Assembly: GCA_965222935.1 (NCBI GenBank)
Contig: CBDCVA010000002.1
Location: 186,001 to 250,000 of the forward strand
Reading direction: 5' to 3'
DNA length: 64,000 bases
DNA from: CBDCVA01 sp965222935 [NCBI: Candidatus Latescibacterota bacterium]
Lineage (GTDB): Bacteria; Latescibacterota; CBDCVA01
Below the pieces are notes generated by a model. The model was not told the origin of the DNA. It saw only the letters and a program-made list of their open reading frames with translations, and made no database searches. The position numbers were made by a program, and so were the translations under genes. This document shows, in pieces, positions 1 to 64,000 of this stretch (its first letter is position 1; each line of letters begins with the position of its first letter).

Positions 1-308
1 CAGGTCAAGTCAAAGGCCACCACCACACCGCGGTAGTTGTACCGCCTGTGCCGAACAAGCTGACCCGGTTTAAAAACGGGCTCGGTCACCACGGTCCCCC
101 GTGGAGGTGACTCGCCGCTTGAATGGACTTTCAAAATGTCCCGAATCCTCTGGAGCTGTCCTTCATCGGGCGGCTCCCTGAGTTGGAATAGCTTCTGTTC
201 TAGCGAAGGCCCGAAGGCGGACAGGGCATCCGCAACGGCCTTCCGAACCGTCGGCGATTCGTCGTCAAGCAGCCTCAAGAGATGGGGGATCTGTTTGGGA
301 TCGGGCAC
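1..308 (-). CDS. HEAT-repeat / HspQ-like (YccV) domain protein, 3' end outside window
   Basis: The gene reads leftwards from a GTG at 308 and runs off the window edge after 102 codons. The start is fixed by an AAGGAGG ribosome-binding site on the minus strand (317-323) with 8 bases of spacing. Residues about 8-33 resemble one HEAT repeat (HLLRLLDDESPTVRKAVADA). From residue 78 on, the sequence FKPGQLVRHRRYNYRGVVVA matches the opening of the HspQ/YccV hemimethylated-DNA-binding domain, which in E. coli HspQ acts as an adaptor of Lon proteolysis. The domain identity comes from the GQLVRH...YRGVV pattern. The pairing with a HEAT-like helix pair and the role of this protein are inference. The C-terminal half is not in the window. 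Confidence 0.7.
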   Translation of the reverse strand, partial: MPDPKQIPHLLRLLDDESPTVRKAVADALSAFGPSLEQKLFQLREPPDEGQLQRIRDILKVHSSGESPPRGTVVTEPVFKPGQLVRHRRYNYRGVVVAFDLT

Positions 309-885
309 TGGAGGGTCCTCCTTAAGGGATCAGTGACACGGGTGTGACCGGTCCGAGTTCGTTGAGCCGCGTTTTATGTTCATCTCGATGCGGTATTTTC
401 CAATATAGCATCTGGCGCTAGTGGGTGGTAGCCCAGCGAACCATGAGTCGGAACCGACTGTACTGCTGTCACCTGCGCTCGACCAACACCATGGCCTCCA
501 GCGGAGTCTCGGAGATATCGACATTGAGCAGCTCGTCCCTATGACAAACCTCCGACCTCTGGCCAAACCGAACTTGGCTTTCGTGATTGACGCTCGCGCC
601 TAGTTTGTCCAGCCGCTTGCCAGGTTGACGGACACCGCACGGAGTTGTATCATTGCGGCTGAGGCGGTTCATGGGAGGCTAAGTAGTGCCGGTGAGACCG
701 GATTCATTGGCAAATGGTTGACAATTCCACTCCCGAAACGCCGCGTATGCTGCTCCTGTCACCTTATTGGTCTAACACGTATATCATTGTCGCACAATAG
801 ACAAGAACTTACAGAGAACACGGGGCAGAACCCCTCTTTCGGCACCAGCCATCCCAGTCGCTACGGCCGCAAGGTAACGACCGGT
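309..885. other. Intergenic region between divergent genes
   Basis: About 580 bases separate the HspQ-like gene and the LPLAT gene, which point away from each other. Open frames here are short, lack ribosome-binding sites and resemble nothing I know. A TTGACA (718-723) is followed by TATGCT only after 22 bases, too far for a normal sigma-70 promoter. A minus-strand TATATT (402-407) could be a -10 for the HspQ-like gene but has no clear -35. Base composition is less GC-rich than in the flanking genes. Confidence 0.5.
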
Positions 886-1557
886 ATGGGGAACCGGCTC
901 AAACGGATCTGGCCGCGCGTCGCTGGCTGGGCCCTTTGGCCGCTGCTCAGGACTTTGGGCCGGATGCTACGTTGGCAGACGTCCGACATCCGGGAGTTGG
1001 ACGCATTATATCGCAGCGATCGCGGAGCTATCTACGCGCTTTGGCACGGTCGGATGTTTTTCCCCATGTACGCTGCGCGTCACTTAGGCATCTGCGTTCT
1101 CGTCAGCGAGCACCAGGACGGTGAGCTCATCGCCACGGTCCTGCGGCGCTTCGGTTGCAACGTCGTGCGGGGCTCTACGACGCATGGGGGCCTTGCTGCG
1201 CTGCTCCAGATGATCCGCGGCTGGCGGCCGGGCGTGAGATATGCGATTACGCCGGACGGTCCACGAGGGCCGCGCGAGACGGTCCAACCGGGTGTCGTTC
1301 ACCTCGCCCGGCGGCTAGGGCTGCCGATCGTGCCTATCACGGGCGCCGCCTCACGCTGCTTCACGTTCAAGAGTTGGGATCGTCTCATGCTTCCCTGGCC
1401 CTTCAGTCGTGCAGCGTTTATCGCGGGGGAGCCCCTCGAGGTTCCCGCCGAAGCTTCGCCAGAAACCCTCTCCGCTGTGGCCTCAGAACTCCAGCGCCGT
1501 CTTCTCGCTGCAAGCCGCCAGGCCGAACGGGTCTGCTGTGCCCCTGGCTCATGGTAA
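886..1557 (+). CDS. Lysophospholipid acyltransferase family protein (DUF374)
   Basis: A 223-aa protein of the DUF374 branch of the LPLAT superfamily, whose members transfer acyl chains to lipids at the inner membrane. The family pattern is clear: a WHG catalytic-type motif at residues 53-55, SEHQDGE at 74-80, RGS at 95-97, and the substrate-loop motif TPDGPRGPR at 122-130. The ATG at 886 was chosen because it begins the conserved region, with AAGGT about ten bases upstream; the frame is open further 5' but reads as non-coding. Its stop overlaps the start of waaA, and the LPLAT-waaA-lpxK order suggests a late lipid A or Kdo-lipid acylation step. The exact acceptor is not determined. Confidence 0.88.
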   Translation: MGNRLKRIWPRVAGWALWPLLRTLGRMLRWQTSDIRELDALYRSDRGAIYALWHGRMFFPMYAARHLGICVLVSEHQDGELIATVLRRFGCNVVRGSTTHGGLAALLQMIRGWRPGVRYAITPDGPRGPRETVQPGVVHLARRLGLPIVPITGAASRCFTFKSWDRLMLPWPFSRAAFIAGEPLEVPAEASPETLSAVASELQRRLLAASRQAERVCCAPGSW

Positions 1558-2840
1558 ACGCCGCGTACTGCGCTTACGTCGCCGCGACCACCGCTGCCAC
1601 GTTCGCCCTTACGCCGGGGCTCCTCGTCGGCGCCGCTCTCGACCGATGGGGCCTGCGTGAGCGCTTCTTCGGCCCGCCGCCCCGAGTTGTGCCGACCGGA
1701 GGGGTCGTCTGGCTTCACGCGGCGTCAGTGGGGGAAGTGCGGGCTATTGCGCCTCTGGTGGGTCTGCTGGTTGACGAAGATGGGGTGAACCCGCTAGTGA
1801 GCACTGCCACCGAGACCGGACGGACGGCTGCGGAGGCGGTCCTGGCAGGCAGGGGATGTGCCGCTCTGGTTCCGTGGGACTGGCCGCCGGTCATACGGCG
1901 CTTTACCGAGCGCGCCGCGCCGCGCGCACTTCTGATCGCTGAGACCGAACTGTGGCCGAGCCTGATGAGCGTTGTGCAGGGCCGTGGACTGGGCATGGCA
2001 ATCGTCAACGGGCGGATGAGGCGTCGGAGCTTCGCCCGATACTGGCGAGCGCGGGGGCTTTGGGGCCCACTGTTGGCGCGGTGTGGCTTGATTTGCGCGC
2101 AATCGGAGTCGGACGCGGCGCAGTTTTGTGCCTTGGGCGCTTCGTCCGATGCGGTCGAAGTGGTGGGTAACCTGAAGTTCGACGCCGCCAGGGAGGCTGC
2201 ACGGACGTCCGACCCAGCCACGGCGCGCGCGGCCGCGAGAGAGATGCTCGGGCTCCGGCAGGACGAACTCTTCGTTCTGGCCGCCAGCACGCGCGAAGGC
2301 GAAGTCGAAACGATGCTCGCAGCCTGTCCAGAACGCGCCGGAGGGGCTAACGTGGTGCTGGGAATGGCGCCGCGTTACCCCGATAACGTGCCTGCGCTCA
2401 TTCGCCTCCTGCCACGCCTGGATAAGCGGTGGGTGCGTCGTACTGACCTCGCTCAGGGAGCCCTTCGCCCCCAAGGCCACCGCGTCATCGTCATCGACAC
2501 TCTCGGCGAACTCCCAGAGCTCTACCGGGCGGCCGACCTAGCCGTCGTAGGGGGCACTTTCGTGCCCATCGGCGGCCACAACCCGCTCGAACCAGCCGCT
2601 GCCGGTGTTCCCGTGATCTTCGGTCCCCACATGGAACAGACGGGAGCGGACCGCCTCGAGGCCGCTGGCGGTGCTATCCGCGTGGCCGACCGAGAAGCGC
2701 TCGCTGGGGCGGTGCAGGCGTTGCTCGATGACCCTGCTCAACGCCACGCCTGCGCCACAGCGGCGCGTCGGGTCGTCACCGAGGGAGCCGGTGTCGCGGC
2801 GCGTACGCTGGCGCTCTTACGCGAGCGCGGAATCCTGTGA
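1551..2840 (+). CDS. waaA: 3-deoxy-D-manno-octulosonic acid (Kdo) transferase
   Basis: 429 aa, GT30 family. The enzyme transfers Kdo from CMP-Kdo to the lipid A precursor on the cytoplasmic face of the inner membrane. It has an N-terminal membrane anchor (about residues 4-28), then HAASVGE at 56-62 carrying the catalytic glutamate, ETELWP, and the C-terminal nucleotide-sugar loop GGHNPLEPAAAGVPV, as expected for WaaA. The ATG at 1551 lies inside the last codons of the upstream acyltransferase (7-base overlap), and the stop overlaps the GTG of lpxK, so the three genes are translationally coupled. Whether it adds one or two Kdo units cannot be read from the sequence. Confidence 0.95.
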   Translation: MVNAAYCAYVAATTAATFALTPGLLVGAALDRWGLRERFFGPPPRVVPTGGVVWLHAASVGEVRAIAPLVGLLVDEDGVNPLVSTATETGRTAAEAVLAGRGCAALVPWDWPPVIRRFTERAAPRALLIAETELWPSLMSVVQGRGLGMAIVNGRMRRRSFARYWRARGLWGPLLARCGLICAQSESDAAQFCALGASSDAVEVVGNLKFDAAREAARTSDPATARAAAREMLGLRQDELFVLAASTREGEVETMLAACPERAGGANVVLGMAPRYPDNVPALIRLLPRLDKRWVRRTDLAQGALRPQGHRVIVIDTLGELPELYRAADLAVVGGTFVPIGGHNPLEPAAAGVPVIFGPHMEQTGADRLEAAGGAIRVADREALAGAVQALLDDPAQRHACATAARRVVTEGAGVAARTLALLRERGIL

Positions 2841-4000
2841 TTGAGCGCCCGCCGGTCACTCGGAAGATCGCGGTCCAGTGGCATGATGGCCCCACGCGCC
2901 GCGCACTCCACCGCCTGTGGACCCGGGCCCCACAAACCGGAATGGGGTGTCTGGTCTCGGCGCTCCTGCGGGCGTTGGCTTTCTGCGTCGTCGCTGTGGT
3001 CAAGCTGCGGGGGTGGTCCTACGCCCGTGGCTGGCGTAGGACGGTTCGCCTGCCAATCCCCGTTATCTCGGTCGGCAACCTCGCCGTCGGTGGGACGGGT
3101 AAAACGCCCGTGGTGCGGTGGCTGTCCGAGCGTCTGGCTGCGTCTGGCTGGCGACCTGCCATCGTCAGCCGGGGCTACCGCCGGCGCGCTCGCGGCACAG
3201 TGGTCCTGTGCCCTGGCGAGGGCAGGTCGCCCGATTGGGATGATGTGGGCGACGAAGCAGCGCTGCTGGCGCGTCTGGTCCCGGAGGCGGCGATGGCCGT
3301 TGGAGGCGACCGAATCGAGGCTGCACACCTGATGCACGATCGTTGCGGAGCCGATGTCGTGCTCCTGGACGATGGCTTTCAGCACTGGCGGCTCGAACGA
3401 GCCGTGGACATTGTGCTGCTGGACGCACGATCACCCTTCGCCAACGGCCGCGTTCTGCCGGCTGGCCCGCTGCGTGAACCCCCCAGCGCTCTGGGCCGTG
3501 CGGACCTGGTCGTCCAGGTTGACAGGGCAGGGGACGGAGGCCCGGAGACGCCTTTCGTGCGCATCCCGTCCGAGCGGCTGGGGCAGGTGCGCCTCGTGCC
3601 GACTGCACTGCTCCTGCATCCCGAGGGCACGCGAATCCCCCTGGAGAGTCTGGCAGGTAAACGGACCTTTGCGTTCTGCGGTATCGCGCAGCCGGAGCCG
3701 TTGGGTGCTATGCTGATGTCGCTCGGAACGGACCTCGCGGGGTTGTGGGCCTTCGCGGACCACCACAGATATACGGGGCGGGAGCTCGACGCCATCGCTT
3801 CTCAGGCGGCACGGCTACGATGTGAATGGATCGTGACCACGGGCAAGGACCTGGTGAAGTGTCCGCACGTCTGGCGACCTGAGGTGCCGGTTGCGGCGCT
3901 CGATATCACGGTGGAGGCATCCGTCGGTGCGAGGGCCTTCGCGGCGGCTGTGGAATCGGCACTCAGTCCTGGAAGCGGAGACCGCGCTCGTAGCCGTTAG
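2837..4000 (+). CDS. lpxK: Tetraacyldisaccharide 4'-kinase
   Basis: 387 aa. It phosphorylates the 4' position of the lipid A disaccharide using ATP at the inner membrane. The P-loop GGTGKT at residues 85-90, preceded by the family-typical SVGNLAV, and DDGFQH at 178-183 identify LpxK. A hydrophobic stretch at about 38-56 matches the N-terminal membrane helix. It begins with GTG at 2837 overlapping the waaA stop (GTGA). The first 35 residues are longer than in most LpxK proteins, so an internal start near the methionine at residue 36 is possible. Confidence 0.94.
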   Translation: MIERPPVTRKIAVQWHDGPTRRALHRLWTRAPQTGMGCLVSALLRALAFCVVAVVKLRGWSYARGWRRTVRLPIPVISVGNLAVGGTGKTPVVRWLSERLAASGWRPAIVSRGYRRRARGTVVLCPGEGRSPDWDDVGDEAALLARLVPEAAMAVGGDRIEAAHLMHDRCGADVVLLDDGFQHWRLERAVDIVLLDARSPFANGRVLPAGPLREPPSALGRADLVVQVDRAGDGGPETPFVRIPSERLGQVRLVPTALLLHPEGTRIPLESLAGKRTFAFCGIAQPEPLGAMLMSLGTDLAGLWAFADHHRYTGRELDAIASQAARLRCEWIVTTGKDLVKCPHVWRPEVPVAALDITVEASVGARAFAAAVESALSPGSGDRARSR

Positions 4001-4030
4001 GGTGTAGCGGAGCGATCCGGCACGTTGACC

Positions 4031-5683
4031 ATGTCAGAGACTTCTGACTTCCTCGTCATCGGCACGGGTATCGCCGGGCTTTCCTACGCTCTGCGTGTTG
4101 CCGAGCATGGGACGGTGAACATCATCACCAAGAAGGAGCGGGCTGAATCGAGCACCAACCGCGCGCAGGGCGGGATCGCGGCGGCGCTGGGGCCCGATGA
4201 TTCGCTGGGCCTACATATCCAGGATACCCTCGAGGTAGGGGCTGGCCTGTGCCACTCTGAGGCCGTCGAACTGGTCGTGAGCGAGGGACCGGTGGCGATC
4301 AGGGAATTAATCGAGTGGGGTGTTCGCTTCTCGCGAGAGAGCCAGGATGACTCTCTATCGTTGGGAAAGGAAGCCGCGCACTCCAGATCCCGTATCGTCC
4401 ACGCGGGGGATATCACGGGTCGCGAGATCGAGAGCGCCATGCTCGAACGCATCCAGGCCCACCCGCGTATCGGGGTCTTCGAGCATCACGCCGCCATCGA
4501 CCTCATCACAGAGCACCATCTCGCCCATCGGCCCCGACAGCGCTGCCGGAGCACTTGCTGGGGAGCGTACGCTCTCGATGCGCACGCCGGGGAGGTCAAG
4601 CGCTTTCTGGCCCCGATCACCCTCCTAGCGACAGGCGGGGTGGGCCAGGTCTACCTGCACACAACCAACCCATCCATCGCGACGGGGGACGGGCTGGCAA
4701 TGGCCTATCGCGCGGGAGCGCACGTCGCCGACCTAGAATTCATGCAGTTCCATCCCACAATGCTCTATCGCCACGAGGGCGAGCCTTTTCTCATCTCCGA
4801 GGCGGTGCGCGGCTTCGGCGGGGTGATCATCAACGGGGCAGGCGAAGATTTCGTTTCGCAGTGGGACCCGCGCGGTTCCTTGGCAAGCCGTGATGTGGTC
4901 GCGCGCGCCATCGATGCGGAGATAAAACGTACCGGGGAACCATGCGTTTACCTCGACGTCTCGCACCTCCGACAGGGTGCTCTCCGCCAGCGCTTTCCGA
5001 ATATCGTCGCGACCTGTGCGGCTGCCGGAATTGACACGGAGCGCGAGCCGATCCCCGTCGTGTCCGGCGCGCACTATATATGCGGCGGCGTCGTAGCAGA
5101 CCTCGATGGCCGCACGGACATCCTAGGGCTTTATGCGTGCGGTGAGGTCGCCTTCACCGGCGTTCACGGGGCCAACCGCCTCGCCTCCAATTCGCTGCTC
5201 GAGGCTGTGGTCTTCGCCCAGCAAGCCGGTTGCGATGCCGTCGCTGCGCTCGGCCGCGCTTCGCCCTTGCCCGAGGTGCCCCCTTGGGATGAGGGCGGCG
5301 TCTTCAACGCCGAGGAGTGGGTCATCCTCTCCCACGACCGCGATCAAATTCGGCGCCTGATGTGGGACTACGTCGGGATCGTCCGTTCCACTTTCCGCCT
5401 CGAGCGCGCCCTCAGGCGCATTGATCTGATCCGGGGGGAGGTCGAGGCGTTCTACCGCCGCACGCGCGTTACGTTCGACCTCATCGAGCTGCGGAATATG
5501 GCAACTGTCGCCTGGCTGATGATCCGCTCGGCGCTGGCGCGCAAGGAGAGCCGCGGGCTGCATTACACCACGGATTACTGTCACCGCGACGACGCTCACT
5601 GGCGCGTGGACACAGTACTGCGCGGTCATGACATCGCCTTCAAGCCGATCCCTGATCCCGCCGCTCCGACAACGAAGCCATGA
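4031..5683 (+). CDS. nadB: L-aspartate oxidase
   Basis: 550 aa, succinate dehydrogenase/fumarate reductase flavoprotein family. It oxidises L-aspartate to iminoaspartate for quinolinate and NAD synthesis. The N-terminal FAD-binding GTGIAGLSYA, the STNRAQGGIAAAL segment, EFMQFHPT and the GVHGANRLASNSLLE block near the C-terminal part of the FAD domain are characteristic. The ATG at 4031 is preferred over an in-frame TTG six bases upstream. It follows lpxK by 30 bases, and its stop overlaps the guaA start (ATGA). nadA and nadC are not in the window. Confidence 0.95.
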   Translation: MSETSDFLVIGTGIAGLSYALRVAEHGTVNIITKKERAESSTNRAQGGIAAALGPDDSLGLHIQDTLEVGAGLCHSEAVELVVSEGPVAIRELIEWGVRFSRESQDDSLSLGKEAAHSRSRIVHAGDITGREIESAMLERIQAHPRIGVFEHHAAIDLITEHHLAHRPRQRCRSTCWGAYALDAHAGEVKRFLAPITLLATGGVGQVYLHTTNPSIATGDGLAMAYRAGAHVADLEFMQFHPTMLYRHEGEPFLISEAVRGFGGVIINGAGEDFVSQWDPRGSLASRDVVARAIDAEIKRTGEPCVYLDVSHLRQGALRQRFPNIVATCAAAGIDTEREPIPVVSGAHYICGGVVADLDGRTDILGLYACGEVAFTGVHGANRLASNSLLEAVVFAQQAGCDAVAALGRASPLPEVPPWDEGGVFNAEEWVILSHDRDQIRRLMWDYVGIVRSTFRLERALRRIDLIRGEVEAFYRRTRVTFDLIELRNMATVAWLMIRSALARKESRGLHYTTDYCHRDDAHWRVDTVLRGHDIAFKPIPDPAAPTTKP

Positions 5684-7482
5684 AACGCGAAGGCATCGCC
5701 ATCCTGGATTTCGGCGGCCAGTACGCACACCTGATCGCCAAGCGGCTCCGCGGGCAATCGGTCTACACCGAAATCCTTTCCCCGACCGCGCCCCTCGCCG
5801 ATCTGCACGGCGCGTACGGCATCGTCCTCTCCGGCGGCCCCGCGAGCGTCACCGCGCACGAGGCCCCGGCCTTTAACGCCGAACTCCTGGACACGGGTCG
5901 GCCCGTCCTGGGCATTTGCTACGGCCATCAACTCCTGGTCCAGCATTTCGGCGGCGCTGTGCAGCCGCGCGTCGAGCGCGAGTTCGGTCGTGCGACCCTA
6001 ACTGTCCGGATGCCCGGACGCCTTCTGCGCGGGCTGGACCGCGAGGAGACCGTCTGGGTCAGCCACGGCGATTCGGCCGAGCACCTGCCTCCGGGTTTCC
6101 ACGTCCTCGCCAGCACCAGCACCTGCCAGGTCGCAGCCATGGAGGACCCCCACCGCAAGCTCTTCGGCGTCCAGTTTCACCCTGAAGTCACCCACACCCC
6201 GTCCGGGTCGCGCGTTTTGGCTAACTTCCTCGAGGCCTGTAGGCCGCCGCGCACGTGGTCTGCTGAGCACTACGCCCAGCTCAAGATCGAGGAACTGCGC
6301 GACCACGTTGGACGGAGGAAGGTCTTCCTGTTCGTCTCCGGAGGGGTGGACTCGGTGGTCGCTTACGCGCTGCTCGTCCGAGCCATAGGGAGCGAGCGTG
6401 TTCTAGGCGTCCTTGTGGACCATGGATTCTTACGCCACGACGAGGCCCCGAGCGTCGTTCGATTCCTGACGGGGGCCGGGCTACCCCCCATCCTCGTCCG
6501 CGATGAGGTTGCGGCCTTCGGTGCGGCGACAGCTTCCGCTCGGGACCCCGAGGCCAAGCGCGTGGCGATCGGAAGAGCGTTCCTGGAGGTCCAGCGGTGC
6601 GTCGCTCGTGATCTCGACCTGAATCCGCGTGAATGGCTGCTCGGGCAGGGCACGCTCTATCCCGACACGATTGAATCGGGCGGCACGGCCCATGCGGATG
6701 CGATTAAGACCCATCACAACCGCGTGGAGGAGATCGCCGAACTGGTGGAGCAAGGCTTGGTCGTCGAGCCCCTGGTGGAGCTTTACAAAGACGAAGTGCG
6801 GCGGATAGGGTATGAGCTCGGCCTTCCCACGAGCATTGTCGAGCGGCATCCGTTTCCCGGTCCTGGACTGGCGGTCCGCGTCCTGTGCGGAGACGAAGCG
6901 GTGCCACCGGTCCCGGAGGCCCTTACGGCTGCGGTCGTCGAGATGGCCCGTAAGTACGGCTTCGAAGCGAGTGTCTTGCCCGTCCGCTCGGTAGGCGTGC
7001 AGGGCGACGCCCGGACTTACGCCGCGGCTGCTGTCCTCTGGGGCGAGGAGCTCGACTGGTCATCCCTGGAGGCCGTGAGCATCGCCTTGACTAACGCTAT
7101 CGGGGAGATCAACCGCGTCGTCTGCGCCATCTCGCCCGTTGCGCCTGTGCCCTTCGAGCCACACCCGGCGGCACTCGATGCCGGGCGGATTGCCCTCGCG
7201 CGCGAGGCGGATCGCATCGCCACCGAGACCCTGGCGGCTGCCGGCGACTGGCGAGAGGTGTGGCAGATGCCTGTGGTGCTGGCACCGGTTTCACCCCAAC
7301 CCTACGGCGAGACGGTCATCCTGCGGCCCGTGGGCTCCGACGATGCTATGACGGCACGCTTTGTCGGTCTGGAGCCCGACCTGGTGCGGGAGACCGCCGA
7401 GCGCCTGCGTCGCTTGCGGCCGGTATCGGCTGTCCTCTACGACATCACGCACAAACCGCCTGGAACCATTGAGTGGGAATAG
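5680..7482 (+). CDS. guaA: GMP synthase (glutamine-hydrolysing), long form
   Basis: 600 aa; converts XMP to GMP with glutamine and ATP. The class I amidotransferase domain has its nucleophile in GICYGHQ (Cys80) with His167/Glu169 in QFHPEV. The ATP-pyrophosphatase domain has SGGVDS at 220-225 and the HPFPGPGL block. The ending KPPGTIEWE shows the C-terminus is intact. It is about 75 residues longer than the E. coli enzyme. The extra sequence lies after SVGVQGD, in the dimerisation region, and contains a second PQPYGETVILRP segment, which resembles the enlarged two-subdomain arrangement of eukaryotic-type GMP synthases. Start and nadB stop overlap by four bases. Confidence 0.95.
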   Translation: MKREGIAILDFGGQYAHLIAKRLRGQSVYTEILSPTAPLADLHGAYGIVLSGGPASVTAHEAPAFNAELLDTGRPVLGICYGHQLLVQHFGGAVQPRVEREFGRATLTVRMPGRLLRGLDREETVWVSHGDSAEHLPPGFHVLASTSTCQVAAMEDPHRKLFGVQFHPEVTHTPSGSRVLANFLEACRPPRTWSAEHYAQLKIEELRDHVGRRKVFLFVSGGVDSVVAYALLVRAIGSERVLGVLVDHGFLRHDEAPSVVRFLTGAGLPPILVRDEVAAFGAATASARDPEAKRVAIGRAFLEVQRCVARDLDLNPREWLLGQGTLYPDTIESGGTAHADAIKTHHNRVEEIAELVEQGLVVEPLVELYKDEVRRIGYELGLPTSIVERHPFPGPGLAVRVLCGDEAVPPVPEALTAAVVEMARKYGFEASVLPVRSVGVQGDARTYAAAAVLWGEELDWSSLEAVSIALTNAIGEINRVVCAISPVAPVPFEPHPAALDAGRIALAREADRIATETLAAAGDWREVWQMPVVLAPVSPQPYGETVILRPVGSDDAMTARFVGLEPDLVRETAERLRRLRPVSAVLYDITHKPPGTIEWE

Positions 7483-7516
7483 CTCCGCCGATCAGGTGGA
7501 GTAGGGAAGACCGGCC

Positions 7517-8291
7517 GTGAGAGAACTCGTCCTAATGTGGCGCCACACGAAGATGGTCGTCCTGGTGGCCTTCTGCGCGGCGACTTATGCTGCCTTACTC
7601 ATCTCTTTTAAGCTCTTCCCGCTTGTCCCGGGCTTCACGGAGGTTCGCCCGGCGAGCGCTCTGCCCGTCGTCTTTTCGCTCCTGTTCGGTCCGGCCGCCG
7701 CCTGGGGAACCGCTTTCGGGAACGTGATCGGTGACTTCTTCGGCACGTTGGGGATCGGCAGCATCTTCGGCCTCATAGCTAACTTCTTCTATGGCCTGGT
7801 ACCCTACAGGCTCTACCGTGCTCTCGGCGCGGGTAAACCGGGTACGCCCCTGAAGTGGCCAGCGTTCATCCTGGCGACATTGGGCGCGAGCCTTCTATGC
7901 TGGACATGGGTGGGCTGGGGAGTGGACTTCCTGGGTCTGGTGCCGTTCTGGATGCTCGCCGTACCCATCTGGCTGAACAACATCGTTCTGTCACTCGTGC
8001 TGGGACCGCTCGTCTATCGCGCCCTCGGGCCGCGCGTCCATCTGTGGGGCCTGACGTACGATACCATCCTGCCGGGGGCCCTGGTACACGGGGCGGATGC
8101 GCTGGGCATCGCTAGTGGCGTTCTGGGTAGGCGTCGCGGGGGCGAGCTTGGCAGCGTTAGGCGTCGCGGGGGCGAGCTTGGCAGCGTTAGCCTTCGCCTG
8201 GGGCGGGATGCCTTTCTTCCCTGAGGCTGCCCGCGATCTGATCCTTCTGCCTCTGCTTCTTCTGGGCATCCTCGGCGCGCTGACGCTCTGA
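7517..8291 (+). pseudogene. ECF transporter substrate-binding (S) subunit, frameshifted
   Basis: Begins with GTG at 7517. The first about 190 residues are an integral membrane protein with several hydrophobic segments (for example ALPVVFSLLFGPAAAWGTAF and the following GNVIGDFFGTL), as in S components of energy-coupling-factor vitamin transporters, next to ATPase and T genes. In this frame the end turns into non-membrane, Arg/Gly-rich sequence ending at 8224. The +1 frame instead gives a hydrophobic C-terminus (LVAFWVGVAGAS, then LILLPLLLLGILGAL) ending at 8291, just before the ATPase gene. A single frameshift between about 8095 and 8130 is therefore inferred. The substrate is unknown; I could not place it confidently among QueT, cobalamin-type or other S families. 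Confidence 0.75.
8131..8190 (+). repeat. Perfect 30-bp tandem duplication
   Basis: Two adjacent identical 30-base copies (8131-8160 and 8161-8190), with the last three bases of the copy also present just before it. Because 30 is a multiple of three the duplication does not itself shift the frame. In the restored frame it doubles the decapeptide GVAGASLAAL inside the last membrane segment of the ECF S subunit, right beside the inferred frameshift. Confidence 0.95.
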
Positions 8292-8308
8292 ACCTTCCTT
8301 CGACACCC

Positions 8309-9996
8309 ATGCCGCCGCGCCGCCAGTCCAGAGCGCTGCGCATCCGGGACCTGGCCGTCACCTACCCCGATGCACCCAAACCCGCTCTGGCTGGCGTGAA
8401 CCTGACACTGCCTTCGGAGCAGACCTGTCTCGTCGTTGGCGCGTCGGCCTCCGGCAAATCTACCCTCGTGTGCGTTGTAGCAGGCGTCACGCCCGAGTTG
8501 GTCCGCGCTCGCTGCGAGGGGGAGATCGAAGTCGCGGGAACGAGGGTCACGGGGCGCAGGCCGCGCGAGCTTGCGGCCTGGATCGGAACGGTCTTCCAGG
8601 ATTTCGAGCTTCAGTTCTTCTCCACGGCCGTGGATCTAGAGGTCGCTTTCGGACTGGAGAACCTCGGCGTGCCACGCCCCGAAATGCGAGAACGCGTGAG
8701 CTAGGCGCTGAACCTGGTGGGCCTCGGTGACCTCGGGGCGCGCGACCCAGCGGAGCTCTCGGGCGGCCAAAAGCAGCGGCTGGCCATCGCGACGGTCGTC
8801 GCCATGCGGCCGAAGCTTCTCATGCTCGATGCTCCCACGAGTGATCTCGACCCCGAGGGCCGTGAGCGGCTCCGAGCCCTGCGAAGCACCCTGGCGCGGT
8901 GGACCCTAGGCCTAGTGTGGACGAACACAGAGCTAGAAGACGCCGAAGCATTCGCCCGCATCGTGGTGCTCGAACGCGGCCGGGTCCGGCTCGAAGGTCC
9001 GCCGGAGGTCGTCTTACGCGACGTGCGGGCTCTTGATAACGCGGGTGTTAAGCCGCCGCCCCACGTGGTCGTATCCTCCCGACTCGGGGCTGGGGAGGAA
9101 CCACCCATGACCTACTGTGATGCGGTGGAGTGGCTTCGCTCGCGCACGCACCCGGTTCGCAGCCGGGGGCCGGAACGCCCTCCGGCTCAAGGGGGCGAGA
9201 GGGCCGTAGATATTGAGGCGCTAAAGTTCGGTTACGACCCCGGAACGCTGGTGCTGCGCGGCGTGGACCTCAAGATCGAGGTGGGCGAGTTCGTGGCGCT
9301 GCTCGGTCCCAACGGCGGAGGCAAAAGCACCCTGGCGATGCTGATCGCGGGCCTGTTGAACCTCGATGCCGGTCGGATCCGCGTCTTCAGCCGCGACGCC
9401 AGGGGCGGTCGCGCGCGCTGTTGGCACGCGAGGTGGGCTACGTCTTCCAGAACCCGGACCGCCAGATCTTCGCTGAGATCGTCGCCGAGGAGGTTGCCTT
9501 CGGGCCGCGCAACTTCGGCCTTGGGTCCGAAGCCGTGGATGAGAGCGTGCGTCGGGCGCTGGCAGCCTGCGGCCTCGCCGGGCGCGAGACGTCCGACCCC
9601 TTCAGTTTGACCAAAGGTGAGCGGCAGCGCGTGGCGGTGGCCTCGATCCTTGCCGCGGGGCCCCGCATCCTCATCCTGGACGAGCCGACCACCGGGCTCG
9701 ACCACACGGGCCAGTGCACGATGCTCGAGCTTCTGGCCGCGCTCAACCGCGAGGGACACACGATCATCATCGTCACTCACGCTCTCTGGTCGGCCGCTGC
9801 TCACGCTTCGCGATGCGTCACACTTGTGGATGGCGTCATCGTGCGCGACGCTCCGACGCGGGCCTTCTTCGCGGACGACGCGGGTCTCACAGAAGCCCGA
9901 TTGCGCGCTCCGGGAATCGTGCGGCTGGGCCTCGACGTCCTGGGGGCGCCGACGCTCACCGAGGACGAGTTCCTGGCCCTGGCCAGCATCCCCTGA
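8309..9996 (+). pseudogene. Fused double ABC ATPase of ECF transporter (EcfA1-EcfA2 type), nonsense + frameshift
   Basis: A tandem two-domain ATPase that would energise the ECF transporter. Domain 1: Walker A GASASGKST, Q-loop VFQDFELQFF, then an in-frame TAG at 8702-8704, after which the same frame continues with signature LSGGQKQR and Walker [13 protein letters not shown]. Domain 2: Walker [10 protein letters not shown]; the frame then moves by -1 near 9400-9410 (a short G run) to Q-loop VFQNPDRQ, a signature-like LTKGERQR, Walker B LILDEPTTGLD and the H-loop VTHALW. Every ABC motif is still recognisable but spread over three open segments, so the gene cannot make the full protein without recoding. 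Homology-based identity is certain; whether the lesions are biological or assembly errors is not. Confidence 0.85.
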
Positions 9997-10001
9997 GAGC
10001 C

Positions 10002-10698
10002 ATGCGCCTCTACGTGCCGCGCTCCGGGTTCGTCCATGGCCTGGCTCCCGCGACGAGGATCATCGGGCTACTTCTGGTCTTCGCGTGGGTCTTCGGAACA
10101 AGCGATCTTCGCGGCGTCCTCGCCATTCTTGCGGGCGCGGCCGCGATGACCTTGGGCTCGGGCGGTCGGCGCAACCTGCGGGCCGCGTTAGGGAACGGGA
10201 ACTCGATGATGTGGGCCCTCGGGCCACTGCGGTTCACGCGGGAGGGCACAGCCTACGGTGCGCTCGTGGCGCTGAGGCTCGCCGCGATGCTCATTGCGGG
10301 CATCGCCTTTCTGACCACGACCAGCGGTCTCGGCCTTTGCCTACGGTCTCCGTCAACTCCGTGTGCCCTATCGCCCGGCCTTCGCCCTAGCGACTGCCTT
10401 CCACCTCGTTCCGCTCCTGTTAGAGGCGGCCCGGACGACAACCCTGGCGCAGCGCTCCCGCGGCTTAGACTTGGAGAGCCTCCCGCCCTGGCAGCGGGTG
10501 CGCGCCTACGTGCCGCTTCTGGTGCCCGTCATCCTGTCCGCCGTGCGGGGAGTCAACCACCTCTCCATCGCTCTGGAGACCCGAGGCTTCGGCGCTTCGA
10601 GCGCGCGCACCTCCTACATCGAGGCGTCCGTCAAAGCTCGCGATGCGTGGGTACTAGCCGTTCTGACCGGGCTGGTGTTCGGAACGTTCGCTCTCTGA
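10002..10698 (+). pseudogene. ECF transporter transmembrane (T) subunit, frameshifted
   Basis: Starts at ATG 10002, five bases after the ATPase stop. The N-terminal half is membrane protein sequence (RIIGLLLVFAWVFG, GALVALRLAAMLIAGIAFL). After LTTTS, between about 10320 and 10333, the reading frame must shift by +1 to continue with AYGLRQLRVPYRPAFAL and later TLAQRSRGLDLES and LETRGFGAS, which match the two short Ala-Arg-Gly coupling motifs of EcfT proteins (here RSRG and TRGFG). The second segment ends at 10698, overlapping the convergent small metS-like gene. This is the fourth lesion in the three-gene ECF cluster. Confidence 0.8.
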
Positions 10699-10812
10699 GC
10701 CCGCTTCCTGCGGCTTATTTTTTCGGCGCAGAGCAATGGCGATGCATATCGCCAGTCCGCCGTACAGGACGAGGGCGCCGAAGATGAGCATCGCCCAAGC
10801 GGATCCTGACAT
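10654..10812 (-). CDS. MetS-like small subunit of NSS transporter
   Basis: A 52-aa protein with one hydrophobic segment (MLIFGALVLYGGLAICIAIA) followed by an Arg/Lys-rich tail. It starts 13 bases after the stop of the NSS transporter gene, with AAGGAG eight bases before its ATG, so it is probably co-translated. Small single-helix proteins in this position are known as MetS in the Corynebacterium MetPS methionine/alanine importer. The assignment rests on size, topology and position. Its 3' end overlaps the 3' end of the convergent ecfT pseudogene by 45 bases. Confidence 0.7.
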   Translation of the reverse strand: MSGSAWAMLIFGALVLYGGLAICIAIALRRKNKPQEAGSESERSEHQPGQNG

Positions 10813-10825
10813 CAGGTGCTCTCCT

Positions 10826-12328
10826 TTATTGCCTCTTCCCCCGCGCGCGGCCCAGGAGCACCGCGACAGCCAAGGAGACGAGGATGAGCAGCCATCCGCC
10901 GACGGCCGTTGCCCATCTGGGGTAGTCGCCGTACGGGGCTACGAGCCGCTCGATGGCGATGTCTAGGAGCGAGATGAGCAGTATGGCGGGCGTCACGTAA
11001 CGGATCATGACGTCCCACCAGCGTCCGATGCGGATCTCGGAGACCTGGTTGATATACTCGCGCAGCCGGCTAGCGCCGTACAGATGGCCCACCACGATGC
11101 ACGTGAAGAGTCCCACGAGCACCAGCCCAAAGTTCGTCACGAAGTGATCCACGATGTCCAACCAGTGGAGTCCTCCTCGCGTCGTGAAGATCACTCCGGC
11201 GGCGCAGGCAACTAGGCAGGTCAGTCGCACGAGCCGACGACGTCCCAGCCTCCACTTGTCCGTGATGCCGGCCACGATCGCCTCGACCATCGAGAAGGCC
11301 GAGTCGATGGCGAGCGTCAACAGCAAAATGAAGAAGATGACCGCGAAGACGGAAGCCAAGGGCAGCAAATTGATGGCGCTCGGGTACGCGACGAAGGCCA
11401 GGCCGGGTCCCGCGGCGATGACTTCGGAGACCGGAACGCCTTTCTGGGTCGCCAGATACCCGAGCGTCGGAAAGACCGCAAAGCCGGCGAGGAAGCTGAT
11501 CCCGCAGTTGGCGAAGGATGTGATGAAAGCGTTGTTGGCGACGTCGCGGTCGTCACCCAGGTAACTGGCGTAGGCGATGAGGATGCCGAAGGCCAGGCTC
11601 AGCGAGAAGAAGATCTGGCTGTACGCCGCCAGCCACACCTTTGCGTCCAAAAGCTTCGAGAAATCCGGGCGCAGGTAGAACTCTAGTCCTTCGACCGCTC
11701 CGGGCAACGTCAGCCCTCGGACGACCAGGATGACGATCAACGCGATCGGCACCGGCACCGTCCACTTGACCGCCGCACTGACCCCTGCCAGCCCACGAAC
11801 GATAATGAGATAGATGACAACCCATGCCGCGACCAGGCCGACCAGGATCTGCGGGCGGACACCGCCTAACGCTCCCGGACTACTGGAGACCTGCAGGAAC
11901 TCGTTGGCGAAGAAATTTCCCGGGTCGTCACCCCAGCCCAGGGTGAGGGCGTACCACAGATAATCGAAGCACCAGGCGATGACCACGCTGTAGTACGAGA
12001 CGACGAGGAAACCGACGACCAGCGCCCACCAGCCGACCCACTCCCATCCGCGATGGGCCTTGGCAAACGCCATCGGCGCTCCCTTCCGCATCCTCTGCCC
12101 CAGTCCGTACTCGAGAATCATGAGTGGCACGCCCGCCGTGAAGAACGCAACAAAATAGGGGATGAGAAACGCGCCGCCGCCGTTCTGGTAGACGATGTAG
12201 GGGAAGCGCCACAGGTTGCCCAGCCCGATGGCCGACCCGATGGCCGCCAGGACGAAGATGTGGCGGCTCGTCCACGCCTCGCGGGCCGGTTCACTCGCCG
12301 GGGCGGGGTTGGCGGACCCTGCGCTCAC
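10826..12328 (-). CDS. Sodium-dependent transporter of the NSS (SNF) family
   Basis: A 500-aa polytopic protein of the neurotransmitter:sodium symporter family (LeuT/MetP-like), importing an amino acid with Na+ across the inner membrane. Helix 1 carries AIGSAIGLGNLWRFPY, the canonical substrate/sodium site, and the following NGGGAFLIPY is also typical. The GTG at 12328 is preferred because GGAGG (12335-12339) lies six bases upstream; a GTG eight codons further 5' has no such site. The metS-like gene follows directly, which suggests methionine or a small neutral amino acid as substrate (inference). Confidence 0.92.
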   Translation of the reverse strand: MSAGSANPAPASEPAREAWTSRHIFVLAAIGSAIGLGNLWRFPYIVYQNGGGAFLIPYFVAFFTAGVPLMILEYGLGQRMRKGAPMAFAKAHRGWEWVGWWALVVGFLVVSYYSVVIAWCFDYLWYALTLGWGDDPGNFFANEFLQVSSSPGALGGVRPQILVGLVAAWVVIYLIIVRGLAGVSAAVKWTVPVPIALIVILVVRGLTLPGAVEGLEFYLRPDFSKLLDAKVWLAAYSQIFFSLSLAFGILIAYASYLGDDRDVANNAFITSFANCGISFLAGFAVFPTLGYLATQKGVPVSEVIAAGPGLAFVAYPSAINLLPLASVFAVIFFILLLTLAIDSAFSMVEAIVAGITDKWRLGRRRLVRLTCLVACAAGVIFTTRGGLHWLDIVDHFVTNFGLVLVGLFTCIVVGHLYGASRLREYINQVSEIRIGRWWDVMIRYVTPAILLISLLDIAIERLVAPYGDYPRWATAVGGWLLILVSLAVAVLLGRARGKRQ

Positions 12329-12413
12329 GCTTTTCCTCCGACCATGCGGCACGTTACAGGCCGCGGGGAGATGAGTGCGTTTCGGCCGATCCGATCCATC
12401 GGGTAATGGCCCC

Positions 12414-13127
12414 TCAGCGTTGCGCCTGACCCGTCATGGGCACAAATAGGACGGGAATCTCGTGTCGGGCGGAGACCCCTTCAGACGTCCGCGTCACAAC
12501 GATGAGGTTCTGCTCCTCGCGTCCGACGGGAAGGACCATCCGGCCGCCGATCACAAGCTGGTCCACCAGCGGCTGGGGGATGTGGTCGGGCGCGGCCGTC
12601 ACGATGATCGCGTCGAAGGGCGCTGCATCCGGCCAACCCTGATAACCATCACCCGTTCGCACCTTCACATTGCGCACCCCAAGGCGTGTCAGCGTGCCCA
12701 CCGCGCGCTCCGCCAACTCGGGAATCACCTCGATGGTGTAGACCGAATCGGCGATCTCGGCCAGGATGGCTGCCTGATAACCCGATCCAGTGCCTACCTC
12801 CAGCACCCGCGCTCCGGGCTGCAAGGCCACAAGCTCCGTCATCACCGCCACGATATAGGGCTGGGAGATCGTCTGCCCGTGGCCGATGGGCAGTGGATGG
12901 TCCGCGTATGCTTCATCGGCCAGAGAGACCGGTACGAACGCGTGGCGCAGCACGCTCCGCATCGCCTCAATCACGAGCGAATCCTGCACACCGCGCCGGA
13001 CAATCTGCTCAACGACCATGCGTTCGCGCGCCTGCACGAAATCTCTTGGGCTCGCACTCATGCAGCTCAGCACTGTGCTGACGGCAGTGGCGAGAGTGGC
13101 AGTGCGGACCCAACGCAAGAGCATCAC
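12414..13127 (-). CDS. pcm: Protein-L-isoaspartate O-methyltransferase with N-terminal export signal
   Basis: 237 aa. It methylates isoaspartyl residues in damaged proteins using SAM. GHGQTISQP at residues 82-90 and the SAM loop VLEVGTGSG at 108-116 are diagnostic. Unlike the classical cytosolic enzyme, it starts with positive residues and a hydrophobic run ending LSC at residue 22, which looks like a lipoprotein or secretory signal, so the enzyme may act in the periplasm. Such exported Pcm variants exist in other bacteria; SAM supply outside the cytoplasm is then an open question. The gene is divergent from the GT9 gene. Confidence 0.9.
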   Translation of the reverse strand: MMLLRWVRTATLATAVSTVLSCMSASPRDFVQARERMVVEQIVRRGVQDSLVIEAMRSVLRHAFVPVSLADEAYADHPLPIGHGQTISQPYIVAVMTELVALQPGARVLEVGTGSGYQAAILAEIADSVYTIEVIPELAERAVGTLTRLGVRNVKVRTGDGYQGWPDAAPFDAIIVTAAPDHIPQPLVDQLVIGGRMVLPVGREEQNLIVVTRTSEGVSARHEIPVLFVPMTGQAQR

Positions 13128-13271
13128 CCGATCAGTCGCCGCGTGCCCCTAAACGACGTCTCGTCCCGGCGTATCAGCTATTCGGCCCCCACGGCCTCGT
13201 CAGACATGCCGGCGAGGCCGAGAAGTCGAGTGCGGCATGAGGACCTCCTCCGCCTCGCGCAAGGCCTGCGC

Positions 13272-13300
13272 TTGCACTATCTTTCAACGCTCAATATAGA
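13272..13300 (+). promoter_or_regulatory. Possible sigma-70 promoter for the GT9 gene
   Basis: TTGCAC (13272-13277) and TATAGA (13295-13300) are separated by 17 bases and lie about 90 bases before the GTG of the GT9 gene, in the divergent region shared with pcm. The match to consensus is moderate. Confidence 0.35.
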
Positions 13301-13389
13301 CGTCTCCGCAGCGGGAGACAAGATGCGGTCGACCACGGGCTCGCTTGGCGCCCATGTCCGCGACGATTCATGAGGAGCGGAGGCTCGGC

Positions 13390-14445
13390 GTGAAGGAATC
13401 CATCTCCACGACGATGAGCGCGGCGCCGGCCCGCATCCTGGTCTTTCGCGGTGGCGCCATCGGTGACCTAGTGCTCACCATCCCGGCGCTCTTGGCGCTG
13501 CGCGAAGCCTTTCCCAGCGCGACCCTCAATTTGATCGGCTACCCCGAGCGCGCCGCCCTAGCTTCTGGTTCGGCAAAGGCCCGGGTCATCGGCTCACTGG
13601 ACGAAGCCGCCTTTGGTCCCCTGTTCGTCCGCGAGGGCACATTGCCTCCATCCCTGGTTCGGAGGCTCGCCGGCTATGATCTTGCGCTCACTTACTTCAT
13701 CGATGATGTCGCCGCGCGCAACCTACGGCGGCTAGGCATCGGACGGGTTCTGACAGGCGCGCCTCGACCCCCAGAAGGCGCCAAAGTCCATGCCGCCGAC
13801 TTCTTCCTTCAGCCTCTTGCCCCCCTAGGTATCCGCTCAGCACCGCCGCCTGACAGGCGACCTTCGCCCTGGGTCTTGCCCGATCCGGCCGATGAGGATG
13901 CCGCCAGAGCGTGGCTATCGGCCCGTGGTCTTGCTTCCGGGCGCCCCGCGCCGCTCGTCGTCCATCCAGGCAGCGGCAGCCTCGCCAAATGCTGGCCCTC
14001 CGAGCGCTTTGCAACTGTCCTTGGGGCCTTGGGAGACGAGACGGGCGCACCCGTCGTGGTGCTCGGCGGACCCGCCGACGGATCGAAGCCGGAAGCGGTC
14101 GCCGACCATCTCCGGTCGTCAAAAACCATCGTGGCGAAAGATCTTGCGCTGGGCGTCGTCGCGGCCATCCTCCGTATCGCGCGCCTGTACCTGGGCAATG
14201 ATTCGGGAATTTCTCACCTGGCCGCCGCGGTCGGCGCGCCAACGGTCGCCCTCTTCGGGCCGACCGACCCGAGAGTCTGGGCGCCGCGAGGGCAACACGT
14301 CGCGGTCGTGCAGAGCAGGGGAAGGGGCTCTGGGGCAACCATCCCGGGCGAGCTCGATCCCTCGCTCCTGACGATCAGCCCGGAGCGGGTGCTGACCGTA
14401 GCGCGCCGGCAGCTTGCGGAGAGTGGCCCCACGTCTGTCGCTTAA
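13390..14445 (+). CDS. Glycosyltransferase family 9 (heptosyltransferase-like)
   Basis: 351 aa, GT-B fold. ILVFRGGAIGDLVLTIPAL at the N-terminus and HPGSGSLAKCWP, NDSGISHLAAAVG and ALFGPTDP in the C-terminal half are the GT9 signature blocks shared with WaaC/WaaF. It probably adds a heptose or a similar sugar to the LPS inner core. The GTG at 13390 is chosen for its GGAGG (13379-13383, spacing 6); upstream in-frame ATG/TTG codons lack such a site. The heptose-activating rfaE2 gene lies 5 kb away and supports the ADP-heptose link. Confidence 0.88.
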   Translation: MKESISTTMSAAPARILVFRGGAIGDLVLTIPALLALREAFPSATLNLIGYPERAALASGSAKARVIGSLDEAAFGPLFVREGTLPPSLVRRLAGYDLALTYFIDDVAARNLRRLGIGRVLTGAPRPPEGAKVHAADFFLQPLAPLGIRSAPPPDRRPSPWVLPDPADEDAARAWLSARGLASGRPAPLVVHPGSGSLAKCWPSERFATVLGALGDETGAPVVVLGGPADGSKPEAVADHLRSSKTIVAKDLALGVVAAILRIARLYLGNDSGISHLAAAVGAPTVALFGPTDPRVWAPRGQHVAVVQSRGRGSGATIPGELDPSLLTISPERVLTVARRQLAESGPTSVA

Positions 14446-14483
14446 AGGACCTCCGCGGGACACTTTCCGGGGGTCGCCCTTAG

Positions 14484-14663
14484 CGCCAGAGCAGGTGCAA
14501 AACCCCGCTCGGCCGGTGGCGTCGGGAAAGGGAACCTCACCCACACGGTGGGTGCCGTCCCGGATGGCTCCGCAGTCCTCGGGTTCGCCGAGGCGTCGCG
14601 TTCCCACCCGGAGGCCAGCTCCCCGTTAACTTGTAGTTCCTCTATACCGTCGGCCACCGACGG
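14484..14663. ncRNA. Candidate structured RNA (unassigned family)
   Basis: The gap between the convergent GT9 and accC genes is rich in exact complementary arms. CGCCA (14484-14488) pairs with TGGCG (14517-14521). GGGAAC (14530-14535) pairs with GTTCCC (14600-14605) and encloses two hairpins, CACCCAC-ACG-GTGGGTG (14538-14554) and CCTCGG-GTTCG-CCGAGG (14577-14593), a three-way-junction layout. A further hairpin CCGTCGG-CCA-CCGACGG is at 14647-14663. I could not match it to RNase P, tmRNA, 6S, SRP or a known riboswitch. Strand is undecided, and no poly-U tract follows the last hairpin closely, so it does not look like a simple terminator. Confidence 0.4.
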
Positions 14664-14740
14664 ATAAGCGGGGCTGCACGTTCAATGTAAAGCGGGTAGA
14701 AATGCCTGACAAGGGAAGAATTGCAGGGGGGCAGGCTATC

Positions 14741-16111
14741 TCAGAAGGCACCTTCGGCGGTCAGCGCGTTCTCGTTCAGGAACCGCGCGACGGAGCCCGT
14801 GTCGTACTCGCCACGGCGGAAGCCGGGATCGTCCATCACCGCGCGGCAGAAGGGGGCGGTCGTCGGGATGCCTTCGATGACCAGTTCATCGAGCGCGCGG
14901 GCCATGCGTGCGATGGCCTCCTCGCGCGTCTTACCATGCGCGATGACCTTGGCAAGGAGGGAATCATAGTACGGCGGCACCGTGTAGTCGCCGTAGATGT
15001 GGGTGTCCACGCGGAGGCCAGGCCCTCCCGGCATATGGAACGTAGTCACTCGTCCCGCACGGGGCGCGAAGCCGTCTCTGGCGTCCTCCGCGTTGACGCG
15101 ACACTCGATCGCATGGCCCCGAAACTGGAGAGTGTCTTTCGTCCAACTCATCCGTTCGCCGGCCGCCAGGCGGATCTGCTCCTTGACCAGGTCCAGGCCC
15201 ATCACCGCTTCGGTGACAGGATGTTCGACCTGGATGCGCGTGTTCATCTCCAGGAAGTAGAACTCCCCCGAGCTATCCAGCAGAAACTCGACGGTGCCAG
15301 CGCTCTGATACCCAGCCTTCTTCGCCCCCTGGACGGCTTCCGTCCCCAGCCGCTCGCGCAGAGCCGCGTCCACACACGGGGAGGGGCACTCTTCGATGAG
15401 CTTCTGGTGCCGTCTCTGGATGGAGCACTCCCGCTCCCCTAAATGCCGGACCTCGCCGTGGTTGTCGGCCAAGACCTGCACCTCGATGTGGCGCGGGCGG
15501 TCCAGGGCTTTCTCGATGTAGACCTCCGGTGAGCCGAAGGCCGCCTGCGCCTCGGCGCGGGCCATGTTAAATGCCGCCTGGAGCTCCGTCTGGCTCTCGA
15601 CCAGCCGCATCCCACGGCCGCCGCCGCCAGCGCAGGCTTTGATCATCACGGGCATACCGATGGCCTCCGCCAGCTTCTGCGCCTCGCCGACATCCTCCAC
15701 GGGACCCTCGGAGCCGGAGATGACCGGCACCCCGGCAGCGAGCATCTGCTGGCGCGCCTGGGCTTTGTCGCCCATCAGCCGGATCACTTCGGGCGGTGGC
15801 CCAATGAAGACAATCCCGCACGACTCGCACACCTCCGCAAAGTGCGCGTCCTCGGCCAGGAAGCCGTAGCCGGGGTGGATGGCTTCGGCGCCGGTGACCT
15901 CGGCGGCGCTGATGATCCGTGGGATGTTCAGGTAGCTTTCCGCGTTTGCCGCTGGCCCGATGCACACGTCTTCGTCGGCGAGCCGAATGTGCAAGCTGAA
16001 GGTGTCCGCCTGGGAGTGAACCGCCACGGTCTCGATGCCCAGTTCCTTGCAGGCTCGGATGACGCGCAATGCGATTTCCCCGCGGTTGGCGACCAGGATC
16101 TTGCGGAACAT
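14741..16111 (-). CDS. accC: Acetyl-CoA carboxylase, biotin carboxylase subunit
   Basis: 456 aa, the usual length. It carboxylates the biotin on AccB using ATP and bicarbonate, the first step of fatty acid synthesis. The N-terminal [16 protein letters not shown], the glycine-rich loop [10 protein letters not shown] of the ATP-grasp domain and [14 protein letters not shown] with the catalytic residues are all present. The gene sits five bases after accB and ends the efp-accB-accC unit. The 3' neighbour is the structured intergenic region shared with the GT9 gene. Confidence 0.97.
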
Positions 16112-16116
16112 CGTGG

Positions 16117-16569
<453 letters not shown>

Positions 16570-16585
16570 CTGAGTGCTCGTCGCG

Positions 16586-17155
16586 TCAGGAGGCGCGTTC
16601 TATGTAGGTGCCGGTCCTCGTATCGATCTTTAGGCGGTCGCCTGTGTTGATGAACAGGGGAACCTGGACCATGACCCCTGTCTCCAACGTCGCAGGCTTG
16701 CTCCCGCCGGTCGCCGTGTCCCCGCGGATGCCCGGATCAGTCTCGGTTACGCTCAGTTCGACGAAGAAGGGCACGTCGATCCCAAAGGGTTGCCCGTCCT
16801 CCTGCATCAGTGCCGAGACCGTTTCGCCCTCCTTGAGGAACTCGATGCCGCCGCCGACGGTCGCTTCGGTCAGAGTATATTGATCATAAGTCTCCATGTC
16901 CATGAAGTGCAAGAGGTCGTCTGAGCGATAGAGGTACTGCATGGACCGGCGCTCAAGGCGTACCTCCTCGACCCGTTCGCCAGCGCGGAACCTCTTGTCG
17001 GTCACGGCACCCGATTTCAGGTTTTTGAGTTTGGTGCGCACGAAGGCCCCGCCCTTGCCGGGCTTGACGTGCTGGAACTCGATAAGGGTGAAAAGGTTAT
17101 CGCTCTGCTTGAGAGTCATGCCGTTGCGGAAATCCGCTGTGGTGATGCTCGCCAC
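16586..17155 (-). CDS. efp: Elongation factor P
   Basis: 189 aa with the three EF-P beta-barrel domains; it relieves ribosome stalling at polyproline. The domain I tip loop reads KPGKGGAF with Lys34, the position that EpmA lysylates in E. coli. Whether it is modified here is unknown, since no epmA/B is in the window. The GTG at 17155 is selected because GGAGG lies five bases upstream, giving the usual short N-terminus [11 protein letters not shown]; a TTG five codons earlier is open but adds atypical residues. The Shine-Dalgarno sequence lies at the end of pepQ, indicating coupling. Confidence 0.95.
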
Positions 17156-17166
17156 CCATGCCTCCG

Positions 17167-18270
17167 TCAACTGTGAGCCTGTGGACGTGCAGGATCAAGA
17201 AGAGGCTGCAAGCCCTTGGGCGATTTCGTCAGGTCACGCGCTCCATCGCTTTCGATCACCACGAGGTCCTCAATGCGCACTCCTCCCCAGCCGCTGAGGT
17301 AGATCCCGGGCTCTATCGTCACCACCATGCCTTCCACCAGAGCCGCCTCGTTCGTTCTGGAAAGATGGGGGCCGTCGTGAATGCGCAGGCCCACCCCGTG
17401 ACCCAGTGAGTGGCCGAAGGCCTCGCCGTAGCCCGCCGCGGCGATGGTCGAGCGAGCCACACCGTCGAGATCACAGCACCGCATGCCCGTGGTAGCAGCG
17501 CCGATGGCCCGCATCTGCGCTTCCAGAACGATGTCATAGACCGCCTGCTGCTTGGCGTCTGGCTTGCCCAGGCTGAGGGTGCGCGTCATGTCCGAGGCGT
17601 AGCCCTCGTAGAAGGCGCCGAAGTCCAAGATGACCAGGTCCCCCTCGGCAAGCTTCGCGTCGGTCGGTCGCGCGTGCGGCATTGAAGACCGGTTTCCCGC
17701 GGCGACGATCGTATCGAACGATGAGCCTTCAGCGCCGGTGCGCATGAGCCGGTAGTCGATCTCCGCTGCTACGTCACGCTCCGAGACACCTGGCACAAGC
17801 TCCGGGACAACCGACTCGAAGACAGCGTCCCCGATTTGGACCGCGCGTGCGATCCTTTCCACCTCCTCGGCATCCTTGACCGCCGTCAGCTCGTCGAGGG
17901 CGCTTTCTACCGGCACCAGACTGACCCCGCTCAACCCCGTGCGCAACGCGGAATAAAACCGGTGGCTCACGCCCGTCGGGTCGAAGCCGAGCGCCCGGCC
18001 AAACGCCGCCCGCCCCATTTTCACGAGCTCCTCCGTGAGCTGGCGCTCGGCGATGCGAATCGGCATGTCCCCCACCTCGAGCCGCGATTGCTCCTGATAA
18101 CGGAAGTCCGTGAGCAGTGTCGCATCCTCGCGCGAGACCAGAAGTAGGCCGCTTGTCCCGGAGAACCCGCTGAAGTATCGAATGTCTTCGCGCGTAGCAA
18201 TCAGGAAGCTTTCGACGCCGCGATCGGTAAAGCGTTCCCGCAGCGCGGTCAGCCGACCGGGGTACCTCAT
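17167..18270 (-). CDS. Xaa-Pro aminopeptidase / proline dipeptidase (M24B)
   Basis: 367 aa. An N-terminal creatinase-like domain (IRYFSGFSGTSG) precedes the pita-bread metallopeptidase domain. The five metal ligands are visible in the blocks LDFGAFYEGYASDMTRT (two Asp), GHSLGHGVG (His), TIEPGIY (Glu) and GVRIEDLV (Glu). It releases N-terminal residues next to proline or cleaves X-Pro dipeptides; the sequence does not separate PepP from PepQ. Its ATG overlaps the stop of the TPR gene, and efp follows, a common bacterial arrangement. Confidence 0.93.
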   Translation of the reverse strand: MRYPGRLTALRERFTDRGVESFLIATREDIRYFSGFSGTSGLLLVSREDATLLTDFRYQEQSRLEVGDMPIRIAERQLTEELVKMGRAAFGRALGFDPTGVSHRFYSALRTGLSGVSLVPVESALDELTAVKDAEEVERIARAVQIGDAVFESVVPELVPGVSERDVAAEIDYRLMRTGAEGSSFDTIVAAGNRSSMPHARPTDAKLAEGDLVILDFGAFYEGYASDMTRTLSLGKPDAKQQAVYDIVLEAQMRAIGAATTGMRCCDLDGVARSTIAAAGYGEAFGHSLGHGVGLRIHDGPHLSRTNEAALVEGMVVTIEPGIYLSGWGGVRIEDLVVIESDGARDLTKSPKGLQPLLDPARPQAHS

Positions 18271-19031
18271 CGGGCGGAGTCCCCCGAGGCAGCCTGTGCC
18301 TGGAGTTCGCGGATGCGGCGCTGTAGCGCCTCATCTTCGGGCGAGCGGGCCAGCAGCAGACGGTAGACTTCCAGCGCCCGGTCCACCAGCCCCTGAGCGG
18401 TGTAGAGCTCGGCGAGCGTGCACGCTGCGATCCAGTCTCCCCTCTCGCCGCTTTCTACTGGCGCCGACGGGACAGCCTGGGGCTCGGGAGCTACGCTGAC
18501 CTCTCCTTCTCCCGCAATCTGTTCCCACTGTGCCTTGAGCGCACACAGCCCTGCGGCGTCGATCACAAGCGGTTTGGGTCTGGCCGCTGGCTCATCCTCC
18601 CGCCCAAAGGGCTCTGGTTGGAGAACGGGTTCCTTTGCGTTCAAGGTTTCATGGTACGCCCGCAGGCTCCCCGGAGGTGGACTGAGCGCCATCGCCCGCG
18701 CGAGATCTCTCAGTGCCATCCCATCGGTCCCTTCCGCCCTGTGCACCTCGGCCAAGACCGCCAGCGCCCCCGGAAGGCTGGGCAGGACGCGAAGCGCTCG
18801 CCGTGCATGAGCCCGCGTCGCACGGAGGTCGCCCAGCGCGAGGTGGCAGCGTGCGGCCACCAGGAGGCCTGCGGGGTCCCTCGGGTTGGCCACAAGACCT
18901 TGCTCGCACGTCTGGAGCGCTGCCCTGGCCTCGCCCGATTCGAGCTGTGTCGCTGCAAACCGCGCATAGTAGGGATGCCCGGGCGAAGCGTGCACGCAAT
19001 GGCGCAGTGCCTCAAGCGGCTCGGCGGTCAT
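18267..19031 (-). CDS. TPR-repeat protein
   Basis: 254 aa, no signal peptide. Helical repeat units are seen at about residues 20-110 (YARFAATQLESGEARAALQT; LLVAARCHLALGDLRATRAH; LAVLAEVHRAEGTDGMALRD) and again near the C-terminus (AACTLAELYTAQGLVDRALE, VYRLLLARSP). A low-complexity, Pro/Glu-rich linker lies between them. It overlaps both rfaE2 and pepQ by four bases, so it is part of the same transcript. It is probably a protein-interaction scaffold; the partner is unknown. Confidence 0.8.
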   Translation of the reverse strand: MTAEPLEALRHCVHASPGHPYYARFAATQLESGEARAALQTCEQGLVANPRDPAGLLVAARCHLALGDLRATRAHARRALRVLPSLPGALAVLAEVHRAEGTDGMALRDLARAMALSPPPGSLRAYHETLNAKEPVLQPEPFGREDEPAARPKPLVIDAAGLCALKAQWEQIAGEGEVSVAPEPQAVPSAPVESGERGDWIAACTLAELYTAQGLVDRALEVYRLLLARSPEDEALQRRIRELQAQAASGDSAR

Positions 19032-19552
19032 GGCTGCGGTTCCCCTCTCGTTGAGGGTGTCGGCGCATGAAGTTCCACGATGTGCTCGATCAAGCGGCTT
19101 GTGCTCCGTCCTTTGGTGACGGGCAGGGTCCGCACCTTGCCGCCAGTGGCCCACACCCTATCGGCGCCGACGATTGTTTCGAGCGCATAGTCGCCGCCCT
19201 TGACGAGCACGTCGGGTCGGAGCGCGGTGATGAGGCGCAATGGCGTATCAGCCGTGAATTTAACGACGTAATCCACGACCGCCAAGCTCGCAAGCACCAA
19301 CGCGCGTTCTTTAAAAGGTAAGATCGGTCTCCCGGCTCCTTTGAGACGGCGGACCGAGGCGTCGCCGTTCAGGCCCACGGCCAGAGAATCGCCCAGTTGC
19401 CGTGCCTCCGTCAGCAGGCGCACGTGGCCTCCATGCAAAAGATCGAAGCAGCCGTTCGTGAAGACGAAACGCTGACCCCTGCGACGCGCGCCTTCGCGGA
19501 TGGCTACGAGCGCCCGTTGCGAGACGATCTTATCTTGTGGACGTAGCTTCAC
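19028..19552 (-). CDS. rfaE2: D-glycero-beta-D-manno-heptose 1-phosphate adenylyltransferase
   Basis: 174 aa, corresponding to the C-terminal domain of bifunctional HldE. The nucleotidyltransferase motif FTNGCFDLLHGGH at residues 31-43 (HxGH at 40-43) and the late motif GRSTSRLIEHI match the RfaE domain II family. It makes ADP-heptose for the LPS inner core. The start is GTG. The kinase half (rfaE1), gmhA/gmhB and the epimerase are not in the window, so the pathway must be completed elsewhere. The two GT9 proteins are the probable users of its product. Confidence 0.93.
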   Translation of the reverse strand: MKLRPQDKIVSQRALVAIREGARRRGQRFVFTNGCFDLLHGGHVRLLTEARQLGDSLAVGLNGDASVRRLKGAGRPILPFKERALVLASLAVVDYVVKFTADTPLRLITALRPDVLVKGGDYALETIVGADRVWATGGKVRTLPVTKGRSTSRLIEHIVELHAPTPSTRGEPQP

Positions 19553-19582
19553 AGCGGTTTGAGGTCCCCCGAACCAAAACGC

Positions 19583-20671
19583 CTACGAGCGAAACGCGAA
19601 GTGCACCACGTCGCCGTCAGTGATGGTGTAGTCGCGCCCTTCGGTGCGCACTTGGCCCGCATTTCGAGCCATCGCCAGGCCGCCGTGCGCCTCAACGGTA
19701 GCGAAATCGGTAACCTGCGCTCGGATGAACCCGCGCGCCATGTCGGAATGGATCAACTCTGCGGCAGCCACCGCAGAGCTTCCACGCGGGACCTGCCAGG
19801 CGCGCAGCTTATCGTGATCGGTCGTATAGAACGTGATGAGGTCGAGTTTCCTGAACACCATCCGCACGAGCCGCACCAGCCCCGGCTCCTCGATGCCCAG
19901 ATCGGCGAAAAACTCCGCGCGCTCTTCGGGCTGTAGTTGAATCAGTTCCGCCTCGATCTTCGCCGCAAGTGCAAGCGCTTCTCCCTCCTCCGGCGCCAGC
20001 TCCAGCCGCGCCGCAGCCTCGTTGGGACCGAGAGCGGCCTCGTCGTCGGAGACGTTGGCAACGTACGCCATCGGCTTGGCCGTCAGAAACCTGAAGCCCT
20101 GAAGCGGCGCCAGCGCGTCGCGGTCGAGCCCGAGCGCGCGGATGGGCCGGCCCTCCGCCAGCCCGAGGCGGATCGCGTCCAGGGTCTCAAGCTCCGCCGC
20201 CGCAGTCTTCGCGCCCCCGCGCACCTCGCGCGCGCGCCGGGCGATTGCCCCCTCTGTGACGTCGAGGTCCGCTAGCATCAACTCCAGGTCCACGATCTCC
20301 CTATCCCGCAGCGGATCGAGCTGCTCCTCAGCATGCGATACGTCCGGGTCGTCAAAGCAGCGGACGATGTGCACCAAAAGCTCACACTCGCGAGCGTGGG
20401 ATAGAAAACGATTACCCAGACCGGCGCCTTCGGAAGCTCCCTTCACCAGACCGGCGATATCCACGAACTCGAGCGTCGTCGGGGTACACACCTCGGGCGT
20501 AAGCAGATCCGAGAGCCGAGACAGCCGAATGTCGGGGATCGGGACGACGCCGATGTTGCGCTCGATCGTCGTGAAGGGCCGGCCCGCGACTTCCGCCTCA
20601 CCGCTGGTGAGCGCGTTGAAGACAGTGGTCTTCCCCGTGTTGGGAAGCCCCACTAGGCCAACCTGAAGCGT
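19583..20671 (-). CDS. ychF: Redox-regulated ATPase/GTPase YchF, apparent ACG start
   Basis: 362 aa when counted from ACG at 20671. OBG-family ATPase that binds the ribosome. P-loop GLPNTGKTT, the FVDIAGLVKGASEG switch region, and the C-terminal TGS domain (ITFYTTD ... RGFIRAQV, GDVVHFAF) are present. The first in-frame standard start codon (GTG, 20653) lies inside the first beta strand and would delete the residues LQVGL, which every YchF has. ACG at 20671 gives the normal N-terminus and has GGAGG (20679-20683) seven bases upstream. cysS ends 24 bases earlier. Confidence 0.9.
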   Translation of the reverse strand, partial: TLQVGLVGLPNTGKTTVFNALTSGEAEVAGRPFTTIERNIGVVPIPDIRLSRLSDLLTPEVCTPTTLEFVDIAGLVKGASEGAGLGNRFLSHARECELLVHIVRCFDDPDVSHAEEQLDPLRDREIVDLELMLADLDVTEGAIARRAREVRGGAKTAAAELETLDAIRLGLAEGRPIRALGLDRDALAPLQGFRFLTAKPMAYVANVSDDEAALGPNEAAARLELAPEEGEALALAAKIEAELIQLQPEERAEFFADLGIEEPGLVRLVRMVFRKLDLITFYTTDHDKLRAWQVPRGSSAVAAAELIHSDMARGFIRAQVTDFATVEAHGGLAMARNAGQVRTEGRDYTITDGDVVHFAFRS

Positions 20672-20695
20672 CGGGTCACCTCCTGCTCGTCGCCT

Positions 20696-22099
20696 TCACC
20701 TACGGAGCACCTGGGGCCCCGTGGACGTGTCGCGTACAATGTAGCCCAGAGCGGCAATCTGGTCGCGCAGCTCATCGGCGGCGGCGAAATCGCGCCGGCG
20801 GCGAGCCTCCTGCCTCTGGGCGATGAGCTCGCCCACATTCTGCGGGGTGGACGCTTCGGACTCATCCAGGACACCCAGCGCGCGGTCCGCCCGCTCGAGG
20901 GCTGCCAGGAGCCGTCGCGCGCCCCCACGGCCGAGCGCGCCCTCATCCGCTCGCCGGTGCCCCTCGCGCACCAACATGAAGAGCGCCGCGAGCGCCGGAG
21001 AGATGTTCAGGTCGTCGTCCATCGCGGCCTCGAAATTTTGCAGGGCCTCCTCGTCGATCTTGTCCGCTCCGTCTCCCTCAACGCCCCCAGCGGCCATCTC
21101 ATGCATTCGATCGCGGAAGTCGCGAAGTCGGCGCACCCCTTCGGCCGCCGCGTCAAGCACATCGAAGGTGAAATTCAGCTTCTGGCGGTAATGGACGTTC
21201 AAAAGCGCGTAGCGGATGACCCTGGGACGGTGGCCTCGGCCGAAAAGGTCAGCCAGAACATAGAAGTTCTTGAAGCGCTTGGCCATCTTCGCGCCGTCCA
21301 CCAGAAGGTGCTCGCCGTGCATCCAGGTGTTGACGAACTTCTGGCCGGTGACCGCCTCGGACTGGGCAATTTCGTTCTCGTGGTGTGGAAAGAGGTTGTC
21401 CACGGCACCCGTGTGGATGTCGAAGTGCTGGCCCAGATACTTCATCGCCATCGCCGAGCACTCGATATGCCAGCCCGGTCGCCCTTTGCCGAGCGACGTC
21501 TCCCACGCGACATCGCCGTCCTCCGGCGTCCACGCCTTCCACAGGGCGAAGTCGGCGGCGTGGAACTTATCATACTCGTCTGACGAAACCCTGCCCGAGG
21601 CTCCGGCCTCAAGCTCCTCTGGATCGAGGTGGGCCAGGCGGCCGTAGCGGGGGAACTTCCGAATGGCGTAGTACACCGATCCATCGTCGGCCGTGTAGGC
21701 GTAGCCCTTTTCCATCAGCGACTCGATCATGGCGACCATCTCGGGAATGTGTTCAGTCGCCCGGGGATACGCCTCCGCCCGCTCGATCCCCAGTGCGTCG
21801 AGATCACGGAAGAAAGCCCCGGCGTAACGCTCGGTGAGCGTCCCCAGCGTCGCTCCCTGCTCACGGGCCCTGTGGATGACCTTGTCCTCCACGTCGGTCA
21901 GGTTCATCACCTGGGTCACGCCGTAGCCACGGTATTCGAGATAGCGACGCAGAAGGTCTTCGAAGAGAAAGGTGCGGCAGTTGCCGATGTGGATCTGATC
22001 GTAGACCGTGGGACCGCACGTGTACATCCGCACGTGTCCGGGTTCAATCGAATGAAACGGCTCTTTGGTGCGGCTAATCGAGTTGAACAGCTTCAGCAT
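20696..22099 (-). CDS. cysS: Cysteinyl-tRNA synthetase
   Basis: 467 aa, class Ia. The zinc-site cysteine in MYTCGPTVYD, the HIGN version of the HIGH motif (DQIHIGNCRTF), HIECSAMA and HHENEIAQSEA are intact. The KMSKS loop reads KMAKRFKNF, a divergent form that keeps both lysines. The DALR-like C-terminal helices and the tail AADELRDQIAALGYIVRDT are complete. It lies upstream of ychF in a run of minus-strand housekeeping genes. Confidence 0.96.
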   Translation of the reverse strand: MLKLFNSISRTKEPFHSIEPGHVRMYTCGPTVYDQIHIGNCRTFLFEDLLRRYLEYRGYGVTQVMNLTDVEDKVIHRAREQGATLGTLTERYAGAFFRDLDALGIERAEAYPRATEHIPEMVAMIESLMEKGYAYTADDGSVYYAIRKFPRYGRLAHLDPEELEAGASGRVSSDEYDKFHAADFALWKAWTPEDGDVAWETSLGKGRPGWHIECSAMAMKYLGQHFDIHTGAVDNLFPHHENEIAQSEAVTGQKFVNTWMHGEHLLVDGAKMAKRFKNFYVLADLFGRGHRPRVIRYALLNVHYRQKLNFTFDVLDAAAEGVRRLRDFRDRMHEMAAGGVEGDGADKIDEEALQNFEAAMDDDLNISPALAALFMLVREGHRRADEGALGRGGARRLLAALERADRALGVLDESEASTPQNVGELIAQRQEARRRRDFAAADELRDQIAALGYIVRDTSTGPQVLRR

Positions 22100-22137
22100 G
22101 GGGGCTCTTGTGTCTCCGTGTTGATCTCAGGCGGCCC

Positions 22138-22329
22138 TCACTGGGAAAGTTGCCGACCGAGTGCCGGAAACCGCTGGACCTCGGCCAGCACCGCATACGC
22201 CCCTTCGCCATGGTCGACGATGTAGGCTTCTGCATGGGCCTGAAAGCGGGCGGCGGCAGGCCCGAGATGGTCCTGCGCGTAAGCGATCAACTCTTTACGC
22301 AACGCCGTGCGTTTCCGCAGTTCCGCCAT
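22138..22329 (-). CDS. Small hypothetical protein
   Basis: 63 aa, Ala/Glu/Arg-rich and predicted helical throughout, no signal. The ATG follows the lipoprotein stop by 18 bases with GGAG six bases upstream, so it appears to be translated as the second gene of that unit. Codon use is like the neighbours. I recognise no family. Confidence 0.5.
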   Translation of the reverse strand: MAELRKRTALRKELIAYAQDHLGPAAARFQAHAEAYIVDHGEGAYAVLAEVQRFPALGRQLSQ

Positions 22330-22347
22330 TTCAAGCTCCAGTTGTAG

Positions 22348-22980
22348 CTAGTCGTATTTTTCCCGAGCGTCGTCCAGTTCAATCGCCAGGCGCATCAACG
22401 TGCGCTCCGACTCCGACTGCTCGCGCGCAAGTTCCTCGGGCGAACGGGCGACGGAATCGGCCGTCGCCTGGAGCCGCTGTTCCACCCTGGTATTCTCTTT
22501 CTTCTTGAGGCGGTCCAGCTCCTGCTCGCGCACCTCGAGCGGTGTGAAGTGGAAAGTACTCTCCAGTAACCGCGCGGTGTCACCGTCGGGAGGCACCGAT
22601 AGATCCAGATACCCCTGGCGTCCCAGGGCCGGAGGGTAGAGGACCCACCATAGCGCCTGCCTCTTGATGGAACGCTCGGGGAAAGGGCCCCTCAGACGCC
22701 CCTGGTACTCGAGGCCGATCGCCACCGTCTCCCGGTCATCCGTTTCACTGAATTCCAGGATTTCGTACGGACCCTCGGGGTAAAAGCGCCCATTCCAATA
22801 AAGCTCGTGCACGTCAAGCCACACGATCTGGCCCGCGAAGCGCCGATCTAACTCGCGCGTCCGTGAACTGAAGCTGCCGGTATCCGCCGCCGGTGCGTGG
22901 CAGCTTAACCCTCCGAGCACTCCTGTGAGCCCCAGGGACCACCGGCAACGACGCCATCTCATTCGCAACCGTTCCAACAT
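22348..22980 (-). CDS. Putative lipoprotein of unknown function
   Basis: 210 aa. Begins with an Arg-rich segment and a hydrophobic stretch (SLGLTGVLGGLSC), a plausible lipoprotein signal with the cysteine as lipidation site. The middle (FAGQIVWLDVHELYWNGRFY and following) looks like a folded beta-rich domain. The last about 60 residues are highly charged and helical (Glu/Arg/Lys-rich, probable coiled coil). The start is the ATG nearest the signal. It lies downstream of the GT39 gene in the same direction. No family recognised. Confidence 0.6.
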   Translation of the reverse strand: MLERLRMRWRRCRWSLGLTGVLGGLSCHAPAADTGSFSSRTRELDRRFAGQIVWLDVHELYWNGRFYPEGPYEILEFSETDDRETVAIGLEYQGRLRGPFPERSIKRQALWWVLYPPALGRQGYLDLSVPPDGDTARLLESTFHFTPLEVREQELDRLKKKENTRVEQRLQATADSVARSPEELAREQSESERTLMRLAIELDDAREKYD

Positions 22981-23027
22981 GCAGGTAGACAACTTTGGGG
23001 CCGAGGGGTTCCACGCGCTTGGCGCCC

Positions 23028-24596
23028 TCAGCGCGCAAGGGACTGGAGCACCAGCCACTTTGGATCCTTCAGGATTCTCGTGTAGCGTTCCTTCAGATGC
23101 CCGAAGAGGTCGCGCTGGGGAAGCACCTCGGAGAGGGGCGCGACCAGCACTGTCGCCCCCGCCGCCCGCAGCGTTTCCATGCGCTCGATCGTCAGTTCCT
23201 GGGGCAGGATCTGCCATCCTTTTCGGTGCGCGTAGTAGAGGAAGACCGGGTTCTGAGCCCTGTCCGGCGCCTCGACATTGGCGTCGTAGTCAACCACGAC
23301 CACCAGCGCATCGGGTGGCGTGACGAGCGCAACGCGCTGCCCGAGATCATACTGGGTGCGGTGGAATTCCTTTGGGACGTACTTGGGCACAGCATACATC
23401 ACAGCTTGGAAAGCCAGAAGCGCTACGAGCGTCGCCATCAGTCCCGTGCGCGCGCGCCGCCCAAAGAGCGTCCGGTTGATGAGCGGCGACCGCCACAGTG
23501 CTACGAGCGACCTCGCACCGAACGCTGCGGCCACTGGAGCAAAGGGCAGGAGGTAATAATTGAGCACCCGCACACCCTCGGCCGCGGCGAAGATGTAGAC
23601 GACCAGAGCCGCAAGCCAGACGTGGTAGAAGTAGGGCCGCACTCGCCCGGTCGGTAGAACGAAGCCTACCAGGGCCAGCGCCGCCCCGACCGGCGTCAGG
23701 AGCACCCCGAAGAACCGGGTCATTACGTTGAAGTAAAACTCGAAGCTCGTCCATAGCGCCACGCTCCCGAACTTTCTGTAGCCCTCATCCCCCCAGATGC
23801 CGAAGGTCAGCCCCGTCTCGCGATAGAGCTCGTGGGCGTGCCAGTACCAAAGGGCCGGCGGCACCAAGATCCCGATGAAGAAGCCCCAAAACCACATCCG
23901 CTTCCAGCACGCCGAGCCACGCACCGAGAGGGCCAAGTACAGGAGCGGCACACCGAGGCAGAGAGTCGGGAGTTTCACCATAAACGCTAGCGTCGTCGCA
24001 GCAAAAGCGGCGATTAAAAGGCCGATGCCGCCGCGTCGCACCCACCGGTCGAACGCCGCGAGACCGGCGCACGAGCAGGCCAGCATCAGGGCCTCGGGTA
24101 CGACCGCGCGCCCGTAAAAGATGTTCAGTGGATAGATCGCGTACAGCCCCGCGGCCCAGATGGCCACCTGCCAGCTATCGGTCCCTCGCACCAGCCAGTA
24201 CAGCGCCGCCGCCCCTGCGACCGAACAGAGCGCGGCGACCAGCCGTGCTACCCATTCCTCGGCGCCGCCGACTGCCCGGTAGCCCACCGCGACCAGTGCC
24301 GGGTAAAGCGGAAACTCGCATTCGACATACCCTGGGGTGATTCCGCGCCAGTCCACCCGCGGCCGCCAGATGTCGAGTCCTTCCTCGTAGAAGTTGCGGG
24401 CGATGGCAGCCGTGTCCGTCTGGCGCCAGGGCTGCTCATCGATCAGCGGGAGGCCTAAGCCAGGTAAACGCACAACCAGGCTCAATGCCAGGACGCCCCA
24501 GAAAAGCGCTCGTCGAGCGCTACGGCTCCCATCCTGCGGCGAGCTTGTGGCCTTCTTCTCACTGCTGGCGCGCGCAACTCGTGCGGCGGGAGTCAT
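23028..24596 (-). CDS. Glycosyltransferase family 39 (PMT/ArnT-like) membrane protein
   Basis: 522 aa with about ten hydrophobic segments. After the first helix comes LIDEQPWRQTDTAAIARNF, the acidic loop typical of polyprenyl-phosphate-dependent GT-C enzymes (ArnT, PMT family). It probably transfers a sugar from a lipid carrier to an envelope acceptor on the periplasmic side; donor and acceptor are unknown. It overlaps the upstream PHP gene by four bases. A soluble C-terminal domain follows the last helix (from about residue 400). Confidence 0.82.
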   Translation of the reverse strand: MTPAARVARASSEKKATSSPQDGSRSARRALFWGVLALSLVVRLPGLGLPLIDEQPWRQTDTAAIARNFYEEGLDIWRPRVDWRGITPGYVECEFPLYPALVAVGYRAVGGAEEWVARLVAALCSVAGAAALYWLVRGTDSWQVAIWAAGLYAIYPLNIFYGRAVVPEALMLACSCAGLAAFDRWVRRGGIGLLIAAFAATTLAFMVKLPTLCLGVPLLYLALSVRGSACWKRMWFWGFFIGILVPPALWYWHAHELYRETGLTFGIWGDEGYRKFGSVALWTSFEFYFNVMTRFFGVLLTPVGAALALVGFVLPTGRVRPYFYHVWLAALVVYIFAAAEGVRVLNYYLLPFAPVAAAFGARSLVALWRSPLINRTLFGRRARTGLMATLVALLAFQAVMYAVPKYVPKEFHRTQYDLGQRVALVTPPDALVVVVDYDANVEAPDRAQNPVFLYYAHRKGWQILPQELTIERMETLRAAGATVLVAPLSEVLPQRDLFGHLKERYTRILKDPKWLVLQSLAR

Positions 24597-25480
24597 GCGT
24601 CGCTATCTGTCCGCGCGGGTTCGCCGACGCTCTCCGGCAGGGGCGAGAGTTGGCGCGTGCGCCCCGCAAACGTCGCCACGCTGGTGTACCCCGCCTGGGT
24701 GAGCGAAGCGATCGCATCATCAAGGCCGCGCCCCACGTGCGAAGGCGCGTGCGAATCCGAGCCAAGCGTCGCGGGGACGCCGGCGGCGTGAAGTGCGTTC
24801 ACGAACACCTGCTCCGGATATAGCTCGCCGATGGGCATGAACAGCCCGCTCGCGTTGACCTCGAACGCCACCCCCGCTTCAGCCAGTGCGGCGGCCACCT
24901 CCTCCATCAGAGCCGGATAGGCTTCATCGGACCGCTTGCGGCCATGCTTCTTGGGCAGATCGAGGTGAGACATCGTGGTGAAGAGCCCCGTCTGCGCCCC
25001 GGCGACGACGAGCTCGAAATAACGCTCGTAGACTTCGCAAAGGCTCCAATCTTCGTAGCGGTCGACCTCGGCGGGATCGTCGAAGCCCCACTCGCCGATG
25101 AAGTGCACCGAACCCAGGACATAGTCAAAGTCGTAGCGTTCGATAAACGCCGCCGTCTCCTGCTCCCGGCCCGGGACGTAGTCCACCTCGGCGCCCAGGC
25201 GGATCGTGATGCGGTCACCGTAGCACTCCCCGAGCCGGCGCACCGCGTCCACATAGAGCGGCACCTCATCCCAGGCCTGCGCCAGCTTCTGGCGGGGTTG
25301 GAGCATGAAGGGCATATGATCGGAGAAGCCCATCTCGGCGAGCCCTGCTGTGATGGCCGCCTCGACATAGGCTTCCATCGTCCCCTCGGCATGGCAGCAC
25401 CACGTCGTGTGCATGTGATAGTCAATCACGCCGGCTTCACCCAGAGATCGATAGTCGCAAGAGAGGTCAGATGAGCTCAC
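24593..25480 (-). CDS. PHP-domain phosphatase (histidinol-phosphatase HisJ-like)
   Basis: 295 aa. The N-terminal DYHMHTTWCCHAEG (His22, His24, His30) and internal GFSDHMP, GAEVDYVPG, GSVHFIGEW, SHLDLPKKHG and GSDSHAPSHVG give the full set of PHP metal ligands, in the order found in HisK/HisJ-type histidinol phosphatases. It would hydrolyse histidinol phosphate in histidine synthesis, but no other his gene is nearby, so another phosphoester is possible. It starts with GTG at 25480; the conserved region begins at about residue 18, where a second GTG occurs. Confidence 0.85.
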   Translation of the reverse strand: MSSSDLSCDYRSLGEAGVIDYHMHTTWCCHAEGTMEAYVEAAITAGLAEMGFSDHMPFMLQPRQKLAQAWDEVPLYVDAVRRLGECYGDRITIRLGAEVDYVPGREQETAAFIERYDFDYVLGSVHFIGEWGFDDPAEVDRYEDWSLCEVYERYFELVVAGAQTGLFTTMSHLDLPKKHGRKRSDEAYPALMEEVAAALAEAGVAFEVNASGLFMPIGELYPEQVFVNALHAAGVPATLGSDSHAPSHVGRGLDDAIASLTQAGYTSVATFAGRTRQLSPLPESVGEPARTDSDA

Positions 25481-25498
25481 GGATCGGTGGTGCGTCGG

Positions 25499-27184
25499 TC
25501 ACTCGCCCCAGGTCACGCTCCTGATCGGCGGGATGATCTCGTTCGGATCGATCGCCACGTCCACGACCGTCGGACGCTCGCTGGCTATGAAATCCGGCAG
25601 ACAGGCCGCAAGTTCCCCCGGCCGGGTGATACGGGTTCCGACCGCGCCCAGGCTCCGGGCAAGCCTCACGTAGTCCACGGGCGCGAATGCTTTGGGGAGA
25701 CCCCGCTCGAACTGCTGCTTGTGTGAATGCTCGGTGAAGCCGTACCCGCCGTTGTTGAGCACGATCCAGATTACAGGGACATCGTCGGTGACGGCCGTCG
25801 CGAGCTCGAGGCCGTTCATCATAAAGCAGCCATCGCCCGTCACCGCCACGACGGGCCGCTCGGGTGCCGCCAGCTTAGCACCGATGGGCGCCGCCACGCC
25901 CCAACCCATGCACGCCATGTTCAGCGAGATCTGGTAGCCGGTGGGAGTACGCGGACGGAAGTACTGAATGAGCCACGCCAGGTTCTCTCCCGAATCGCCG
26001 AAGACGACCCCCTCGGGCGGGAGCGCCGCGTTCAGATCGGCGATGGCCCGCTGTGGCAGGAGTGGCTCGGCCGTGCTCTCGGTCTTCTCCGGCTCGGGGT
26101 AGGGGGGCAGCGCTTCGCGCAGGCGGGAAAGAGCCTCCGCGCTCCGCTTGTACATGGGCTCGGGTGATCGCGCGCGAATCGCTGCCAGGAGGTCTCCGAG
26201 CACCGCCTTCGCATCGCCCACGAGTCCCAGCCGCGTGGGGAAGTTGCGGCCGATTTCTCCGCCGTCAACGTCGCAGTGGATCAGAGAGACCACCTTATCC
26301 AACGCCGCCTCAAAGCCAATCGTCGCCATGTGGCCCAGGCCCGTCCCCACCGCCAGAACCGTGCCCCTTTCGCCGTCGAAGAGAGCGCGCGCCCGTGGAG
26401 CGTAGCTGTAGCCGATGTGGCCCGCGTTCAGCGGATGATCCGCCGGCACGGCGGCGCGCCCCTGAGGCGTCGTCACCACGGGCGAGCCCAAGTGCTCCGC
26501 AAGCGCCTGCAGTTCCTTCCAGGCGCGGCTCAGGACCACGCCACGCCCCGCGATGAGCACCACGTCGTCGCTTTGACTCAGAAGTTCAGCCGCTTCCTCG
26601 ACTGCCTCGGGCGGGGCACACGGCAGCATCTTCCCGTCCACACCCGGCGCCCGCGGCTCGCCGGGCACTTCCTCCTTCAGGAGATCCACCGGGATGCTGA
26701 TATGGGCGGGACCCGGTCGTCCCGCCTTGGCTATCGTCGCCGCCAGGGGCACCAGCCGCGCCAGGTGCGCCGGATTGGCCGCCTGCGCCGTGTACTTCAC
26801 CAGCGGCCGCAGCACGTCGGTGATGTTCGCTCCTGTGCGGGAACCCACCTCCTGAAAGGCCACGCCGCCCGCTCTCTCCCTGGGGACCTGGCCGGTGAAA
26901 ACGAGTAGCGGCGTCGAGTCAGCCCCTGCGACGAGCAAGCCCGAGGCGAGGTTCGTGGAGCCGGGGCCCGAGCTGGCGCAGACGACCCCCAGTTCGGTTG
27001 AAAGCCGCGCAAAACCATCCGCCATGAAGGCCGCGCCCTCCTCGTGCCGGGCAATGACTACCCGCGGCGGCGACACGTCCTGAAGCGCATCGTAGAGCGC
27101 ACTCGTCGAGTGGCCCGGCACGCCGAAGATGACCGGAGGGCCGTGTTGCTCCAAAAAACGCGCGATGTATCCAGCGCCGTCCAT
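25499..27184 (-). CDS. Thiamine diphosphate-dependent enzyme, acetolactate synthase-like
   Basis: 561 aa from ATG 27184. The N-terminal PYR domain has the activating glutamate in ARHEEGAAF (Glu48) and SGPGSTNLASGL; the PP domain has GDGCFMMNGLELATAV with NN further on (the ThDP/Mg site). The overall plan is that of the acetolactate synthase/benzoylformate decarboxylase family. No regulatory subunit gene or other ilv genes are adjacent, so a catabolic or unknown 2-oxo-acid reaction is as likely as valine synthesis. An in-frame ATG 29 codons further 5' exists; neither has a strong ribosome-binding site. Confidence 0.85.
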   Translation of the reverse strand: MDGAGYIARFLEQHGPPVIFGVPGHSTSALYDALQDVSPPRVVIARHEEGAAFMADGFARLSTELGVVCASSGPGSTNLASGLLVAGADSTPLLVFTGQVPRERAGGVAFQEVGSRTGANITDVLRPLVKYTAQAANPAHLARLVPLAATIAKAGRPGPAHISIPVDLLKEEVPGEPRAPGVDGKMLPCAPPEAVEEAAELLSQSDDVVLIAGRGVVLSRAWKELQALAEHLGSPVVTTPQGRAAVPADHPLNAGHIGYSYAPRARALFDGERGTVLAVGTGLGHMATIGFEAALDKVVSLIHCDVDGGEIGRNFPTRLGLVGDAKAVLGDLLAAIRARSPEPMYKRSAEALSRLREALPPYPEPEKTESTAEPLLPQRAIADLNAALPPEGVVFGDSGENLAWLIQYFRPRTPTGYQISLNMACMGWGVAAPIGAKLAAPERPVVAVTGDGCFMMNGLELATAVTDDVPVIWIVLNNGGYGFTEHSHKQQFERGLPKAFAPVDYVRLARSLGAVGTRITRPGELAACLPDFIASERPTVVDVAIDPNEIIPPIRSVTWGE

Positions 27185-27438
27185 ACTAAACGCGGCCCCC
27201 CTCCGAGGACGGAGGCGGTCGGCTAACCAACGCTTGGCAGAAAACAGTGGCGACATCGAAGTCGTCCACAAGAAACTGTGGAGCGAGCGATGTCGATCGA
27301 GGACCGGTCTTAGTGATCGACGCGGTCACAGTAGGTCCCTCCCTCCAGCCGACGCTCCGGGGTCCGCTACATCAATACAGATAGTGAGACAGACGATAGC
27401 TTGCACGCCCGTGCCGTGTCAAGCACGGCGGGGTCCGC

Positions 27439-27467
27439 TTGACCGGGGCGCCAGTCGCCGATATACT
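27439..27467 (+). promoter_or_regulatory. Sigma-70 promoter abutting the HAD gene
   Basis: TTGACC (27439-27444), 17-base spacer, TATACT (27462-27467). Transcription should begin about seven bases downstream, practically at the ATG at 27475, so the message is likely leaderless. The divergent ThDP-enzyme gene starts at 27184. Confidence 0.6.
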
Positions 27468-27474
27468 GCCTCCG

Positions 27475-28071
27475 ATGCTCAAAGCTGTGCTTTTCGACCT
27501 CGACGGGACGCTCACCGTGCCTTGCCTTGATTTTGCCCGAATGCGCGCCGATGTGGGCGCCCCGCCCGAGAGGACCATTCTCGAGCACATCGCGACGCTC
27601 GAGGATACGGATCGCGAGGCTGCGCTGCGCGTGCTCGATGGCCACGAGCTGCCGGCCAGTCGCGGCTCTGAACTTCGTCCCGGTGCCCGCGAGGCCCTGG
27701 CGCACGTCCGCTCTTGCGGGCTGCGGACGGCCATCGTCACAAATAACAGCCGCGAGGCGGCCCGCATCGTCATCGCCAGGCACAGCCTCGTCGTAGACCG
27801 GGTCCTCACTCGCGAGCACGCCCCACCGAAACCGGAGCCTGACCTCCTCGTGCGCACACTAGCCGCGTTCGGCATCGCACCACGCGAGGCCCTGTTCATC
27901 GGGGACGGGAGTCTCGACACGGCGGCGGCGGTGCGGGCGGACGTCCCGCATGCGCTTATCGGCGACGACGACACCTCACCTAACGGGGCGGAGTGGACCC
28001 TCGCCAGTTTGCAGGAACTGCCCGCCCTCGTCGATAAGCTGCTCGATTCGGGAGGACGGGAGGGGCGCTAA
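27475..28071 (+). CDS. HAD-family phosphatase
   Basis: 198 aa. Motif I DLDGT with Asp8/Asp10, motif II within IVTNNSR, the lysine of PPKPEPDLL and motif III GDGSLDTAAAV follow the HAD phosphatase order (Gph-like, with a small helical cap). The substrate is unknown. ATG 27475 must be the true start since motif I begins at residue 8. There is no Shine-Dalgarno sequence, in line with the adjacent promoter and a leaderless transcript. The zinc dehydrogenase gene follows after four bases. Confidence 0.88.
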   Translation: MLKAVLFDLDGTLTVPCLDFARMRADVGAPPERTILEHIATLEDTDREAALRVLDGHELPASRGSELRPGAREALAHVRSCGLRTAIVTNNSREAARIVIARHSLVVDRVLTREHAPPKPEPDLLVRTLAAFGIAPREALFIGDGSLDTAAAVRADVPHALIGDDDTSPNGAEWTLASLQELPALVDKLLDSGGREGR

Positions 28072-28075
28072 AATC

Positions 28076-29134
28076 ATGGCCAACACGATGGCCGCGGCGG
28101 TGCTACGTAGGCCGCGCGAGATCCGCGTCGAGGAGCGGCCGGTCCCCGAGCCCCGTCCCGGAGAGGTGCTGGTGCAGCTCGGTCGAGTCGGCGTCTGCGG
28201 TTCCGACATCCATTGGTGGCGAACGGGTAGCATCGGGGGTCGGGTCATCGAAAGACCCCTTGTCCTGGGTCACGAGTGCGCAGGGATCATCGTCGCTGTT
28301 GGGCAGGGGATCGACCCGGGGCGAGTCGGTGAACGCGTCGCTGTGGAGCCAGGCGTCCCCTGCCGCCGCTGCCGCTTCTGCAAAGCCGGTCGTTATAACC
28401 TCTGCCCCGCCGTCGTCTTTTTCGGAGTGCCGCATGTGGACGGCGCACTCACCGAGTACGTCACGGTTGCCGCCGATTTCGCCCACCTGTTGCCCGATCG
28501 TGTCACCCTCGAGGAGGGTGCGATGATGGAGCCCTTGGCCGTGGGTCTCGCCGCCGTCGGGCGCGGGGAGGTGGCGGTGCGCGAGGCGGTCTTGGTATTG
28601 GGAGCGGGGACCGTCGGTCTGATGACCGTGGCGGCTGCTAAGGCGCGAGGCGCGGCGCCCGTTATCGCCGTGGACATCAGCCCCTTCCGCCTGGAGTGGG
28701 CGCGCCGTATGGGCGCTGATCTGGCGCTGGATGCGCGAGCCGATGACGTGGCCGCGATCGTGGCGGGTCAAACCGATGGCTACGGCCCCGACGTCGTCAT
28801 CGAGACCGCCGGAACACCGCGCACGACCCAGCAGACGATTGAGCTTGCTAGCCGCGGCGGACGCGCCGTCTGGGTCGGCCTGCCGGAGGAGGCGACGTTT
28901 CCGATCGACATGGTGCTCGCGGTGCGCAAAGAGCTGGATATTCGTGGCGTTTTCCGGTACGTCAACGTTTTCCCCAAGGCCATCGAGTTGGTCGCAAGTG
29001 GTGCGATCAACGTGCGGCCGCTGGTCACGCATACGTACGCTCTGGATGAGACGCAGGAGGCCGTGGCTTTCGCTGATAGTCATAAAGATGAGGCGCTCAA
29101 GGTGATGATCGCGCTCGAGGACGCGGTGTCCTAG
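28076..29134 (+). CDS. Zinc-dependent medium-chain alcohol/polyol dehydrogenase
   Basis: 352 aa. Catalytic-zinc residues are in GVCGSDIHWW and GHECAG; the structural zinc has four cysteines in CRRCRFCKAGRYNLC; the Rossmann loop is VLVLGAGTVGLMTVAAAK. The pattern is closest to sorbitol/xylitol dehydrogenase and L-threonine dehydrogenase-type MDR enzymes, NAD-dependent oxidation of a secondary alcohol of a polyol. The substrate is not decided by the sequence. The start at 28076 is the ATG nearest to a GGAGG-containing stretch, four bases after the HAD stop, so the two genes are co-transcribed. Confidence 0.9.
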   Translation: MANTMAAAVLRRPREIRVEERPVPEPRPGEVLVQLGRVGVCGSDIHWWRTGSIGGRVIERPLVLGHECAGIIVAVGQGIDPGRVGERVAVEPGVPCRRCRFCKAGRYNLCPAVVFFGVPHVDGALTEYVTVAADFAHLLPDRVTLEEGAMMEPLAVGLAAVGRGEVAVREAVLVLGAGTVGLMTVAAAKARGAAPVIAVDISPFRLEWARRMGADLALDARADDVAAIVAGQTDGYGPDVVIETAGTPRTTQQTIELASRGGRAVWVGLPEEATFPIDMVLAVRKELDIRGVFRYVNVFPKAIELVASGAINVRPLVTHTYALDETQEAVAFADSHKDEALKVMIALEDAVS

Positions 29135-29205
29135 CCGTTTACGTATCGTCCATGCGTCGGCGGGGCCGGTCACGAGTGCTCAGTAGCGGCCACTCCCTCA
29201 GCAAG

Positions 29206-29234
29206 TTGACGGCCCGCGGGAGTGCGTGTATTTT
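29206..29234 (+). promoter_or_regulatory. Probable sigma-70 promoter for the sulfurtransferase gene
   Basis: TTGACG (29206-29211), 17 bases, TATTTT (29229-29234). The predicted leader before the sulfurtransferase ATG is about 200 bases long and contains a small open reading frame with its own GGAGG. Confidence 0.5.
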
Positions 29235-29288
29235 GGGCAGTGGTGGGGAGGTTCCCGTTGTCTGCCCACTTGCGCGGAGGATGAGAAG

Positions 29289-29462
29289 ATGCATGAGAAT
29301 CCGTGCGCTATCAATCGGTCAGCGGTTCCGCTCTATGGCCCCCACAGGAGCGGATACACGGTCCGAACCCCAGCGCGCACGGCCCAGGTGAACCGCGAGA
29401 AAAGGGTAAGACACTGCGGGGGCGATGGAGGCAAGTTCGATGGCGGGCTACGCAAACCCTGA
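29289..29462 (+). CDS. Possible upstream small ORF in the sulfurtransferase leader
   Basis: 57 codons from ATG 29289, preceded by GGAGG (29276-29280) with ideal 8-base spacing, and ending inside the first codons of the sulfurtransferase gene. The peptide is basic with two cysteines (NPCAIN, VRHCGGDGG) and no recognised domain. Its good ribosome-binding site and its overlap with the next gene suggest a translated leader that couples to the downstream gene, but chance cannot be excluded. Confidence 0.35.
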   Translation: MHENPCAINRSAVPLYGPHRSGYTVRTPARTAQVNREKRVRHCGGDGGKFDGGLRKP

Positions 29463-30282
29463 TGTCCTGGTCAGCACGGACTGGGTGGATGAGCACAAGG
29501 CGGACCCGAATGTGCGCCTGGTCGAGGTGGACGTGGACACCGAGGCATACGAGACGGGCCACATCCCGGGCGCCGTCGGTTGGAACTGGCAGTCGCAGTT
29601 GCAGGATGGGCTTCGGCGCGACCTTCTGCCCAAAGCGGACTTCGAGGCCCTCATGAGCAGTTCGGGCATCGTGAACGACACCACCATCGTGCTTTACGGC
29701 GACAACAACAACTGGTTTGCCACCTACGCGTACTGGCAACTCAAGATCTTCGGGCACGAGGATGTCCGCATCATGAACGGCGGTCGCAAAAAGTGGGATC
29801 TGGAAGGCCGCGAGCTGACCCAGGCAGCGCCCAGTGTCTCGGCAGCGTCATATACGGCGCAGGATGCTAACACCTCGCTCCGCGCTATGCGCGCCTTCGT
29901 CGAGGAGAGCATGAACCGGCCGGACCGGGCGATGGTCGATGTCCGCTCGCCCGACGAGTTCACCGGCAAGATCCTCTCGCCGCCCGGCCTGTCCGAGACC
30001 TGCCAGCGAGGCGGTCACATCCCCGGCGCCCAGAACGTCCCCTGGCTCCAAGCTGTCAATGAAGCTGACGGGACCTTCAAATCGGCCGATGATCTCAAGG
30101 TGCTCTATGAGGGCAAAGGCGTCACCTCGGACAAGGATGTCATCGCCTACTGCCGGATCGGCGAGCGCTCGAGCCACACCTGGTTCGCGCTCCGCGAGCT
30201 TTTGGGCTACCCGAACGTGCGCAACTACGACGGCTCGTGGACCGAGTGGGGCAATCTTGTCGATCAGCCCGTCGAGAGGTAA
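29440..30282 (+). CDS. Thiosulfate sulfurtransferase (two-domain rhodanese)
   Basis: 280 aa with tandem rhodanese domains. The catalytic cysteine is Cys238 in AYCRIGERSSHTWF, an actinobacterial/proteobacterial SseA-like loop. The N-terminal domain keeps GHIPGAVGWNW but has aspartate-asparagine (YGDNNNWF) in place of a cysteine loop, so only the second domain is active, as expected. It moves sulfane sulfur from thiosulfate to cyanide or a thiol acceptor. The ATG at 29440 has GGAGG (29427-29431) eight bases upstream; an ATG 15 bases earlier does not. Confidence 0.93.
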   Translation: MAGYANPDVLVSTDWVDEHKADPNVRLVEVDVDTEAYETGHIPGAVGWNWQSQLQDGLRRDLLPKADFEALMSSSGIVNDTTIVLYGDNNNWFATYAYWQLKIFGHEDVRIMNGGRKKWDLEGRELTQAAPSVSAASYTAQDANTSLRAMRAFVEESMNRPDRAMVDVRSPDEFTGKILSPPGLSETCQRGGHIPGAQNVPWLQAVNEADGTFKSADDLKVLYEGKGVTSDKDVIAYCRIGERSSHTWFALRELLGYPNVRNYDGSWTEWGNLVDQPVER

Positions 30283-30617
30283 CGCGTAAAGGCTGCCGCT
30301 GGTACAGGCGTCGGGCTATGACCTGGTGCCCGCACTTTTTTGCGGTGCGCCGAGCAAACGCCAAGGAGCAACTCGAAAGAAGGCCCAGTGGTAGGGTTCC
30401 CGGGGGAGGAGACCTACTACAAGCGCTCAGGGGAAAAAGTAGAGACCGTCACCGCCACGGCGCGCTGGTTTCAATACCCAGCCACCTTCGCGTTCCTCTA
30501 CGGCTGCCGCTCGCCGAAATTGTGAGAGGTTCGCGCGGACCCAGAACCAGGCGGGCCCGCGTGATGACCACTACTCATAGCCAGAAAAAGCCTATCCGGC
30601 CTCCGTCACAATGCTTC
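30283..30617. other. Intergenic region without a convincing gene
   Basis: Between the sulfurtransferase and the convergent small gene. A 61-codon plus-strand frame starting at 30340 has no ribosome-binding site or known domain. CCGCA-CTTTTT-TGCGG near 30325-30345 can form a short hairpin with the T run in its loop, so it is not a standard terminator. Nothing else is seen. Confidence 0.4.
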
Positions 30618-30869
30618 TTAAGGGATGTACGTTCCAGACACGGTCTCGAACAGCGAAGGGCGGGACCCAGGCTTTCTCCGCCGACGGCTCGACACCGGCT
30701 TCCGATCGTGAAGTTCCTCCATCAGTTGGAAATAGATCGCATATAGCTGGCGCGTGGACCGGCTCCGGGGCCGGGGCAGCACACCATGGCCTAGCGTCCC
30801 TTCGGTCAGGAACCAGTCCTCGAGTTGCCAACGTGTCGGCGGGATCCAGTAGCCGCGACGATGACGCAT
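30618..30869 (-). CDS. Small basic protein of unknown function
   Basis: 83 aa, rich in Arg, Trp and Tyr: the start RHRRGYWIPPTRWQLEDWF is followed by a central helix-like part (STRQLYAIYFQLMEEL) and an Arg/Lys cluster. ATG 30869 has GGAGG six bases upstream and a near-consensus promoter just before it, so it is probably a real and well-transcribed gene. No family is recognised. Charge and size would fit a nucleic-acid-binding or regulatory protein, but this is speculation. Confidence 0.6.
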   Translation of the reverse strand: MRHRRGYWIPPTRWQLEDWFLTEGTLGHGVLPRPRSRSTRQLYAIYFQLMEELHDRKPVSSRRRRKPGSRPSLFETVSGTYIP

Positions 30870-30906
30870 GGTACACCTCCATCGGTTAACTGCCCATGCG
30901 AACACT

Positions 30907-30935
30907 AATATACTGTTCTAAAGTGCACTTGTCAA
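30907..30935 (-). promoter_or_regulatory. Near-perfect sigma-70 promoter for the small basic protein
   Basis: On the minus strand: TTGACA (30930-30935), a 17-base spacer and TATATT (30907-30912). The predicted transcript would begin about 30 bases before the ATG at 30869. It is the best promoter match I found in the window. Confidence 0.75.
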
Positions 30936-30991
30936 GCCCCCGGTGTAAAGCTAGCAAGTCATGGTGTCGCGGAGATCGAGATCGTATTTTA

Positions 30992-31020
30992 TTGACAGCC
31001 GTGTGCTTTGACGTTAGCTT
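30992..31020 (+). promoter_or_regulatory. Possible promoter for the polyprenyl synthase gene
   Basis: TTGACA (30992-30997), 17 bases, TAGCTT (31015-31020); perfect -35, weak -10. It lies about 50 bases upstream of the ATG at 31071 and is divergent from the promoter of the small basic protein. Confidence 0.4.
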
Positions 31021-31070
31021 TCCGCCCACGCAGTCGTAGGTGTCTCACCGCGAGTGTTATCAATCAACCT

Positions 31071-32093
31071 ATGCCAATGTCCACGGGCCTTCGCACCTCC
31101 GTCACTCCGTACGCTGACGCGCCGCCTGAGCGCATCTTCAGTTCGATAGACGGCGATCTTCGCCGTTTCGAGGAGGAGCTTCAGTCGGCACTCGCCTCCG
31201 AAATAGGCTTGGTGAGCGACGTCATCTCGCACCTGTTAATCGCCAAGGGCAAGCGTTTTCGCCCTGCTTTGTTACTGCTCACCACGCGGACGCTGGGAGG
31301 CGATGCGGCGCAAGCCATCAAGGCGGCCGCGGCGCTCGAACTCATCCATACCGCTACGCTCGTCCACGACGATGTCGTGGATCAGGCCAGCACCCGCCGT
31401 GGCTCCGTGACCGTCAACTCCCTATGGAATAACAAGATCTCGGTCCTCATGGGTGACTTCCTCTACGCCCGGGCGGTCAGGCTACTCGTTGACATCGGCT
31501 CGCTCGAGGTCATGCAGATCGTCGCCGAGGTCACCGAGCGATTGACGCGTGGCGAGGTGATGCAGATTGGGCAAGGTCGAGACCTATCCACCACCGAGGA
31601 GATGTATCTAGCAACCATAGGTGACAAGACGGCATCGCTCTTCGGGGGGTCGGCCCGGCTGGGAGGGATTTTCAGTGGCTTGGCGCGGGAGGATCTCGAT
31701 CTCTTATCCACCTTTGGTGAGAACCTGGGCATGGCGTTTCAGATCACCGACGACCTGCTTGACTTCGTGGGCGATGCTGCGGTCCTAGGCAAGCCGGTGG
31801 GCAGTGATTTCCGTGAACGCAAAGTCACCTTGCCGATGATCCATGCGTTCAAGAGCGCGACGCCCGACGAGGCCGACTGGCTCAAGCGCCTGTTCGAGCA
31901 GGAGCACAACGACGAGGTAGAACTGGCCCAGGTCGTAGAGTTCGTCCGCGCCAGGGATGGTATCGATTACGCGAGGCGCCGCGCGCGGGAGTTGGGCGCA
32001 CGCGCACGCAGCGCTATCAGTTCTTTCGACCCTTCGGATTACCGGGACGCGTTGATGCTGTCCACCGAGTACGCGACTCATCGCGTTCGATGA
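31071..32093 (+). CDS. Polyprenyl diphosphate synthase (IspB-like)
   Basis: 340 aa, trans-prenyltransferase. The first aspartate-rich motif LVHDDVVDQA and the second FQITDDLLDF, plus KGKRFRPALLLL at the N-terminus, are diagnostic. It elongates FPP/GGPP with IPP into the side chain of the respiratory quinone, or into another long isoprenoid; chain length cannot be read reliably. ATG 31071 (MPMSTG) is the first methionine before the conserved region; a second ATG is two codons later and neither has a clear Shine-Dalgarno sequence. It would supply the quinone used by the complex I encoded 11 kb downstream. Confidence 0.93.
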   Translation: MPMSTGLRTSVTPYADAPPERIFSSIDGDLRRFEEELQSALASEIGLVSDVISHLLIAKGKRFRPALLLLTTRTLGGDAAQAIKAAAALELIHTATLVHDDVVDQASTRRGSVTVNSLWNNKISVLMGDFLYARAVRLLVDIGSLEVMQIVAEVTERLTRGEVMQIGQGRDLSTTEEMYLATIGDKTASLFGGSARLGGIFSGLAREDLDLLSTFGENLGMAFQITDDLLDFVGDAAVLGKPVGSDFRERKVTLPMIHAFKSATPDEADWLKRLFEQEHNDEVELAQVVEFVRARDGIDYARRRARELGARARSAISSFDPSDYRDALMLSTEYATHRVR

Positions 32094-32112
32094 ACCCTAG
32101 GGTATCCGGGAG

Positions 32113-33246
32113 ATGAGGCGTATGCTGAAAGCCTTTGAGCGGAGGGGGCGCTGGCTTCTGGGCGGTGCGGCACAGATGTTCGCTCAGTCGGAACCCGTCA
32201 GCGTTGGAAGCATCACACAAGAGCGGATAAAGCGCATTCTGGTCGTTCGTCAGGACCGGCGGCTCGGCAACCTCACGCTGCTGGTCCCGCTTTTCCGCGG
32301 CCTCAGACGCGCTTTCCCGCGGGCGAACATCACGCTCTTGGCGGCCAAGTCTTTCGCACACCTACTCCGTCCCAGCGAAGGCGTCGACGGGGTCATTCCA
32401 ATGGACCACCAGCGCTGCCTGCGCGACCCCCTTGCGCTCTGGCGACTTGTCTGGCGCCTGCGCCGCGAGCGGTTCGACCTAGCCATTGATGCCAGTCACC
32501 CACACAGCTTCTCCCTGACGAGCGCATCCCTGACACGAGCATCGGGCGCACCCTACAGGCTCGGCCATGCTCATCATGGTCCCGCTCAACGATTCGTCAA
32601 CGTGACCGTGCCTTCGGCCGATGGCCAACAGCACGAGACGGAGTTGCAGTACCAGCTCTTGCGCCATCTCGCGCCCCACGTACCTATGCCGACGATGCGC
32701 GTGGCACTCGACGCTGATGAAGTGACAGCGGCACAACGCATCGCCGCACGCGAGGGCGTCGGCATGGATAGACCCATAGTCGGCATTCATCTGGGAGGGC
32801 GTGGCAAGAAAGCTTGGCCCGCCGAGCGGTTCGCAGCTCTTTCCGATGCCCTCATCGAGCGGCTCATGGTGGACGTTCTCGTGCTCTGGGGCCCTCGCGA
32901 CACGGAGCGGATCGCCGCGTTCAAGGGCGCTGCTCGGCGTCGTGTGTGTGACACCCAGCCTGCCACTGTCCGTCGACTTGCGGCGCTTTGGGCCGTTTGC
33001 GAGATGGCAATCAGCACCGACACCGGGCCGATGCATCTCGCCGACGCTGTGGGCGTCCCCACGCTCGCCATCTTTCAGCGCCCGAACGCGTGGCGATACG
33101 GTCCTCGGGGGACGCTATCGCGTGCGATCGCCGACGTTGGCGGAGTTGTGTCGGTCGCCTCAGTTCTAGATGAAGCGACGGCGATGTTTGAGGCCTCGCG
33201 GCGGTCCGCCTGGGGCCGTGTAGCCGATCCGGTCGCAGCCCACTGA
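32113..33246 (+). CDS. Glycosyltransferase family 9 protein (heptosyltransferase-like)
   Basis: 377 aa. GT9 blocks: ILVVRQDRRLGNLTLLVPLF near residue 42, GIHLGGRGKKAWPAERFAAL in the middle and STDTGPMHLADAVGVPTLAIF in the nucleotide-sugar domain. It differs from the first GT9 protein of the window in carrying a D-R-R-L-G-N loop, as in WaaQ- or RfaF-like enzymes. It probably adds a heptose or related sugar to the LPS core, and lies 19 bases after the polyprenyl synthase gene. Confidence 0.87.
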   Translation: MRRMLKAFERRGRWLLGGAAQMFAQSEPVSVGSITQERIKRILVVRQDRRLGNLTLLVPLFRGLRRAFPRANITLLAAKSFAHLLRPSEGVDGVIPMDHQRCLRDPLALWRLVWRLRRERFDLAIDASHPHSFSLTSASLTRASGAPYRLGHAHHGPAQRFVNVTVPSADGQQHETELQYQLLRHLAPHVPMPTMRVALDADEVTAAQRIAAREGVGMDRPIVGIHLGGRGKKAWPAERFAALSDALIERLMVDVLVLWGPRDTERIAAFKGAARRRVCDTQPATVRRLAALWAVCEMAISTDTGPMHLADAVGVPTLAIFQRPNAWRYGPRGTLSRAIADVGGVVSVASVLDEATAMFEASRRSAWGRVADPVAAH

Positions 33247-33406
33247 AGTTCAGCCACCTGATGTCCTACCCCCCTCAATGGCGCCTCAGGCAGCGTTCTG
33301 CGTTTAGAGAGCCAACTTTGCACGTGATTCTCTCACGGAAGCCCAACCCTCCCCGTACATCTTGACAACAGGCGTGTCCTCCTTCAAGCTGGATTTCTGA
33401 AGCCCT

Positions 33407-35962
33407 ATGCGTCGTATTGCACCCTGGAAGCCCATCCTTATCGGATTGGTGCTCATCGCCTCGGTCTGGTCACTGCTGCCGACCATCCGCTACTACGCGC
33501 TTTCACCCGACGACCGGTCCGCAATGGACCCGGCGGCGCTCGAACGTCTCCAGGAACGTCTCATCCGGCTCGGCCTCGATCTCAAGGGCGGCATGCACCT
33601 GGTCCTCGAGGTGGACCTATCGGAGGTGCCTCGCGAAGAGCATCGTGATGCCGTCAACGGCGTGCTGGACGTCATCAAGAACCGCGTCGATCAGTTTGGC
33701 GTCTCCGAACCCGTAGTGCAGGAGGAGGGGGAAGACCGGATCATCGTGGAGCTACCAGGCCTGGAGGACATCGGTCGTGCCCGCAAGCTGATCGGTGAAC
33801 GGGCGCAGCTCAAGTTTCAGATGCTCCGCGACTCTGAAGACCTTCGCTCGGTCCTAGATAAGCTTGATCGTGTCTATGCTGAGCGCGGTGACCTCACGCC
33901 CGCACCGCGGACGGGTATCTTCGGCGAGGAGATAGTTGAGGACAGTCTGCGGTACGCGCACCCGTTCACCCAGTACCTGACGGCACTCGGCTCGGACATC
34001 GCCGTCAGCGTCGATGACAAGCCGACCGTGGACCGGATGCTGGGCGATCCCGATGCTCTCAAGGCCATCGGGGGCACCAGCGAGTTCCTCTGGGCGCGGC
34101 GGGCCGAGGGCGAGTTCTACCCTCTGTACTTCATCAAGAGCAGGCCGGAGATGCGGGGCGACGCCGTCGCCGAGGCAAAGATCGAACGAGGCTCGGACTT
34201 CGACCCGCAGACAGCGGGCCAGCCGATTATCAACTTCGCCGTCAAGGACGAGGCCGCACGGTTGTTCAGCCGGGTGACGGGCGACAACGTGGGGAAGCGC
34301 CTGGCGATCGTCCTCGACGATGTCGTCTACTCGGCGCCCGTCATCCAAACCAAGATCCGCGACGGCCGGTCGATCATCACCGGCTCACGCACCACCGAGG
34401 AGGCCAAAGACCTGGCTATCGCCATCCGCACGGGCGCCTTGCCCGCTCCTGTGGACATCATCGAGGAGCGGACCATCGGCCCCTCACTGGGAGCCGATTC
34501 GATCCGTCAGGGCGTGCGCGCAGCGATCGTGGGCGTCGTGATCGTCACGCTCGTCATGGTCGCTTACTACAGGCTTTGCGGCCTCGTGGCCAACCTGGCA
34601 CTCGTGCTTAACCTCACCTTCGTTATGGCGATTATGGGGGGCCTAGGCTTCACGTTGACCCTGCCGGGCATCGCGGGCATCATCCTGACCATCGGCATGG
34701 CCGTGGACGCCAACGTGCTGATCTTCGAACGTATCCGCGAGGAACTGCGCGGCGGCAAGACGATCCGCGCCGCCATCGACTCGGGCTTCTCTCGCGCCAT
34801 CGGCACGATCCTCGACGCTAACGTCACGACCGTCATCGCCGCGATCGTCCTTTACCAGTTCGGCACCGGGCCCATCAAGGGCTTCGCCGTCACTCTTTTC
34901 TGGGGCATCGTTTCGAGCTTTTTCACGGCAGTCTTCATCACGCGCCTGATTCTCGATGTGATGACGCTCAAGCCCAACGTACACACCCTTTCGATCGGCC
35001 AGAGCGGTCTGTTCATCGGCGCGGGCTTCCCGTTCATCAATTGGCGCAGGCCCGCCATCGTCATCTCGTCGGCGGTCATCTTAGTGGGACTGGTTTTTGT
35101 GGGCGCCCGAGGCCTCAACTACAGCATCGATTTCGTCGGCGGCACGCTCATCGAGTACCGCTTCGACCCGCCCGTCACTGTAGGCGACGTGCGCCAGGCG
35201 CTCTCCAGTGTGCCCGTGGACGGCGGCACGATGGATCTCTCCGGCAGCGAGATCAAGCGGATCGGCGCAGGTGGGGGAGGCATCCTTGTGCGCGTCGGGG
35301 ACGTCGGACACGGGAGCACCACATCCGATGCCATCAGCGCCCAACTCAAAGAGGCTTTCACATCCCACATACCGGTCCCCGAACGCGACTGGGTGTTGCG
35401 CCTGGAGAAGGTTGGGCCCAAGATCGGCAGTGAGTTGAAGGCGGACGCCTTCAAGGCCATCATTGTCTCGCTCCTGGCGATCATCCTCTATGTCTGGTGG
35501 CGCTTCCTGCGCGTGGAGTTCGGCCTGGCTGCTGTCGCAGCGCTTTTCCACGATGTGCTCATCACCGTTGGCGTCTTCGCGGTTCTGTACCACGAGGTCT
35601 CGCTGGCCGTTGTGGCGGCGCTACTCACGATCGTCGGTTACTCGCTCAACGACACTATCGTCGTCTTCGACCGCATCCGCGAGAACCAGCGCACCATGCG
35701 ACGCGAGCCCTACAATTCGATCCTCAACCACAGCATCAATGAGTGCCTGTCGCGTACGGCCATCACCTCGCTCACCACGCTCATCGTCGTCGTTGCACTG
35801 CTCACTTTCGGCGGTGACGTCATCCGCACCTTCGCCCTGGCGCTGCTCATCGGCGTGTTCGTCGGAACCTATTCGTCGATCTTCATCGCGAGCCCCCTCG
35901 TTTACCTCTGGTACCGGCGCGCCGAGGCCCGTCAGCGCATTCGTCAAGCCGCGCGGGCCTGA
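33407..35962 (+). CDS. secDF: Protein translocase subunit SecDF (fused)
   Basis: 851 aa: SecD and SecF joined in one chain. The N-terminal helix is followed by LGLDLKGGMHLVLEVD (SecD D1), the large periplasmic domain (about 60-350), GPSLGADSI and the SecD membrane block with GMAVDANVLIFERIREEL. A second half starts near residue 530 with the SecF helix, LNYSIDFVGGTLIEYRF and GYSLNDTIVVFDRIRENQ. The protein uses proton flow to pull secreted proteins through SecYEG. Fusion is usual in Bacillota and Bacteroidota; most proteobacteria have two genes. yajC is not adjacent. Confidence 0.95.
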   Translation: MRRIAPWKPILIGLVLIASVWSLLPTIRYYALSPDDRSAMDPAALERLQERLIRLGLDLKGGMHLVLEVDLSEVPREEHRDAVNGVLDVIKNRVDQFGVSEPVVQEEGEDRIIVELPGLEDIGRARKLIGERAQLKFQMLRDSEDLRSVLDKLDRVYAERGDLTPAPRTGIFGEEIVEDSLRYAHPFTQYLTALGSDIAVSVDDKPTVDRMLGDPDALKAIGGTSEFLWARRAEGEFYPLYFIKSRPEMRGDAVAEAKIERGSDFDPQTAGQPIINFAVKDEAARLFSRVTGDNVGKRLAIVLDDVVYSAPVIQTKIRDGRSIITGSRTTEEAKDLAIAIRTGALPAPVDIIEERTIGPSLGADSIRQGVRAAIVGVVIVTLVMVAYYRLCGLVANLALVLNLTFVMAIMGGLGFTLTLPGIAGIILTIGMAVDANVLIFERIREELRGGKTIRAAIDSGFSRAIGTILDANVTTVIAAIVLYQFGTGPIKGFAVTLFWGIVSSFFTAVFITRLILDVMTLKPNVHTLSIGQSGLFIGAGFPFINWRRPAIVISSAVILVGLVFVGARGLNYSIDFVGGTLIEYRFDPPVTVGDVRQALSSVPVDGGTMDLSGSEIKRIGAGGGGILVRVGDVGHGSTTSDAISAQLKEAFTSHIPVPERDWVLRLEKVGPKIGSELKADAFKAIIVSLLAIILYVWWRFLRVEFGLAAVAALFHDVLITVGVFAVLYHEVSLAVVAALLTIVGYSLNDTIVVFDRIRENQRTMRREPYNSILNHSINECLSRTAITSLTTLIVVVALLTFGGDVIRTFALALLIGVFVGTYSSIFIASPLVYLWYRRAEARQRIRQAARA

Positions 35963-36009
35963 CGCACGCTTCCTACGTTCGTAGAGAGACCACGGGCGGA
36001 CGCCGTCGC

Positions 36010-38109
36010 CTAGAATTCGAGTTGGCGAGCGGAGCGGGGGGCCTCGGTCTGGTCTCGTCTCGCCTGCGGTCGGCCCGGACCGTGCAGGGGGCAGGTAACG
36101 GTCGGCTCGGTGCCGGATCTGAAGAGCTCCTCGACGCGATTGGGGCAGTACAGGGAGGCAACCTCGCCCGATTCGCGGCAGACCTCTAGCGTCGTGACGT
36201 CGGCTGGCGGGGGCGGGAAGTCAAGGATGGGCAAGTGCAGCGCTTGGTGGACCTCACGCATGAACTGCGCCCACACCGGCAGCGCGACGGCCGAGGCCGA
36301 GGATGTGTGGCCGCCCAGGGGGACCTTCTCATCGAAGCCGATCCAGACGCCCGCGACGATCTGCGGTGTGAAACCGATGAACCACGCGTCGGTGAAGTTG
36401 TCCGTGGTGCCCGTCTTGCCACCCGCAGGACGCTCGAACCCATACCACAGTCGCGCACCGCGGCCCGTCCCCTCCTTCATCACCGAGTGCAGCATATCCG
36501 TCATGATCGCCGCCGTGGGAGCTTCGAGCACTTCGGACCGCCTTCCGCCGTCACGCTCGAAGAGCACCTTGTCTGCACGATCCACCACCCGGAGCATCGT
36601 GATAGGCTCGACGCGCACACCGTAAGTAGGGAAAGTGGTGTAGGCGGCGACCAGCTCCCACAGCGTCACCTCCGAGGTGCCGATCGCCAGGGAGTAAACC
36701 GGCAGGATGGGCGAGCGGATGCCCATCTTGCGGGCAGTCTTGACGACCGCCTGAGGTCCCAATTTCAGCAGAAGGCGGATGGTCACGAGGTTGCGCGAGA
36801 GCTTCAGACCCTCGCGCAGGGTCACTTCACCCTGAAATTTCTTGTCGAAGTTCTCCGGTTGCCACATCGTCCCATCTTCCATTGGCACGGTCACCGGAGC
36901 GTCCAGGAGCCGGTCGGTCGCGCGCCAGCCGCGCTGGATGGCCGTAGTGTAAACGAAGGGTTTGAAGGCGCTGCCCGGCTGGCGTCGAGCCTGGGTCGTG
37001 CGATTGAACTTGCTCTCGGTGAAATCCCGTCCGCCCACCATCGCTAAGACGTGTCCCGTCTCGATGTCCACCGCCAAAAGCGCCCCCTGGACGGCCGTGG
37101 CTCGCAACGAGTCCTCCAGCGACGGATAGCTTCTTCGTCGCCGCTTACGGCCCTCCGCCGAGCCGTCGAAGCGTTTCTGACGCTCGGCGACCTGATGCAG
37201 CAGCGCCTCCTCGGCCAGCTGCTGTGCGCGGACGTCCAGCGTCGTTTTGACGCGTAGGCCGGTGTCGTAGATTGCGCGGGGGCCGAAGCGCTCTTCCAGT
37301 TGGCGTCGGATGTGCTCGGTGAAATGAGGAGCAATGCCGAGGTCAGGCGGCCGCGTGCGCAGAGCCGGAGGCTTCGCCTTGGCCTCCGCCGCTCCGTCGG
37401 ATGAAAGCCTTCCAGTAGCGACCAGTGCATCGAGCACCTCGTCGCGCCTACGACGCGCCCGATCGGGATTGCGAAAAGGTGAATAGGTGGTAGGAGCCTT
37501 GAGAAGGCCGGTCAGTAGGGCGCACTCGTCGAGGGTCAGGTCGGGCGTGCTCACACCGAAGTAGTAGTTGGCGGCCGCCTCGAGGCCGTAAGTACCGTGG
37601 CCGAAGTAGACCCGGTTCAGGTACATCGCTATGATCTCGTGTTTGGAGTAAGTTCGCTCGATCCGAACCGCCGTGAGGGCTTCCTTGATCTTGCGCGTGA
37701 GCGTCACCTCCAGGGTCAGGAAGATGTTCCGCGCGAGTTGCTGCGTGATGGTGCTCGCACCCTGCGCTATACGTCGTTCGCGGACGTTCACCAGCAGCGC
37801 CCGCGCTATGCCCGCCGCGTCCACGCCCCAGTGCGACCAGAACTTCCGGTCCTCCACCGCGATCACCGCGTCGATCATCTCCTGCGGGATGAGGTCGACG
37901 GGCACCACTTTGCGGCGCTCCTCGGCGAATTCCTTCAAAATCTGGCCGTCGCGCGCATATATTACGGTCGTCTGCTTGACAGGTATCATCTCCAGCTCAG
38001 CTAGGGACGGCAGATTGCGGCTGAAGACCACCACTAGCGCTATCAGGCCGACGAGTGCGGCAACCAGCGAGAGGAAGCAGTAGACGACGATGCGGCTGAT
38101 TAGACCCAT
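36010..38109 (-). CDS. Penicillin-binding protein 1A (bifunctional transglycosylase/transpeptidase)
   Basis: 699 aa class A PBP. An N-terminal signal anchor (about 7-29) is followed by the GT51 domain with VEDRKFWSHWGVD (catalytic Glu86) and GASTITQQLARN, then the transpeptidase domain with Ser380 in SAFK, SRN at 438-440 and KTGTT at 565-569. It polymerises and cross-links peptidoglycan. After the KTG box the C-terminus ends in a Pro-rich part with two cysteines (CRESGEVASLYC). It is convergent with secDF and divergent from tyrS. Confidence 0.95.
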   Translation of the reverse strand: MGLISRIVVYCFLSLVAALVGLIALVVVFSRNLPSLAELEMIPVKQTTVIYARDGQILKEFAEERRKVVPVDLIPQEMIDAVIAVEDRKFWSHWGVDAAGIARALLVNVRERRIAQGASTITQQLARNIFLTLEVTLTRKIKEALTAVRIERTYSKHEIIAMYLNRVYFGHGTYGLEAAANYYFGVSTPDLTLDECALLTGLLKAPTTYSPFRNPDRARRRRDEVLDALVATGRLSSDGAAEAKAKPPALRTRPPDLGIAPHFTEHIRRQLEERFGPRAIYDTGLRVKTTLDVRAQQLAEEALLHQVAERQKRFDGSAEGRKRRRRSYPSLEDSLRATAVQGALLAVDIETGHVLAMVGGRDFTESKFNRTTQARRQPGSAFKPFVYTTAIQRGWRATDRLLDAPVTVPMEDGTMWQPENFDKKFQGEVTLREGLKLSRNLVTIRLLLKLGPQAVVKTARKMGIRSPILPVYSLAIGTSEVTLWELVAAYTTFPTYGVRVEPITMLRVVDRADKVLFERDGGRRSEVLEAPTAAIMTDMLHSVMKEGTGRGARLWYGFERPAGGKTGTTDNFTDAWFIGFTPQIVAGVWIGFDEKVPLGGHTSSASAVALPVWAQFMREVHQALHLPILDFPPPPADVTTLEVCRESGEVASLYCPNRVEELFRSGTEPTVTCPLHGPGRPQARRDQTEAPRSARQLEF

Positions 38110-38280
38110 GATCCCGGCGAAGGCTCAAGACAAGGTGATGGCTCACCCGCGGCGGTGTGCATCCCTCGGACGCACCCCTTTTCTCATGCCCCGGCTCCGC
38201 GGAGGTTCCTCGAATTGTCAACGTCGGTCGGGCATAGCCACCGGCGTCGTCGAGCGAACGTCAGGGGCACAGGACACCCC

Positions 38281-39501
38281 ATGAAGCTCACTCCCCGCGA
38301 ACAACTCGAGGTCCTCCGACACGGCGCGATAGAGATCGTGAGTGAGGCGGCGCTCCTGGATAAGCTGGCCCGCTCGAACGAGACCGGGAAACCGCTCGTC
38401 GTCAAGCTTGGGGCCGATCCCACCGTGCCCGACATCCACCTGGGCCATACCGTCGTTTTACGCAAGCTGCGTGATTTCCAGGATTTAGACCACGATGTCG
38501 TCTTCCTCATCGGTGACTTCACCGCCATGATCGGCGACCCCAGCGGTGTGTCCAAAACGCGACCCCCCTTGAGCCGCGACAAGACCCGCGAGAATGCCCG
38601 CACCTATGCGGACCAGTGCGCGAAAATCCTCGACCCGAAGCGCACGCGCATCGCCTACAACAGTGAATGGTGCGCAGCGCTGACGTCCGAAGAAATCATC
38701 CAGCTCATGAGTCGCTATACCGTGGCGCGTCTTCTGGAGCGGGATGACTTCCAGCAGCGCCTACAGTCCGGCGCGCCGATCAGCGTCCACGAGCTCCTCT
38801 ACGTCTTCCTGCAGGCGTACGACTCCGTGGCCCTGCGCGCCGATATTGAGTTGGGCGGCTCCGATCAGCGCTTCAACCTGCTTGCCGCGCGCGACATCCA
38901 GCGCGCCTACGGTCAGGAGCCCCAGGTCGCCGTCATCATGCCGCTCATCGTCGGCACCGACGGCGTCCAGAAGATGAGCAAGAGCCTGGGCAACACGATC
39001 AGCGTCACGGACCCTCCCGATGAGATCTTCGGCCGCACGATGTCGGTGCCTGACGCAGCCCTGGCCGAGTACTACGAGGTGGCCAGCACGTTCCCCCCCG
39101 AAGAGATCGCCCGCGCCCGAACGGCCCTCGAAGCGGGGACAGAGAACCCTGCGGTACTCAAACGGAAGCTCGCGCGCCATTTCATCGAGCGTTTCTGGGA
39201 CACCGAAGCCGGGCTCGCTGCCGAGGCGGCCTTCGACCGGGTGCACGTGGACCACCAGGCGCCCGAGGACATGCCGGTGGTCACCCAAAGGCGAGGGGAC
39301 AGCCCTCGCTGGATCGTGGACCTCCTGCGCGACGCCGATCTCGTCAACTCGGGTGGCGAGGCGCGGCGGCTCATCACCCAGCGGGGCGTCGCCGTGGACG
39401 GACAGGTCATCACCGATCCCAACGCTCAGATCCCTCTGGAAGACAATCTGATCCTCCGCGTGGGCAAGCGGCGCTTCGCGCGCGTTAAGCTGGAGAGCTA
39501 G
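38281..39501 (+). CDS. tyrS: Tyrosyl-tRNA synthetase
   Basis: 406 aa, TyrZ/TyrS long branch of class Ic. The HIGH motif is HLGH (53-56) after VKLGADPTVPDI, KMSKS is exact (QKMSKSLGNTISV), and an S4 RNA-binding domain ends the protein (NSGGEARRLITQRGVAVDG). ATG 38281 is preferred, with AGGA six bases upstream. It marks the left edge of the cassette island: the next gene is on the opposite strand and belongs to accessory sequence. Confidence 0.96.
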   Translation: MKLTPREQLEVLRHGAIEIVSEAALLDKLARSNETGKPLVVKLGADPTVPDIHLGHTVVLRKLRDFQDLDHDVVFLIGDFTAMIGDPSGVSKTRPPLSRDKTRENARTYADQCAKILDPKRTRIAYNSEWCAALTSEEIIQLMSRYTVARLLERDDFQQRLQSGAPISVHELLYVFLQAYDSVALRADIELGGSDQRFNLLAARDIQRAYGQEPQVAVIMPLIVGTDGVQKMSKSLGNTISVTDPPDEIFGRTMSVPDAALAEYYEVASTFPPEEIARARTALEAGTENPAVLKRKLARHFIERFWDTEAGLAAEAAFDRVHVDHQAPEDMPVVTQRRGDSPRWIVDLLRDADLVNSGGEARRLITQRGVAVDGQVITDPNAQIPLEDNLILRVGKRRFARVKLES

Positions 39502-39550
39502 CGCTCGGGACTAGGGGGCCGCTCCAACGTCAGGGATCACCGCCTGCCAT

Positions 39551-40186
39551 TCAGTTCTGCTTCGCAGACATCGCCGCGAGTCGTTTGAACGCTGTCGGCA
39601 CTGGGCCGTCTCCGAGGCGCCGTCGTATCACCTCGGCACACTCACCCGGGCTCAGCGACGAGGTGTCGACTTCGAGGTCATAGATACCCGGAATGTGCAC
39701 TTCACGTTGAAACCGGTGAACCGGTGCTGGCACAGATGAGTCTGCTGAACCTGCTGCGCCCCACGTGTTTCGTCGTCGTTCCATGATGACTTCGATGGGG
39801 CAGCGAACTCCCACGAACAAGACAGGCAACCCCTTTAGACGCCGGGCACTATCGGCGAGAATCTCCCGGGAGGTTGCGTAGGCGTCATGGTGTCCGACAT
39901 CCACTACGACGTTTAGGCCCAATCGGCTGTGGGCGGCAATGGACTCATACATGGCTGAGTAAAACAAGGTTATGAGAGGCTCTAGGTCCGGACGCTCTCC
40001 TCCGGGACGTAGCCCGATCCCGGGACTATAGCGTTTCGGCGTGACGTGCTCCTTGAACGTATCGACACCCAGGTTCATCCATGGGCCATCGAAAGTTTCC
40101 TGGATCACTGCGACGATGCTCGACTTACCTGATCGCGGGACACCGTTCAGGATGATGATCTGTCCTAGTTCTTTCGGCTGCACCAT
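39551..40186 (-). CDS. Chloramphenicol phosphotransferase-like P-loop kinase
   Basis: 211 aa. The P-loop GVPRSGKSS (from residue 15) follows a hydrophobic strand (QIIILN), and NVVVDVGHH and VGVRCPIEVIMERRR match the CPT/AAA-type small-molecule kinase fold. CPT enzymes inactivate chloramphenicol by phosphorylating its 3-hydroxyl; many cassette-borne relatives have unknown substrates, so resistance is not claimed. ATG 40186 is chosen because the P-loop follows at the normal distance. The gene begins 30 bases after the GTTAGGC core of attC-like site 1, as the next cassette would. Confidence 0.75.
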   Translation of the reverse strand: MVQPKELGQIIILNGVPRSGKSSIVAVIQETFDGPWMNLGVDTFKEHVTPKRYSPGIGLRPGGERPDLEPLITLFYSAMYESIAAHSRLGLNVVVDVGHHDAYATSREILADSARRLKGLPVLFVGVRCPIEVIMERRRNTWGAAGSADSSVPAPVHRFQREVHIPGIYDLEVDTSSLSPGECAEVIRRRLGDGPVPTAFKRLAAMSAKQN

Positions 40187-40215
40187 GGTCTCTCGTGCCT
40201 CATACCGGTACCGCT

Positions 40216-40317
40216 GCCTAACGCTATAGGCTATGGCGCGCTGGCCCGGCACCCTGCACCTGCAGAATGCTCGAATAGGCAAGCGGGGCCTGCGTCGCCT
40301 TCATCCAGTGGTTAGGC
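40216..40317 (-). mobile_element. attC-like recombination site 1 (102 bp)
   Basis: On the plus strand the outer boxes are GCCTAAC (40216-40222) and GTTAGGC (40311-40317), exact complements that fit the attC core RYYYAAC/GTTRRRY. Inside, GGCGCGC (40235-40241) pairs with GCG + CGCC (40292-40294, 40296-40299), leaving one unpaired T at 40295, and GGCCC (40243-40247) pairs with GGGCC (40286-40290). Outer R boxes, an unpaired spacer, inner boxes with an extrahelical base and a loop are the attC architecture. The DinB stop lies 20 bases before it and the CPT start 30 bases after it on the minus strand. Confidence 0.7.
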
Positions 40318-40337
40318 TGTACGAGTAGCCCCCGCCC

Positions 40338-41154
40338 TCACGATCTACCGGAGAAATCACGAAGGATCCGACGGATGTTCTTCGTATGGATCAACTCATG
40401 CCAGACAAGCCTGCGGAGAACCTTGCGGAGAGACCAGCAGTCGTCAGACTCCTCGTGAACCCTCTTGCAATCGGGAGAACGTGCGACCTCACGCAAGAAC
40501 GCGACCGTCTCACCCCGAGTACGCTCGAGCAAATTCTGCCAGTCGCGGCCTAGCGCTGCGTACCAGCCGCGGCTCCCTGGTTTCGGATTTCCAACCGCTG
40601 GTGGATTGGGCCCGAGGTCGTAGCCGATGCCGGGAAGATAGTAACGCGTCTCGCAGATGGCTATATGCGCAAGTACCTCACCGATCGTGCGCCATTGCGC
40701 CCAGGAAGGCATACCTCTCGTATGGCGGGTCCCACGTGAACGCCGCGTCGGGGGCAGAAGCAAGCACCTCTAAGAGATCGGCCCGCGACCACATGAGCAG
40801 TTGAATCGTGCGCTCAATCTGGTCCATTGAAGCCTCTTTCCAGTCGTCCTCGAAGAGGCCCTCGTCCGCCCCAACGAGCCGCTCAGCGACGATAGGTTCC
40901 ACCTGTCCGAAGTCGCAAGCGTCGTCCTTCCGGTCGTGGCGGCCTACGAACTCGCAGTACTCGGCGACGGCCCTCGGGACCTTGGCGAGAGCTTCCACCT
41001 CCGTCGGAGCAAATGCGGCGCAGCCGATAAGGTCGAGAACCCAAACGAGACACTCGTCGGGATCGCCGCCGCGATCGATGTGAACGCGTACCAGCGTTTT
41101 CGCCGTCGCGCTCGCAGAATCGATCACGGCGTCCTCCTCAAGCAAGGCGGGCAT
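40338..41154 (-). pseudogene. DinB-family protein with N-terminal HicB-like part, frameshifted cassette gene
   Basis: ATG 41154 begins six bases after the GTTAGGC core of attC-like site 2. The first frame (about 156 codons) has a HicB-like segment (VWVLDLIGCAAFAPTEVEAL) and the first DinB helix (MDQIERTIQLLMWSRADLLE), then stops at 40678. The rest of the four-helix DinB domain (TIGEVLAHIAICETRYYL, and RRLVWHELIHTKNIRRIL with the metal-site histidine) lies in another frame that ends at 40338. A frameshift at about 40685-40720 separates them. DinB/YfiT-like proteins are metal-dependent thiol transferases or of unknown function and are frequent in cassettes. Confidence 0.7.
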
Positions 41155-41160
41155 CGTGCA

Positions 41161-41220
41161 GCCTAACGGCCCGGGCATCACCTGCGGGCAAAGCGCGGCA
41201 GGTGCATGCCCTTCTGAGCC
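41161..41220 (-). mobile_element. attC-like recombination site 2 (60 bp)
   Basis: Core box GTTAGGC (minus strand; GCCTAAC at 41161-41167 on plus) is intact; the opposite box at 41214-41220 (GGCTCAG on minus) is degenerate, matching 4 of 7 positions. The arms GGGCAT + CACCTGC (41173-41185) pair perfectly with GCAGGTG + ATGCCC (41198-41211), leaving one extrahelical base at 41205. Size and layout resemble short attC sites of about 60 bases. The VOC scrap stops two bases before it and the DinB gene starts six bases after it. Confidence 0.65.
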
Positions 41221-41222
41221 TC

Positions 41223-41315
41223 CTAGAGATGGCGGTAAAACACAAGTCCATTCTGGTCGGGATCATGGATTCCGAATTCCTGCGTGCCCCCAGGCGTATC
41301 ACGGAGCCTGGTCCC
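41223..41315 (-). pseudogene. 3' remnant of a VOC (glyoxalase/bleomycin-resistance-like) gene
   Basis: The last 30 codons read RLRDTPGGTQEFGIHDPDQN followed by GLVFYRHL and TAG, the classic C-terminus of a vicinal-oxygen-chelate protein (REFGIxDPDGN). An in-frame TAA precedes it at 41316-41318, and no further part of the domain is found upstream, so the gene is truncated. Its stop is two bases before attC-like site 2, the position expected for a cassette gene. Confidence 0.65.
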
Positions 41316-41418
41316 TTACTGAGCCAATAAAACGTCGGATCGAATGGCCTTCTTCGGTGCCTACCACGCCAGCAGGGCGTCGTCCCTCTTCATGGCAGAG
41401 TTAGCCAAAAACAATGAC

Positions 41419-42018
41419 CTATCTATTGTTTGCAGAATCCGCGAGGGGATGAAGGTCGATCGGTGTGATCACCCCGTAGAATCCGTACTTGACGCCCGAT
41501 CGATCTCCTTTCCCAGGTGGAAAATAATCTTCGATGAGGGCTAGCAGTCGGCGGGTAAATTCCGCCGCCTGTTCCTTCGATAGTCGTGCGCGATTGTGAC
41601 TCCTTGCCACTACACGCGACGCGCCATATAAGCCCTCGGCGACCTCACGAAACGCCTGATTGAAATCGCTGGACACATCGCTAGGTATAGCCTCAGTATG
41701 AGCGTCATTCGGCGGAGACCTGTCGTGAACACGAATCTTGCCGACCAGAGGCCGACAACGCCGTTTCTGAGGGGCCTCATCCTCGTGTTCCAATAGGGTG
41801 GCGCTGGTTTGGGCGAGCCGCTTCACGTGGTACAGCACGCGGGCGTCGGTGACGCCCAAGGCCCGCGAAATCTCCGCAACCGACTTTCCGTCCCCAAGCG
41901 TCTCGAGAATACGCCAGCGAAGCGGATCCGTCACGACATCCGCGCGTTCATCGTCGATGACCAGTTCGACGTCGCTTAGCGATTCGATTGGGAACGCCAG
42001 TTCTCGCCAGCCGCCCAT
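41419..42018 (-). CDS. ArsR-type winged-helix transcriptional regulator
   Basis: 199 aa. The DNA-binding domain is at about residues 28-72: DPLRWRILETLGDGKSVAEI and SRALGVTDARVLYHVKRL form the helix-turn-helix of the ArsR/HTH_20 type. The C-terminal half is helical with no metal-binding cysteines, so it senses something other than a metal through the usual ArsR thiolates. The upstream region holds two copies of a 17-bp palindrome, which could be its operators (inference). Codon use is less GC-biased than in the nuo genes, in line with acquisition as part of the island. Confidence 0.78.
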   Translation of the reverse strand: MGGWRELAFPIESLSDVELVIDDERADVVTDPLRWRILETLGDGKSVAEISRALGVTDARVLYHVKRLAQTSATLLEHEDEAPQKRRCRPLVGKIRVHDRSPPNDAHTEAIPSDVSSDFNQAFREVAEGLYGASRVVARSHNRARLSKEQAAEFTRRLLALIEDYFPPGKGDRSGVKYGFYGVITPIDLHPLADSANNR

Positions 42019-42104
42019 TCAACTCTCCCGATGTAAAATCGAGACGGCCCCATGCTACGCTCTCCCAGCAATTTCATCCGTCGGAAATATCCGCCCAACA
42101 GTGA

Positions 42105-42121
42105 TTTTACAGTCTGTATGA
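42105..42121. promoter_or_regulatory. Palindromic operator-like site, copy 1
   Basis: TTTTACAGTCTGTATGA contains the perfect 11-base palindrome TACAGTCTGTA (42108-42118). It lies 87 bases upstream of the HTH regulator start and matches copy 2 at 15 of 17 positions. On the minus strand it overlaps a TAAAAT that could be a -10 element. Confidence 0.45.
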
Positions 42122-42182
42122 ACCGGCAGGGGCAGACTGATCTCCTCTGTATAGGCCGTGTCTGTCTTTCATGGTTCAGCAG

Positions 42183-42370
42183 CTAAATTCTTGCGACTCC
42201 ATAACATATCTCCGTTTGCCGCCTCAAGAGTCTGGGGCTTATACAGTCTGTATAAGACGGCTCGCAGCCCGTCGACGAGTTGCGGACGCCATGGCCGTCC
42301 CGGTTCAAGACGTGCCGTGTAGACCACGGTCGTCTGCAGATCCTTGTGGCCCGACACGTTATGGGATACG
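42183..42370 (-). pseudogene. C-terminal remnant of an integron-integrase-like tyrosine recombinase
   Basis: One frame reads SGHKDLQTTVVYT, with the conserved GH and the catalytic tyrosine (codon at 42319-42321); the next frame continues HVLNRDGHGVRNSSTG. Joined, they match the end of IntI-family integrases (LLGHKDVxTTxIYTHVLNRGGxGVRSP). Only the last about 60 residues remain, with a frameshift directly after the tyrosine. The 5' side runs straight into the 3' end of nuoN, so most of the gene was lost by deletion. It is the only recombinase trace in the window. Confidence 0.7.
42239..42255. promoter_or_regulatory. Palindromic operator-like site, copy 2
   Basis: TTATACAGTCTGTATAA is a perfect 17-base palindrome around a central T. 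It overlaps the end of the integrase remnant and is 134 bases from copy 1. It differs from the LexA box layout (CTGT-N8-ACAG), so SOS control is not suggested. Confidence 0.5.
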
Positions 42371-43885
42371 CGCACCCAGCTCCTGCACGACCTCGGGTCG
42401 GCCCGCGACGAGTGAGCGAGCGGAATCGCTCGTGACGCCGGAAAGGGCACCCCAGAAGATGCCGAAAAGGACCGTGCACACTGCGAGAGCGCCAGCTAGC
42501 GCGGTGTGAAGCCGTGGTGCGCCCAGAGGCTCCCCCCTTTCCCCAGCCTCAGCCGTCTCCAGGAACATGGCCTTGACGACGCGCGCGTAGTAGTAGAGCG
42601 AAACCGTGCTGTTGAGCACGCCGAGGACCGCCAGCCAGTACAGCCCGTCCTCGATCACCACGCTGAAAAGCTGAAACTTGCCGACGAAGCCCGCCAGCGG
42701 GGGTAGGCCGGTAAGCGAGAAGAGAAAGATGGTCATGCTCACGGCCAGAAAAGGCTCGCGGCCGCCCAAGCCTCGGAACGCTTCGATCTGGGCGGAACGC
42801 TCGCGCTCCACCAGGATGCCCACGACGAAGAAGGCGCCCAGGTTCATGAAGAGGTAGACGGCGAGGTAGAAGAGCATCGCCGAGACTGCCTCTAGGTTGA
42901 GCACCGCAGCTCCCATCAGGATGTAGCCCGCGTGGCCGATGCTCGAGTAGGCCAGGAGCCGCTTGACGTTCGTCTGGTGCAGTGCGGCGAAGTTCCCCAG
43001 GGTCATCGTGGCAGCCGAGAGGATCGCCAGCACCATCGGCATCGTGAGCCCGCCGCCCAGGTCGGCCAAGCCGTAGCCCCAATGCGCAAAGCGGATCAAC
43101 ATCGCAAAGCCCGCGGCCTTGGGTCCGACCGAGAAGAACGCCGCAACGGGCGTGGGCGCGCCCTCGTAAACGTCGGGACACCAGAAGTGGAAGGGCACAG
43201 CCGCGATCTTGTAGCCGATCCCCGCCAACACCAGCGCTGTCGCCAAGAACAGCGCGCCTGTCGCCTCCGCACCAGCGCCCGCCGCTAGCGCTGCACCGAC
43301 GTATCTGAGGTCAGCGCTGCCCGTGATGCCGTAGAGCAGGGAGATGCCATAGATCATCGCACCGCTCGCCGCCCCGCCGAAGATGACGTACTTGAGCGAC
43401 GCCTCGTTGCTCCTGAGGTTGCCCTTGGCCCATCCCGCCAACGCGTACGATGGGATGCTCACCAGTTCGAGCGACAGGTACATCATCAAGAGATTGCCCG
43501 CGTTCGCCATCCAACCGATGCCCACCACGGTGGCGACGAGCAGGGCGTAGAACTCCGCGGCTCGCTCGCGGACCCAGGGGAGCGAATAGGTGGTGACGAT
43601 CAGGCCCGCCGCGATCGCAAAGAGCTTGAAGAAGCCACCGAAGGCATCGTGGATCATCATGCCGCGGAAGAGCACAGCGTCGGGGACGCCCAGAACCCAC
43701 AGGGAGGGTATCGCGGCGAGGGCCAGGCCGATGACGGCGATGATCCCCGACTCGACTGGCCTGGATTGGGTGCGCAGCATGTCCACGGCCAAAATCAACG
43801 CAAGGGTCAGGATCAGAACGAGTTCCGAGCCTAGCATCTCGAAGCTGTCCCAGTCGCTCAGAAGCCGCATCGCGCTGAGGTTCAT
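42359..43885 (-). CDS. nuoN: NADH-quinone oxidoreductase subunit N
   Basis: 508 aa, about 14 membrane helices, the proton-pumping antiporter-like subunit at the end of the complex I operon. Family blocks FHFWCPDVYEGAPTPVAAFF, LLAYSSIGHAGYILMG and LTGLPPLAGFVGKF are intact. ATG 43885 has GAGGAG seven bases upstream. Its last residues (after about 495) have no counterpart I recognise, and the stop is followed without a gap by integrase-derived sequence, so the natural C-terminus may have been altered by the island. Confidence 0.95.
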   Translation of the reverse strand: MNLSAMRLLSDWDSFEMLGSELVLILTLALILAVDMLRTQSRPVESGIIAVIGLALAAIPSLWVLGVPDAVLFRGMMIHDAFGGFFKLFAIAAGLIVTTYSLPWVRERAAEFYALLVATVVGIGWMANAGNLLMMYLSLELVSIPSYALAGWAKGNLRSNEASLKYVIFGGAASGAMIYGISLLYGITGSADLRYVGAALAAGAGAEATGALFLATALVLAGIGYKIAAVPFHFWCPDVYEGAPTPVAAFFSVGPKAAGFAMLIRFAHWGYGLADLGGGLTMPMVLAILSAATMTLGNFAALHQTNVKRLLAYSSIGHAGYILMGAAVLNLEAVSAMLFYLAVYLFMNLGAFFVVGILVERERSAQIEAFRGLGGREPFLAVSMTIFLFSLTGLPPLAGFVGKFQLFSVVIEDGLYWLAVLGVLNSTVSLYYYARVVKAMFLETAEAGERGEPLGAPRLHTALAGALAVCTVLFGIFWGALSGVTSDSARSLVAGRPEVVQELGARIP

Positions 43886-43898
43886 CGCCCGCTCCTCT

Positions 43899-45371
43899 TT
43901 ATGATGAGGTCACCAGGCCCAAGAGGTAACCGGTGGAGGCTCGGATGAGGGCCAGAACGGGCATCGGGTAGACGCCCAGGATGATGACGATGATCCCCAG
44001 CGGCACCAATGTGACCACCTCGCGCGACGAGATCTCGGGGAAGTCCGCGTACTGTTCCTTCGGCTGGCCCATGAAGATGCGCTGGAGCATCCAGAGGATA
44101 TAGCCCGCCGTGAGGATGATGCCCAGCGCCGCGAGGATCGTGACCGTCCTGTAGACCGGGAACGCACCCAGAAATACCAGCGCCTCGCTGATGAAGCTCG
44201 ACAGTCCAGGAAGCCCCAGCGCGGCGAAGCCGGCTAGGCTCCAAAAGCCCGCGATGACCGGCACGTTCGATCCCAGCCCGCCGAAGCGGTCGATCTCGCG
44301 GTGATGCGCCCGATCGTAGAGCACTCCCACCAGAAGGAACAACATCGCCGTCACGCAGCCGTGGTTGAACATCTGGAGCACGGCGCCGTCCCAGCCCGCT
44401 TGGGTCATGACCGCCGTGCCCAAAAGGACGTAGCCCATGTGGCTGATGCTCGAATAGGCCACAAGTTTCTTGAGGTCGGACTGCGCCATCGCGCAGAACG
44501 CGCCGTAGATGATGTTGATGAGGCCCAACAGCGCGATCGAGTACGCGAAGTAGTGCGCGGCCTCGGGCAGCATCGGGTAGCTGATACGCAGGAGGCCGTA
44601 TCCTCCCATCTTCAGCAGGATGCCCGCCAAGATCACACTCACAGGCGTGGGTGCCTCGACATGCGCATCGGGCAGCCACGTGTGGAACGGGAAGACGGGC
44701 ACCTTGATGGCGAACCCGATGAACAGCGCTGCGAAAACCCATAGCTGGAACGTCCGATCATAGGAGCCGCTCTTCTGGATCAGCTCAAGCATATCGAACG
44801 TGTGCGGCTCAGTCGTGAAGTAGAATGCCAACATGGCCAGAAGCATCAGGACCGAGCCCGCGAGCGTGTAGAGGAAGAACTTGATCGCCGCGTAGACCCT
44901 GTTAGGCCCGCCCCAGATTCCGATCAGGAAGTACATCGGGAGCAGCATCATCTCCCAGAAGACGTAGAACAGGAAGAAATCGAGCGAGACGAAGACCCCC
45001 TGCATGCCCGTCTCAAGCAGGAGAAATAGGGCGTGGTAGCCCTTGACCGATCCGGTGATGTTCCACGAGGCGATGATGCATATGAACGAGAGCAGCGCCG
45101 TCAACAAGACCAGTGAGATGGAAAGGCCGTCCACTCCCATCCGGTACCAGATATTGAATGGTGGAATCCAGGGCGTCTCCACGGTGAACTGCATGCCCGA
45201 GACGTTCGGGTCGAACGCCTTGTAGAGCCAGATCGCGAGCAGGACGGGGATCCCCGTAGCGACGAGCGACACAACGCGCATGGCCAACTCCCCCGTCCTT
45301 GGGATCGCCACCACGATGAGCGCCCCCAAAAGCGGGAGAAAGACCATCAACGTGAGCACCGAAGATTCCAC
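43899..45371 (-). CDS. nuoM: NADH-quinone oxidoreductase subunit M
   Basis: 490 aa, antiporter-like proton-pumping subunit. FHTWLPDAHVEAPTPVSVIL, LVAYSSISHMGYVLLG and the TM5 glutamate region (FYVFWEMMLLPMYFLIG) are diagnostic. Starts with GTG at 45371, with AGGAGG upstream. It lies 13 bases before nuoN in the operon. Confidence 0.96.
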   Translation of the reverse strand: MESSVLTLMVFLPLLGALIVVAIPRTGELAMRVVSLVATGIPVLLAIWLYKAFDPNVSGMQFTVETPWIPPFNIWYRMGVDGLSISLVLLTALLSFICIIASWNITGSVKGYHALFLLLETGMQGVFVSLDFFLFYVFWEMMLLPMYFLIGIWGGPNRVYAAIKFFLYTLAGSVLMLLAMLAFYFTTEPHTFDMLELIQKSGSYDRTFQLWVFAALFIGFAIKVPVFPFHTWLPDAHVEAPTPVSVILAGILLKMGGYGLLRISYPMLPEAAHYFAYSIALLGLINIIYGAFCAMAQSDLKKLVAYSSISHMGYVLLGTAVMTQAGWDGAVLQMFNHGCVTAMLFLLVGVLYDRAHHREIDRFGGLGSNVPVIAGFWSLAGFAALGLPGLSSFISEALVFLGAFPVYRTVTILAALGIILTAGYILWMLQRIFMGQPKEQYADFPEISSREVVTLVPLGIIVIILGVYPMPVLALIRASTGYLLGLVTSS

Positions 45372-45437
45372 TTCCGGCCTATCCTCCTTCTTGTCCTGCG
45401 CCTCTTGAACCGACTTGTCGTGAGCTCGCCGAACCGA

Positions 45438-47390
45438 TCAGATGAGCGTCACAGCGATGACCAGCACCACGAGCCCCAAGACCATCCCCAGAACGTAACT
45501 CTGTATCCGCCCCGTCTGAAGTCCACGCAGCCGCTCGCCAAAATTGAGCACACCGTCCGCTACCCCGTCGACGGCGCCGTCGACGACCGCCAGGTCAAAG
45601 CGGCCCGCCAAGTGGGCGTACCAAGCTGTCACACGCGCGGCAGCGTTGACCAGCCAATCGATCACCGCCAGGTCGAACCAGCCCAGCGCACCCTTGAGCC
45701 ACAGTACCGAGCGGATGACCGTAGCACCGTATAGCTCGTCCACATAGTACTTGTTATGGAGCGTCCTATAGGTCCCGGGGAAGCGCGCCGCGACGGCCGA
45801 AGCCGAGATGGTGCCCCTGAAATAGGTCAGGTACGCGAGGCCGATGCCCCCCGCGGCCACGAGTATCGAGAGCACCATCGCGATCGTGTGCGCACTGTGC
45901 GGCGCGTGGTGCACGGGGGCCGCATGCCCCAGCGTCGGCGTCGGGAAGAACCCGGGGAACCAGCCGCCCCACGCCGAGCCTATCGCCAGAGCACCCAACA
46001 GCATCAGGGGCCCCGCCATGACCCACGGGGATTCATGCGCATGCTCGAACTTGCCCACGTCCCGGGGCTCACCCGTGAAGGTGACGAACAGAACCCGGAA
46101 CATGTAAAACGCTGTCACCCCCGCAGCGCCGAAACCCAAAAACGCAAGCAGCAGGTGCTGCGGGTGGCCCATGACGAACGCCGTCACATCCGCCAGGATC
46201 GCGTCCTTGCTGAAGAAGCCGGAGGTGAGGGGCACACCGCTGATTGCGATAGTGCCGCAGAAGAAAGTCCAGAAGGTGACGGGCATCTTCCGCTTGAGCC
46301 CGCCCATCTCCCAGATCTCCTGGGTATGCAGCGCATGGATAACACTCCCCGCGCCCAAAAAGAGGAGCGCTTTGAAATAAGCGTGGGTGAACAGGTGATA
46401 CAGGCCCGAATTGTGGCCGCCCACCCCGAGCGCCATGATCATGTACCCGAGCTGACTGATCGTGGAGTAGGCCAAGACGCGTTTGATATCCGTCTGGGTG
46501 ATGGCGATCGTCGCCGCGAACCCCACCGTGATGGCCCCGGTGTATGCGATCACCACGAGCGCCGATGGACTGAACAGCGGGAACAGCCGCGCCACCATGT
46601 AGACCCCGGCGGCCACCATCGTCGCCGCATGAATGAGCGCTGAGACTGGCGTGGGACCTTCCATCGCATCCGGCAGCCAGACATGGAGCGGCACCTGCGC
46701 GGACTTGCCCACCGCCCCGCAGAAGAGGAGCACCCCGGCGACGGTCAGCAGTGCACCGTCGATCTGTCCCGCCGCGACGCCCCCGAAGACGCCCTCGTAG
46801 CTGACCGCGCGCGTGGCCGTGAAGAAGATCAGGATGCCCAGGAACATCCCCAGATCGCCGATGCGATTGGTCAGAAAGGCCTTCTTGCCCGCGTTGGCTG
46901 GCGCATTCCGCTCAAACCAGAAGCCGATCAAAAGGTAGGAAGAAAGCCCCACCAGCTCCCAGAAGGCGTACAGGCAGATCACGTTGTCCGAGAGCACCAG
47001 GCCCAGCATGCTGAAGGCGAACAGCGACAGATAGGCGAAATAGCGGCCGTACCGCGGGTCGCCCGCCATGTAGCCGACGCTGAACAGAAAGACCATCGAG
47101 GCGACCGTCGTCACCACGATGAGCATCAGGGCCGTGATGCGGTCGAGCAGCACTCCGGCACTGATCTGCAACTCGCCGACATCGAACCACGTCCACGACC
47201 GTGCCACCTGCCACGCAGGGTCGCCCGCCCGGACCGCGTTCACGAAGATGACGCAGGAGAGCCCCCAGGCGGCTAGCATGGCTGCGATGACGACCCAGTC
47301 GCCGCCCCTCGGCAAGCGCTTGCCGAGGAAGATCTGGACGACGAAGGCCCCAAGCGGCAGGAGTAGGATGGCCAGCGCCAGATCGATCAT
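45438..47390 (-). CDS. nuoL: NADH-quinone oxidoreductase subunit L
   Basis: 650 aa, the largest antiporter-like subunit, with the C-terminal extension that forms the lateral amphipathic helix along the membrane arm. CLYAFWELVGLSSYLLIGFW, HVWLPDAMEGPTPVSALIHA and VLAYSTISQLGYMIMALG identify it. A His-rich stretch (HAAPVHHAPHSAH) lies in a loop near residue 500. It begins two bases after the nuoK stop. Confidence 0.96.
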   Translation of the reverse strand: MIDLALAILLLPLGAFVVQIFLGKRLPRGGDWVVIAAMLAAWGLSCVIFVNAVRAGDPAWQVARSWTWFDVGELQISAGVLLDRITALMLIVVTTVASMVFLFSVGYMAGDPRYGRYFAYLSLFAFSMLGLVLSDNVICLYAFWELVGLSSYLLIGFWFERNAPANAGKKAFLTNRIGDLGMFLGILIFFTATRAVSYEGVFGGVAAGQIDGALLTVAGVLLFCGAVGKSAQVPLHVWLPDAMEGPTPVSALIHAATMVAAGVYMVARLFPLFSPSALVVIAYTGAITVGFAATIAITQTDIKRVLAYSTISQLGYMIMALGVGGHNSGLYHLFTHAYFKALLFLGAGSVIHALHTQEIWEMGGLKRKMPVTFWTFFCGTIAISGVPLTSGFFSKDAILADVTAFVMGHPQHLLLAFLGFGAAGVTAFYMFRVLFVTFTGEPRDVGKFEHAHESPWVMAGPLMLLGALAIGSAWGGWFPGFFPTPTLGHAAPVHHAPHSAHTIAMVLSILVAAGGIGLAYLTYFRGTISASAVAARFPGTYRTLHNKYYVDELYGATVIRSVLWLKGALGWFDLAVIDWLVNAAARVTAWYAHLAGRFDLAVVDGAVDGVADGVLNFGERLRGLQTGRIQSYVLGMVLGLVVLVIAVTLI

Positions 47391-47392
47391 GG

Positions 47393-47698
47393 CTACCCGT
47401 GGAGCGAAGCGATGCTATCAGCTTCGATGGTGCGGAAGCGGCGCCGGATGGCGAGCACGATGGCTAGTGCTACGGCCGCCTCAGCAACCGAGAGTACAAT
47501 GACAAACAGCGCCAGGAGTTGCCCTTGCGCTCCCGTGCCGTGCAGACGCGCGAACGCGACGAAATTGAGCGCTGCGGCGTTGAGGACCAGTTCCACGCCC
47601 ATCAGGATCCGCACAGCGCTCCGGCGAGTGGCGATGCACAGGATGCCGAGACAGAATAGGGCCGCGGAGACGTACGTATAGAGGACGATAGGTGCCAC
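47393..47698 (-). CDS. nuoK: NADH-quinone oxidoreductase subunit K
   Basis: 101 aa with three helices. The two membrane glutamates lie in GVELVLNAAALNFVAF and LSVAEAAVALAIVLAI, as in NuoK/MrpC proteins. Starts with GTG at 47698, seven bases after nuoJ. Part of the proton channel next to NuoN. Confidence 0.95.
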   Translation of the reverse strand: MAPIVLYTYVSAALFCLGILCIATRRSAVRILMGVELVLNAAALNFVAFARLHGTGAQGQLLALFVIVLSVAEAAVALAIVLAIRRRFRTIEADSIASLHG

Positions 47699-47705
47699 GG
47701 TGCTG

Positions 47706-48212
47706 CTATCGCCTAGCGCGGGCGATGACCGCCGCGCCGATGAGTGCTACCAGTAGCACGATCGAAGCCACTTCGAAGGGCAGAAGGAAATCGGTGAGAA
47801 TCAGCACACCCACTTCGCGCGTGGTCGGCTCGAACCCAGCGCCTGCGGGCGTCTTCTGCGCCGTGATGGCCGCCCCCGCCTGCACCAGAGACACGAAGAC
47901 GAGGCCAACGCCGACCAGCGCTGGCACAAGCTGAATGTAGGACCGCTTGGGCCGCGTACCGGGTCCGCCTTCGACGGTCAGCATCACAGCGAAGATGAAC
48001 AACACGAGAATGCCACCGATGTAAACCAGAACCTGCGTTCCCGCCAGGAAATCTGCTCCTAAGGAAACATACAGGCCCGCGACGCCCAAGAGCGAGAACA
48101 AAAGTGCGAAGGCGGCGCGCACTACCTCCGCGGCGAAGACAACCCCCACCGCCGCAACGACCGCCAGCGCGCCGAATGCGACGACGACCAAGTTCTGAAA
48201 GAGGGTGTCCAC
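47706..48212 (-). CDS. nuoJ: NADH-quinone oxidoreductase subunit J
   Basis: 168 aa, five helices. The conserved TM3 region ADFLAGTQVLVYIGGILVLF with the pi-bulge tyrosine-glycine is clear. Starts with GTG at 48212. The C-terminus ends in a short basic tail (VIARARR). It lies between nuoI and nuoK as in most bacteria. Confidence 0.94.
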   Translation of the reverse strand: MDTLFQNLVVVAFGALAVVAAVGVVFAAEVVRAAFALLFSLLGVAGLYVSLGADFLAGTQVLVYIGGILVLFIFAVMLTVEGGPGTRPKRSYIQLVPALVGVGLVFVSLVQAGAAITAQKTPAGAGFEPTTREVGVLILTDFLLPFEVASIVLLVALIGAAVIARARR

Positions 48213-48235
48213 GCGATAGAGATCCCGTAGCGGGG

Positions 48236-48745
48236 CTACGTTCCCTCGCTCCCGGTCGCCTTGGCGCGGGCGGGCTTACGCGCTGGCTTCTTACCGCCCG
48301 CTGCCTGCGCCTGCTTGGCCAGGAAGGCAGCGATTTCTTCTTGCGTGGGGTTGGCGAACTCGAGGTAGAGATCGTGATAATTGAAGGTGCTGTACTCGTA
48401 CTCGGGCTTCATCGTCAGGCATTCGGTCGGGCAGACCTCGGTGCAGAGCCCGCAGTACATGCATTTGCGCAGGTCGATGTCGAACGTGGTCAACAGCCGG
48501 TTCTTCCCCTTGCCGACCGACTCGATCTTGATGCAATCCACGGGGCAGATGCGCGCGCACTTGTCGCAGATGATGCAGTCCGGCGTATCGTTGTGCAGCT
48601 TGCCGCGATAGCGCTCGGGGAGCGGGCGTCTTTCGTCCGGGTACTGGACCGTCACCGTATAGCCGAACAGGTAGCGCAGCGTGAGCTTCATCCCCATGTA
48701 GATGGTGTAAAGGCTATGGGCGATCGTGCGGACTTTATTCTGCAT
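48236..48745 (-). CDS. nuoI: NADH-quinone oxidoreductase subunit I
   Basis: 169 aa, ferredoxin-like subunit with two [4Fe-4S] clusters (N6a/N6b): CIICDKCARICPVDC and CMYCGLCTEVCPTEC. The N-terminal amphipathic helix and RRPLPERYRG are typical. The C-terminal tail is Lys/Ala-rich (GGKKPARKPARAKATG), longer than in E. coli and probably disordered. It is four bases downstream of nuoH. Confidence 0.96.
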   Translation of the reverse strand: MQNKVRTIAHSLYTIYMGMKLTLRYLFGYTVTVQYPDERRPLPERYRGKLHNDTPDCIICDKCARICPVDCIKIESVGKGKNRLLTTFDIDLRKCMYCGLCTEVCPTECLTMKPEYEYSTFNYHDLYLEFANPTQEEIAAFLAKQAQAAGGKKPARKPARAKATGSEGT

Positions 48746-48749
48746 CGGT

Positions 48750-49811
48750 CTACCACCACCCTTGTGGCCAGACGAGCATCCAGATGGAAGAGCCCGCCAG
48801 GCAGATGAGCGTGATTGGGAGTAGGACCTTCCAGCAAAGGGCCATCATCTGGTCGATCCGAAGGCGCGGCAAGGTCCACCGGAGCCAGATCATGACGAAA
48901 ACGAAGGCGCACGCCTTGAGCACCAGCACCAAAGGCCCCGGCAAGATCCCGAGCGGAAACAAGCCGTCCCAGCCGCCCAGGAAGAGTATCGACCCGACGA
49001 ATCCCACGACGAGCATGTTCGCGTACTCGGCGATGAAAAACGTGGAGAACAGAAGCCCCGAGTATTCGGTGTGGTAGCCGCCAACCAGCTCGCTTTCCGC
49101 CTCAGATAGGTCGAAGGGGGCGCGATTGAGCTCCGCAAGCGCGGCGATGAAGTAGACCCCGAACGCAATGAATACGAAAGGGTTTCTGAAGACGTACCAG
49201 TTCCAAAAGCCACCGGCCTGGCTCTCGACGATCTCCCGCATGTTGAGCGAGCTCGCATACAGCAGGCTCGGCACCAACGCCAGACCGAGCGGCACCTCGT
49301 AGCTCACCAATTGCGCGGCCGCCCGCATGCCGCCATACAGCGACCACTTGTTGTTGGAGGACCAGCCCGCCATGATGACTCCGAGGATCGTGAACGAGCT
49401 GACCGCCAGCAGGTAGAAGATACCGATGTTGAGGTCGGTGACAATCCACGTCTCGCCATAAGGAATCGCCGCGAAGGACAAATACGCGCCCAGGAAAGCG
49501 AACAGCGGTGCCAACAGGAAGAGCGGCCTGTCCGCGTTGGTGGGAAGGATGTCCTCCTTGAGCGCCAGCTTGATCCCATCGGCCAAGGTCTGAAGCCAGC
49601 CGTGCCACCCACCGGTGTACATCGGCCCCAGGCGCGACTGGATGCGCGCGGAGATCTTCCGCTCCGCCCACACGAAGACGATCCCGGCTACCACCACCAT
49701 GCCCAGGCAGAGCCCGCCCTTGATCAGCATAATCGCGAAGGCCGCCGGCCCCGCCGGCAAGTGCGATTCCAAGAGCACCCGCAGAGAGGCCAGAGGACTA
49801 GCGGTCGACAT
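48750..49811 (-). CDS. nuoH: NADH-quinone oxidoreductase subunit H
   Basis: 353 aa, eight helices, forms the quinone chamber with NuoB and NuoD. AERKISARIQSRLGPMYTGG, NRAPFDLSEAESELVGGYHT and the terminal RWTLPRLRIDQMM block are family hallmarks. Its start overlaps the end of nuoD by 14 bases. It follows nuoD directly; the usual nuoE, nuoF and nuoG genes in this position are missing. Confidence 0.96.
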   Translation of the reverse strand: MSTASPLASLRVLLESHLPAGPAAFAIMLIKGGLCLGMVVVAGIVFVWAERKISARIQSRLGPMYTGGWHGWLQTLADGIKLALKEDILPTNADRPLFLLAPLFAFLGAYLSFAAIPYGETWIVTDLNIGIFYLLAVSSFTILGVIMAGWSSNNKWSLYGGMRAAAQLVSYEVPLGLALVPSLLYASSLNMREIVESQAGGFWNWYVFRNPFVFIAFGVYFIAALAELNRAPFDLSEAESELVGGYHTEYSGLLFSTFFIAEYANMLVVGFVGSILFLGGWDGLFPLGILPGPLVLVLKACAFVFVMIWLRWTLPRLRIDQMMALCWKVLLPITLICLAGSSIWMLVWPQGWW

Positions 49812-50928
49812 CGCCCATCACCAGATCGAGGCTGCCCAGGACCGCCTCGATGTCTGCTATCATGTGGCCGCGCATCATCTCGGGGAAGGCTGAGAGCGTA
49901 CTGAACGAAGGCCCGCGGATCTTGCAGCGGGAAGCCGTGGGGCTCCCGTCACTGATCAGATACACGCCCTGCTCGCCCTTGGGGCACTCCGTGCGAACAT
50001 AGACCTCGGCGCCCTTGGATGGCCGGATGCGGCCCAGCTTGGTCATCACCGAGCCCTCGGACAAGCGACCCAGCGCCTGGCGGATGATCTTGACGCTCTC
50101 TCCCATCTCGCGGATGCGGATGTAGTAGCGGTTCCAGCAGTCGCCGACCTCGCCCACATCGTCCGTGCCCACGGGCACCTCGAAGTCGTAAGTCTCGTAG
50201 CCGCAGTAGGGATCGTCCACTCGCAGGTCCCATTTCAGACCGCAAGCGCGCAAGACGGGACCTGTTACCCCGTAGTCGAGCGCCGTCTCGAGCGGGATAT
50301 TCCCTAGGCCCTTGGTGCGGTCGATGAAGATGCGGTTATAGGTTAGAAGCTCGTTGTAGTCCCGGACCTTCCGCTCGAAATCCTCCAGAAACGCCCACAT
50401 CCGGTCGGTGATACCGGGCGGAAAATCCGCCGAGACGCCGCCGATCCGCACGTAGTTGTGCGTCAGCCGCTCGCCTCCGGTCTCCTCGAAGAAATCCAGC
50501 ACTGTCTCTCGCTCGCGGAAGGCATACAGGAACGGCGTGACCGCTCCCAAGTCCATCCCGTACGCGCCGAAGGCCATCAGATGGCTCGCGATCCGCCCGA
50601 ACTCGCACATGATGACCCGAATGACCGTCGCCCGTTCGGGCACCTCAATATCGGCGAGCTTCTCCACCGCCAGGCAGTACGTCAGCCCGCAGTTGGTGCC
50701 CGCTAGATAGTCGGTCCTGTCCATGTACGGAGGAAACTGGTCGTAGGGGACGGTCTCCCCGATCTTCTCGGCGCACCGATGCAGATAGCCGATGTCGGGT
50801 TCGACATCCTCCACGATCTCGCCCGATGCTCGCACGAAAAGCCTCAGGACCCCGTGGGTCGCGGGATGCTGCGGCCCCACGTTGAGATGAACGACGTCCG
50901 TATATTCGCCGCTAGGCGTCTCAGCCAC
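49798..50928 (-). CDS. nuoD: NADH-quinone oxidoreductase subunit D
   Basis: 376 aa, 49-kDa-type subunit lining the quinone site. NVGPQHPATHGVLRLF with the quinone-site histidine, DIGYLHRCAEKIGE, EFGRIASHLMAFG and the C-terminal FPEMMRGHMIADIEAVLGSL are present. The GTG at 50928 has GGAGG eight bases upstream and is preferred to the GTG at 50937. Homologous to the large subunit of [NiFe] hydrogenases but without the nickel cysteines. Confidence 0.95.
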   Translation of the reverse strand: MAETPSGEYTDVVHLNVGPQHPATHGVLRLFVRASGEIVEDVEPDIGYLHRCAEKIGETVPYDQFPPYMDRTDYLAGTNCGLTYCLAVEKLADIEVPERATVIRVIMCEFGRIASHLMAFGAYGMDLGAVTPFLYAFRERETVLDFFEETGGERLTHNYVRIGGVSADFPPGITDRMWAFLEDFERKVRDYNELLTYNRIFIDRTKGLGNIPLETALDYGVTGPVLRACGLKWDLRVDDPYCGYETYDFEVPVGTDDVGEVGDCWNRYYIRIREMGESVKIIRQALGRLSEGSVMTKLGRIRPSKGAEVYVRTECPKGEQGVYLISDGSPTASRCKIRGPSFSTLSAFPEMMRGHMIADIEAVLGSLDLVMGDVDR

Positions 50929-50946
50929 GACGCTCACCTCCGCGCC

Positions 50947-51489
50947 TTAAGCCGGTTCCTTGCCGTACATGCGCCTGACCTCCTGACGATGCGCCTCGCC
51001 CTCGCGCTCGAAGGTTTCCTTCGCGTGGGGGATGCCGTGGTAGTAGTCGGGCTGCACGTAGTCTTTGCGAAGAGGGTGGCCCTCCCAGTCGGACGCAGTG
51101 AGAATGCGCCTGAGGTACGGGTGGCCATCGTACAGGATTCCGATGAGGTCATACGCCTCGCGCTCGTGCCACTCCGCCGTTCGCCACACGTCGGCCACCG
51201 AAGCGATGTGAGGCGCCTCGCGCGGTGCCCGCGCCTTGAGCACGATCCTATGCCTGTATTTCAAGCTCTGGAGGTGGTAGACCGTCGCTAGGCGTTCGCC
51301 TTCGTCCACTCCTGAGAGGCACCATAGAGCGTCGAAGGCGAGCCGGGACTCCTCCTTCAGGAACCGCCCCACGTCCCTTACGGCGTCCGGGCGCACATCA
51401 ATCCAGACATCGATCGCTTCCGGCTCGAAGCCGACGATCTTATCCCCGAACCGCTCGGAGACCAGCTTGTGAATTTCGGCGGCTTCCAC
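50947..51489 (-). CDS. nuoC: NADH-quinone oxidoreductase subunit C
   Basis: 180 aa, 30-kDa subunit. The signature HEREAYDLIGILYDGHPYLR and the following WEGHPLRKDYV are clear. Separate from nuoD (not fused, unlike E. coli). Starts with GTG at 51489. It sits on the peripheral arm next to NuoD and NuoB. Confidence 0.95.
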   Translation of the reverse strand: MEAAEIHKLVSERFGDKIVGFEPEAIDVWIDVRPDAVRDVGRFLKEESRLAFDALWCLSGVDEGERLATVYHLQSLKYRHRIVLKARAPREAPHIASVADVWRTAEWHEREAYDLIGILYDGHPYLRRILTASDWEGHPLRKDYVQPDYYHGIPHAKETFEREGEAHRQEVRRMYGKEPA

Positions 51490-51514
51490 GTTCGGTCGAA
51501 GGTGGGTGACGAGA

Positions 51515-52021
51515 TCAGGCGCTCTTAGCGAGGCTCATCCGTCGTACCTTCTCCTGGAGCGACATGATCCCGTGCAGCAGCGCCTCGGGGTGCGGCGGGC
51601 AACCGGGCACGTAGACATCCACGGGGATGACCAGGTTGACGCCCTTCATGACGTGGTACCCGAACTCGTAATAGGGCCCCCCCCCGGTGGCGCAACTGCC
51701 CATCGCGATCACCCATTTGGGCTCCGGCATCTGGTCGTAGAGCAGCTTGACCCGAGGGCCCATCTTGTGGTTGACCGTCCCCGCGACGATCATGACGTCC
51801 GCCTGCCGGGGCGTTGCGCGGAAGACCTCGGCCCCGAACCGCGCCATGTCGAAGCGCGATGTGCCCGTGGCCATCATCTCGATGGCACAGCACGCCAGGC
51901 CGAACGTCATCGGCCAAAGCGATGACAGCCGGCACCAGTTGATCAACTTGTCCACGCTGGACAAGAAGACGTTGTGTTGCAGATCGGGCTCGAGCTCGGG
52001 TTCCTTCATCTCTATGCGCAT
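51515..52021 (-). CDS. nuoB: NADH-quinone oxidoreductase subunit B
   Basis: 168 aa, carries the terminal cluster N2. Ligands are Cys44 and Cys45 in [10 protein letters not shown], Cys110 in GSCATGG and Cys141 in [16 protein letters not shown] 52021 has GGGAG upstream and is the first start of the conserved region. A run of nine C/G residues (51677-51685) lies in the Gly-rich loop, but the frame is intact. Unusually, a lipoprotein gene separates it from nuoA. Confidence 0.96.
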
Positions 52022-52026
52022 GGAGA

Positions 52027-52548
52027 TCACTCCCTTGATCGGCGTCCGATGAACCCTCTCGATTCTGCCCGCGCTGTGGACACAAGATAGTAGGTGTGTT
52101 CGAACTTCCGCCCATCGCCAATCAGCCCCGCATACTGCCAATCCCTCTCTTCGGGCAGATGCCCTCTGAGAGAAACTTCACGCTTGACCTCAAGCGAGCT
52201 CCGTTTATCGAACCTGCCGACGCCCACTCGAACAAAACCGGATGCATCCGTTATTCCCGATGCCATGACGGTATGACCGGCGATGCGAGGCACTGATGTC
52301 TCGTGAGTTGGGCGTACAAAGAATAGCACGAAAGCCCCTTCGAGAGGTTCTCGTGTGGTCTTATCATACACGGAGAACTCGGCCCACACCGGGCTCGTTC
52401 TTGTGTGTACGAAGGCATCCGATCTCCAACTCGTATCGGATCGTGCGGCCATGAGTTTCGCGTCAGGGTCCATAACTTCAAGTACTTCGGGTGCCTCAGA
52501 GAGAGCGCTGCAACTCATCACGGCCAACGCAGGCGCCGTGATCCCCAT
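52027..52548 (-). CDS. Putative lipoprotein inserted between nuoA and nuoB
   Basis: 173 aa from ATG 52548. A very short hydrophobic start ([13 protein letters not shown]) with Cys13 resembles a lipoprotein signal lacking the usual positive residues, so export is only a suggestion. The body ([20 protein letters not shown], then [16 protein letters not shown]) looks like a beta-sandwich of the transthyretin/carboxypeptidase-regulatory kind, with a Y-Y-L terminal strand. It lies in the same direction as the nuo genes and ends five bases before nuoB, so it should be co-transcribed. No link to complex I is known. Base use is somewhat less GC-rich than the flanking nuo genes. Confidence 0.65.
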
Positions 52549-52654
52549 GGCTTTAACACCCCTCACAAGACCGCCCCGAATCGGATCTCTAAGGTCTTCA
52601 CCCACCGTTCCAGATCAGCAAGCATCGATCAACCCGGTAACTGGTACTCTCGAG

Positions 52655-53035
52655 CTAGAGGTGGGTTGTCTTGAGCCAAGCGAGGTCGCCTTTGCGCCAG
52701 ACGTAGATGAGGCCCAAGAGCAGGATCGCGACGAAGATCATCATCTCGACGAAAGCCACGATACCGAACTCTTTGAAGACCACCGCCCAAGGGAACATGA
52801 ACACGATCTCGACCTCGAAGATGGCGAAGACCAGGGCGATGATGTAGAACCGGAAATCGAACTGAATCCACGAATTCCCCAGCGGCACTTCGCCGCACTC
52901 GTAAGTCGAGAGTTTCACCGGATCGGGCTGATTGGGGCGGACCCGGAGCAGCCGAGGGACGATCAGACCTCCGGCCACGAACAACACCCCGATGAGCGCG
53001 AACGTCAGCACGTGGGCGAAGTTCGAGAGGACCAC
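52655..53035 (-). CDS. nuoA: NADH-quinone oxidoreductase subunit A
   Basis: 126 aa with three helices. KLSTYECGEVPLGNSWIQFD and the acidic-helix stretch FAIFEVEIVFMFPWAVVF are the NuoA signature. It begins with GTG at 53035 immediately after the stop of the ferritin-like gene, whose end supplies GGAGG, so the two are translationally coupled. First subunit gene of the operon. Confidence 0.95.
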   Translation of the reverse strand: MVLSNFAHVLTFALIGVLFVAGGLIVPRLLRVRPNQPDPVKLSTYECGEVPLGNSWIQFDFRFYIIALVFAIFEVEIVFMFPWAVVFKEFGIVAFVEMMIFVAILLLGLIYVWRKGDLAWLKTTHL

Positions 53036-53245
53036 TTAGACCTCCTCCTCCACCGTCTGCTGACGAAGCCGCCGCGTCAGCACCTCGGCCCGGTCGGCCT
53101 CCTCGCGCCCCAACGTCGCGAGCGCTTCCCGCGCGTGTGGTGAAAGCACGATCTCTGCCGCGTCCTCGTAAAACTTCCTGGCGCCCTCCGCCCGACGAAT
53201 GGCGATCAGGAGTGCATCCTGCGGTGAGATAGTTGCGTCAATCAT
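53036..53245 (-). CDS. Small ferritin-like / rubrerythrin-like helical protein
   Basis: 69 aa. Two helices, ALLIAIRRAEGARKFYEDAA and EALATLGREEADRAEVLTRR, resemble half of a ferritin-like four-helix bundle, with an E-x6-Y pattern in the first and EE in the second. The E-x-x-H iron motif is not present, so metal binding is doubtful. It is the promoter-proximal gene of the nuo operon and overlaps the Shine-Dalgarno region of nuoA. The role is unknown. Confidence 0.6.
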   Translation of the reverse strand: MIDATISPQDALLIAIRRAEGARKFYEDAAEIVLSPHAREALATLGREEADRAEVLTRRLRQQTVEEEV

Positions 53246-53321
53246 AGTCCTGAACGGCGTTCGATCCGTCGAAGCTTAAACGCCCCATCCAACTTACAGT
53301 TGACCCTCTTTGACCGCCGAG

Positions 53322-53350
53322 AAGATAGCGCGCCGCTGGCCAGCTGGCAA
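53322..53350 (-). promoter_or_regulatory. Probable promoter of the nuo operon
   Basis: Minus strand: TTGCCA (53345-53350), 17-base spacer, TATCTT (53322-53327). About 70 bases of leader before the ferritin-like gene. The divergent homocysteine methyltransferase promoter is 30 bases away. Confidence 0.5.
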
Positions 53351-53379
53351 CTTTTTCAGCGTACTTTGGCGGGCCTCGC

Positions 53380-53408
53380 TTGACGGTCCAGAGGCGGGCC
53401 GCTATTGT
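53380..53408 (+). promoter_or_regulatory. Probable promoter of the homocysteine methyltransferase gene
   Basis: TTGACG (53380-53385), 17 bases, TATTGT (53403-53408). It leaves a leader of about 130 bases that includes a 23-codon Met-rich frame ending at the methyltransferase start. Confidence 0.5.
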
Positions 53409-53471
53409 GTCCAGGGAAGCTGAAGTATAGCTCGTATGATCTTGCCACATCCGAGAAGGCCGGTGACTGCC

Positions 53472-53543
53472 ATGTTGATGATCAAGGTTGACATTTCCCC
53501 GGTGATGATGCGGGATGTTAGCGGTGGAGGAAAGGTTGGTTGA
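53472..53543 (+). CDS. Possible Met-rich leader peptide
   Basis: A 23-codon frame, beginning MLMIKVDISPVMMRDV, with methionines at 1, 3, 12 and 13. Its TGA is directly followed by the ATG of the homocysteine methyltransferase gene, and the GGAGG that serves that gene lies inside the leader. A ribosome reading it would control access to that site, which would fit sensing of charged tRNA-Met (inference). Its own Shine-Dalgarno sequence is weak. Confidence 0.35.
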   Translation: MLMIKVDISPVMMRDVSGGGKVG

Positions 53544-54452
53544 ATGGAACGCGAGGACGCTTTTCTAAAAGCCCTGATCCAGGCTGAGCGGAGTGGCAAC
53601 CCGCTGATCGTCGACGGCGCGATGGGCACGGAACTGATCAGGCAAGGACTGGACCCAAGCGCGAGGTGGAACGTCGAGCGGCCCGAGGTCATCCGCGCGG
53701 TGCACGAGGATTATATCGCCGCTGGAGCGAGGATCATTTACAGCAACACCTTCCGGGGAAACCAGGTGCCTATGGAGCGCGAGGGTCTGCTCGACCGTCT
53801 GACGGAACTGAACGCCGCGGGCGCCGCGCTGGCCCGCCGCGCCGCGGATGATGCCCTGGGTCCGGGAAAGGGGTTCGTCGCGGGAGATATCGGCCCCACC
53901 GGCGAGTTCATGGAACCTTACGGCACGCGCAGCCCTGAGGAATTCTATGCCTGGTACCTGGATCAGGCCCATGCGTTGGCCGAAGGCGGCGTGGACTGCT
54001 TCATCCTGGAGACGATGTTCGATCCTTCGGAGCTGGAGATCGCCATCCGCGTCATCAAAGAGAACATTGGGCTGCCCATCATCGCGACGATGATCTTCGA
54101 TCCCGTAGGCCAGGAGCTGAAGACCATGATGAGCGTCACGCCCAGAGGTGCTGCCCGGATGCTCGACGAGCTGGGCGCCGACGTCATCGGGGCCAATTGT
54201 GGTGGCGTCACGCTCCAGCAGATCGCGCGGATCATCCGTGAGATGCGCGAGCACACCGATGTGCCCCTGCTCGCTAAGCCCAACGCTGGGCTGCCCAAGC
54301 TCGTGGATAATCAGGCCGTGTACGACATGTCGCCCGAGGACTTCGCTGCCGGCATGCGGGAAATCCACGAGATGGGCGCGGTTGCGCTGGGCGGCTGCTG
54401 CGGCACTACCGCCGAGCACCTCCGCCAGATGGTCGTTGCCGTGCGCGAATGA
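53544..54452 (+). CDS. Homocysteine S-methyltransferase family protein
   Basis: 302 aa, the zinc-dependent barrel found in BHMT, MmuM and the N-terminal module of MetH. DGAMGTELIRQGL at the start and the zinc cysteines Cys219 (GANCGG) and Cys285/Cys286 (GGCCGTT) are all present. It transfers a methyl group to homocysteine, giving methionine; the donor (betaine, S-methylmethionine or a corrinoid protein) is not shown by the sequence. GGAGG lies 12 bases before the ATG. Its stop overlaps the next start (ATGA). Confidence 0.92.
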   Translation: MEREDAFLKALIQAERSGNPLIVDGAMGTELIRQGLDPSARWNVERPEVIRAVHEDYIAAGARIIYSNTFRGNQVPMEREGLLDRLTELNAAGAALARRAADDALGPGKGFVAGDIGPTGEFMEPYGTRSPEEFYAWYLDQAHALAEGGVDCFILETMFDPSELEIAIRVIKENIGLPIIATMIFDPVGQELKTMMSVTPRGAARMLDELGADVIGANCGGVTLQQIARIIREMREHTDVPLLAKPNAGLPKLVDNQAVYDMSPEDFAAGMREIHEMGAVALGGCCGTTAEHLRQMVVAVRE

Positions 54453-55594
54453 CCGCCTGCGGAGTGGCCCTCGTCGCGTTCGTCGGGCTGCTCGGCGCCT
54501 GCCATTCGCCCTCGGAGGCCCACCCCGCCGACAGCATCTTCGTCGCAGCCGATGGCAGGACGATGCTTTTCGCAGGTGTTGGACGGCGTCCGTTCGACGT
54601 GACGCAACATACCCTTCCCCTCGGCGGCATCATCACGGGCGGACCCGAGATCGACGACATTCCGGCGCTGGGACTGATCGCACCCCCCATCTTCGAGAGC
54701 GCGGAAACTGCGGCGGAGTGGCTTGCGCCCGAGGATGGGGTCGTGGGCGTGCGGCTCGATGGGGCGGCCAAGGCCTATCCGATCCGGTTGCTCAACTGGC
54801 ACGAGATCGTCAACGATACGCTCGCGGGGTCCGAGGGTCCGCTGCCCATCGTCGTCGTCTGGTCGCCTCTGGCCGCCAGCGTGGCGGTCTTCTCGCGCGA
54901 GATCGAGGGGGAGCCCACGCTCTGGGGCGTCACGGGTAAGGCCCACGACGGCGTCTCTCTGCTCTATGACCGCGCGTCGTACTCGCTCTGGCACCCATTG
55001 CGTCGCTCTGCGGTGGCCGGCCCACGGGCGGGAACGCCCTGGCTCATGCTCCCCATGCCCGACCGACCGCGATGGGCCGAGCTGGTCGTGCGTTTGACCG
55101 CCTTCGCTGCCTGGCGCGCACAGGCCCCCGGGACCCTAATCCTGGCCAGCGGCGGACAGCGCTATCCGAACGACTGGCTGCCTCGCGACTACAGCCGCGA
55201 TCCGTACGCTGCGGCGGTCCTGGTCACGGAGGGGGGCGAAATCCTTGAGAAAGGAGACTACCGGGACCCGGCCACGCCGCTGATGTTCGCCCCGAGCGTG
55301 CGCGACACGCTGGGGCGCCTCTTGCCCAAGGCGCGCGTCTTCGGACTAGACCTCGGCCTCGGCGCCGTGAAGGCCTACCCCCTGGATGCCCTTCCGGTCG
55401 GGCCGGCTGTCATGGACACGCTGGCGGGACGCGCCGCCAAAGTGCACCGTGCCGATTCGCTGAGCGCCTACGCCCTCGACGCCGCCGGGCGTCAGCTTCC
55501 CGGTGTAACGGCTTTCTGGTTCGCTTGGTACGCGGCCAGGCCTCACACGGCGCTTTGGTCGCCCAAGGCGGCGCGCTCTGCGCCCGAGCGCTAG
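54449..55594 (+). CDS. DUF3179-domain putative lipoprotein
   Basis: 381 aa. The signal is short: VALVAFVGLLGAC with Cys18 as lipobox cysteine. The rest is a DUF3179 protein, shown by the blocks VVGVRLDGAAKAYPIRLLNW, HEIVND and VVVWSPLAASVAVFSR, later YPNDWLPRDYSRDPY and KAYPLDAL. The function of DUF3179 proteins is not established. It is coupled to the methyltransferase gene. Its stop and that of the convergent FAH gene share the palindrome CTAG. Confidence 0.85.
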   Translation: MTACGVALVAFVGLLGACHSPSEAHPADSIFVAADGRTMLFAGVGRRPFDVTQHTLPLGGIITGGPEIDDIPALGLIAPPIFESAETAAEWLAPEDGVVGVRLDGAAKAYPIRLLNWHEIVNDTLAGSEGPLPIVVVWSPLAASVAVFSREIEGEPTLWGVTGKAHDGVSLLYDRASYSLWHPLRRSAVAGPRAGTPWLMLPMPDRPRWAELVVRLTAFAAWRAQAPGTLILASGGQRYPNDWLPRDYSRDPYAAAVLVTEGGEILEKGDYRDPATPLMFAPSVRDTLGRLLPKARVFGLDLGLGAVKAYPLDALPVGPAVMDTLAGRAAKVHRADSLSAYALDAAGRQLPGVTAFWFAWYAARPHTALWSPKAARSAPER

Positions 55595-56547
55595 GGCCGG
55601 ACCCGATCACAGCCGAGCGGGTAGCGCAGGTTGATGTCGCTGCCCTGGATGCGCTTGGCCGTGGACATGAGTGTCCCGATCCCTTCCACGGTGATCCGCA
55701 CGACGTCTCCTTCGACGAGGCGATGCTCGTTGGGCACCATGATCCCGGTGCCGGTCGAGACGAGCGTGCCGGCGGGAATCTCCCGGTCGAGGGTCACGAA
55801 CGCGGCGAGCACGTCGAAGCTCCTGTTGATCTCGGACGTGGACGTACGGCCCTCGTGGAGCGTCTCCCCGTCGCGCTCAATGACGGCGCGGATCTCCAGG
55901 TCGTAGGGATCGGGAATCTCGTCGGCGGTGACGAAGACGGGCCCTAGGGCGCAGGCGCCATAGAAGGTCTTGGATTGGGGCAGGAAAAGTGGGTTGGCCC
56001 GCTCGATGTCCCATGCGGAGACGTCGTTGCAGATGGTGTAACCCAGGATGTCGCCGCGGGAGCCGACGGCGAAGGCTACCTCCGGCTCGATGGCGCAGAG
56101 CCCGGAATCGCTCTTGATCCCGATGAAGCCGCCCGGTCCGACCGAATCGCCGGGGTGCGTCGCCTTAGGGAAGAGCTCTGGCCTTTCGCCCTCGTAGACC
56201 TCATCGTAGATCGTCTTAGCCGAGTCCTCGCTTCGGATTGACGCGCTCCGCCTGTAGGTGACGCCTGCGCCCCAGACGACCGCCGGCGAGATAGGCATCA
56301 TCAAGTGCGGCTCGTTCATGCTGGGCTGGACATCCAGTTCGGAGAACGAATAGGGTCCCTCGCCCACGCCGCCCTCAGCGAGCACCTCGTAGAGCAGCGT
56401 CGCGGGCGGAAGCCGCAGCACGTCCGCCGTCCGCAGGATAGCCAGTGTGCTCGGCAGCGCGGATGTCGTGACGTCGGTGACGGACCGGTCATCGACGACG
56501 CCGACCCGGCGCCCCTGGTCAGGGTGGTAGAACTGGGCGAGCTTCAT
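55591..56547 (-). CDS. Fumarylacetoacetate hydrolase family protein
   Basis: 318 aa. The FAH fold is shown by WGAGVTYRRS, the metal ligands in CAIEPEVAFAVG (E-x-E pair) and GYTICNDVSAWDIE, and STGTGIMVPNEHRLVEGDVV. Relatives hydrolyse C-C bonds of 2,4-dioxo acids or dehydrate sugar acids such as those of the 2-keto-3-deoxy-L-fuconate type. AAGGAG lies six bases before ATG 56547. It is divergent from the isocitrate/isopropylmalate-type dehydrogenase, which could feed it or be independent. Confidence 0.9.
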   Translation of the reverse strand: MKLAQFYHPDQGRRVGVVDDRSVTDVTTSALPSTLAILRTADVLRLPPATLLYEVLAEGGVGEGPYSFSELDVQPSMNEPHLMMPISPAVVWGAGVTYRRSASIRSEDSAKTIYDEVYEGERPELFPKATHPGDSVGPGGFIGIKSDSGLCAIEPEVAFAVGSRGDILGYTICNDVSAWDIERANPLFLPQSKTFYGACALGPVFVTADEIPDPYDLEIRAVIERDGETLHEGRTSTSEINRSFDVLAAFVTLDREIPAGTLVSTGTGIMVPNEHRLVEGDVVRITVEGIGTLMSTAKRIQGSDINLRYPLGCDRVRP

Positions 56548-56709
56548 GGCGGGCTCCTTGCGTCAAGGTCATCTTCGTGCCAAACAGGTTGCGCGTTAAG
56601 GATATAGACCTCAATGCCACCTGGTGTCAAGCAGTGGGCCGCGTTTGCAACCACAGAGACATGTGCCCTATCTTCGGGTCCATCCTGTCACGCATTGAAG
56701 GGAGGGTGT

Positions 56710-57801
56710 ATGAGGCGATATCAGATCGCAGTGCTCCCGGGAGACGGTATCGGCCCGGAGGTGGTCGGCGAGGCGATGAAAGTGGCCGAGGTCGTGGCGC
56801 GGCGTGCAGGTGCAAGGCTGGAGTTCGCCGAGTACGAGGCGGGGGCAGGCCTCTATCAGCGCGCCGGTGTGTCCATGCCCCAGGAAGTCTATGACGCCTG
56901 CGATCAGTCCGATGCCATCCTGTTGGGCGCCATCGGTCTACCGGGCGTCCGCCTGCCCGATGGGACCGAGGTCACCGGCGAGGCGGTGTTGCGGTTGCGC
57001 TTCGGGTTCGATCTCTACGCCGGCGTGCGACCGATCCGGCTCTACCCAGGGGTGCCATCGCCACTGGCAGGCGCGGAGGAGTATGGGATCAACTACGTCG
57101 TCGTCCGCGAGAACATCGAGGGCCTCTACGCCTCACGCGGCGGCGGCACCATCACCCGCGACCAGGTCGCGACCGACACGATCGTTCAGACGCGCTCCGG
57201 CACCGAGCGGATCGTCCGCTATGCCTTCGAGCTTGCCCGCAAGCGCTCGGGGTCGGTGGCGAACGGGCAAAAGACCGTCACCTGCGTGGACAAGGCCAAC
57301 ATTCTGCGCAGCTACGTCTTCTTCCGCCGCGTCTTCGACGAGGTCGCCGCCGACTACCCCGATGTGATGACGGATTACGCCTACGTGGATGCCATGAGCC
57401 TCTATCTCGTGCAGGCGCCCGAGCGGCAGGATGTGCTCGTCGCCGAGAACATGTTCGGCGACATCCTGAGCGACCTAGGCGCTGCAACCATCGGCGGTCT
57501 AGGCTTCGCGCCTTCCGCTGACATCGGCGACCACCACGGCCTCTTCCAGCCCTCGCACGGCACCGCACCTGACATCGCAGGGCAGGGGATTGCCAACCCG
57601 ATCGCTACCATCCTCTCGGCGGGCATGATGCTCACGTGGCTGGGCGAACGGGATGCAGACGGCGCACTGGTCGAAGCAGGTGAGGCGGTCGAGCGCGCTG
57701 TCGCTCAAGTGATAGCCCAGCCGCGTCATCGCACGCCGGATGCCGGCGGCGCTGCGCGCACGACTGACGTGGGAGATGCCGTGGCGAACGCGCTCGTTTG
57801 A
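56710..57801 (+). CDS. Isocitrate/isopropylmalate dehydrogenase family protein
   Basis: 363 aa beta-decarboxylating dehydrogenase. IAVLPGDGIGPEVV at the N-terminus, VVVRENIEGLYASRGGGT, KANILR and ENMFGDILSDLGAATIGGLG and GTAPDIAGQGIANPIA are family blocks with the substrate and NAD sites. ATG 56710 has GGGAGG close upstream; earlier in-frame starts add unrelated residues. Substrate could be 3-isopropylmalate, tartrate or homoisocitrate; no leu genes are adjacent, so leuB is not asserted. Confidence 0.9.
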   Translation: MRRYQIAVLPGDGIGPEVVGEAMKVAEVVARRAGARLEFAEYEAGAGLYQRAGVSMPQEVYDACDQSDAILLGAIGLPGVRLPDGTEVTGEAVLRLRFGFDLYAGVRPIRLYPGVPSPLAGAEEYGINYVVVRENIEGLYASRGGGTITRDQVATDTIVQTRSGTERIVRYAFELARKRSGSVANGQKTVTCVDKANILRSYVFFRRVFDEVAADYPDVMTDYAYVDAMSLYLVQAPERQDVLVAENMFGDILSDLGAATIGGLGFAPSADIGDHHGLFQPSHGTAPDIAGQGIANPIATILSAGMMLTWLGERDADGALVEAGEAVERAVAQVIAQPRHRTPDAGGAARTTDVGDAVANALV

Positions 57802-57893
57802 TGGGCTTGGCGCGGAGACGTCAGACCGGTGTCAGTGAGTACGTCCGGTCATGTATCATGCATTTTCGCTGCCCTAAGGCAGCTCAGGAGGCT

Positions 57894-58895
57894 TCAGGCT
57901 GTGAGTTGAGGCACGACGGCTCTCTGGAACTTAAACCGCCACACGTGCTCGCGATAGCCCGAGAGCGGGACGAAGCCATGCCGCTGGTAAAGCCGAAGCG
58001 CGGGCTCGTTTTTCTCGTCGACGAGCAGGGAGAGTATTCGCCCATCAGAGCGCGCCTCGTGGCCGATGACGTGGCGCAGAAGGGCCGCCCCATAGCCGCG
58101 CCCCCGCGCACCGAGGACGGTACCGATCCACTGGATGAACCCGGGGACCACCAGCGCGGCGGCGACAGGGCTTTCGGACGCGAAGGCGACAAAGGAACGA
58201 TCCGCCCCTTCTTCAACCGCTGGGCCGTGATCCGCGCCTGCCTCCTCCAAGTACGCCATCACAGCTTCGACATCGCATAGCTTTCCGCTGGCACGGTGCT
58301 CCCGTCCATTCTGGAACGAGCGAAACATGGCCTGCGCGAAGGCGGCCGGGCCCACGTCGGCCAAACTCCGAAAGCACAGACCCCCTTCCCGTGTGACCGC
58401 ATCTCGGCGCCCGGGTGACCGCGCCATGATGACGTTGTCGGGTAGCTCCTCGAATCCCAGGCGCCGATAGAACGTCCGGAGCGCCTTGTCGTCCCGCGCT
58501 TTCTTTCGCACGTGCCACACGGCATCGAAGACCCTAAATCCACGCTGGTTGCAGTAGTTCAAGGCGTGACGCACCAGCCTCGCCGCCACGGGCCCATCGC
58601 GGTGGGCTGGTAGGACGCGGGGGTAGTAAATGTCCGCGGCCAGGTAGGGGCGTAGCCGCGTCTCCAGCTCGCCCACGATCCGGCCGTCAAGGAGCGCGAC
58701 GAAATACCCCTCCGGCTCGAAATCGGGCCGCTGTGCGGACGCTATCCAACGTGCCGCCCACCGCTCGCAGTTGGCTCCTGCCTCGTCGAACTGTGAGTCG
58801 GAAAGACGAACGCGCAGCCAGTCCTCCTCCTCCCCGGGCGCGAGACTGCGCAGAACCACGCCCTCGGCCGCAACCTGTGGGTCAATGGGCCCCAC
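57894..58895 (-). CDS. Double GNAT-domain N-acetyltransferase
   Basis: 333 aa. Two acetyltransferase domains: the first (about 1-160) has GYFVALLDGRIVGE and a degenerate acetyl-CoA loop (PAHRDGPVAARLVRHALNYC); the second (170-333) has VLGARGRGYGAALLRHVI, the standard R-G-x-G-x-G/A loop, and LYQRHGFVPL. Probably only the second binds acetyl-CoA well. The substrate is unknown. GTG 58895 lies within the end of the LON-domain gene (14-base overlap) with AGGAG ten bases upstream; a TTG ten codons earlier is the alternative. Confidence 0.82.
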   Translation of the reverse strand: MGPIDPQVAAEGVVLRSLAPGEEEDWLRVRLSDSQFDEAGANCERWAARWIASAQRPDFEPEGYFVALLDGRIVGELETRLRPYLAADIYYPRVLPAHRDGPVAARLVRHALNYCNQRGFRVFDAVWHVRKKARDDKALRTFYRRLGFEELPDNVIMARSPGRRDAVTREGGLCFRSLADVGPAAFAQAMFRSFQNGREHRASGKLCDVEAVMAYLEEAGADHGPAVEEGADRSFVAFASESPVAAALVVPGFIQWIGTVLGARGRGYGAALLRHVIGHEARSDGRILSLLVDEKNEPALRLYQRHGFVPLSGYREHVWRFKFQRAVVPQLTA

Positions 58896-59490
58896 GCTCA
58901 GCGCTCTCCTCTCCAAGCGTCTCAAGCCAGCTCAGGAGCGTCGTCAGTCGCTTGCCGGTGGACGCCATCTCAAGGAGCTTCTGACGCACCTCGATCTCGC
59001 AGTCGTCGCTGGTGGCTACGAGCCAGACGAGCTCGCGCGGGCTGCTTGACAGGTCGACGGCCAGATTGGGTCCCCATCCCCGGCGGTGGGAGAGGCGACG
59101 GAAGGCTTCGCGGACCCGGCTCGCTAGCTCCCGAAGGTCCTCAGAATCGCGCTCGTCCTCGAGGTATTCCACACGGCCCCGGAGGAAGGCGCGCCCTTCG
59201 AGGACTTCCAGAAGGCGGAACCGCCTGCGCCCGGCGACGGTGATGTTCATTCGCCCGTCCTCGAAGCGCTTCGTGACGTCCACGATAACCGATGAGCAGC
59301 CCAGCCCGGCCATCCTTTCCTCCGTCTGGCAGACGATACCGAAGGGGTTGTCCAACGCCAGACATTCTCCGATCATCTCTTTGTAGCGAGGCTCGAAGAT
59401 GTGGAGTGGCAGGGAAGCCCCCGGAAAGAGCACGAGGGGTAGCGGAAAAAGCGGCAGCTCCGTTGGTGCCTTCTCGACAAGCCGTTCCAT
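58882..59490 (-). CDS. LON N-terminal substrate-binding domain protein
   Basis: 202 aa, stand-alone LON domain: LPLFPLPLVLFPGASLPLHI then FEPRYKEMIG at the start, GCSSVIVDVTKRFEDGRMNI in the middle, and a helical C-terminus ending in KLLEMASTGKRLTTLLSWLE. There is no ATPase or protease part, so it is not Lon itself; free LON-domain proteins may act as adaptors, which is not shown here. ATG 59490 has GGAGG (59499-59503) eight bases upstream and is preferred over the ATG at 59511. The window also encodes an HspQ-like protein, a Lon-linked family. Confidence 0.85.
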   Translation of the reverse strand: MERLVEKAPTELPLFPLPLVLFPGASLPLHIFEPRYKEMIGECLALDNPFGIVCQTEERMAGLGCSSVIVDVTKRFEDGRMNITVAGRRRFRLLEVLEGRAFLRGRVEYLEDERDSEDLRELASRVREAFRRLSHRRGWGPNLAVDLSSSPRELVWLVATSDDCEIEVRQKLLEMASTGKRLTTLLSWLETLGEESAERGAH

Positions 59491-59632
59491 CGAAAGCACC
59501 TCCGGTGGCATGATTGGCTCTGTTTCCACACTTGTCAAGCTGACGAGGATGGGCGGCTGAAACGGCCGCCCCACCCGCAGCGTCATCTAGGGGGTTCCGA
59601 GATGTGGCGCGCCCCGGGTTCGTTATACTCCT

Positions 59633-60220
59633 TCATGCGTGCGGATGCAAGATCCGCTCTTCGGTGACGATCAGGTGAACCGGGACATCATGAGGCTCGG
59701 TAGGGAGGGCTTCGATCAGTTGGCACTCGAAACATACAGCGGCCGTGGTGCAGGGGGCGGAGGCAAGGAAACGGTCATAATAGGCGCCGCCGAGGCCCAG
59801 CCGGTTGCCCGCAGGGTCCACCGCCAGCGCGGGCGCGACGATGAGCGTCTCGACATCCGGCTCGAAGGGTTCCGCCGAATCGAGCGGCGGTTCCAACAGC
59901 CCTCGAGAGGCAGGGCGCAGCTCTTCGAGGCCCTGCAGCCGGACCGACCGAAGCCGTCGCGTTGCCCAATCCGCGATAGGCACGGCCACGACGAGTCCAT
60001 CACGAAGCGCCCGCGCGATGGCTCGCCGCGTTTCAACTTCGCCCGGTATTGCCGAGACGTAGGTGTGCAGCGCCTGGGCGTGGCGGTACTCCCGAGTGGC
60101 GCGAAGTCGCTCCCAGATGATCGCGGAACGGTCGGCGACGTCCTCTGGCAGAAGGCTCGCACGCAGCGCACGCAGCGCGCGGCGGAACTGATGCTTTTCC
60201 TTGGCGATAGTCGAGCTCAT
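59633..60220 (-). CDS. 5-formyltetrahydrofolate cyclo-ligase
   Basis: 195 aa. EKHQFRRALRALRASL at the N-terminus, and VAPALAVDPAGNRLGLGGAY followed by YDRFLA near the C-terminus, carry the ATP- and folate-binding blocks. It converts 5-formyl-THF to 5,10-methenyl-THF, returning folate to the one-carbon pool that purN and purH (3 kb downstream) use. The start is the ATG at 60220, with another ATG nine bases upstream; the longer open frame reaching 60892 reads as non-coding and overlaps the C39 gene. Divergent from the C39-like gene. Confidence 0.9.
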   Translation of the reverse strand: MSSTIAKEKHQFRRALRALRASLLPEDVADRSAIIWERLRATREYRHAQALHTYVSAIPGEVETRRAIARALRDGLVVAVPIADWATRRLRSVRLQGLEELRPASRGLLEPPLDSAEPFEPDVETLIVAPALAVDPAGNRLGLGGAYYDRFLASAPCTTAAVCFECQLIEALPTEPHDVPVHLIVTEERILHPHA

Positions 60221-60372
60221 CCGCGACATGCCCTCTGCACCCTGGCCCGCGATGCCGGAATTCCCGGTCGATATCTCACTAGACGCCCCAAGGCCATCGA
60301 AAGCTCCGTCGAGGGCGCGCCGCATCAGTGGGATCGTGGCCGAGTTCCCTAAAGGAAACCACAGGGACAGAC

Positions 60373-61350
60373 GTGCGTGCACTGACCGTTTTCTGGAACC
60401 CGCGCTTGCCGGACGACGCGACACTTGCGCGCGAGACGGCCCCGTGGCGGCTATGCACGCGACTCGTGACGCCCGCTTTCGCCTTTGATGAAGCTGTGCT
60501 GAGCTGGAACGCCCGGGGCTCCGATGGAGCGGGCGCGCGCCTTTGGCTGCAGGTGGGTACTCAAGGGGAGGAGCTATCGGCAGTGGCCGTCGGCGAGTGG
60601 GGGGAGCCCGGTCCTGCTCCCACGGGTCAGGCGCTGCTCGCGGGTCTGGCGGAGCTCGACGTCGATGTGCTGCGGATGAGCTGTCCTGGCGTTCTCGTCG
60701 GCGCGTCGGCCGACCTCTGGCCGGGACCGGACGGCGCGCCGCCCAGATTGGACCTCCTTGCCGTGGCGATCTCCTCGGGCGCACCGGCTGCTTCCCCGGA
60801 CTTCGGTGCCCTGGCGCCCATCGCCCCGCTGGCGGTCGGGCCTCGCTCACAATGGGAACTCCCGGAGGCTTTGGCACCGCGCGTTTGTTCACCCACGGCG
60901 CTCGCGATCCTGATGGCGTATCACGGTGTGAACCGGCCTACGGTGGAGGTGGCAGCGGGCTGCTACGATGCCGCCCACAATATCTACGGGAACTGGACGC
61001 GTGCCGCCGCCTACGCGGGATCGGCGGGCCTTGGAGCCTGGGTCGCACGGTTCTCCGACTGGAAAGCGGTGCATCGGGAGTTGGCAGCGGGATGGCCCGT
61101 CATGCTCTCGATCTCTTATGCCGCCGGCGAGTTGCCCGGAGCAATGGTGCCCGAAACGTGCGGCCACCTGGTCGTCGTCTGTGGCCTGGATGCCGACCGC
61201 GTCTGGTGTGCCGATCCCGCGGGTTCGCCCGGGACAAGCCTTGTGGCCCATTCCCGCGAGGCCTTCGGACGCGCCTTCTTCGGCCACGGCGGCTACGGCA
61301 TCGCCGTGCGCCCCCCGGCGGCCTCCCCCTTCGCGGGTGAGAGGGGCTGA
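60373..61350 (+). CDS. C39-like (peptidase_C39_2) family protein
   Basis: 325 aa. A beta-rich N-terminal region (about 1-160) is followed by a papain-like C39_2 domain with Cys172 in RVCSPTALAILMAYHG, His265 in CGHLVVVCGLD and Asp281 in CADPAGS, the Cys-His-Asp set. No signal peptide or transporter part, so it is not a bacteriocin exporter. The GTG at 60373 has AGGGA five bases upstream. The purN start follows by five bases, so it would be the first gene of this purine transcript. Substrate unknown. Confidence 0.78.
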   Translation: MRALTVFWNPRLPDDATLARETAPWRLCTRLVTPAFAFDEAVLSWNARGSDGAGARLWLQVGTQGEELSAVAVGEWGEPGPAPTGQALLAGLAELDVDVLRMSCPGVLVGASADLWPGPDGAPPRLDLLAVAISSGAPAASPDFGALAPIAPLAVGPRSQWELPEALAPRVCSPTALAILMAYHGVNRPTVEVAAGCYDAAHNIYGNWTRAAAYAGSAGLGAWVARFSDWKAVHRELAAGWPVMLSISYAAGELPGAMVPETCGHLVVVCGLDADRVWCADPAGSPGTSLVAHSREAFGRAFFGHGGYGIAVRPPAASPFAGERG

Positions 61351-61355
61351 AGACG

Positions 61356-61964
61356 ATGGCCGGGGAGGCGCCAGCGATCGGGGTTCTTGCTTCGGGGAGC
61401 GGAACCAACCTGCAGGCGCTCATCGATGCGAGCGAGAGAAGTGAGCTACGCGCACGCGTCGCTCTCGTCATTTCCAACAACAGTGATGCCGGTGCCCTCG
61501 TCCGCGCGCGCCGCCACGCTATTCCCTGGCGCCACATCAGCAGCCGGGGCCATCCCGACCCGGCCGTGCTGGACCGGGCGATACGCGATGCCCTCCTTGC
61601 GCATGGTGCCGACCTCGTTGTCCTCGCCGGGTACATGAAGTTACTGGACGCGGCAACACTGTTGGCCTTCGCCGGGCGTATTCTCAACATCCATCCCGCC
61701 CTCCTTCCGGCCTTCGGTGGCCCAGGGATGTATGGTCCGCGCGTCCATGAGGCGGTCCTGGCAGCAGGCGCTCGGATCAGTGGGGTGTCGGCGCACCTCG
61801 TGACGGCGCGTTACGACCGGGGTCCTGTCATCTTGCAGAAGGCGGTCTCTGTGGAGCCCGGAGACACGCCCCAGGCCCTTGGAGCCCGGATACTTAAAGT
61901 CGAGCACCGGCTACTTCCTGAGGCGGTGCGTCGTACGCTGGATGCGTTGGGTTACGCCTTGTAA
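61356..61964 (+). CDS. purN: Phosphoribosylglycinamide formyltransferase
   Basis: 202 aa. Transfers formyl from 10-formyl-THF to GAR in purine synthesis. GVLASGSGTNLQAL holds the phosphate loop; Asn111 and His113 in NIHPALLPAF and Asp154 in ARYDRGPV form the catalytic set. ATG 61356 follows the C39 gene stop by five bases. purC has its own promoter downstream. Confidence 0.95.
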   Translation: MAGEAPAIGVLASGSGTNLQALIDASERSELRARVALVISNNSDAGALVRARRHAIPWRHISSRGHPDPAVLDRAIRDALLAHGADLVVLAGYMKLLDAATLLAFAGRILNIHPALLPAFGGPGMYGPRVHEAVLAAGARISGVSAHLVTARYDRGPVILQKAVSVEPGDTPQALGARILKVEHRLLPEAVRRTLDALGYAL

Positions 61965-61991
61965 AGTCCATCATCCGAGCCGTTTTCGGCC

Positions 61992-62020
61992 TTGCCTAGT
62001 GGGGCGACAGACCCTATACT
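61992..62020 (+). promoter_or_regulatory. Promoter for purC-purH
   Basis: TTGCCT (61992-61997), 17-base spacer, TATACT (62015-62020), followed by a leader of about 20 bases to the purC ATG. No PurR-type or PRPP/guanine riboswitch structure is recognisable in so short a leader. Confidence 0.6.
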
Positions 62021-62047
62021 TTGCATAGAGATCACGCGGAGCAACCC

Positions 62048-62929
62048 ATGTACGAAACGTTTCTCCCTGGCACCAAGCTACTTAAACGTGGTAAGGTGCG
62101 CGACGTGTATGACCTCGGCGAGAACCTTCTCATCGTCGCCACCGACCGCATCTCGGTATTCGACTGCGTCCTGCCGACAACCATCCCTGACAAGGGACAG
62201 CTACTCACCGAGATGTCGACTTTCTGGTTCCAGAGGCTGGCTCATCTGGGGCTGACGCATTTTGTCTCCACAGCGCCGGAGGCTCTCCCAGCCGAACTGT
62301 TGGCTGCTGCACCGGATATAAGTGGACGCGCCACGCTTGCACGCAAGGCGCGTCGCTACGATTTCGAGTGCGTCGTTCGCGGTTATCTGGCCGGCTCAGG
62401 CTGGAGTGAATATCAAGCCACGGGGCGTGTCTGCGGCATCGATCTGCCGCCGGGGCTTCCGGAGTCGGCGCGTCTGGACGAACCCATTTTCACGCCGGCG
62501 ACCAAAGCCGAGGTTGGCCACGACGAGAACGTGCCCTTCGCGCGCATGGAAGAAGCGCTCGGGGGGGCTACGGCTGCGAGACTATGCGATTGGAGCTTGG
62601 CTCTCTATCGCACGGCCCACGACTATGCGCTCCAACGCGGCATTCTCATCGCCGATTCCAAGTTTGAGTTTGGACAGCTTGACGGCGAGATCATGCTGAT
62701 CGACGAGGTGTTCACGCCCGATTCCTCTCGCTTCTGGCCGGCGGACGAGTACGAACCCGGGCGGTCTCAGCACGCCTTCGATAAGCAGTTCGTGCGCGAT
62801 TACCTCGATGGCATGGACTGGGACAAGCGTCCGCCTGCACCACCGCTTCCGCCCGACGTTGTAGCCGTGACGCGGGATCGCTACCGCGAGGTGCGCGACC
62901 GTCTGCTCGACGGCGTCGCCGGGTCATAA
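62048..62929 (+). CDS. purC: Phosphoribosylaminoimidazole-succinocarboxamide synthase
   Basis: 293 aa, yeast Ade1-like length. GKVRDVYDLGENLLIVATDR and ISVFDCVLPTTIPDKG at the N-terminus, VVRGYLAGSGW, FTPATKAEVGHDENV and DSKFEFG are the SAICAR synthase blocks for ATP, CAIR and aspartate. ATG 62048 has CGGAG upstream. purH follows by 27 bases. Confidence 0.96.
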   Translation: MYETFLPGTKLLKRGKVRDVYDLGENLLIVATDRISVFDCVLPTTIPDKGQLLTEMSTFWFQRLAHLGLTHFVSTAPEALPAELLAAAPDISGRATLARKARRYDFECVVRGYLAGSGWSEYQATGRVCGIDLPPGLPESARLDEPIFTPATKAEVGHDENVPFARMEEALGGATAARLCDWSLALYRTAHDYALQRGILIADSKFEFGQLDGEIMLIDEVFTPDSSRFWPADEYEPGRSQHAFDKQFVRDYLDGMDWDKRPPAPPLPPDVVAVTRDRYREVRDRLLDGVAGS

Positions 62930-62956
62930 AGGGCGTTCTGGCAAGGAGATCGCTCA

Positions 62957-64000
62957 GTGGCTTCAACGCGGACGGCCCTGATCAGCGTGGCCGATAAGAG
63001 CGGGCTTGTGCCGTTCGCGAGGGGGCTTGTTGATCTCGGCTATGGGCTAATCGCCACCGATGGCACTGTGGCGTATCTGCGCGAGGCGGGCCTTCCGGCA
63101 AGCCCAGTCAGCGAGCTAACGGGCGCTGGTGAACTTCTCGGTGGACGGGTTAAAACCCTTCATCCCAAGCTCTTTGGCGGCGTCCTCGCTCGCAGAGACG
63201 ACCCGGCACACCTGCAAGAGGCGCGCGAGGCAGGGCTCGCGCTCATCGATCTGGTGGTGGTCAATCTGTACCCGTTTGAGAGTGGGGTGCACTCGGGTAA
63301 ACCTTGGTCGGAACTGGCCGATCTGATTGACATCGGTGGGCCCAGCCTCATCCGAGCTGCGGCGAAGAACTGGGCCAGCGTGGGCGTCTTGGCCGACCCC
63401 ACCGACTACGCCCCCGTGCTCGACGAGTTGCGCGCCTCGGGTGGGCTTTCGGACGCTACGCGGGCGGGGCTCGCGCTGATGGCCTTTCAACGCACTGCCG
63501 CCTATGACGCCGCCATCGCATCTGCGCTGGCGGCCGCTGCTGACGGCGAGCCGCCTCTCTTGGCCCCGGTCTTCGGTCGTGGCTTTCGGCTACGCTATGG
63601 CGAGAACCCCCACCAGGAGGGCCTCTTCTACCCCACGCGCGATAACCCGACCCAGGTAGTCGCCGGAGCAACCCAGCTTCACGGGCGCGCCATCTCCTAC
63701 AACAACTGCATGGACATCGACGCGGCCGTGCGAGCCGCCTGGGACCTGAGGCCCGCCGTCGGCGCCGCCGTCGTCAAGCATACCAACCCCTGCGGCTACG
63801 CGACCGGCCCCGACGCGCGCGAGGCGCTCGAAACGGCCTGGGCCGGAGATCCCCAGAGCGCCTGGGGATCTATCGTCGCGTGCAACGCGCCTCTGGACGA
63901 GGAAGCGGCGGAGTTCCTGCGTCGCAAGGTTGTGCATGGGATCATCGCGCCGGATTATGAGGGGGAGGCGTTGGGGATCTTGCGGCGGAAGAGCGCCAAT
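62957..64000 (+). CDS. purH: Bifunctional AICAR formyltransferase / IMP cyclohydrolase, 3' end outside window
   Basis: Starts with GTG at 62957, with AAGGAG (62943-62948) eight bases upstream, and stays open for 348 codons to the window edge. The IMP cyclohydrolase domain is complete (ALISVADKSGL, GRVKTLHPKLFGGVLARRDD, IDLVVVNLYPFE, IDIGGPSLIRAAAKN). The AICAR transformylase begins with RYGENPHQEGLFY and reaches VVKHTNPCGYA, the formyltransferase active-site Lys-His. The last two steps of IMP synthesis are carried out by this protein. Confidence 0.95.
   Translation, partial: MASTRTALISVADKSGLVPFARGLVDLGYGLIATDGTVAYLREAGLPASPVSELTGAGELLGGRVKTLHPKLFGGVLARRDDPAHLQEAREAGLALIDLVVVNLYPFESGVHSGKPWSELADLIDIGGPSLIRAAAKNWASVGVLADPTDYAPVLDELRASGGLSDATRAGLALMAFQRTAAYDAAIASALAAAADGEPPLLAPVFGRGFRLRYGENPHQEGLFYPTRDNPTQVVAGATQLHGRAISYNNCMDIDAAVRAAWDLRPAVGAAVVKHTNPCGYATGPDAREALETAWAGDPQSAWGSIVACNAPLDEEAAEFLRRKVVHGIIAPDYEGEALGILRRKSAN

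What the first reader, a model, noticed from the sequence alone, without database searches (positions are those of the whole stretch)
39551..42370. Relic integron cassette array between tyrS and nuoN
Seen: three accessory genes of classic cassette families (CPT-like, DinB, VOC) lie on one strand, two imperfect palindromes with GCCTAAC/GTTAGGC cores sit exactly at the gene junctions, and an integrase C-terminus lies at the high-coordinate end. Known: cassettes carry one gene plus attC, with the next gene starting close behind the GTTRRRY core. Inferred: this is a decayed chromosomal integron. The integrase remnant points the same way as the cassettes, as in inverted-integrase integrons, not class 1.
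Basis: partly seen in the sequence, partly recalled or inferred. Interest (0 to 1): 0.75.

Follow-up and report, generated by a model that had tools for sequence, protein, structure and literature searches.

The report
Fossil integron beside nuoN
This stretch looks like the decayed remains of a bacterial gene-capture device (an integron): the tail of its integrase, a probable capture site and a few captured genes are left, a recognisable but fairly ordinary kind of genomic fossil.

Summary
The finding holds up in the main. On the minus strand between nuoN and tyrS lies a relic integron whose integrase pointed toward its cassettes ("inverted" layout). attC1 (40216-40317) is strong: 36.6 bits, E 2.4e-7, with a covariance model built without the window, against 8.2 bits in the other orientation. 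attC2 (41161-41220) is marginal (12.9 and 15.9 bits, E 0.34 and 0.13), has one clean core, and is the second-best hit in the window with both models. The integrase tail (42282-42351, one frameshift inside) scores 113 on an IntI profile, against at most 43 in 72 control stretches and 52 on a Xer profile; family libraries do not recognise it. Added here: a probable attI core (GTTGGGC, 42093-42099), spaced as in five reference integrons, and a likely fusion of the nuoN end to the integrase remnant. CPT and a frameshifted DinB are confirmed; VOC is not. No whole genome or close relative is held, so an empty site could not be sought. New member of a known kind; modest interest.

The parts
42359..42403 (-). 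C-terminal end of the nuoN ORF that runs past its homologues; possible first piece of the integrase remnant (AGRPEVVQELGARIP)
   Evidence: NuoN homologues end near query residue 489-495 of 508 in 19 of 25 rows listed; resemblance to IntI p about 0.005
42282..42351 (-). Integron-integrase C-terminal remnant, one frameshift inside (profile positions 287-309 of 315)
   Evidence: not recognised by Pfam or NCBIfam
42093..42112 (-). Probable attI core (GTTGGGC at 42093-42099 with the 13 bases before it)
   Evidence: 182 bases behind the SPxD equivalent, 102-247 in five references; rank 2 of 127,962 positions with a matrix from those five
41419..42018 (-). HTH gene, open frame; possible first cassette, no attC behind it
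   Evidence: HTH_20 9e-7, 29.2 bits, over the cut-off of 27; GC3 0.62
41225..41400 (-). Broken coding remnant ending at a TAG just before attC2; VOC by eye only
   Evidence: frames; no Pfam hit, no plasmid match
41161..41220 (-). attC2, probable: clean R' (GTTAGGC), degenerate R''
   Evidence: R1 12.9 bits E 0.34; R2 15.9 bits E 0.13
40338..41154 (-). DinB-family cassette gene with a frameshift; start codon 6 bases behind the R' of attC2
   Evidence: DinB_2 1.7e-8 when both frames are given with X at the break; start and stop
40216..40317 (-). attC1
   Evidence: R1 36.6 bits E 2.4e-7; R2 35.7 bits E 2e-6
39551..40186 (-). CPT-like cassette gene, open frame; no attC found behind it
   Evidence: Pfam CPT 4.2e-50; 1grq E 4.6e-11; GC3 0.627

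Best explanation
An inverted-layout chromosomal integron once stood between nuoN and tyrS on the minus strand: nuoN, intI, attI and cassettes all read one way. When intact it would have worked as other integrons do: the integrase recombines folded single-stranded attC sites with attI to insert and excise cassettes. A deletion seems to have removed most of intI and the nuoN stop codon, leaving the integrase tail, which then gained a frameshift. Further losses took the attC of the last cassette, and apparently that of the HTH gene with most of the gene before attC2, and one frame of the DinB gene. With no integrase in place the array is frozen unless an integrase acts in trans; CPT and HTH may still be expressed. 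Shown by sequence: attC1, the IntI-type tail, gene order and orientation, the frameshifts. Inferred: attI, attC2, the deletion history, loss of activity.
For: attC1 36.6 bits, E 2.4e-7, model independent of the window. attC2 second-best hit with both models, same strand, at a gene junction. With default filters R2 finds these two and nothing else in the window, and nothing to E 10 in 51 nuo loci, 1,018,977 bases, or in 5 GC-richer ones, 62,472 bases. Integrase tail 113 against 72 control stretches (mean 27.6, maximum 42.8) and 52 for Xer. Same layout in 4 of 19 reference loci. Probable attI at a comparable spacing. Low GC3 of CPT, HTH and the DinB 3' part. CPT up to 75% identical to plasmid genes in Cyanobacteriota.
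Against: attC2 is not significant alone, and with filters off a third site (32383-32499) scores nearly as high with R2 (15.4 bits). Single-strand folding of attC1 is not unusual (z -1.36; 21 of 200 shuffles fold as well), weaker than two reference sites (z -4.3). Plain tblastn of IntI gives the tail 30-31 bits, and an unrelated place gives 31.6. No Pfam or NCBIfam family recognises the tail. The attI matrix ranks a place inside tyrS first. CPT and DinB relatives were not found in 297 genomes of G001's phylum, and no attC was found by three plasmid CPT relatives. No related locus with or without the island could be compared.
Confidence: 0.86

Rival explanations
1. A CALIN-type island: cassettes were inserted at a secondary site by an integrase acting in trans; the integrase-like tail and the attI core are coincidence or belong to another element.
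For: Only one firm attC; the tail is 23 profile positions long and unknown to family libraries; the attI core rests on five reference sites.
Against: IntI profile score far outside the null and above the Xer score; tail, attI core and cassettes in the order and orientation of the inverted references.
Confidence: 0.09
2. Not an integron: native or singly transferred genes with chance palindromes at their junctions.
For: attC2 is weak; folding of attC1 is unremarkable; complementary core pairs occur by chance now and then (mean 0.23 per shuffle).
Against: attC1 at E 2.4e-7 at the boundary of a gene and in the expected orientation, together with an IntI-type tail.
Confidence: 0.03
3. An intact integron made to look broken by sequencing or assembly errors.
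For: The DinB break looks like a single frameshift; the CPT and HTH frames are open.
Against: About 286 of 315 integrase profile positions are not found beside the tail, which no single-base error explains.
Confidence: 0.02

Closest known systems
Treponema chromosomal integrons and the T. phagedenis remnant (PMC3607928; passages read)
   Same: Integrase transcribed toward the cassettes; attC sites and cassettes left after loss of intI
   Different: There intI is gone altogether in T. phagedenis; here a piece of it and a probable attI remain. Different host; locus nuoN-tyrS
Xanthomonas integrons with inactivated intI downstream of ilvD (PMC12444791; passages read)
   Different: Different locus and lineage; I did not test the layout of the Xanthomonas integrons
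CALIN (PMC9024848; passages read)
   Same: attC sites without a working integrase; proposed there to be degraded integrons
   Different: The default call needs two attC sites and the second here is marginal; platform remnants are visible here
   Same: attC on the integrase strand behind its 3' end; GTTRGGC core 102-247 bases behind SPxD
   Different: Full-length integrases there; no closer kinship to the window could be shown

Membership tests
Integron (relic) | attC sites with R''/L'' and L'/R' boxes | tested here: met
   attC1 met; attC2 marginal
Integron (relic) | Integron integrase gene | tested here: met
   Met only as a C-terminal remnant; a full or working intI is not there
Integron (relic) | attI next to intI | tested here: inconclusive
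   Candidate core at 42093-42099; spacing and matrix rank agree, but a place in tyrS ranks higher
Integron (relic) | Single-gene cassettes on one strand, start close behind R' | tested here: met
   DinB start 6 bases and CPT start about 29 bases behind the R' boxes
Integron (relic) | Recombination activity | not testable with these tools
   Needs a bench assay
Inverted-layout integron | intI on the cassette strand, cassettes behind its 3' end | tested here: met
   Remnant and cassettes both on the minus strand in that order; same layout in 4 of 19 references
CALIN | At least two attC sites and no integrase nearby | tested here: inconclusive
   One firm and one marginal attC; IntegronFinder itself was not available
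XerC/XerD or other tyrosine recombinase remnant | Better fit to Xer than to IntI | tested here: not met
   Xer profile 52, IntI 113; the Xer score has no null of its own
VOC gene (41225-41400) | Match to a VOC family model | tested here: not met
   No Pfam family up to E 10 for 30 residues; the piece is very short

The most novel reading that the evidence does not exclude
Decay of the integron gave NuoN, a core subunit of respiratory complex I, a new C-terminal tail of some 13-19 residues taken from the integrase, so that a complex I subunit now ends in integrase-derived sequence, while the frozen array still offers attC1 to integrases acting in trans.
Probability: 0.35. Interest if true: 0.4.

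Novelty: new member of a known kind. Interest (0 to 1): 0.3.

Why it matters
It shows several parts of one integron platform in decay together (integrase tail, probable attI, attC, cassettes) at a housekeeping locus, in a lineage without close relatives in the collections searched, and fits the view that attC clusters without integrase are dead integrons. It also shows that the family libraries used here (Pfam, NCBIfam) do not see such an integrase remnant.

Tried and rejected
Rfam at 36000-46000 gave one sub-threshold match (P10). No whole genome is held for the window. Cassette relatives in a sample of G001's phylum: 0 of 297 genomes for CPT at E 1e-10 and 0 of 297 for the DinB 5' part at E 1e-4; the tool warns that such empty answers show nothing without a positive. 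Plasmids: no match for the DinB 5' part, HTH or the 30-residue piece. IMG/VR: no relative of CPT. attC beside three plasmid CPT relatives: none. Promoter-like sites 0 and terminator-like sites 2, both at the chance level. The core pair at 35339-35417 was rejected as attC (8.2 bits). The host was not identified; the best NuoM match is 67% (CP070770.1). The remnant is too short for a tree.

In one search several reference integrases were read on the wrong strand, and one of 30 (L104) was wrong; one search repeats the profile with the listed strands. The Xer profile rests on 17 of 28 proteins tried; the rest were lost to a motif filter, and its length condition applied to one motif only. The script stopped half-way; its spacing results stand, and the matrix was rerun.

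Full report
What is there. The window is 64% GC. Between tyrS (38281-39501, plus strand) and nuoN (42359-43885, minus) lie, on the minus strand and in reading order: an integrase tail (42351-42282), a probable attI core (42099-42093), an HTH gene (42018-41419), a broken remnant, attC2 (41220-41161), a frameshifted DinB gene (41154-40338), attC1 (40317-40216) and an open CPT-like gene (40186-39551).

attC. With filters off over the whole window it gives 18 matches to E 10: attC1 first (36.6 bits, E 2.4e-7), attC2 second (12.9 bits, E 0.34); the plus-strand reading of attC1 gets 8.2 bits. R1 found 107 matches to E 1 in 48 sources (40 genome stretches and 8 plasmid stretches). R2, built from those 107, the weak ones included, gives 35.7 bits (E 2e-6) and 15.9 bits (E 0.13), with a third site at 32383-32499 close behind (15.4 bits, E 0.17). 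With default filters the window gives these two only; 51 of the 80 nuo loci (1,018,977 bases) give none to E 10, and 5 nuo loci of 58-65% GC (62,472 bases) give none. The filters vary with the amount searched, so the large control is not strictly equal to the window search. By eye attC1 has the plan of the reference sites: R'', spacer, L'' with an unpaired base, loop, L', spacer, R'. Its folding energy on the minus strand is not unusual (z -1.36; attC2 z -2.17; references L129 and L121 z -4.3).

Integrase. Plain tblastn with reference integrases gives the tail 30-31 bits, but an unrelated place in the window gives 31.6, and no Pfam or NCBIfam family is called. A frameshift-tolerant alignment to a profile of 30 integron integrases (TIGR02249 matches) finds GHKDLQTTVVYT, a frameshift, then HVLNRDGHGVR at profile positions 287-309. 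With the reference strands corrected the score is 113; 72 other stretches of 350 bases give mean 27.6, sd 4.6, maximum 42.8; a Xer profile from 17 proteins gives 52, without a null of its own. The scale is my own, not HMMER's. Of 25 NuoN rows listed, 4 gave no end, 2 were weak matches starting at query residue 226, and 19 (3 of them the same genome twice) end near query residue 489-495; here the protein has 508. The last 15 residues resemble the part of IntI before the tail (p 0.006 against random peptides, 0.005 against shuffles). From the sequence some 25 bases lie between the two pieces. I read this as a deletion that joined nuoN to the integrase remnant; it is suggestive, not shown.

attI and layout. 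From 40 genome stretches with an integron integrase I took 19 with attC matches to about E 0.01; 4 with only weaker matches (L124, L127, L150, L159) were left out. In 4 of 19 (L123, L128, L129, L132) attC lies on the integrase strand behind its 3' end; in 15 of 19 on the opposite strand behind its 5' end. In those 4 and in L133 (similar integrase end, no attC match) a GTTRRRY core lies 247, 242, 223, 102 and 223 bases behind SPxD (order L123, L128, L129, L132, L133); in the window 182. A matrix from those five ranks the window site second of 127,962 positions; the first is inside tyrS. The region had been chosen beforehand by its place, not by the matrix. Two copies of a CAGACTGTA motif (42238-42256 and 42104-42120) may be integrase-binding repeats or an operator of the HTH gene; neither was tested.

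Cassettes. The CPT-like protein matches Pfam CPT (4.2e-50), the NCBIfam equivalog only far below its cut-off (69 against 250 bits), and solved chloramphenicol phosphotransferase (E 4.6e-11); whether it acts on chloramphenicol is unknown. Of 46 plasmid records with a match the nearest are 75% identical (three cyanobacterial records), then 65-67% in Sinorhizobium and Niallia. GC3 is 0.627 for CPT, 0.649 and 0.748 for the DinB 3' and 5' parts and 0.620 for HTH; 25 long ORFs of the window average 0.785 (sd 0.049, minimum 0.674; picked by length, not verified as genes). The VOC label is not supported.

Limits. No whole genome is held. The best NuoM relative is 67% identical (80 loci kept of 153), and none of 297 genomes drawn from its phylum is nearer. 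Loci L001-L120, of which only part are nuo loci, gave no TyrS match at E 1e-8, so an empty site could not be sought. In the phylum sample 107 of 297 genomes have an integron integrase over the TIGR02249 cut-off, so integrons are common there, if the window belongs there.

Known. The toward-cassette layout and loss of intI with remnants are described for Treponema (PMC3607928, passages); inactivated intI with frozen arrays for Xanthomonas (PMC12444791, passages); attC clusters without integrase as CALIN, proposed to be degraded integrons (PMC9024848, passages); attI directly behind intI in archaeal integrons, and typical Spirochaetota integrases in reverse orientation (PMC9668308, passages). 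The case is a new member of this kind. I make no claim that this locus is or is not in print.

Noticed in passing
42238-42256 and 42104-42120 (minus strand): Two copies of a CAGACTGTA motif, the first inside a near-perfect palindrome (CTTATACAGACTGTATAAG); possible attI repeats or an operator.
   Followed up: partly
phylum sample of G001: 107 of 297 genomes carry an integron integrase over the TIGR02249 cut-off; both layouts occur among those looked at.
   Followed up: partly
40678-41154 (minus): The N-terminal part of the DinB cassette protein has no Pfam family of its own; by eye it recalls HicB.
   Followed up: no
35339-35417: A fully complementary GCCCAAC/GTTGGGC pair that scores only 8.2 bits as attC.
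   Followed up: yes
L128 and L133, first gene behind the attI core: In both, the first frame behind the core begins like an AbrB/MazE-type antitoxin by eye; not searched.
   Followed up: no
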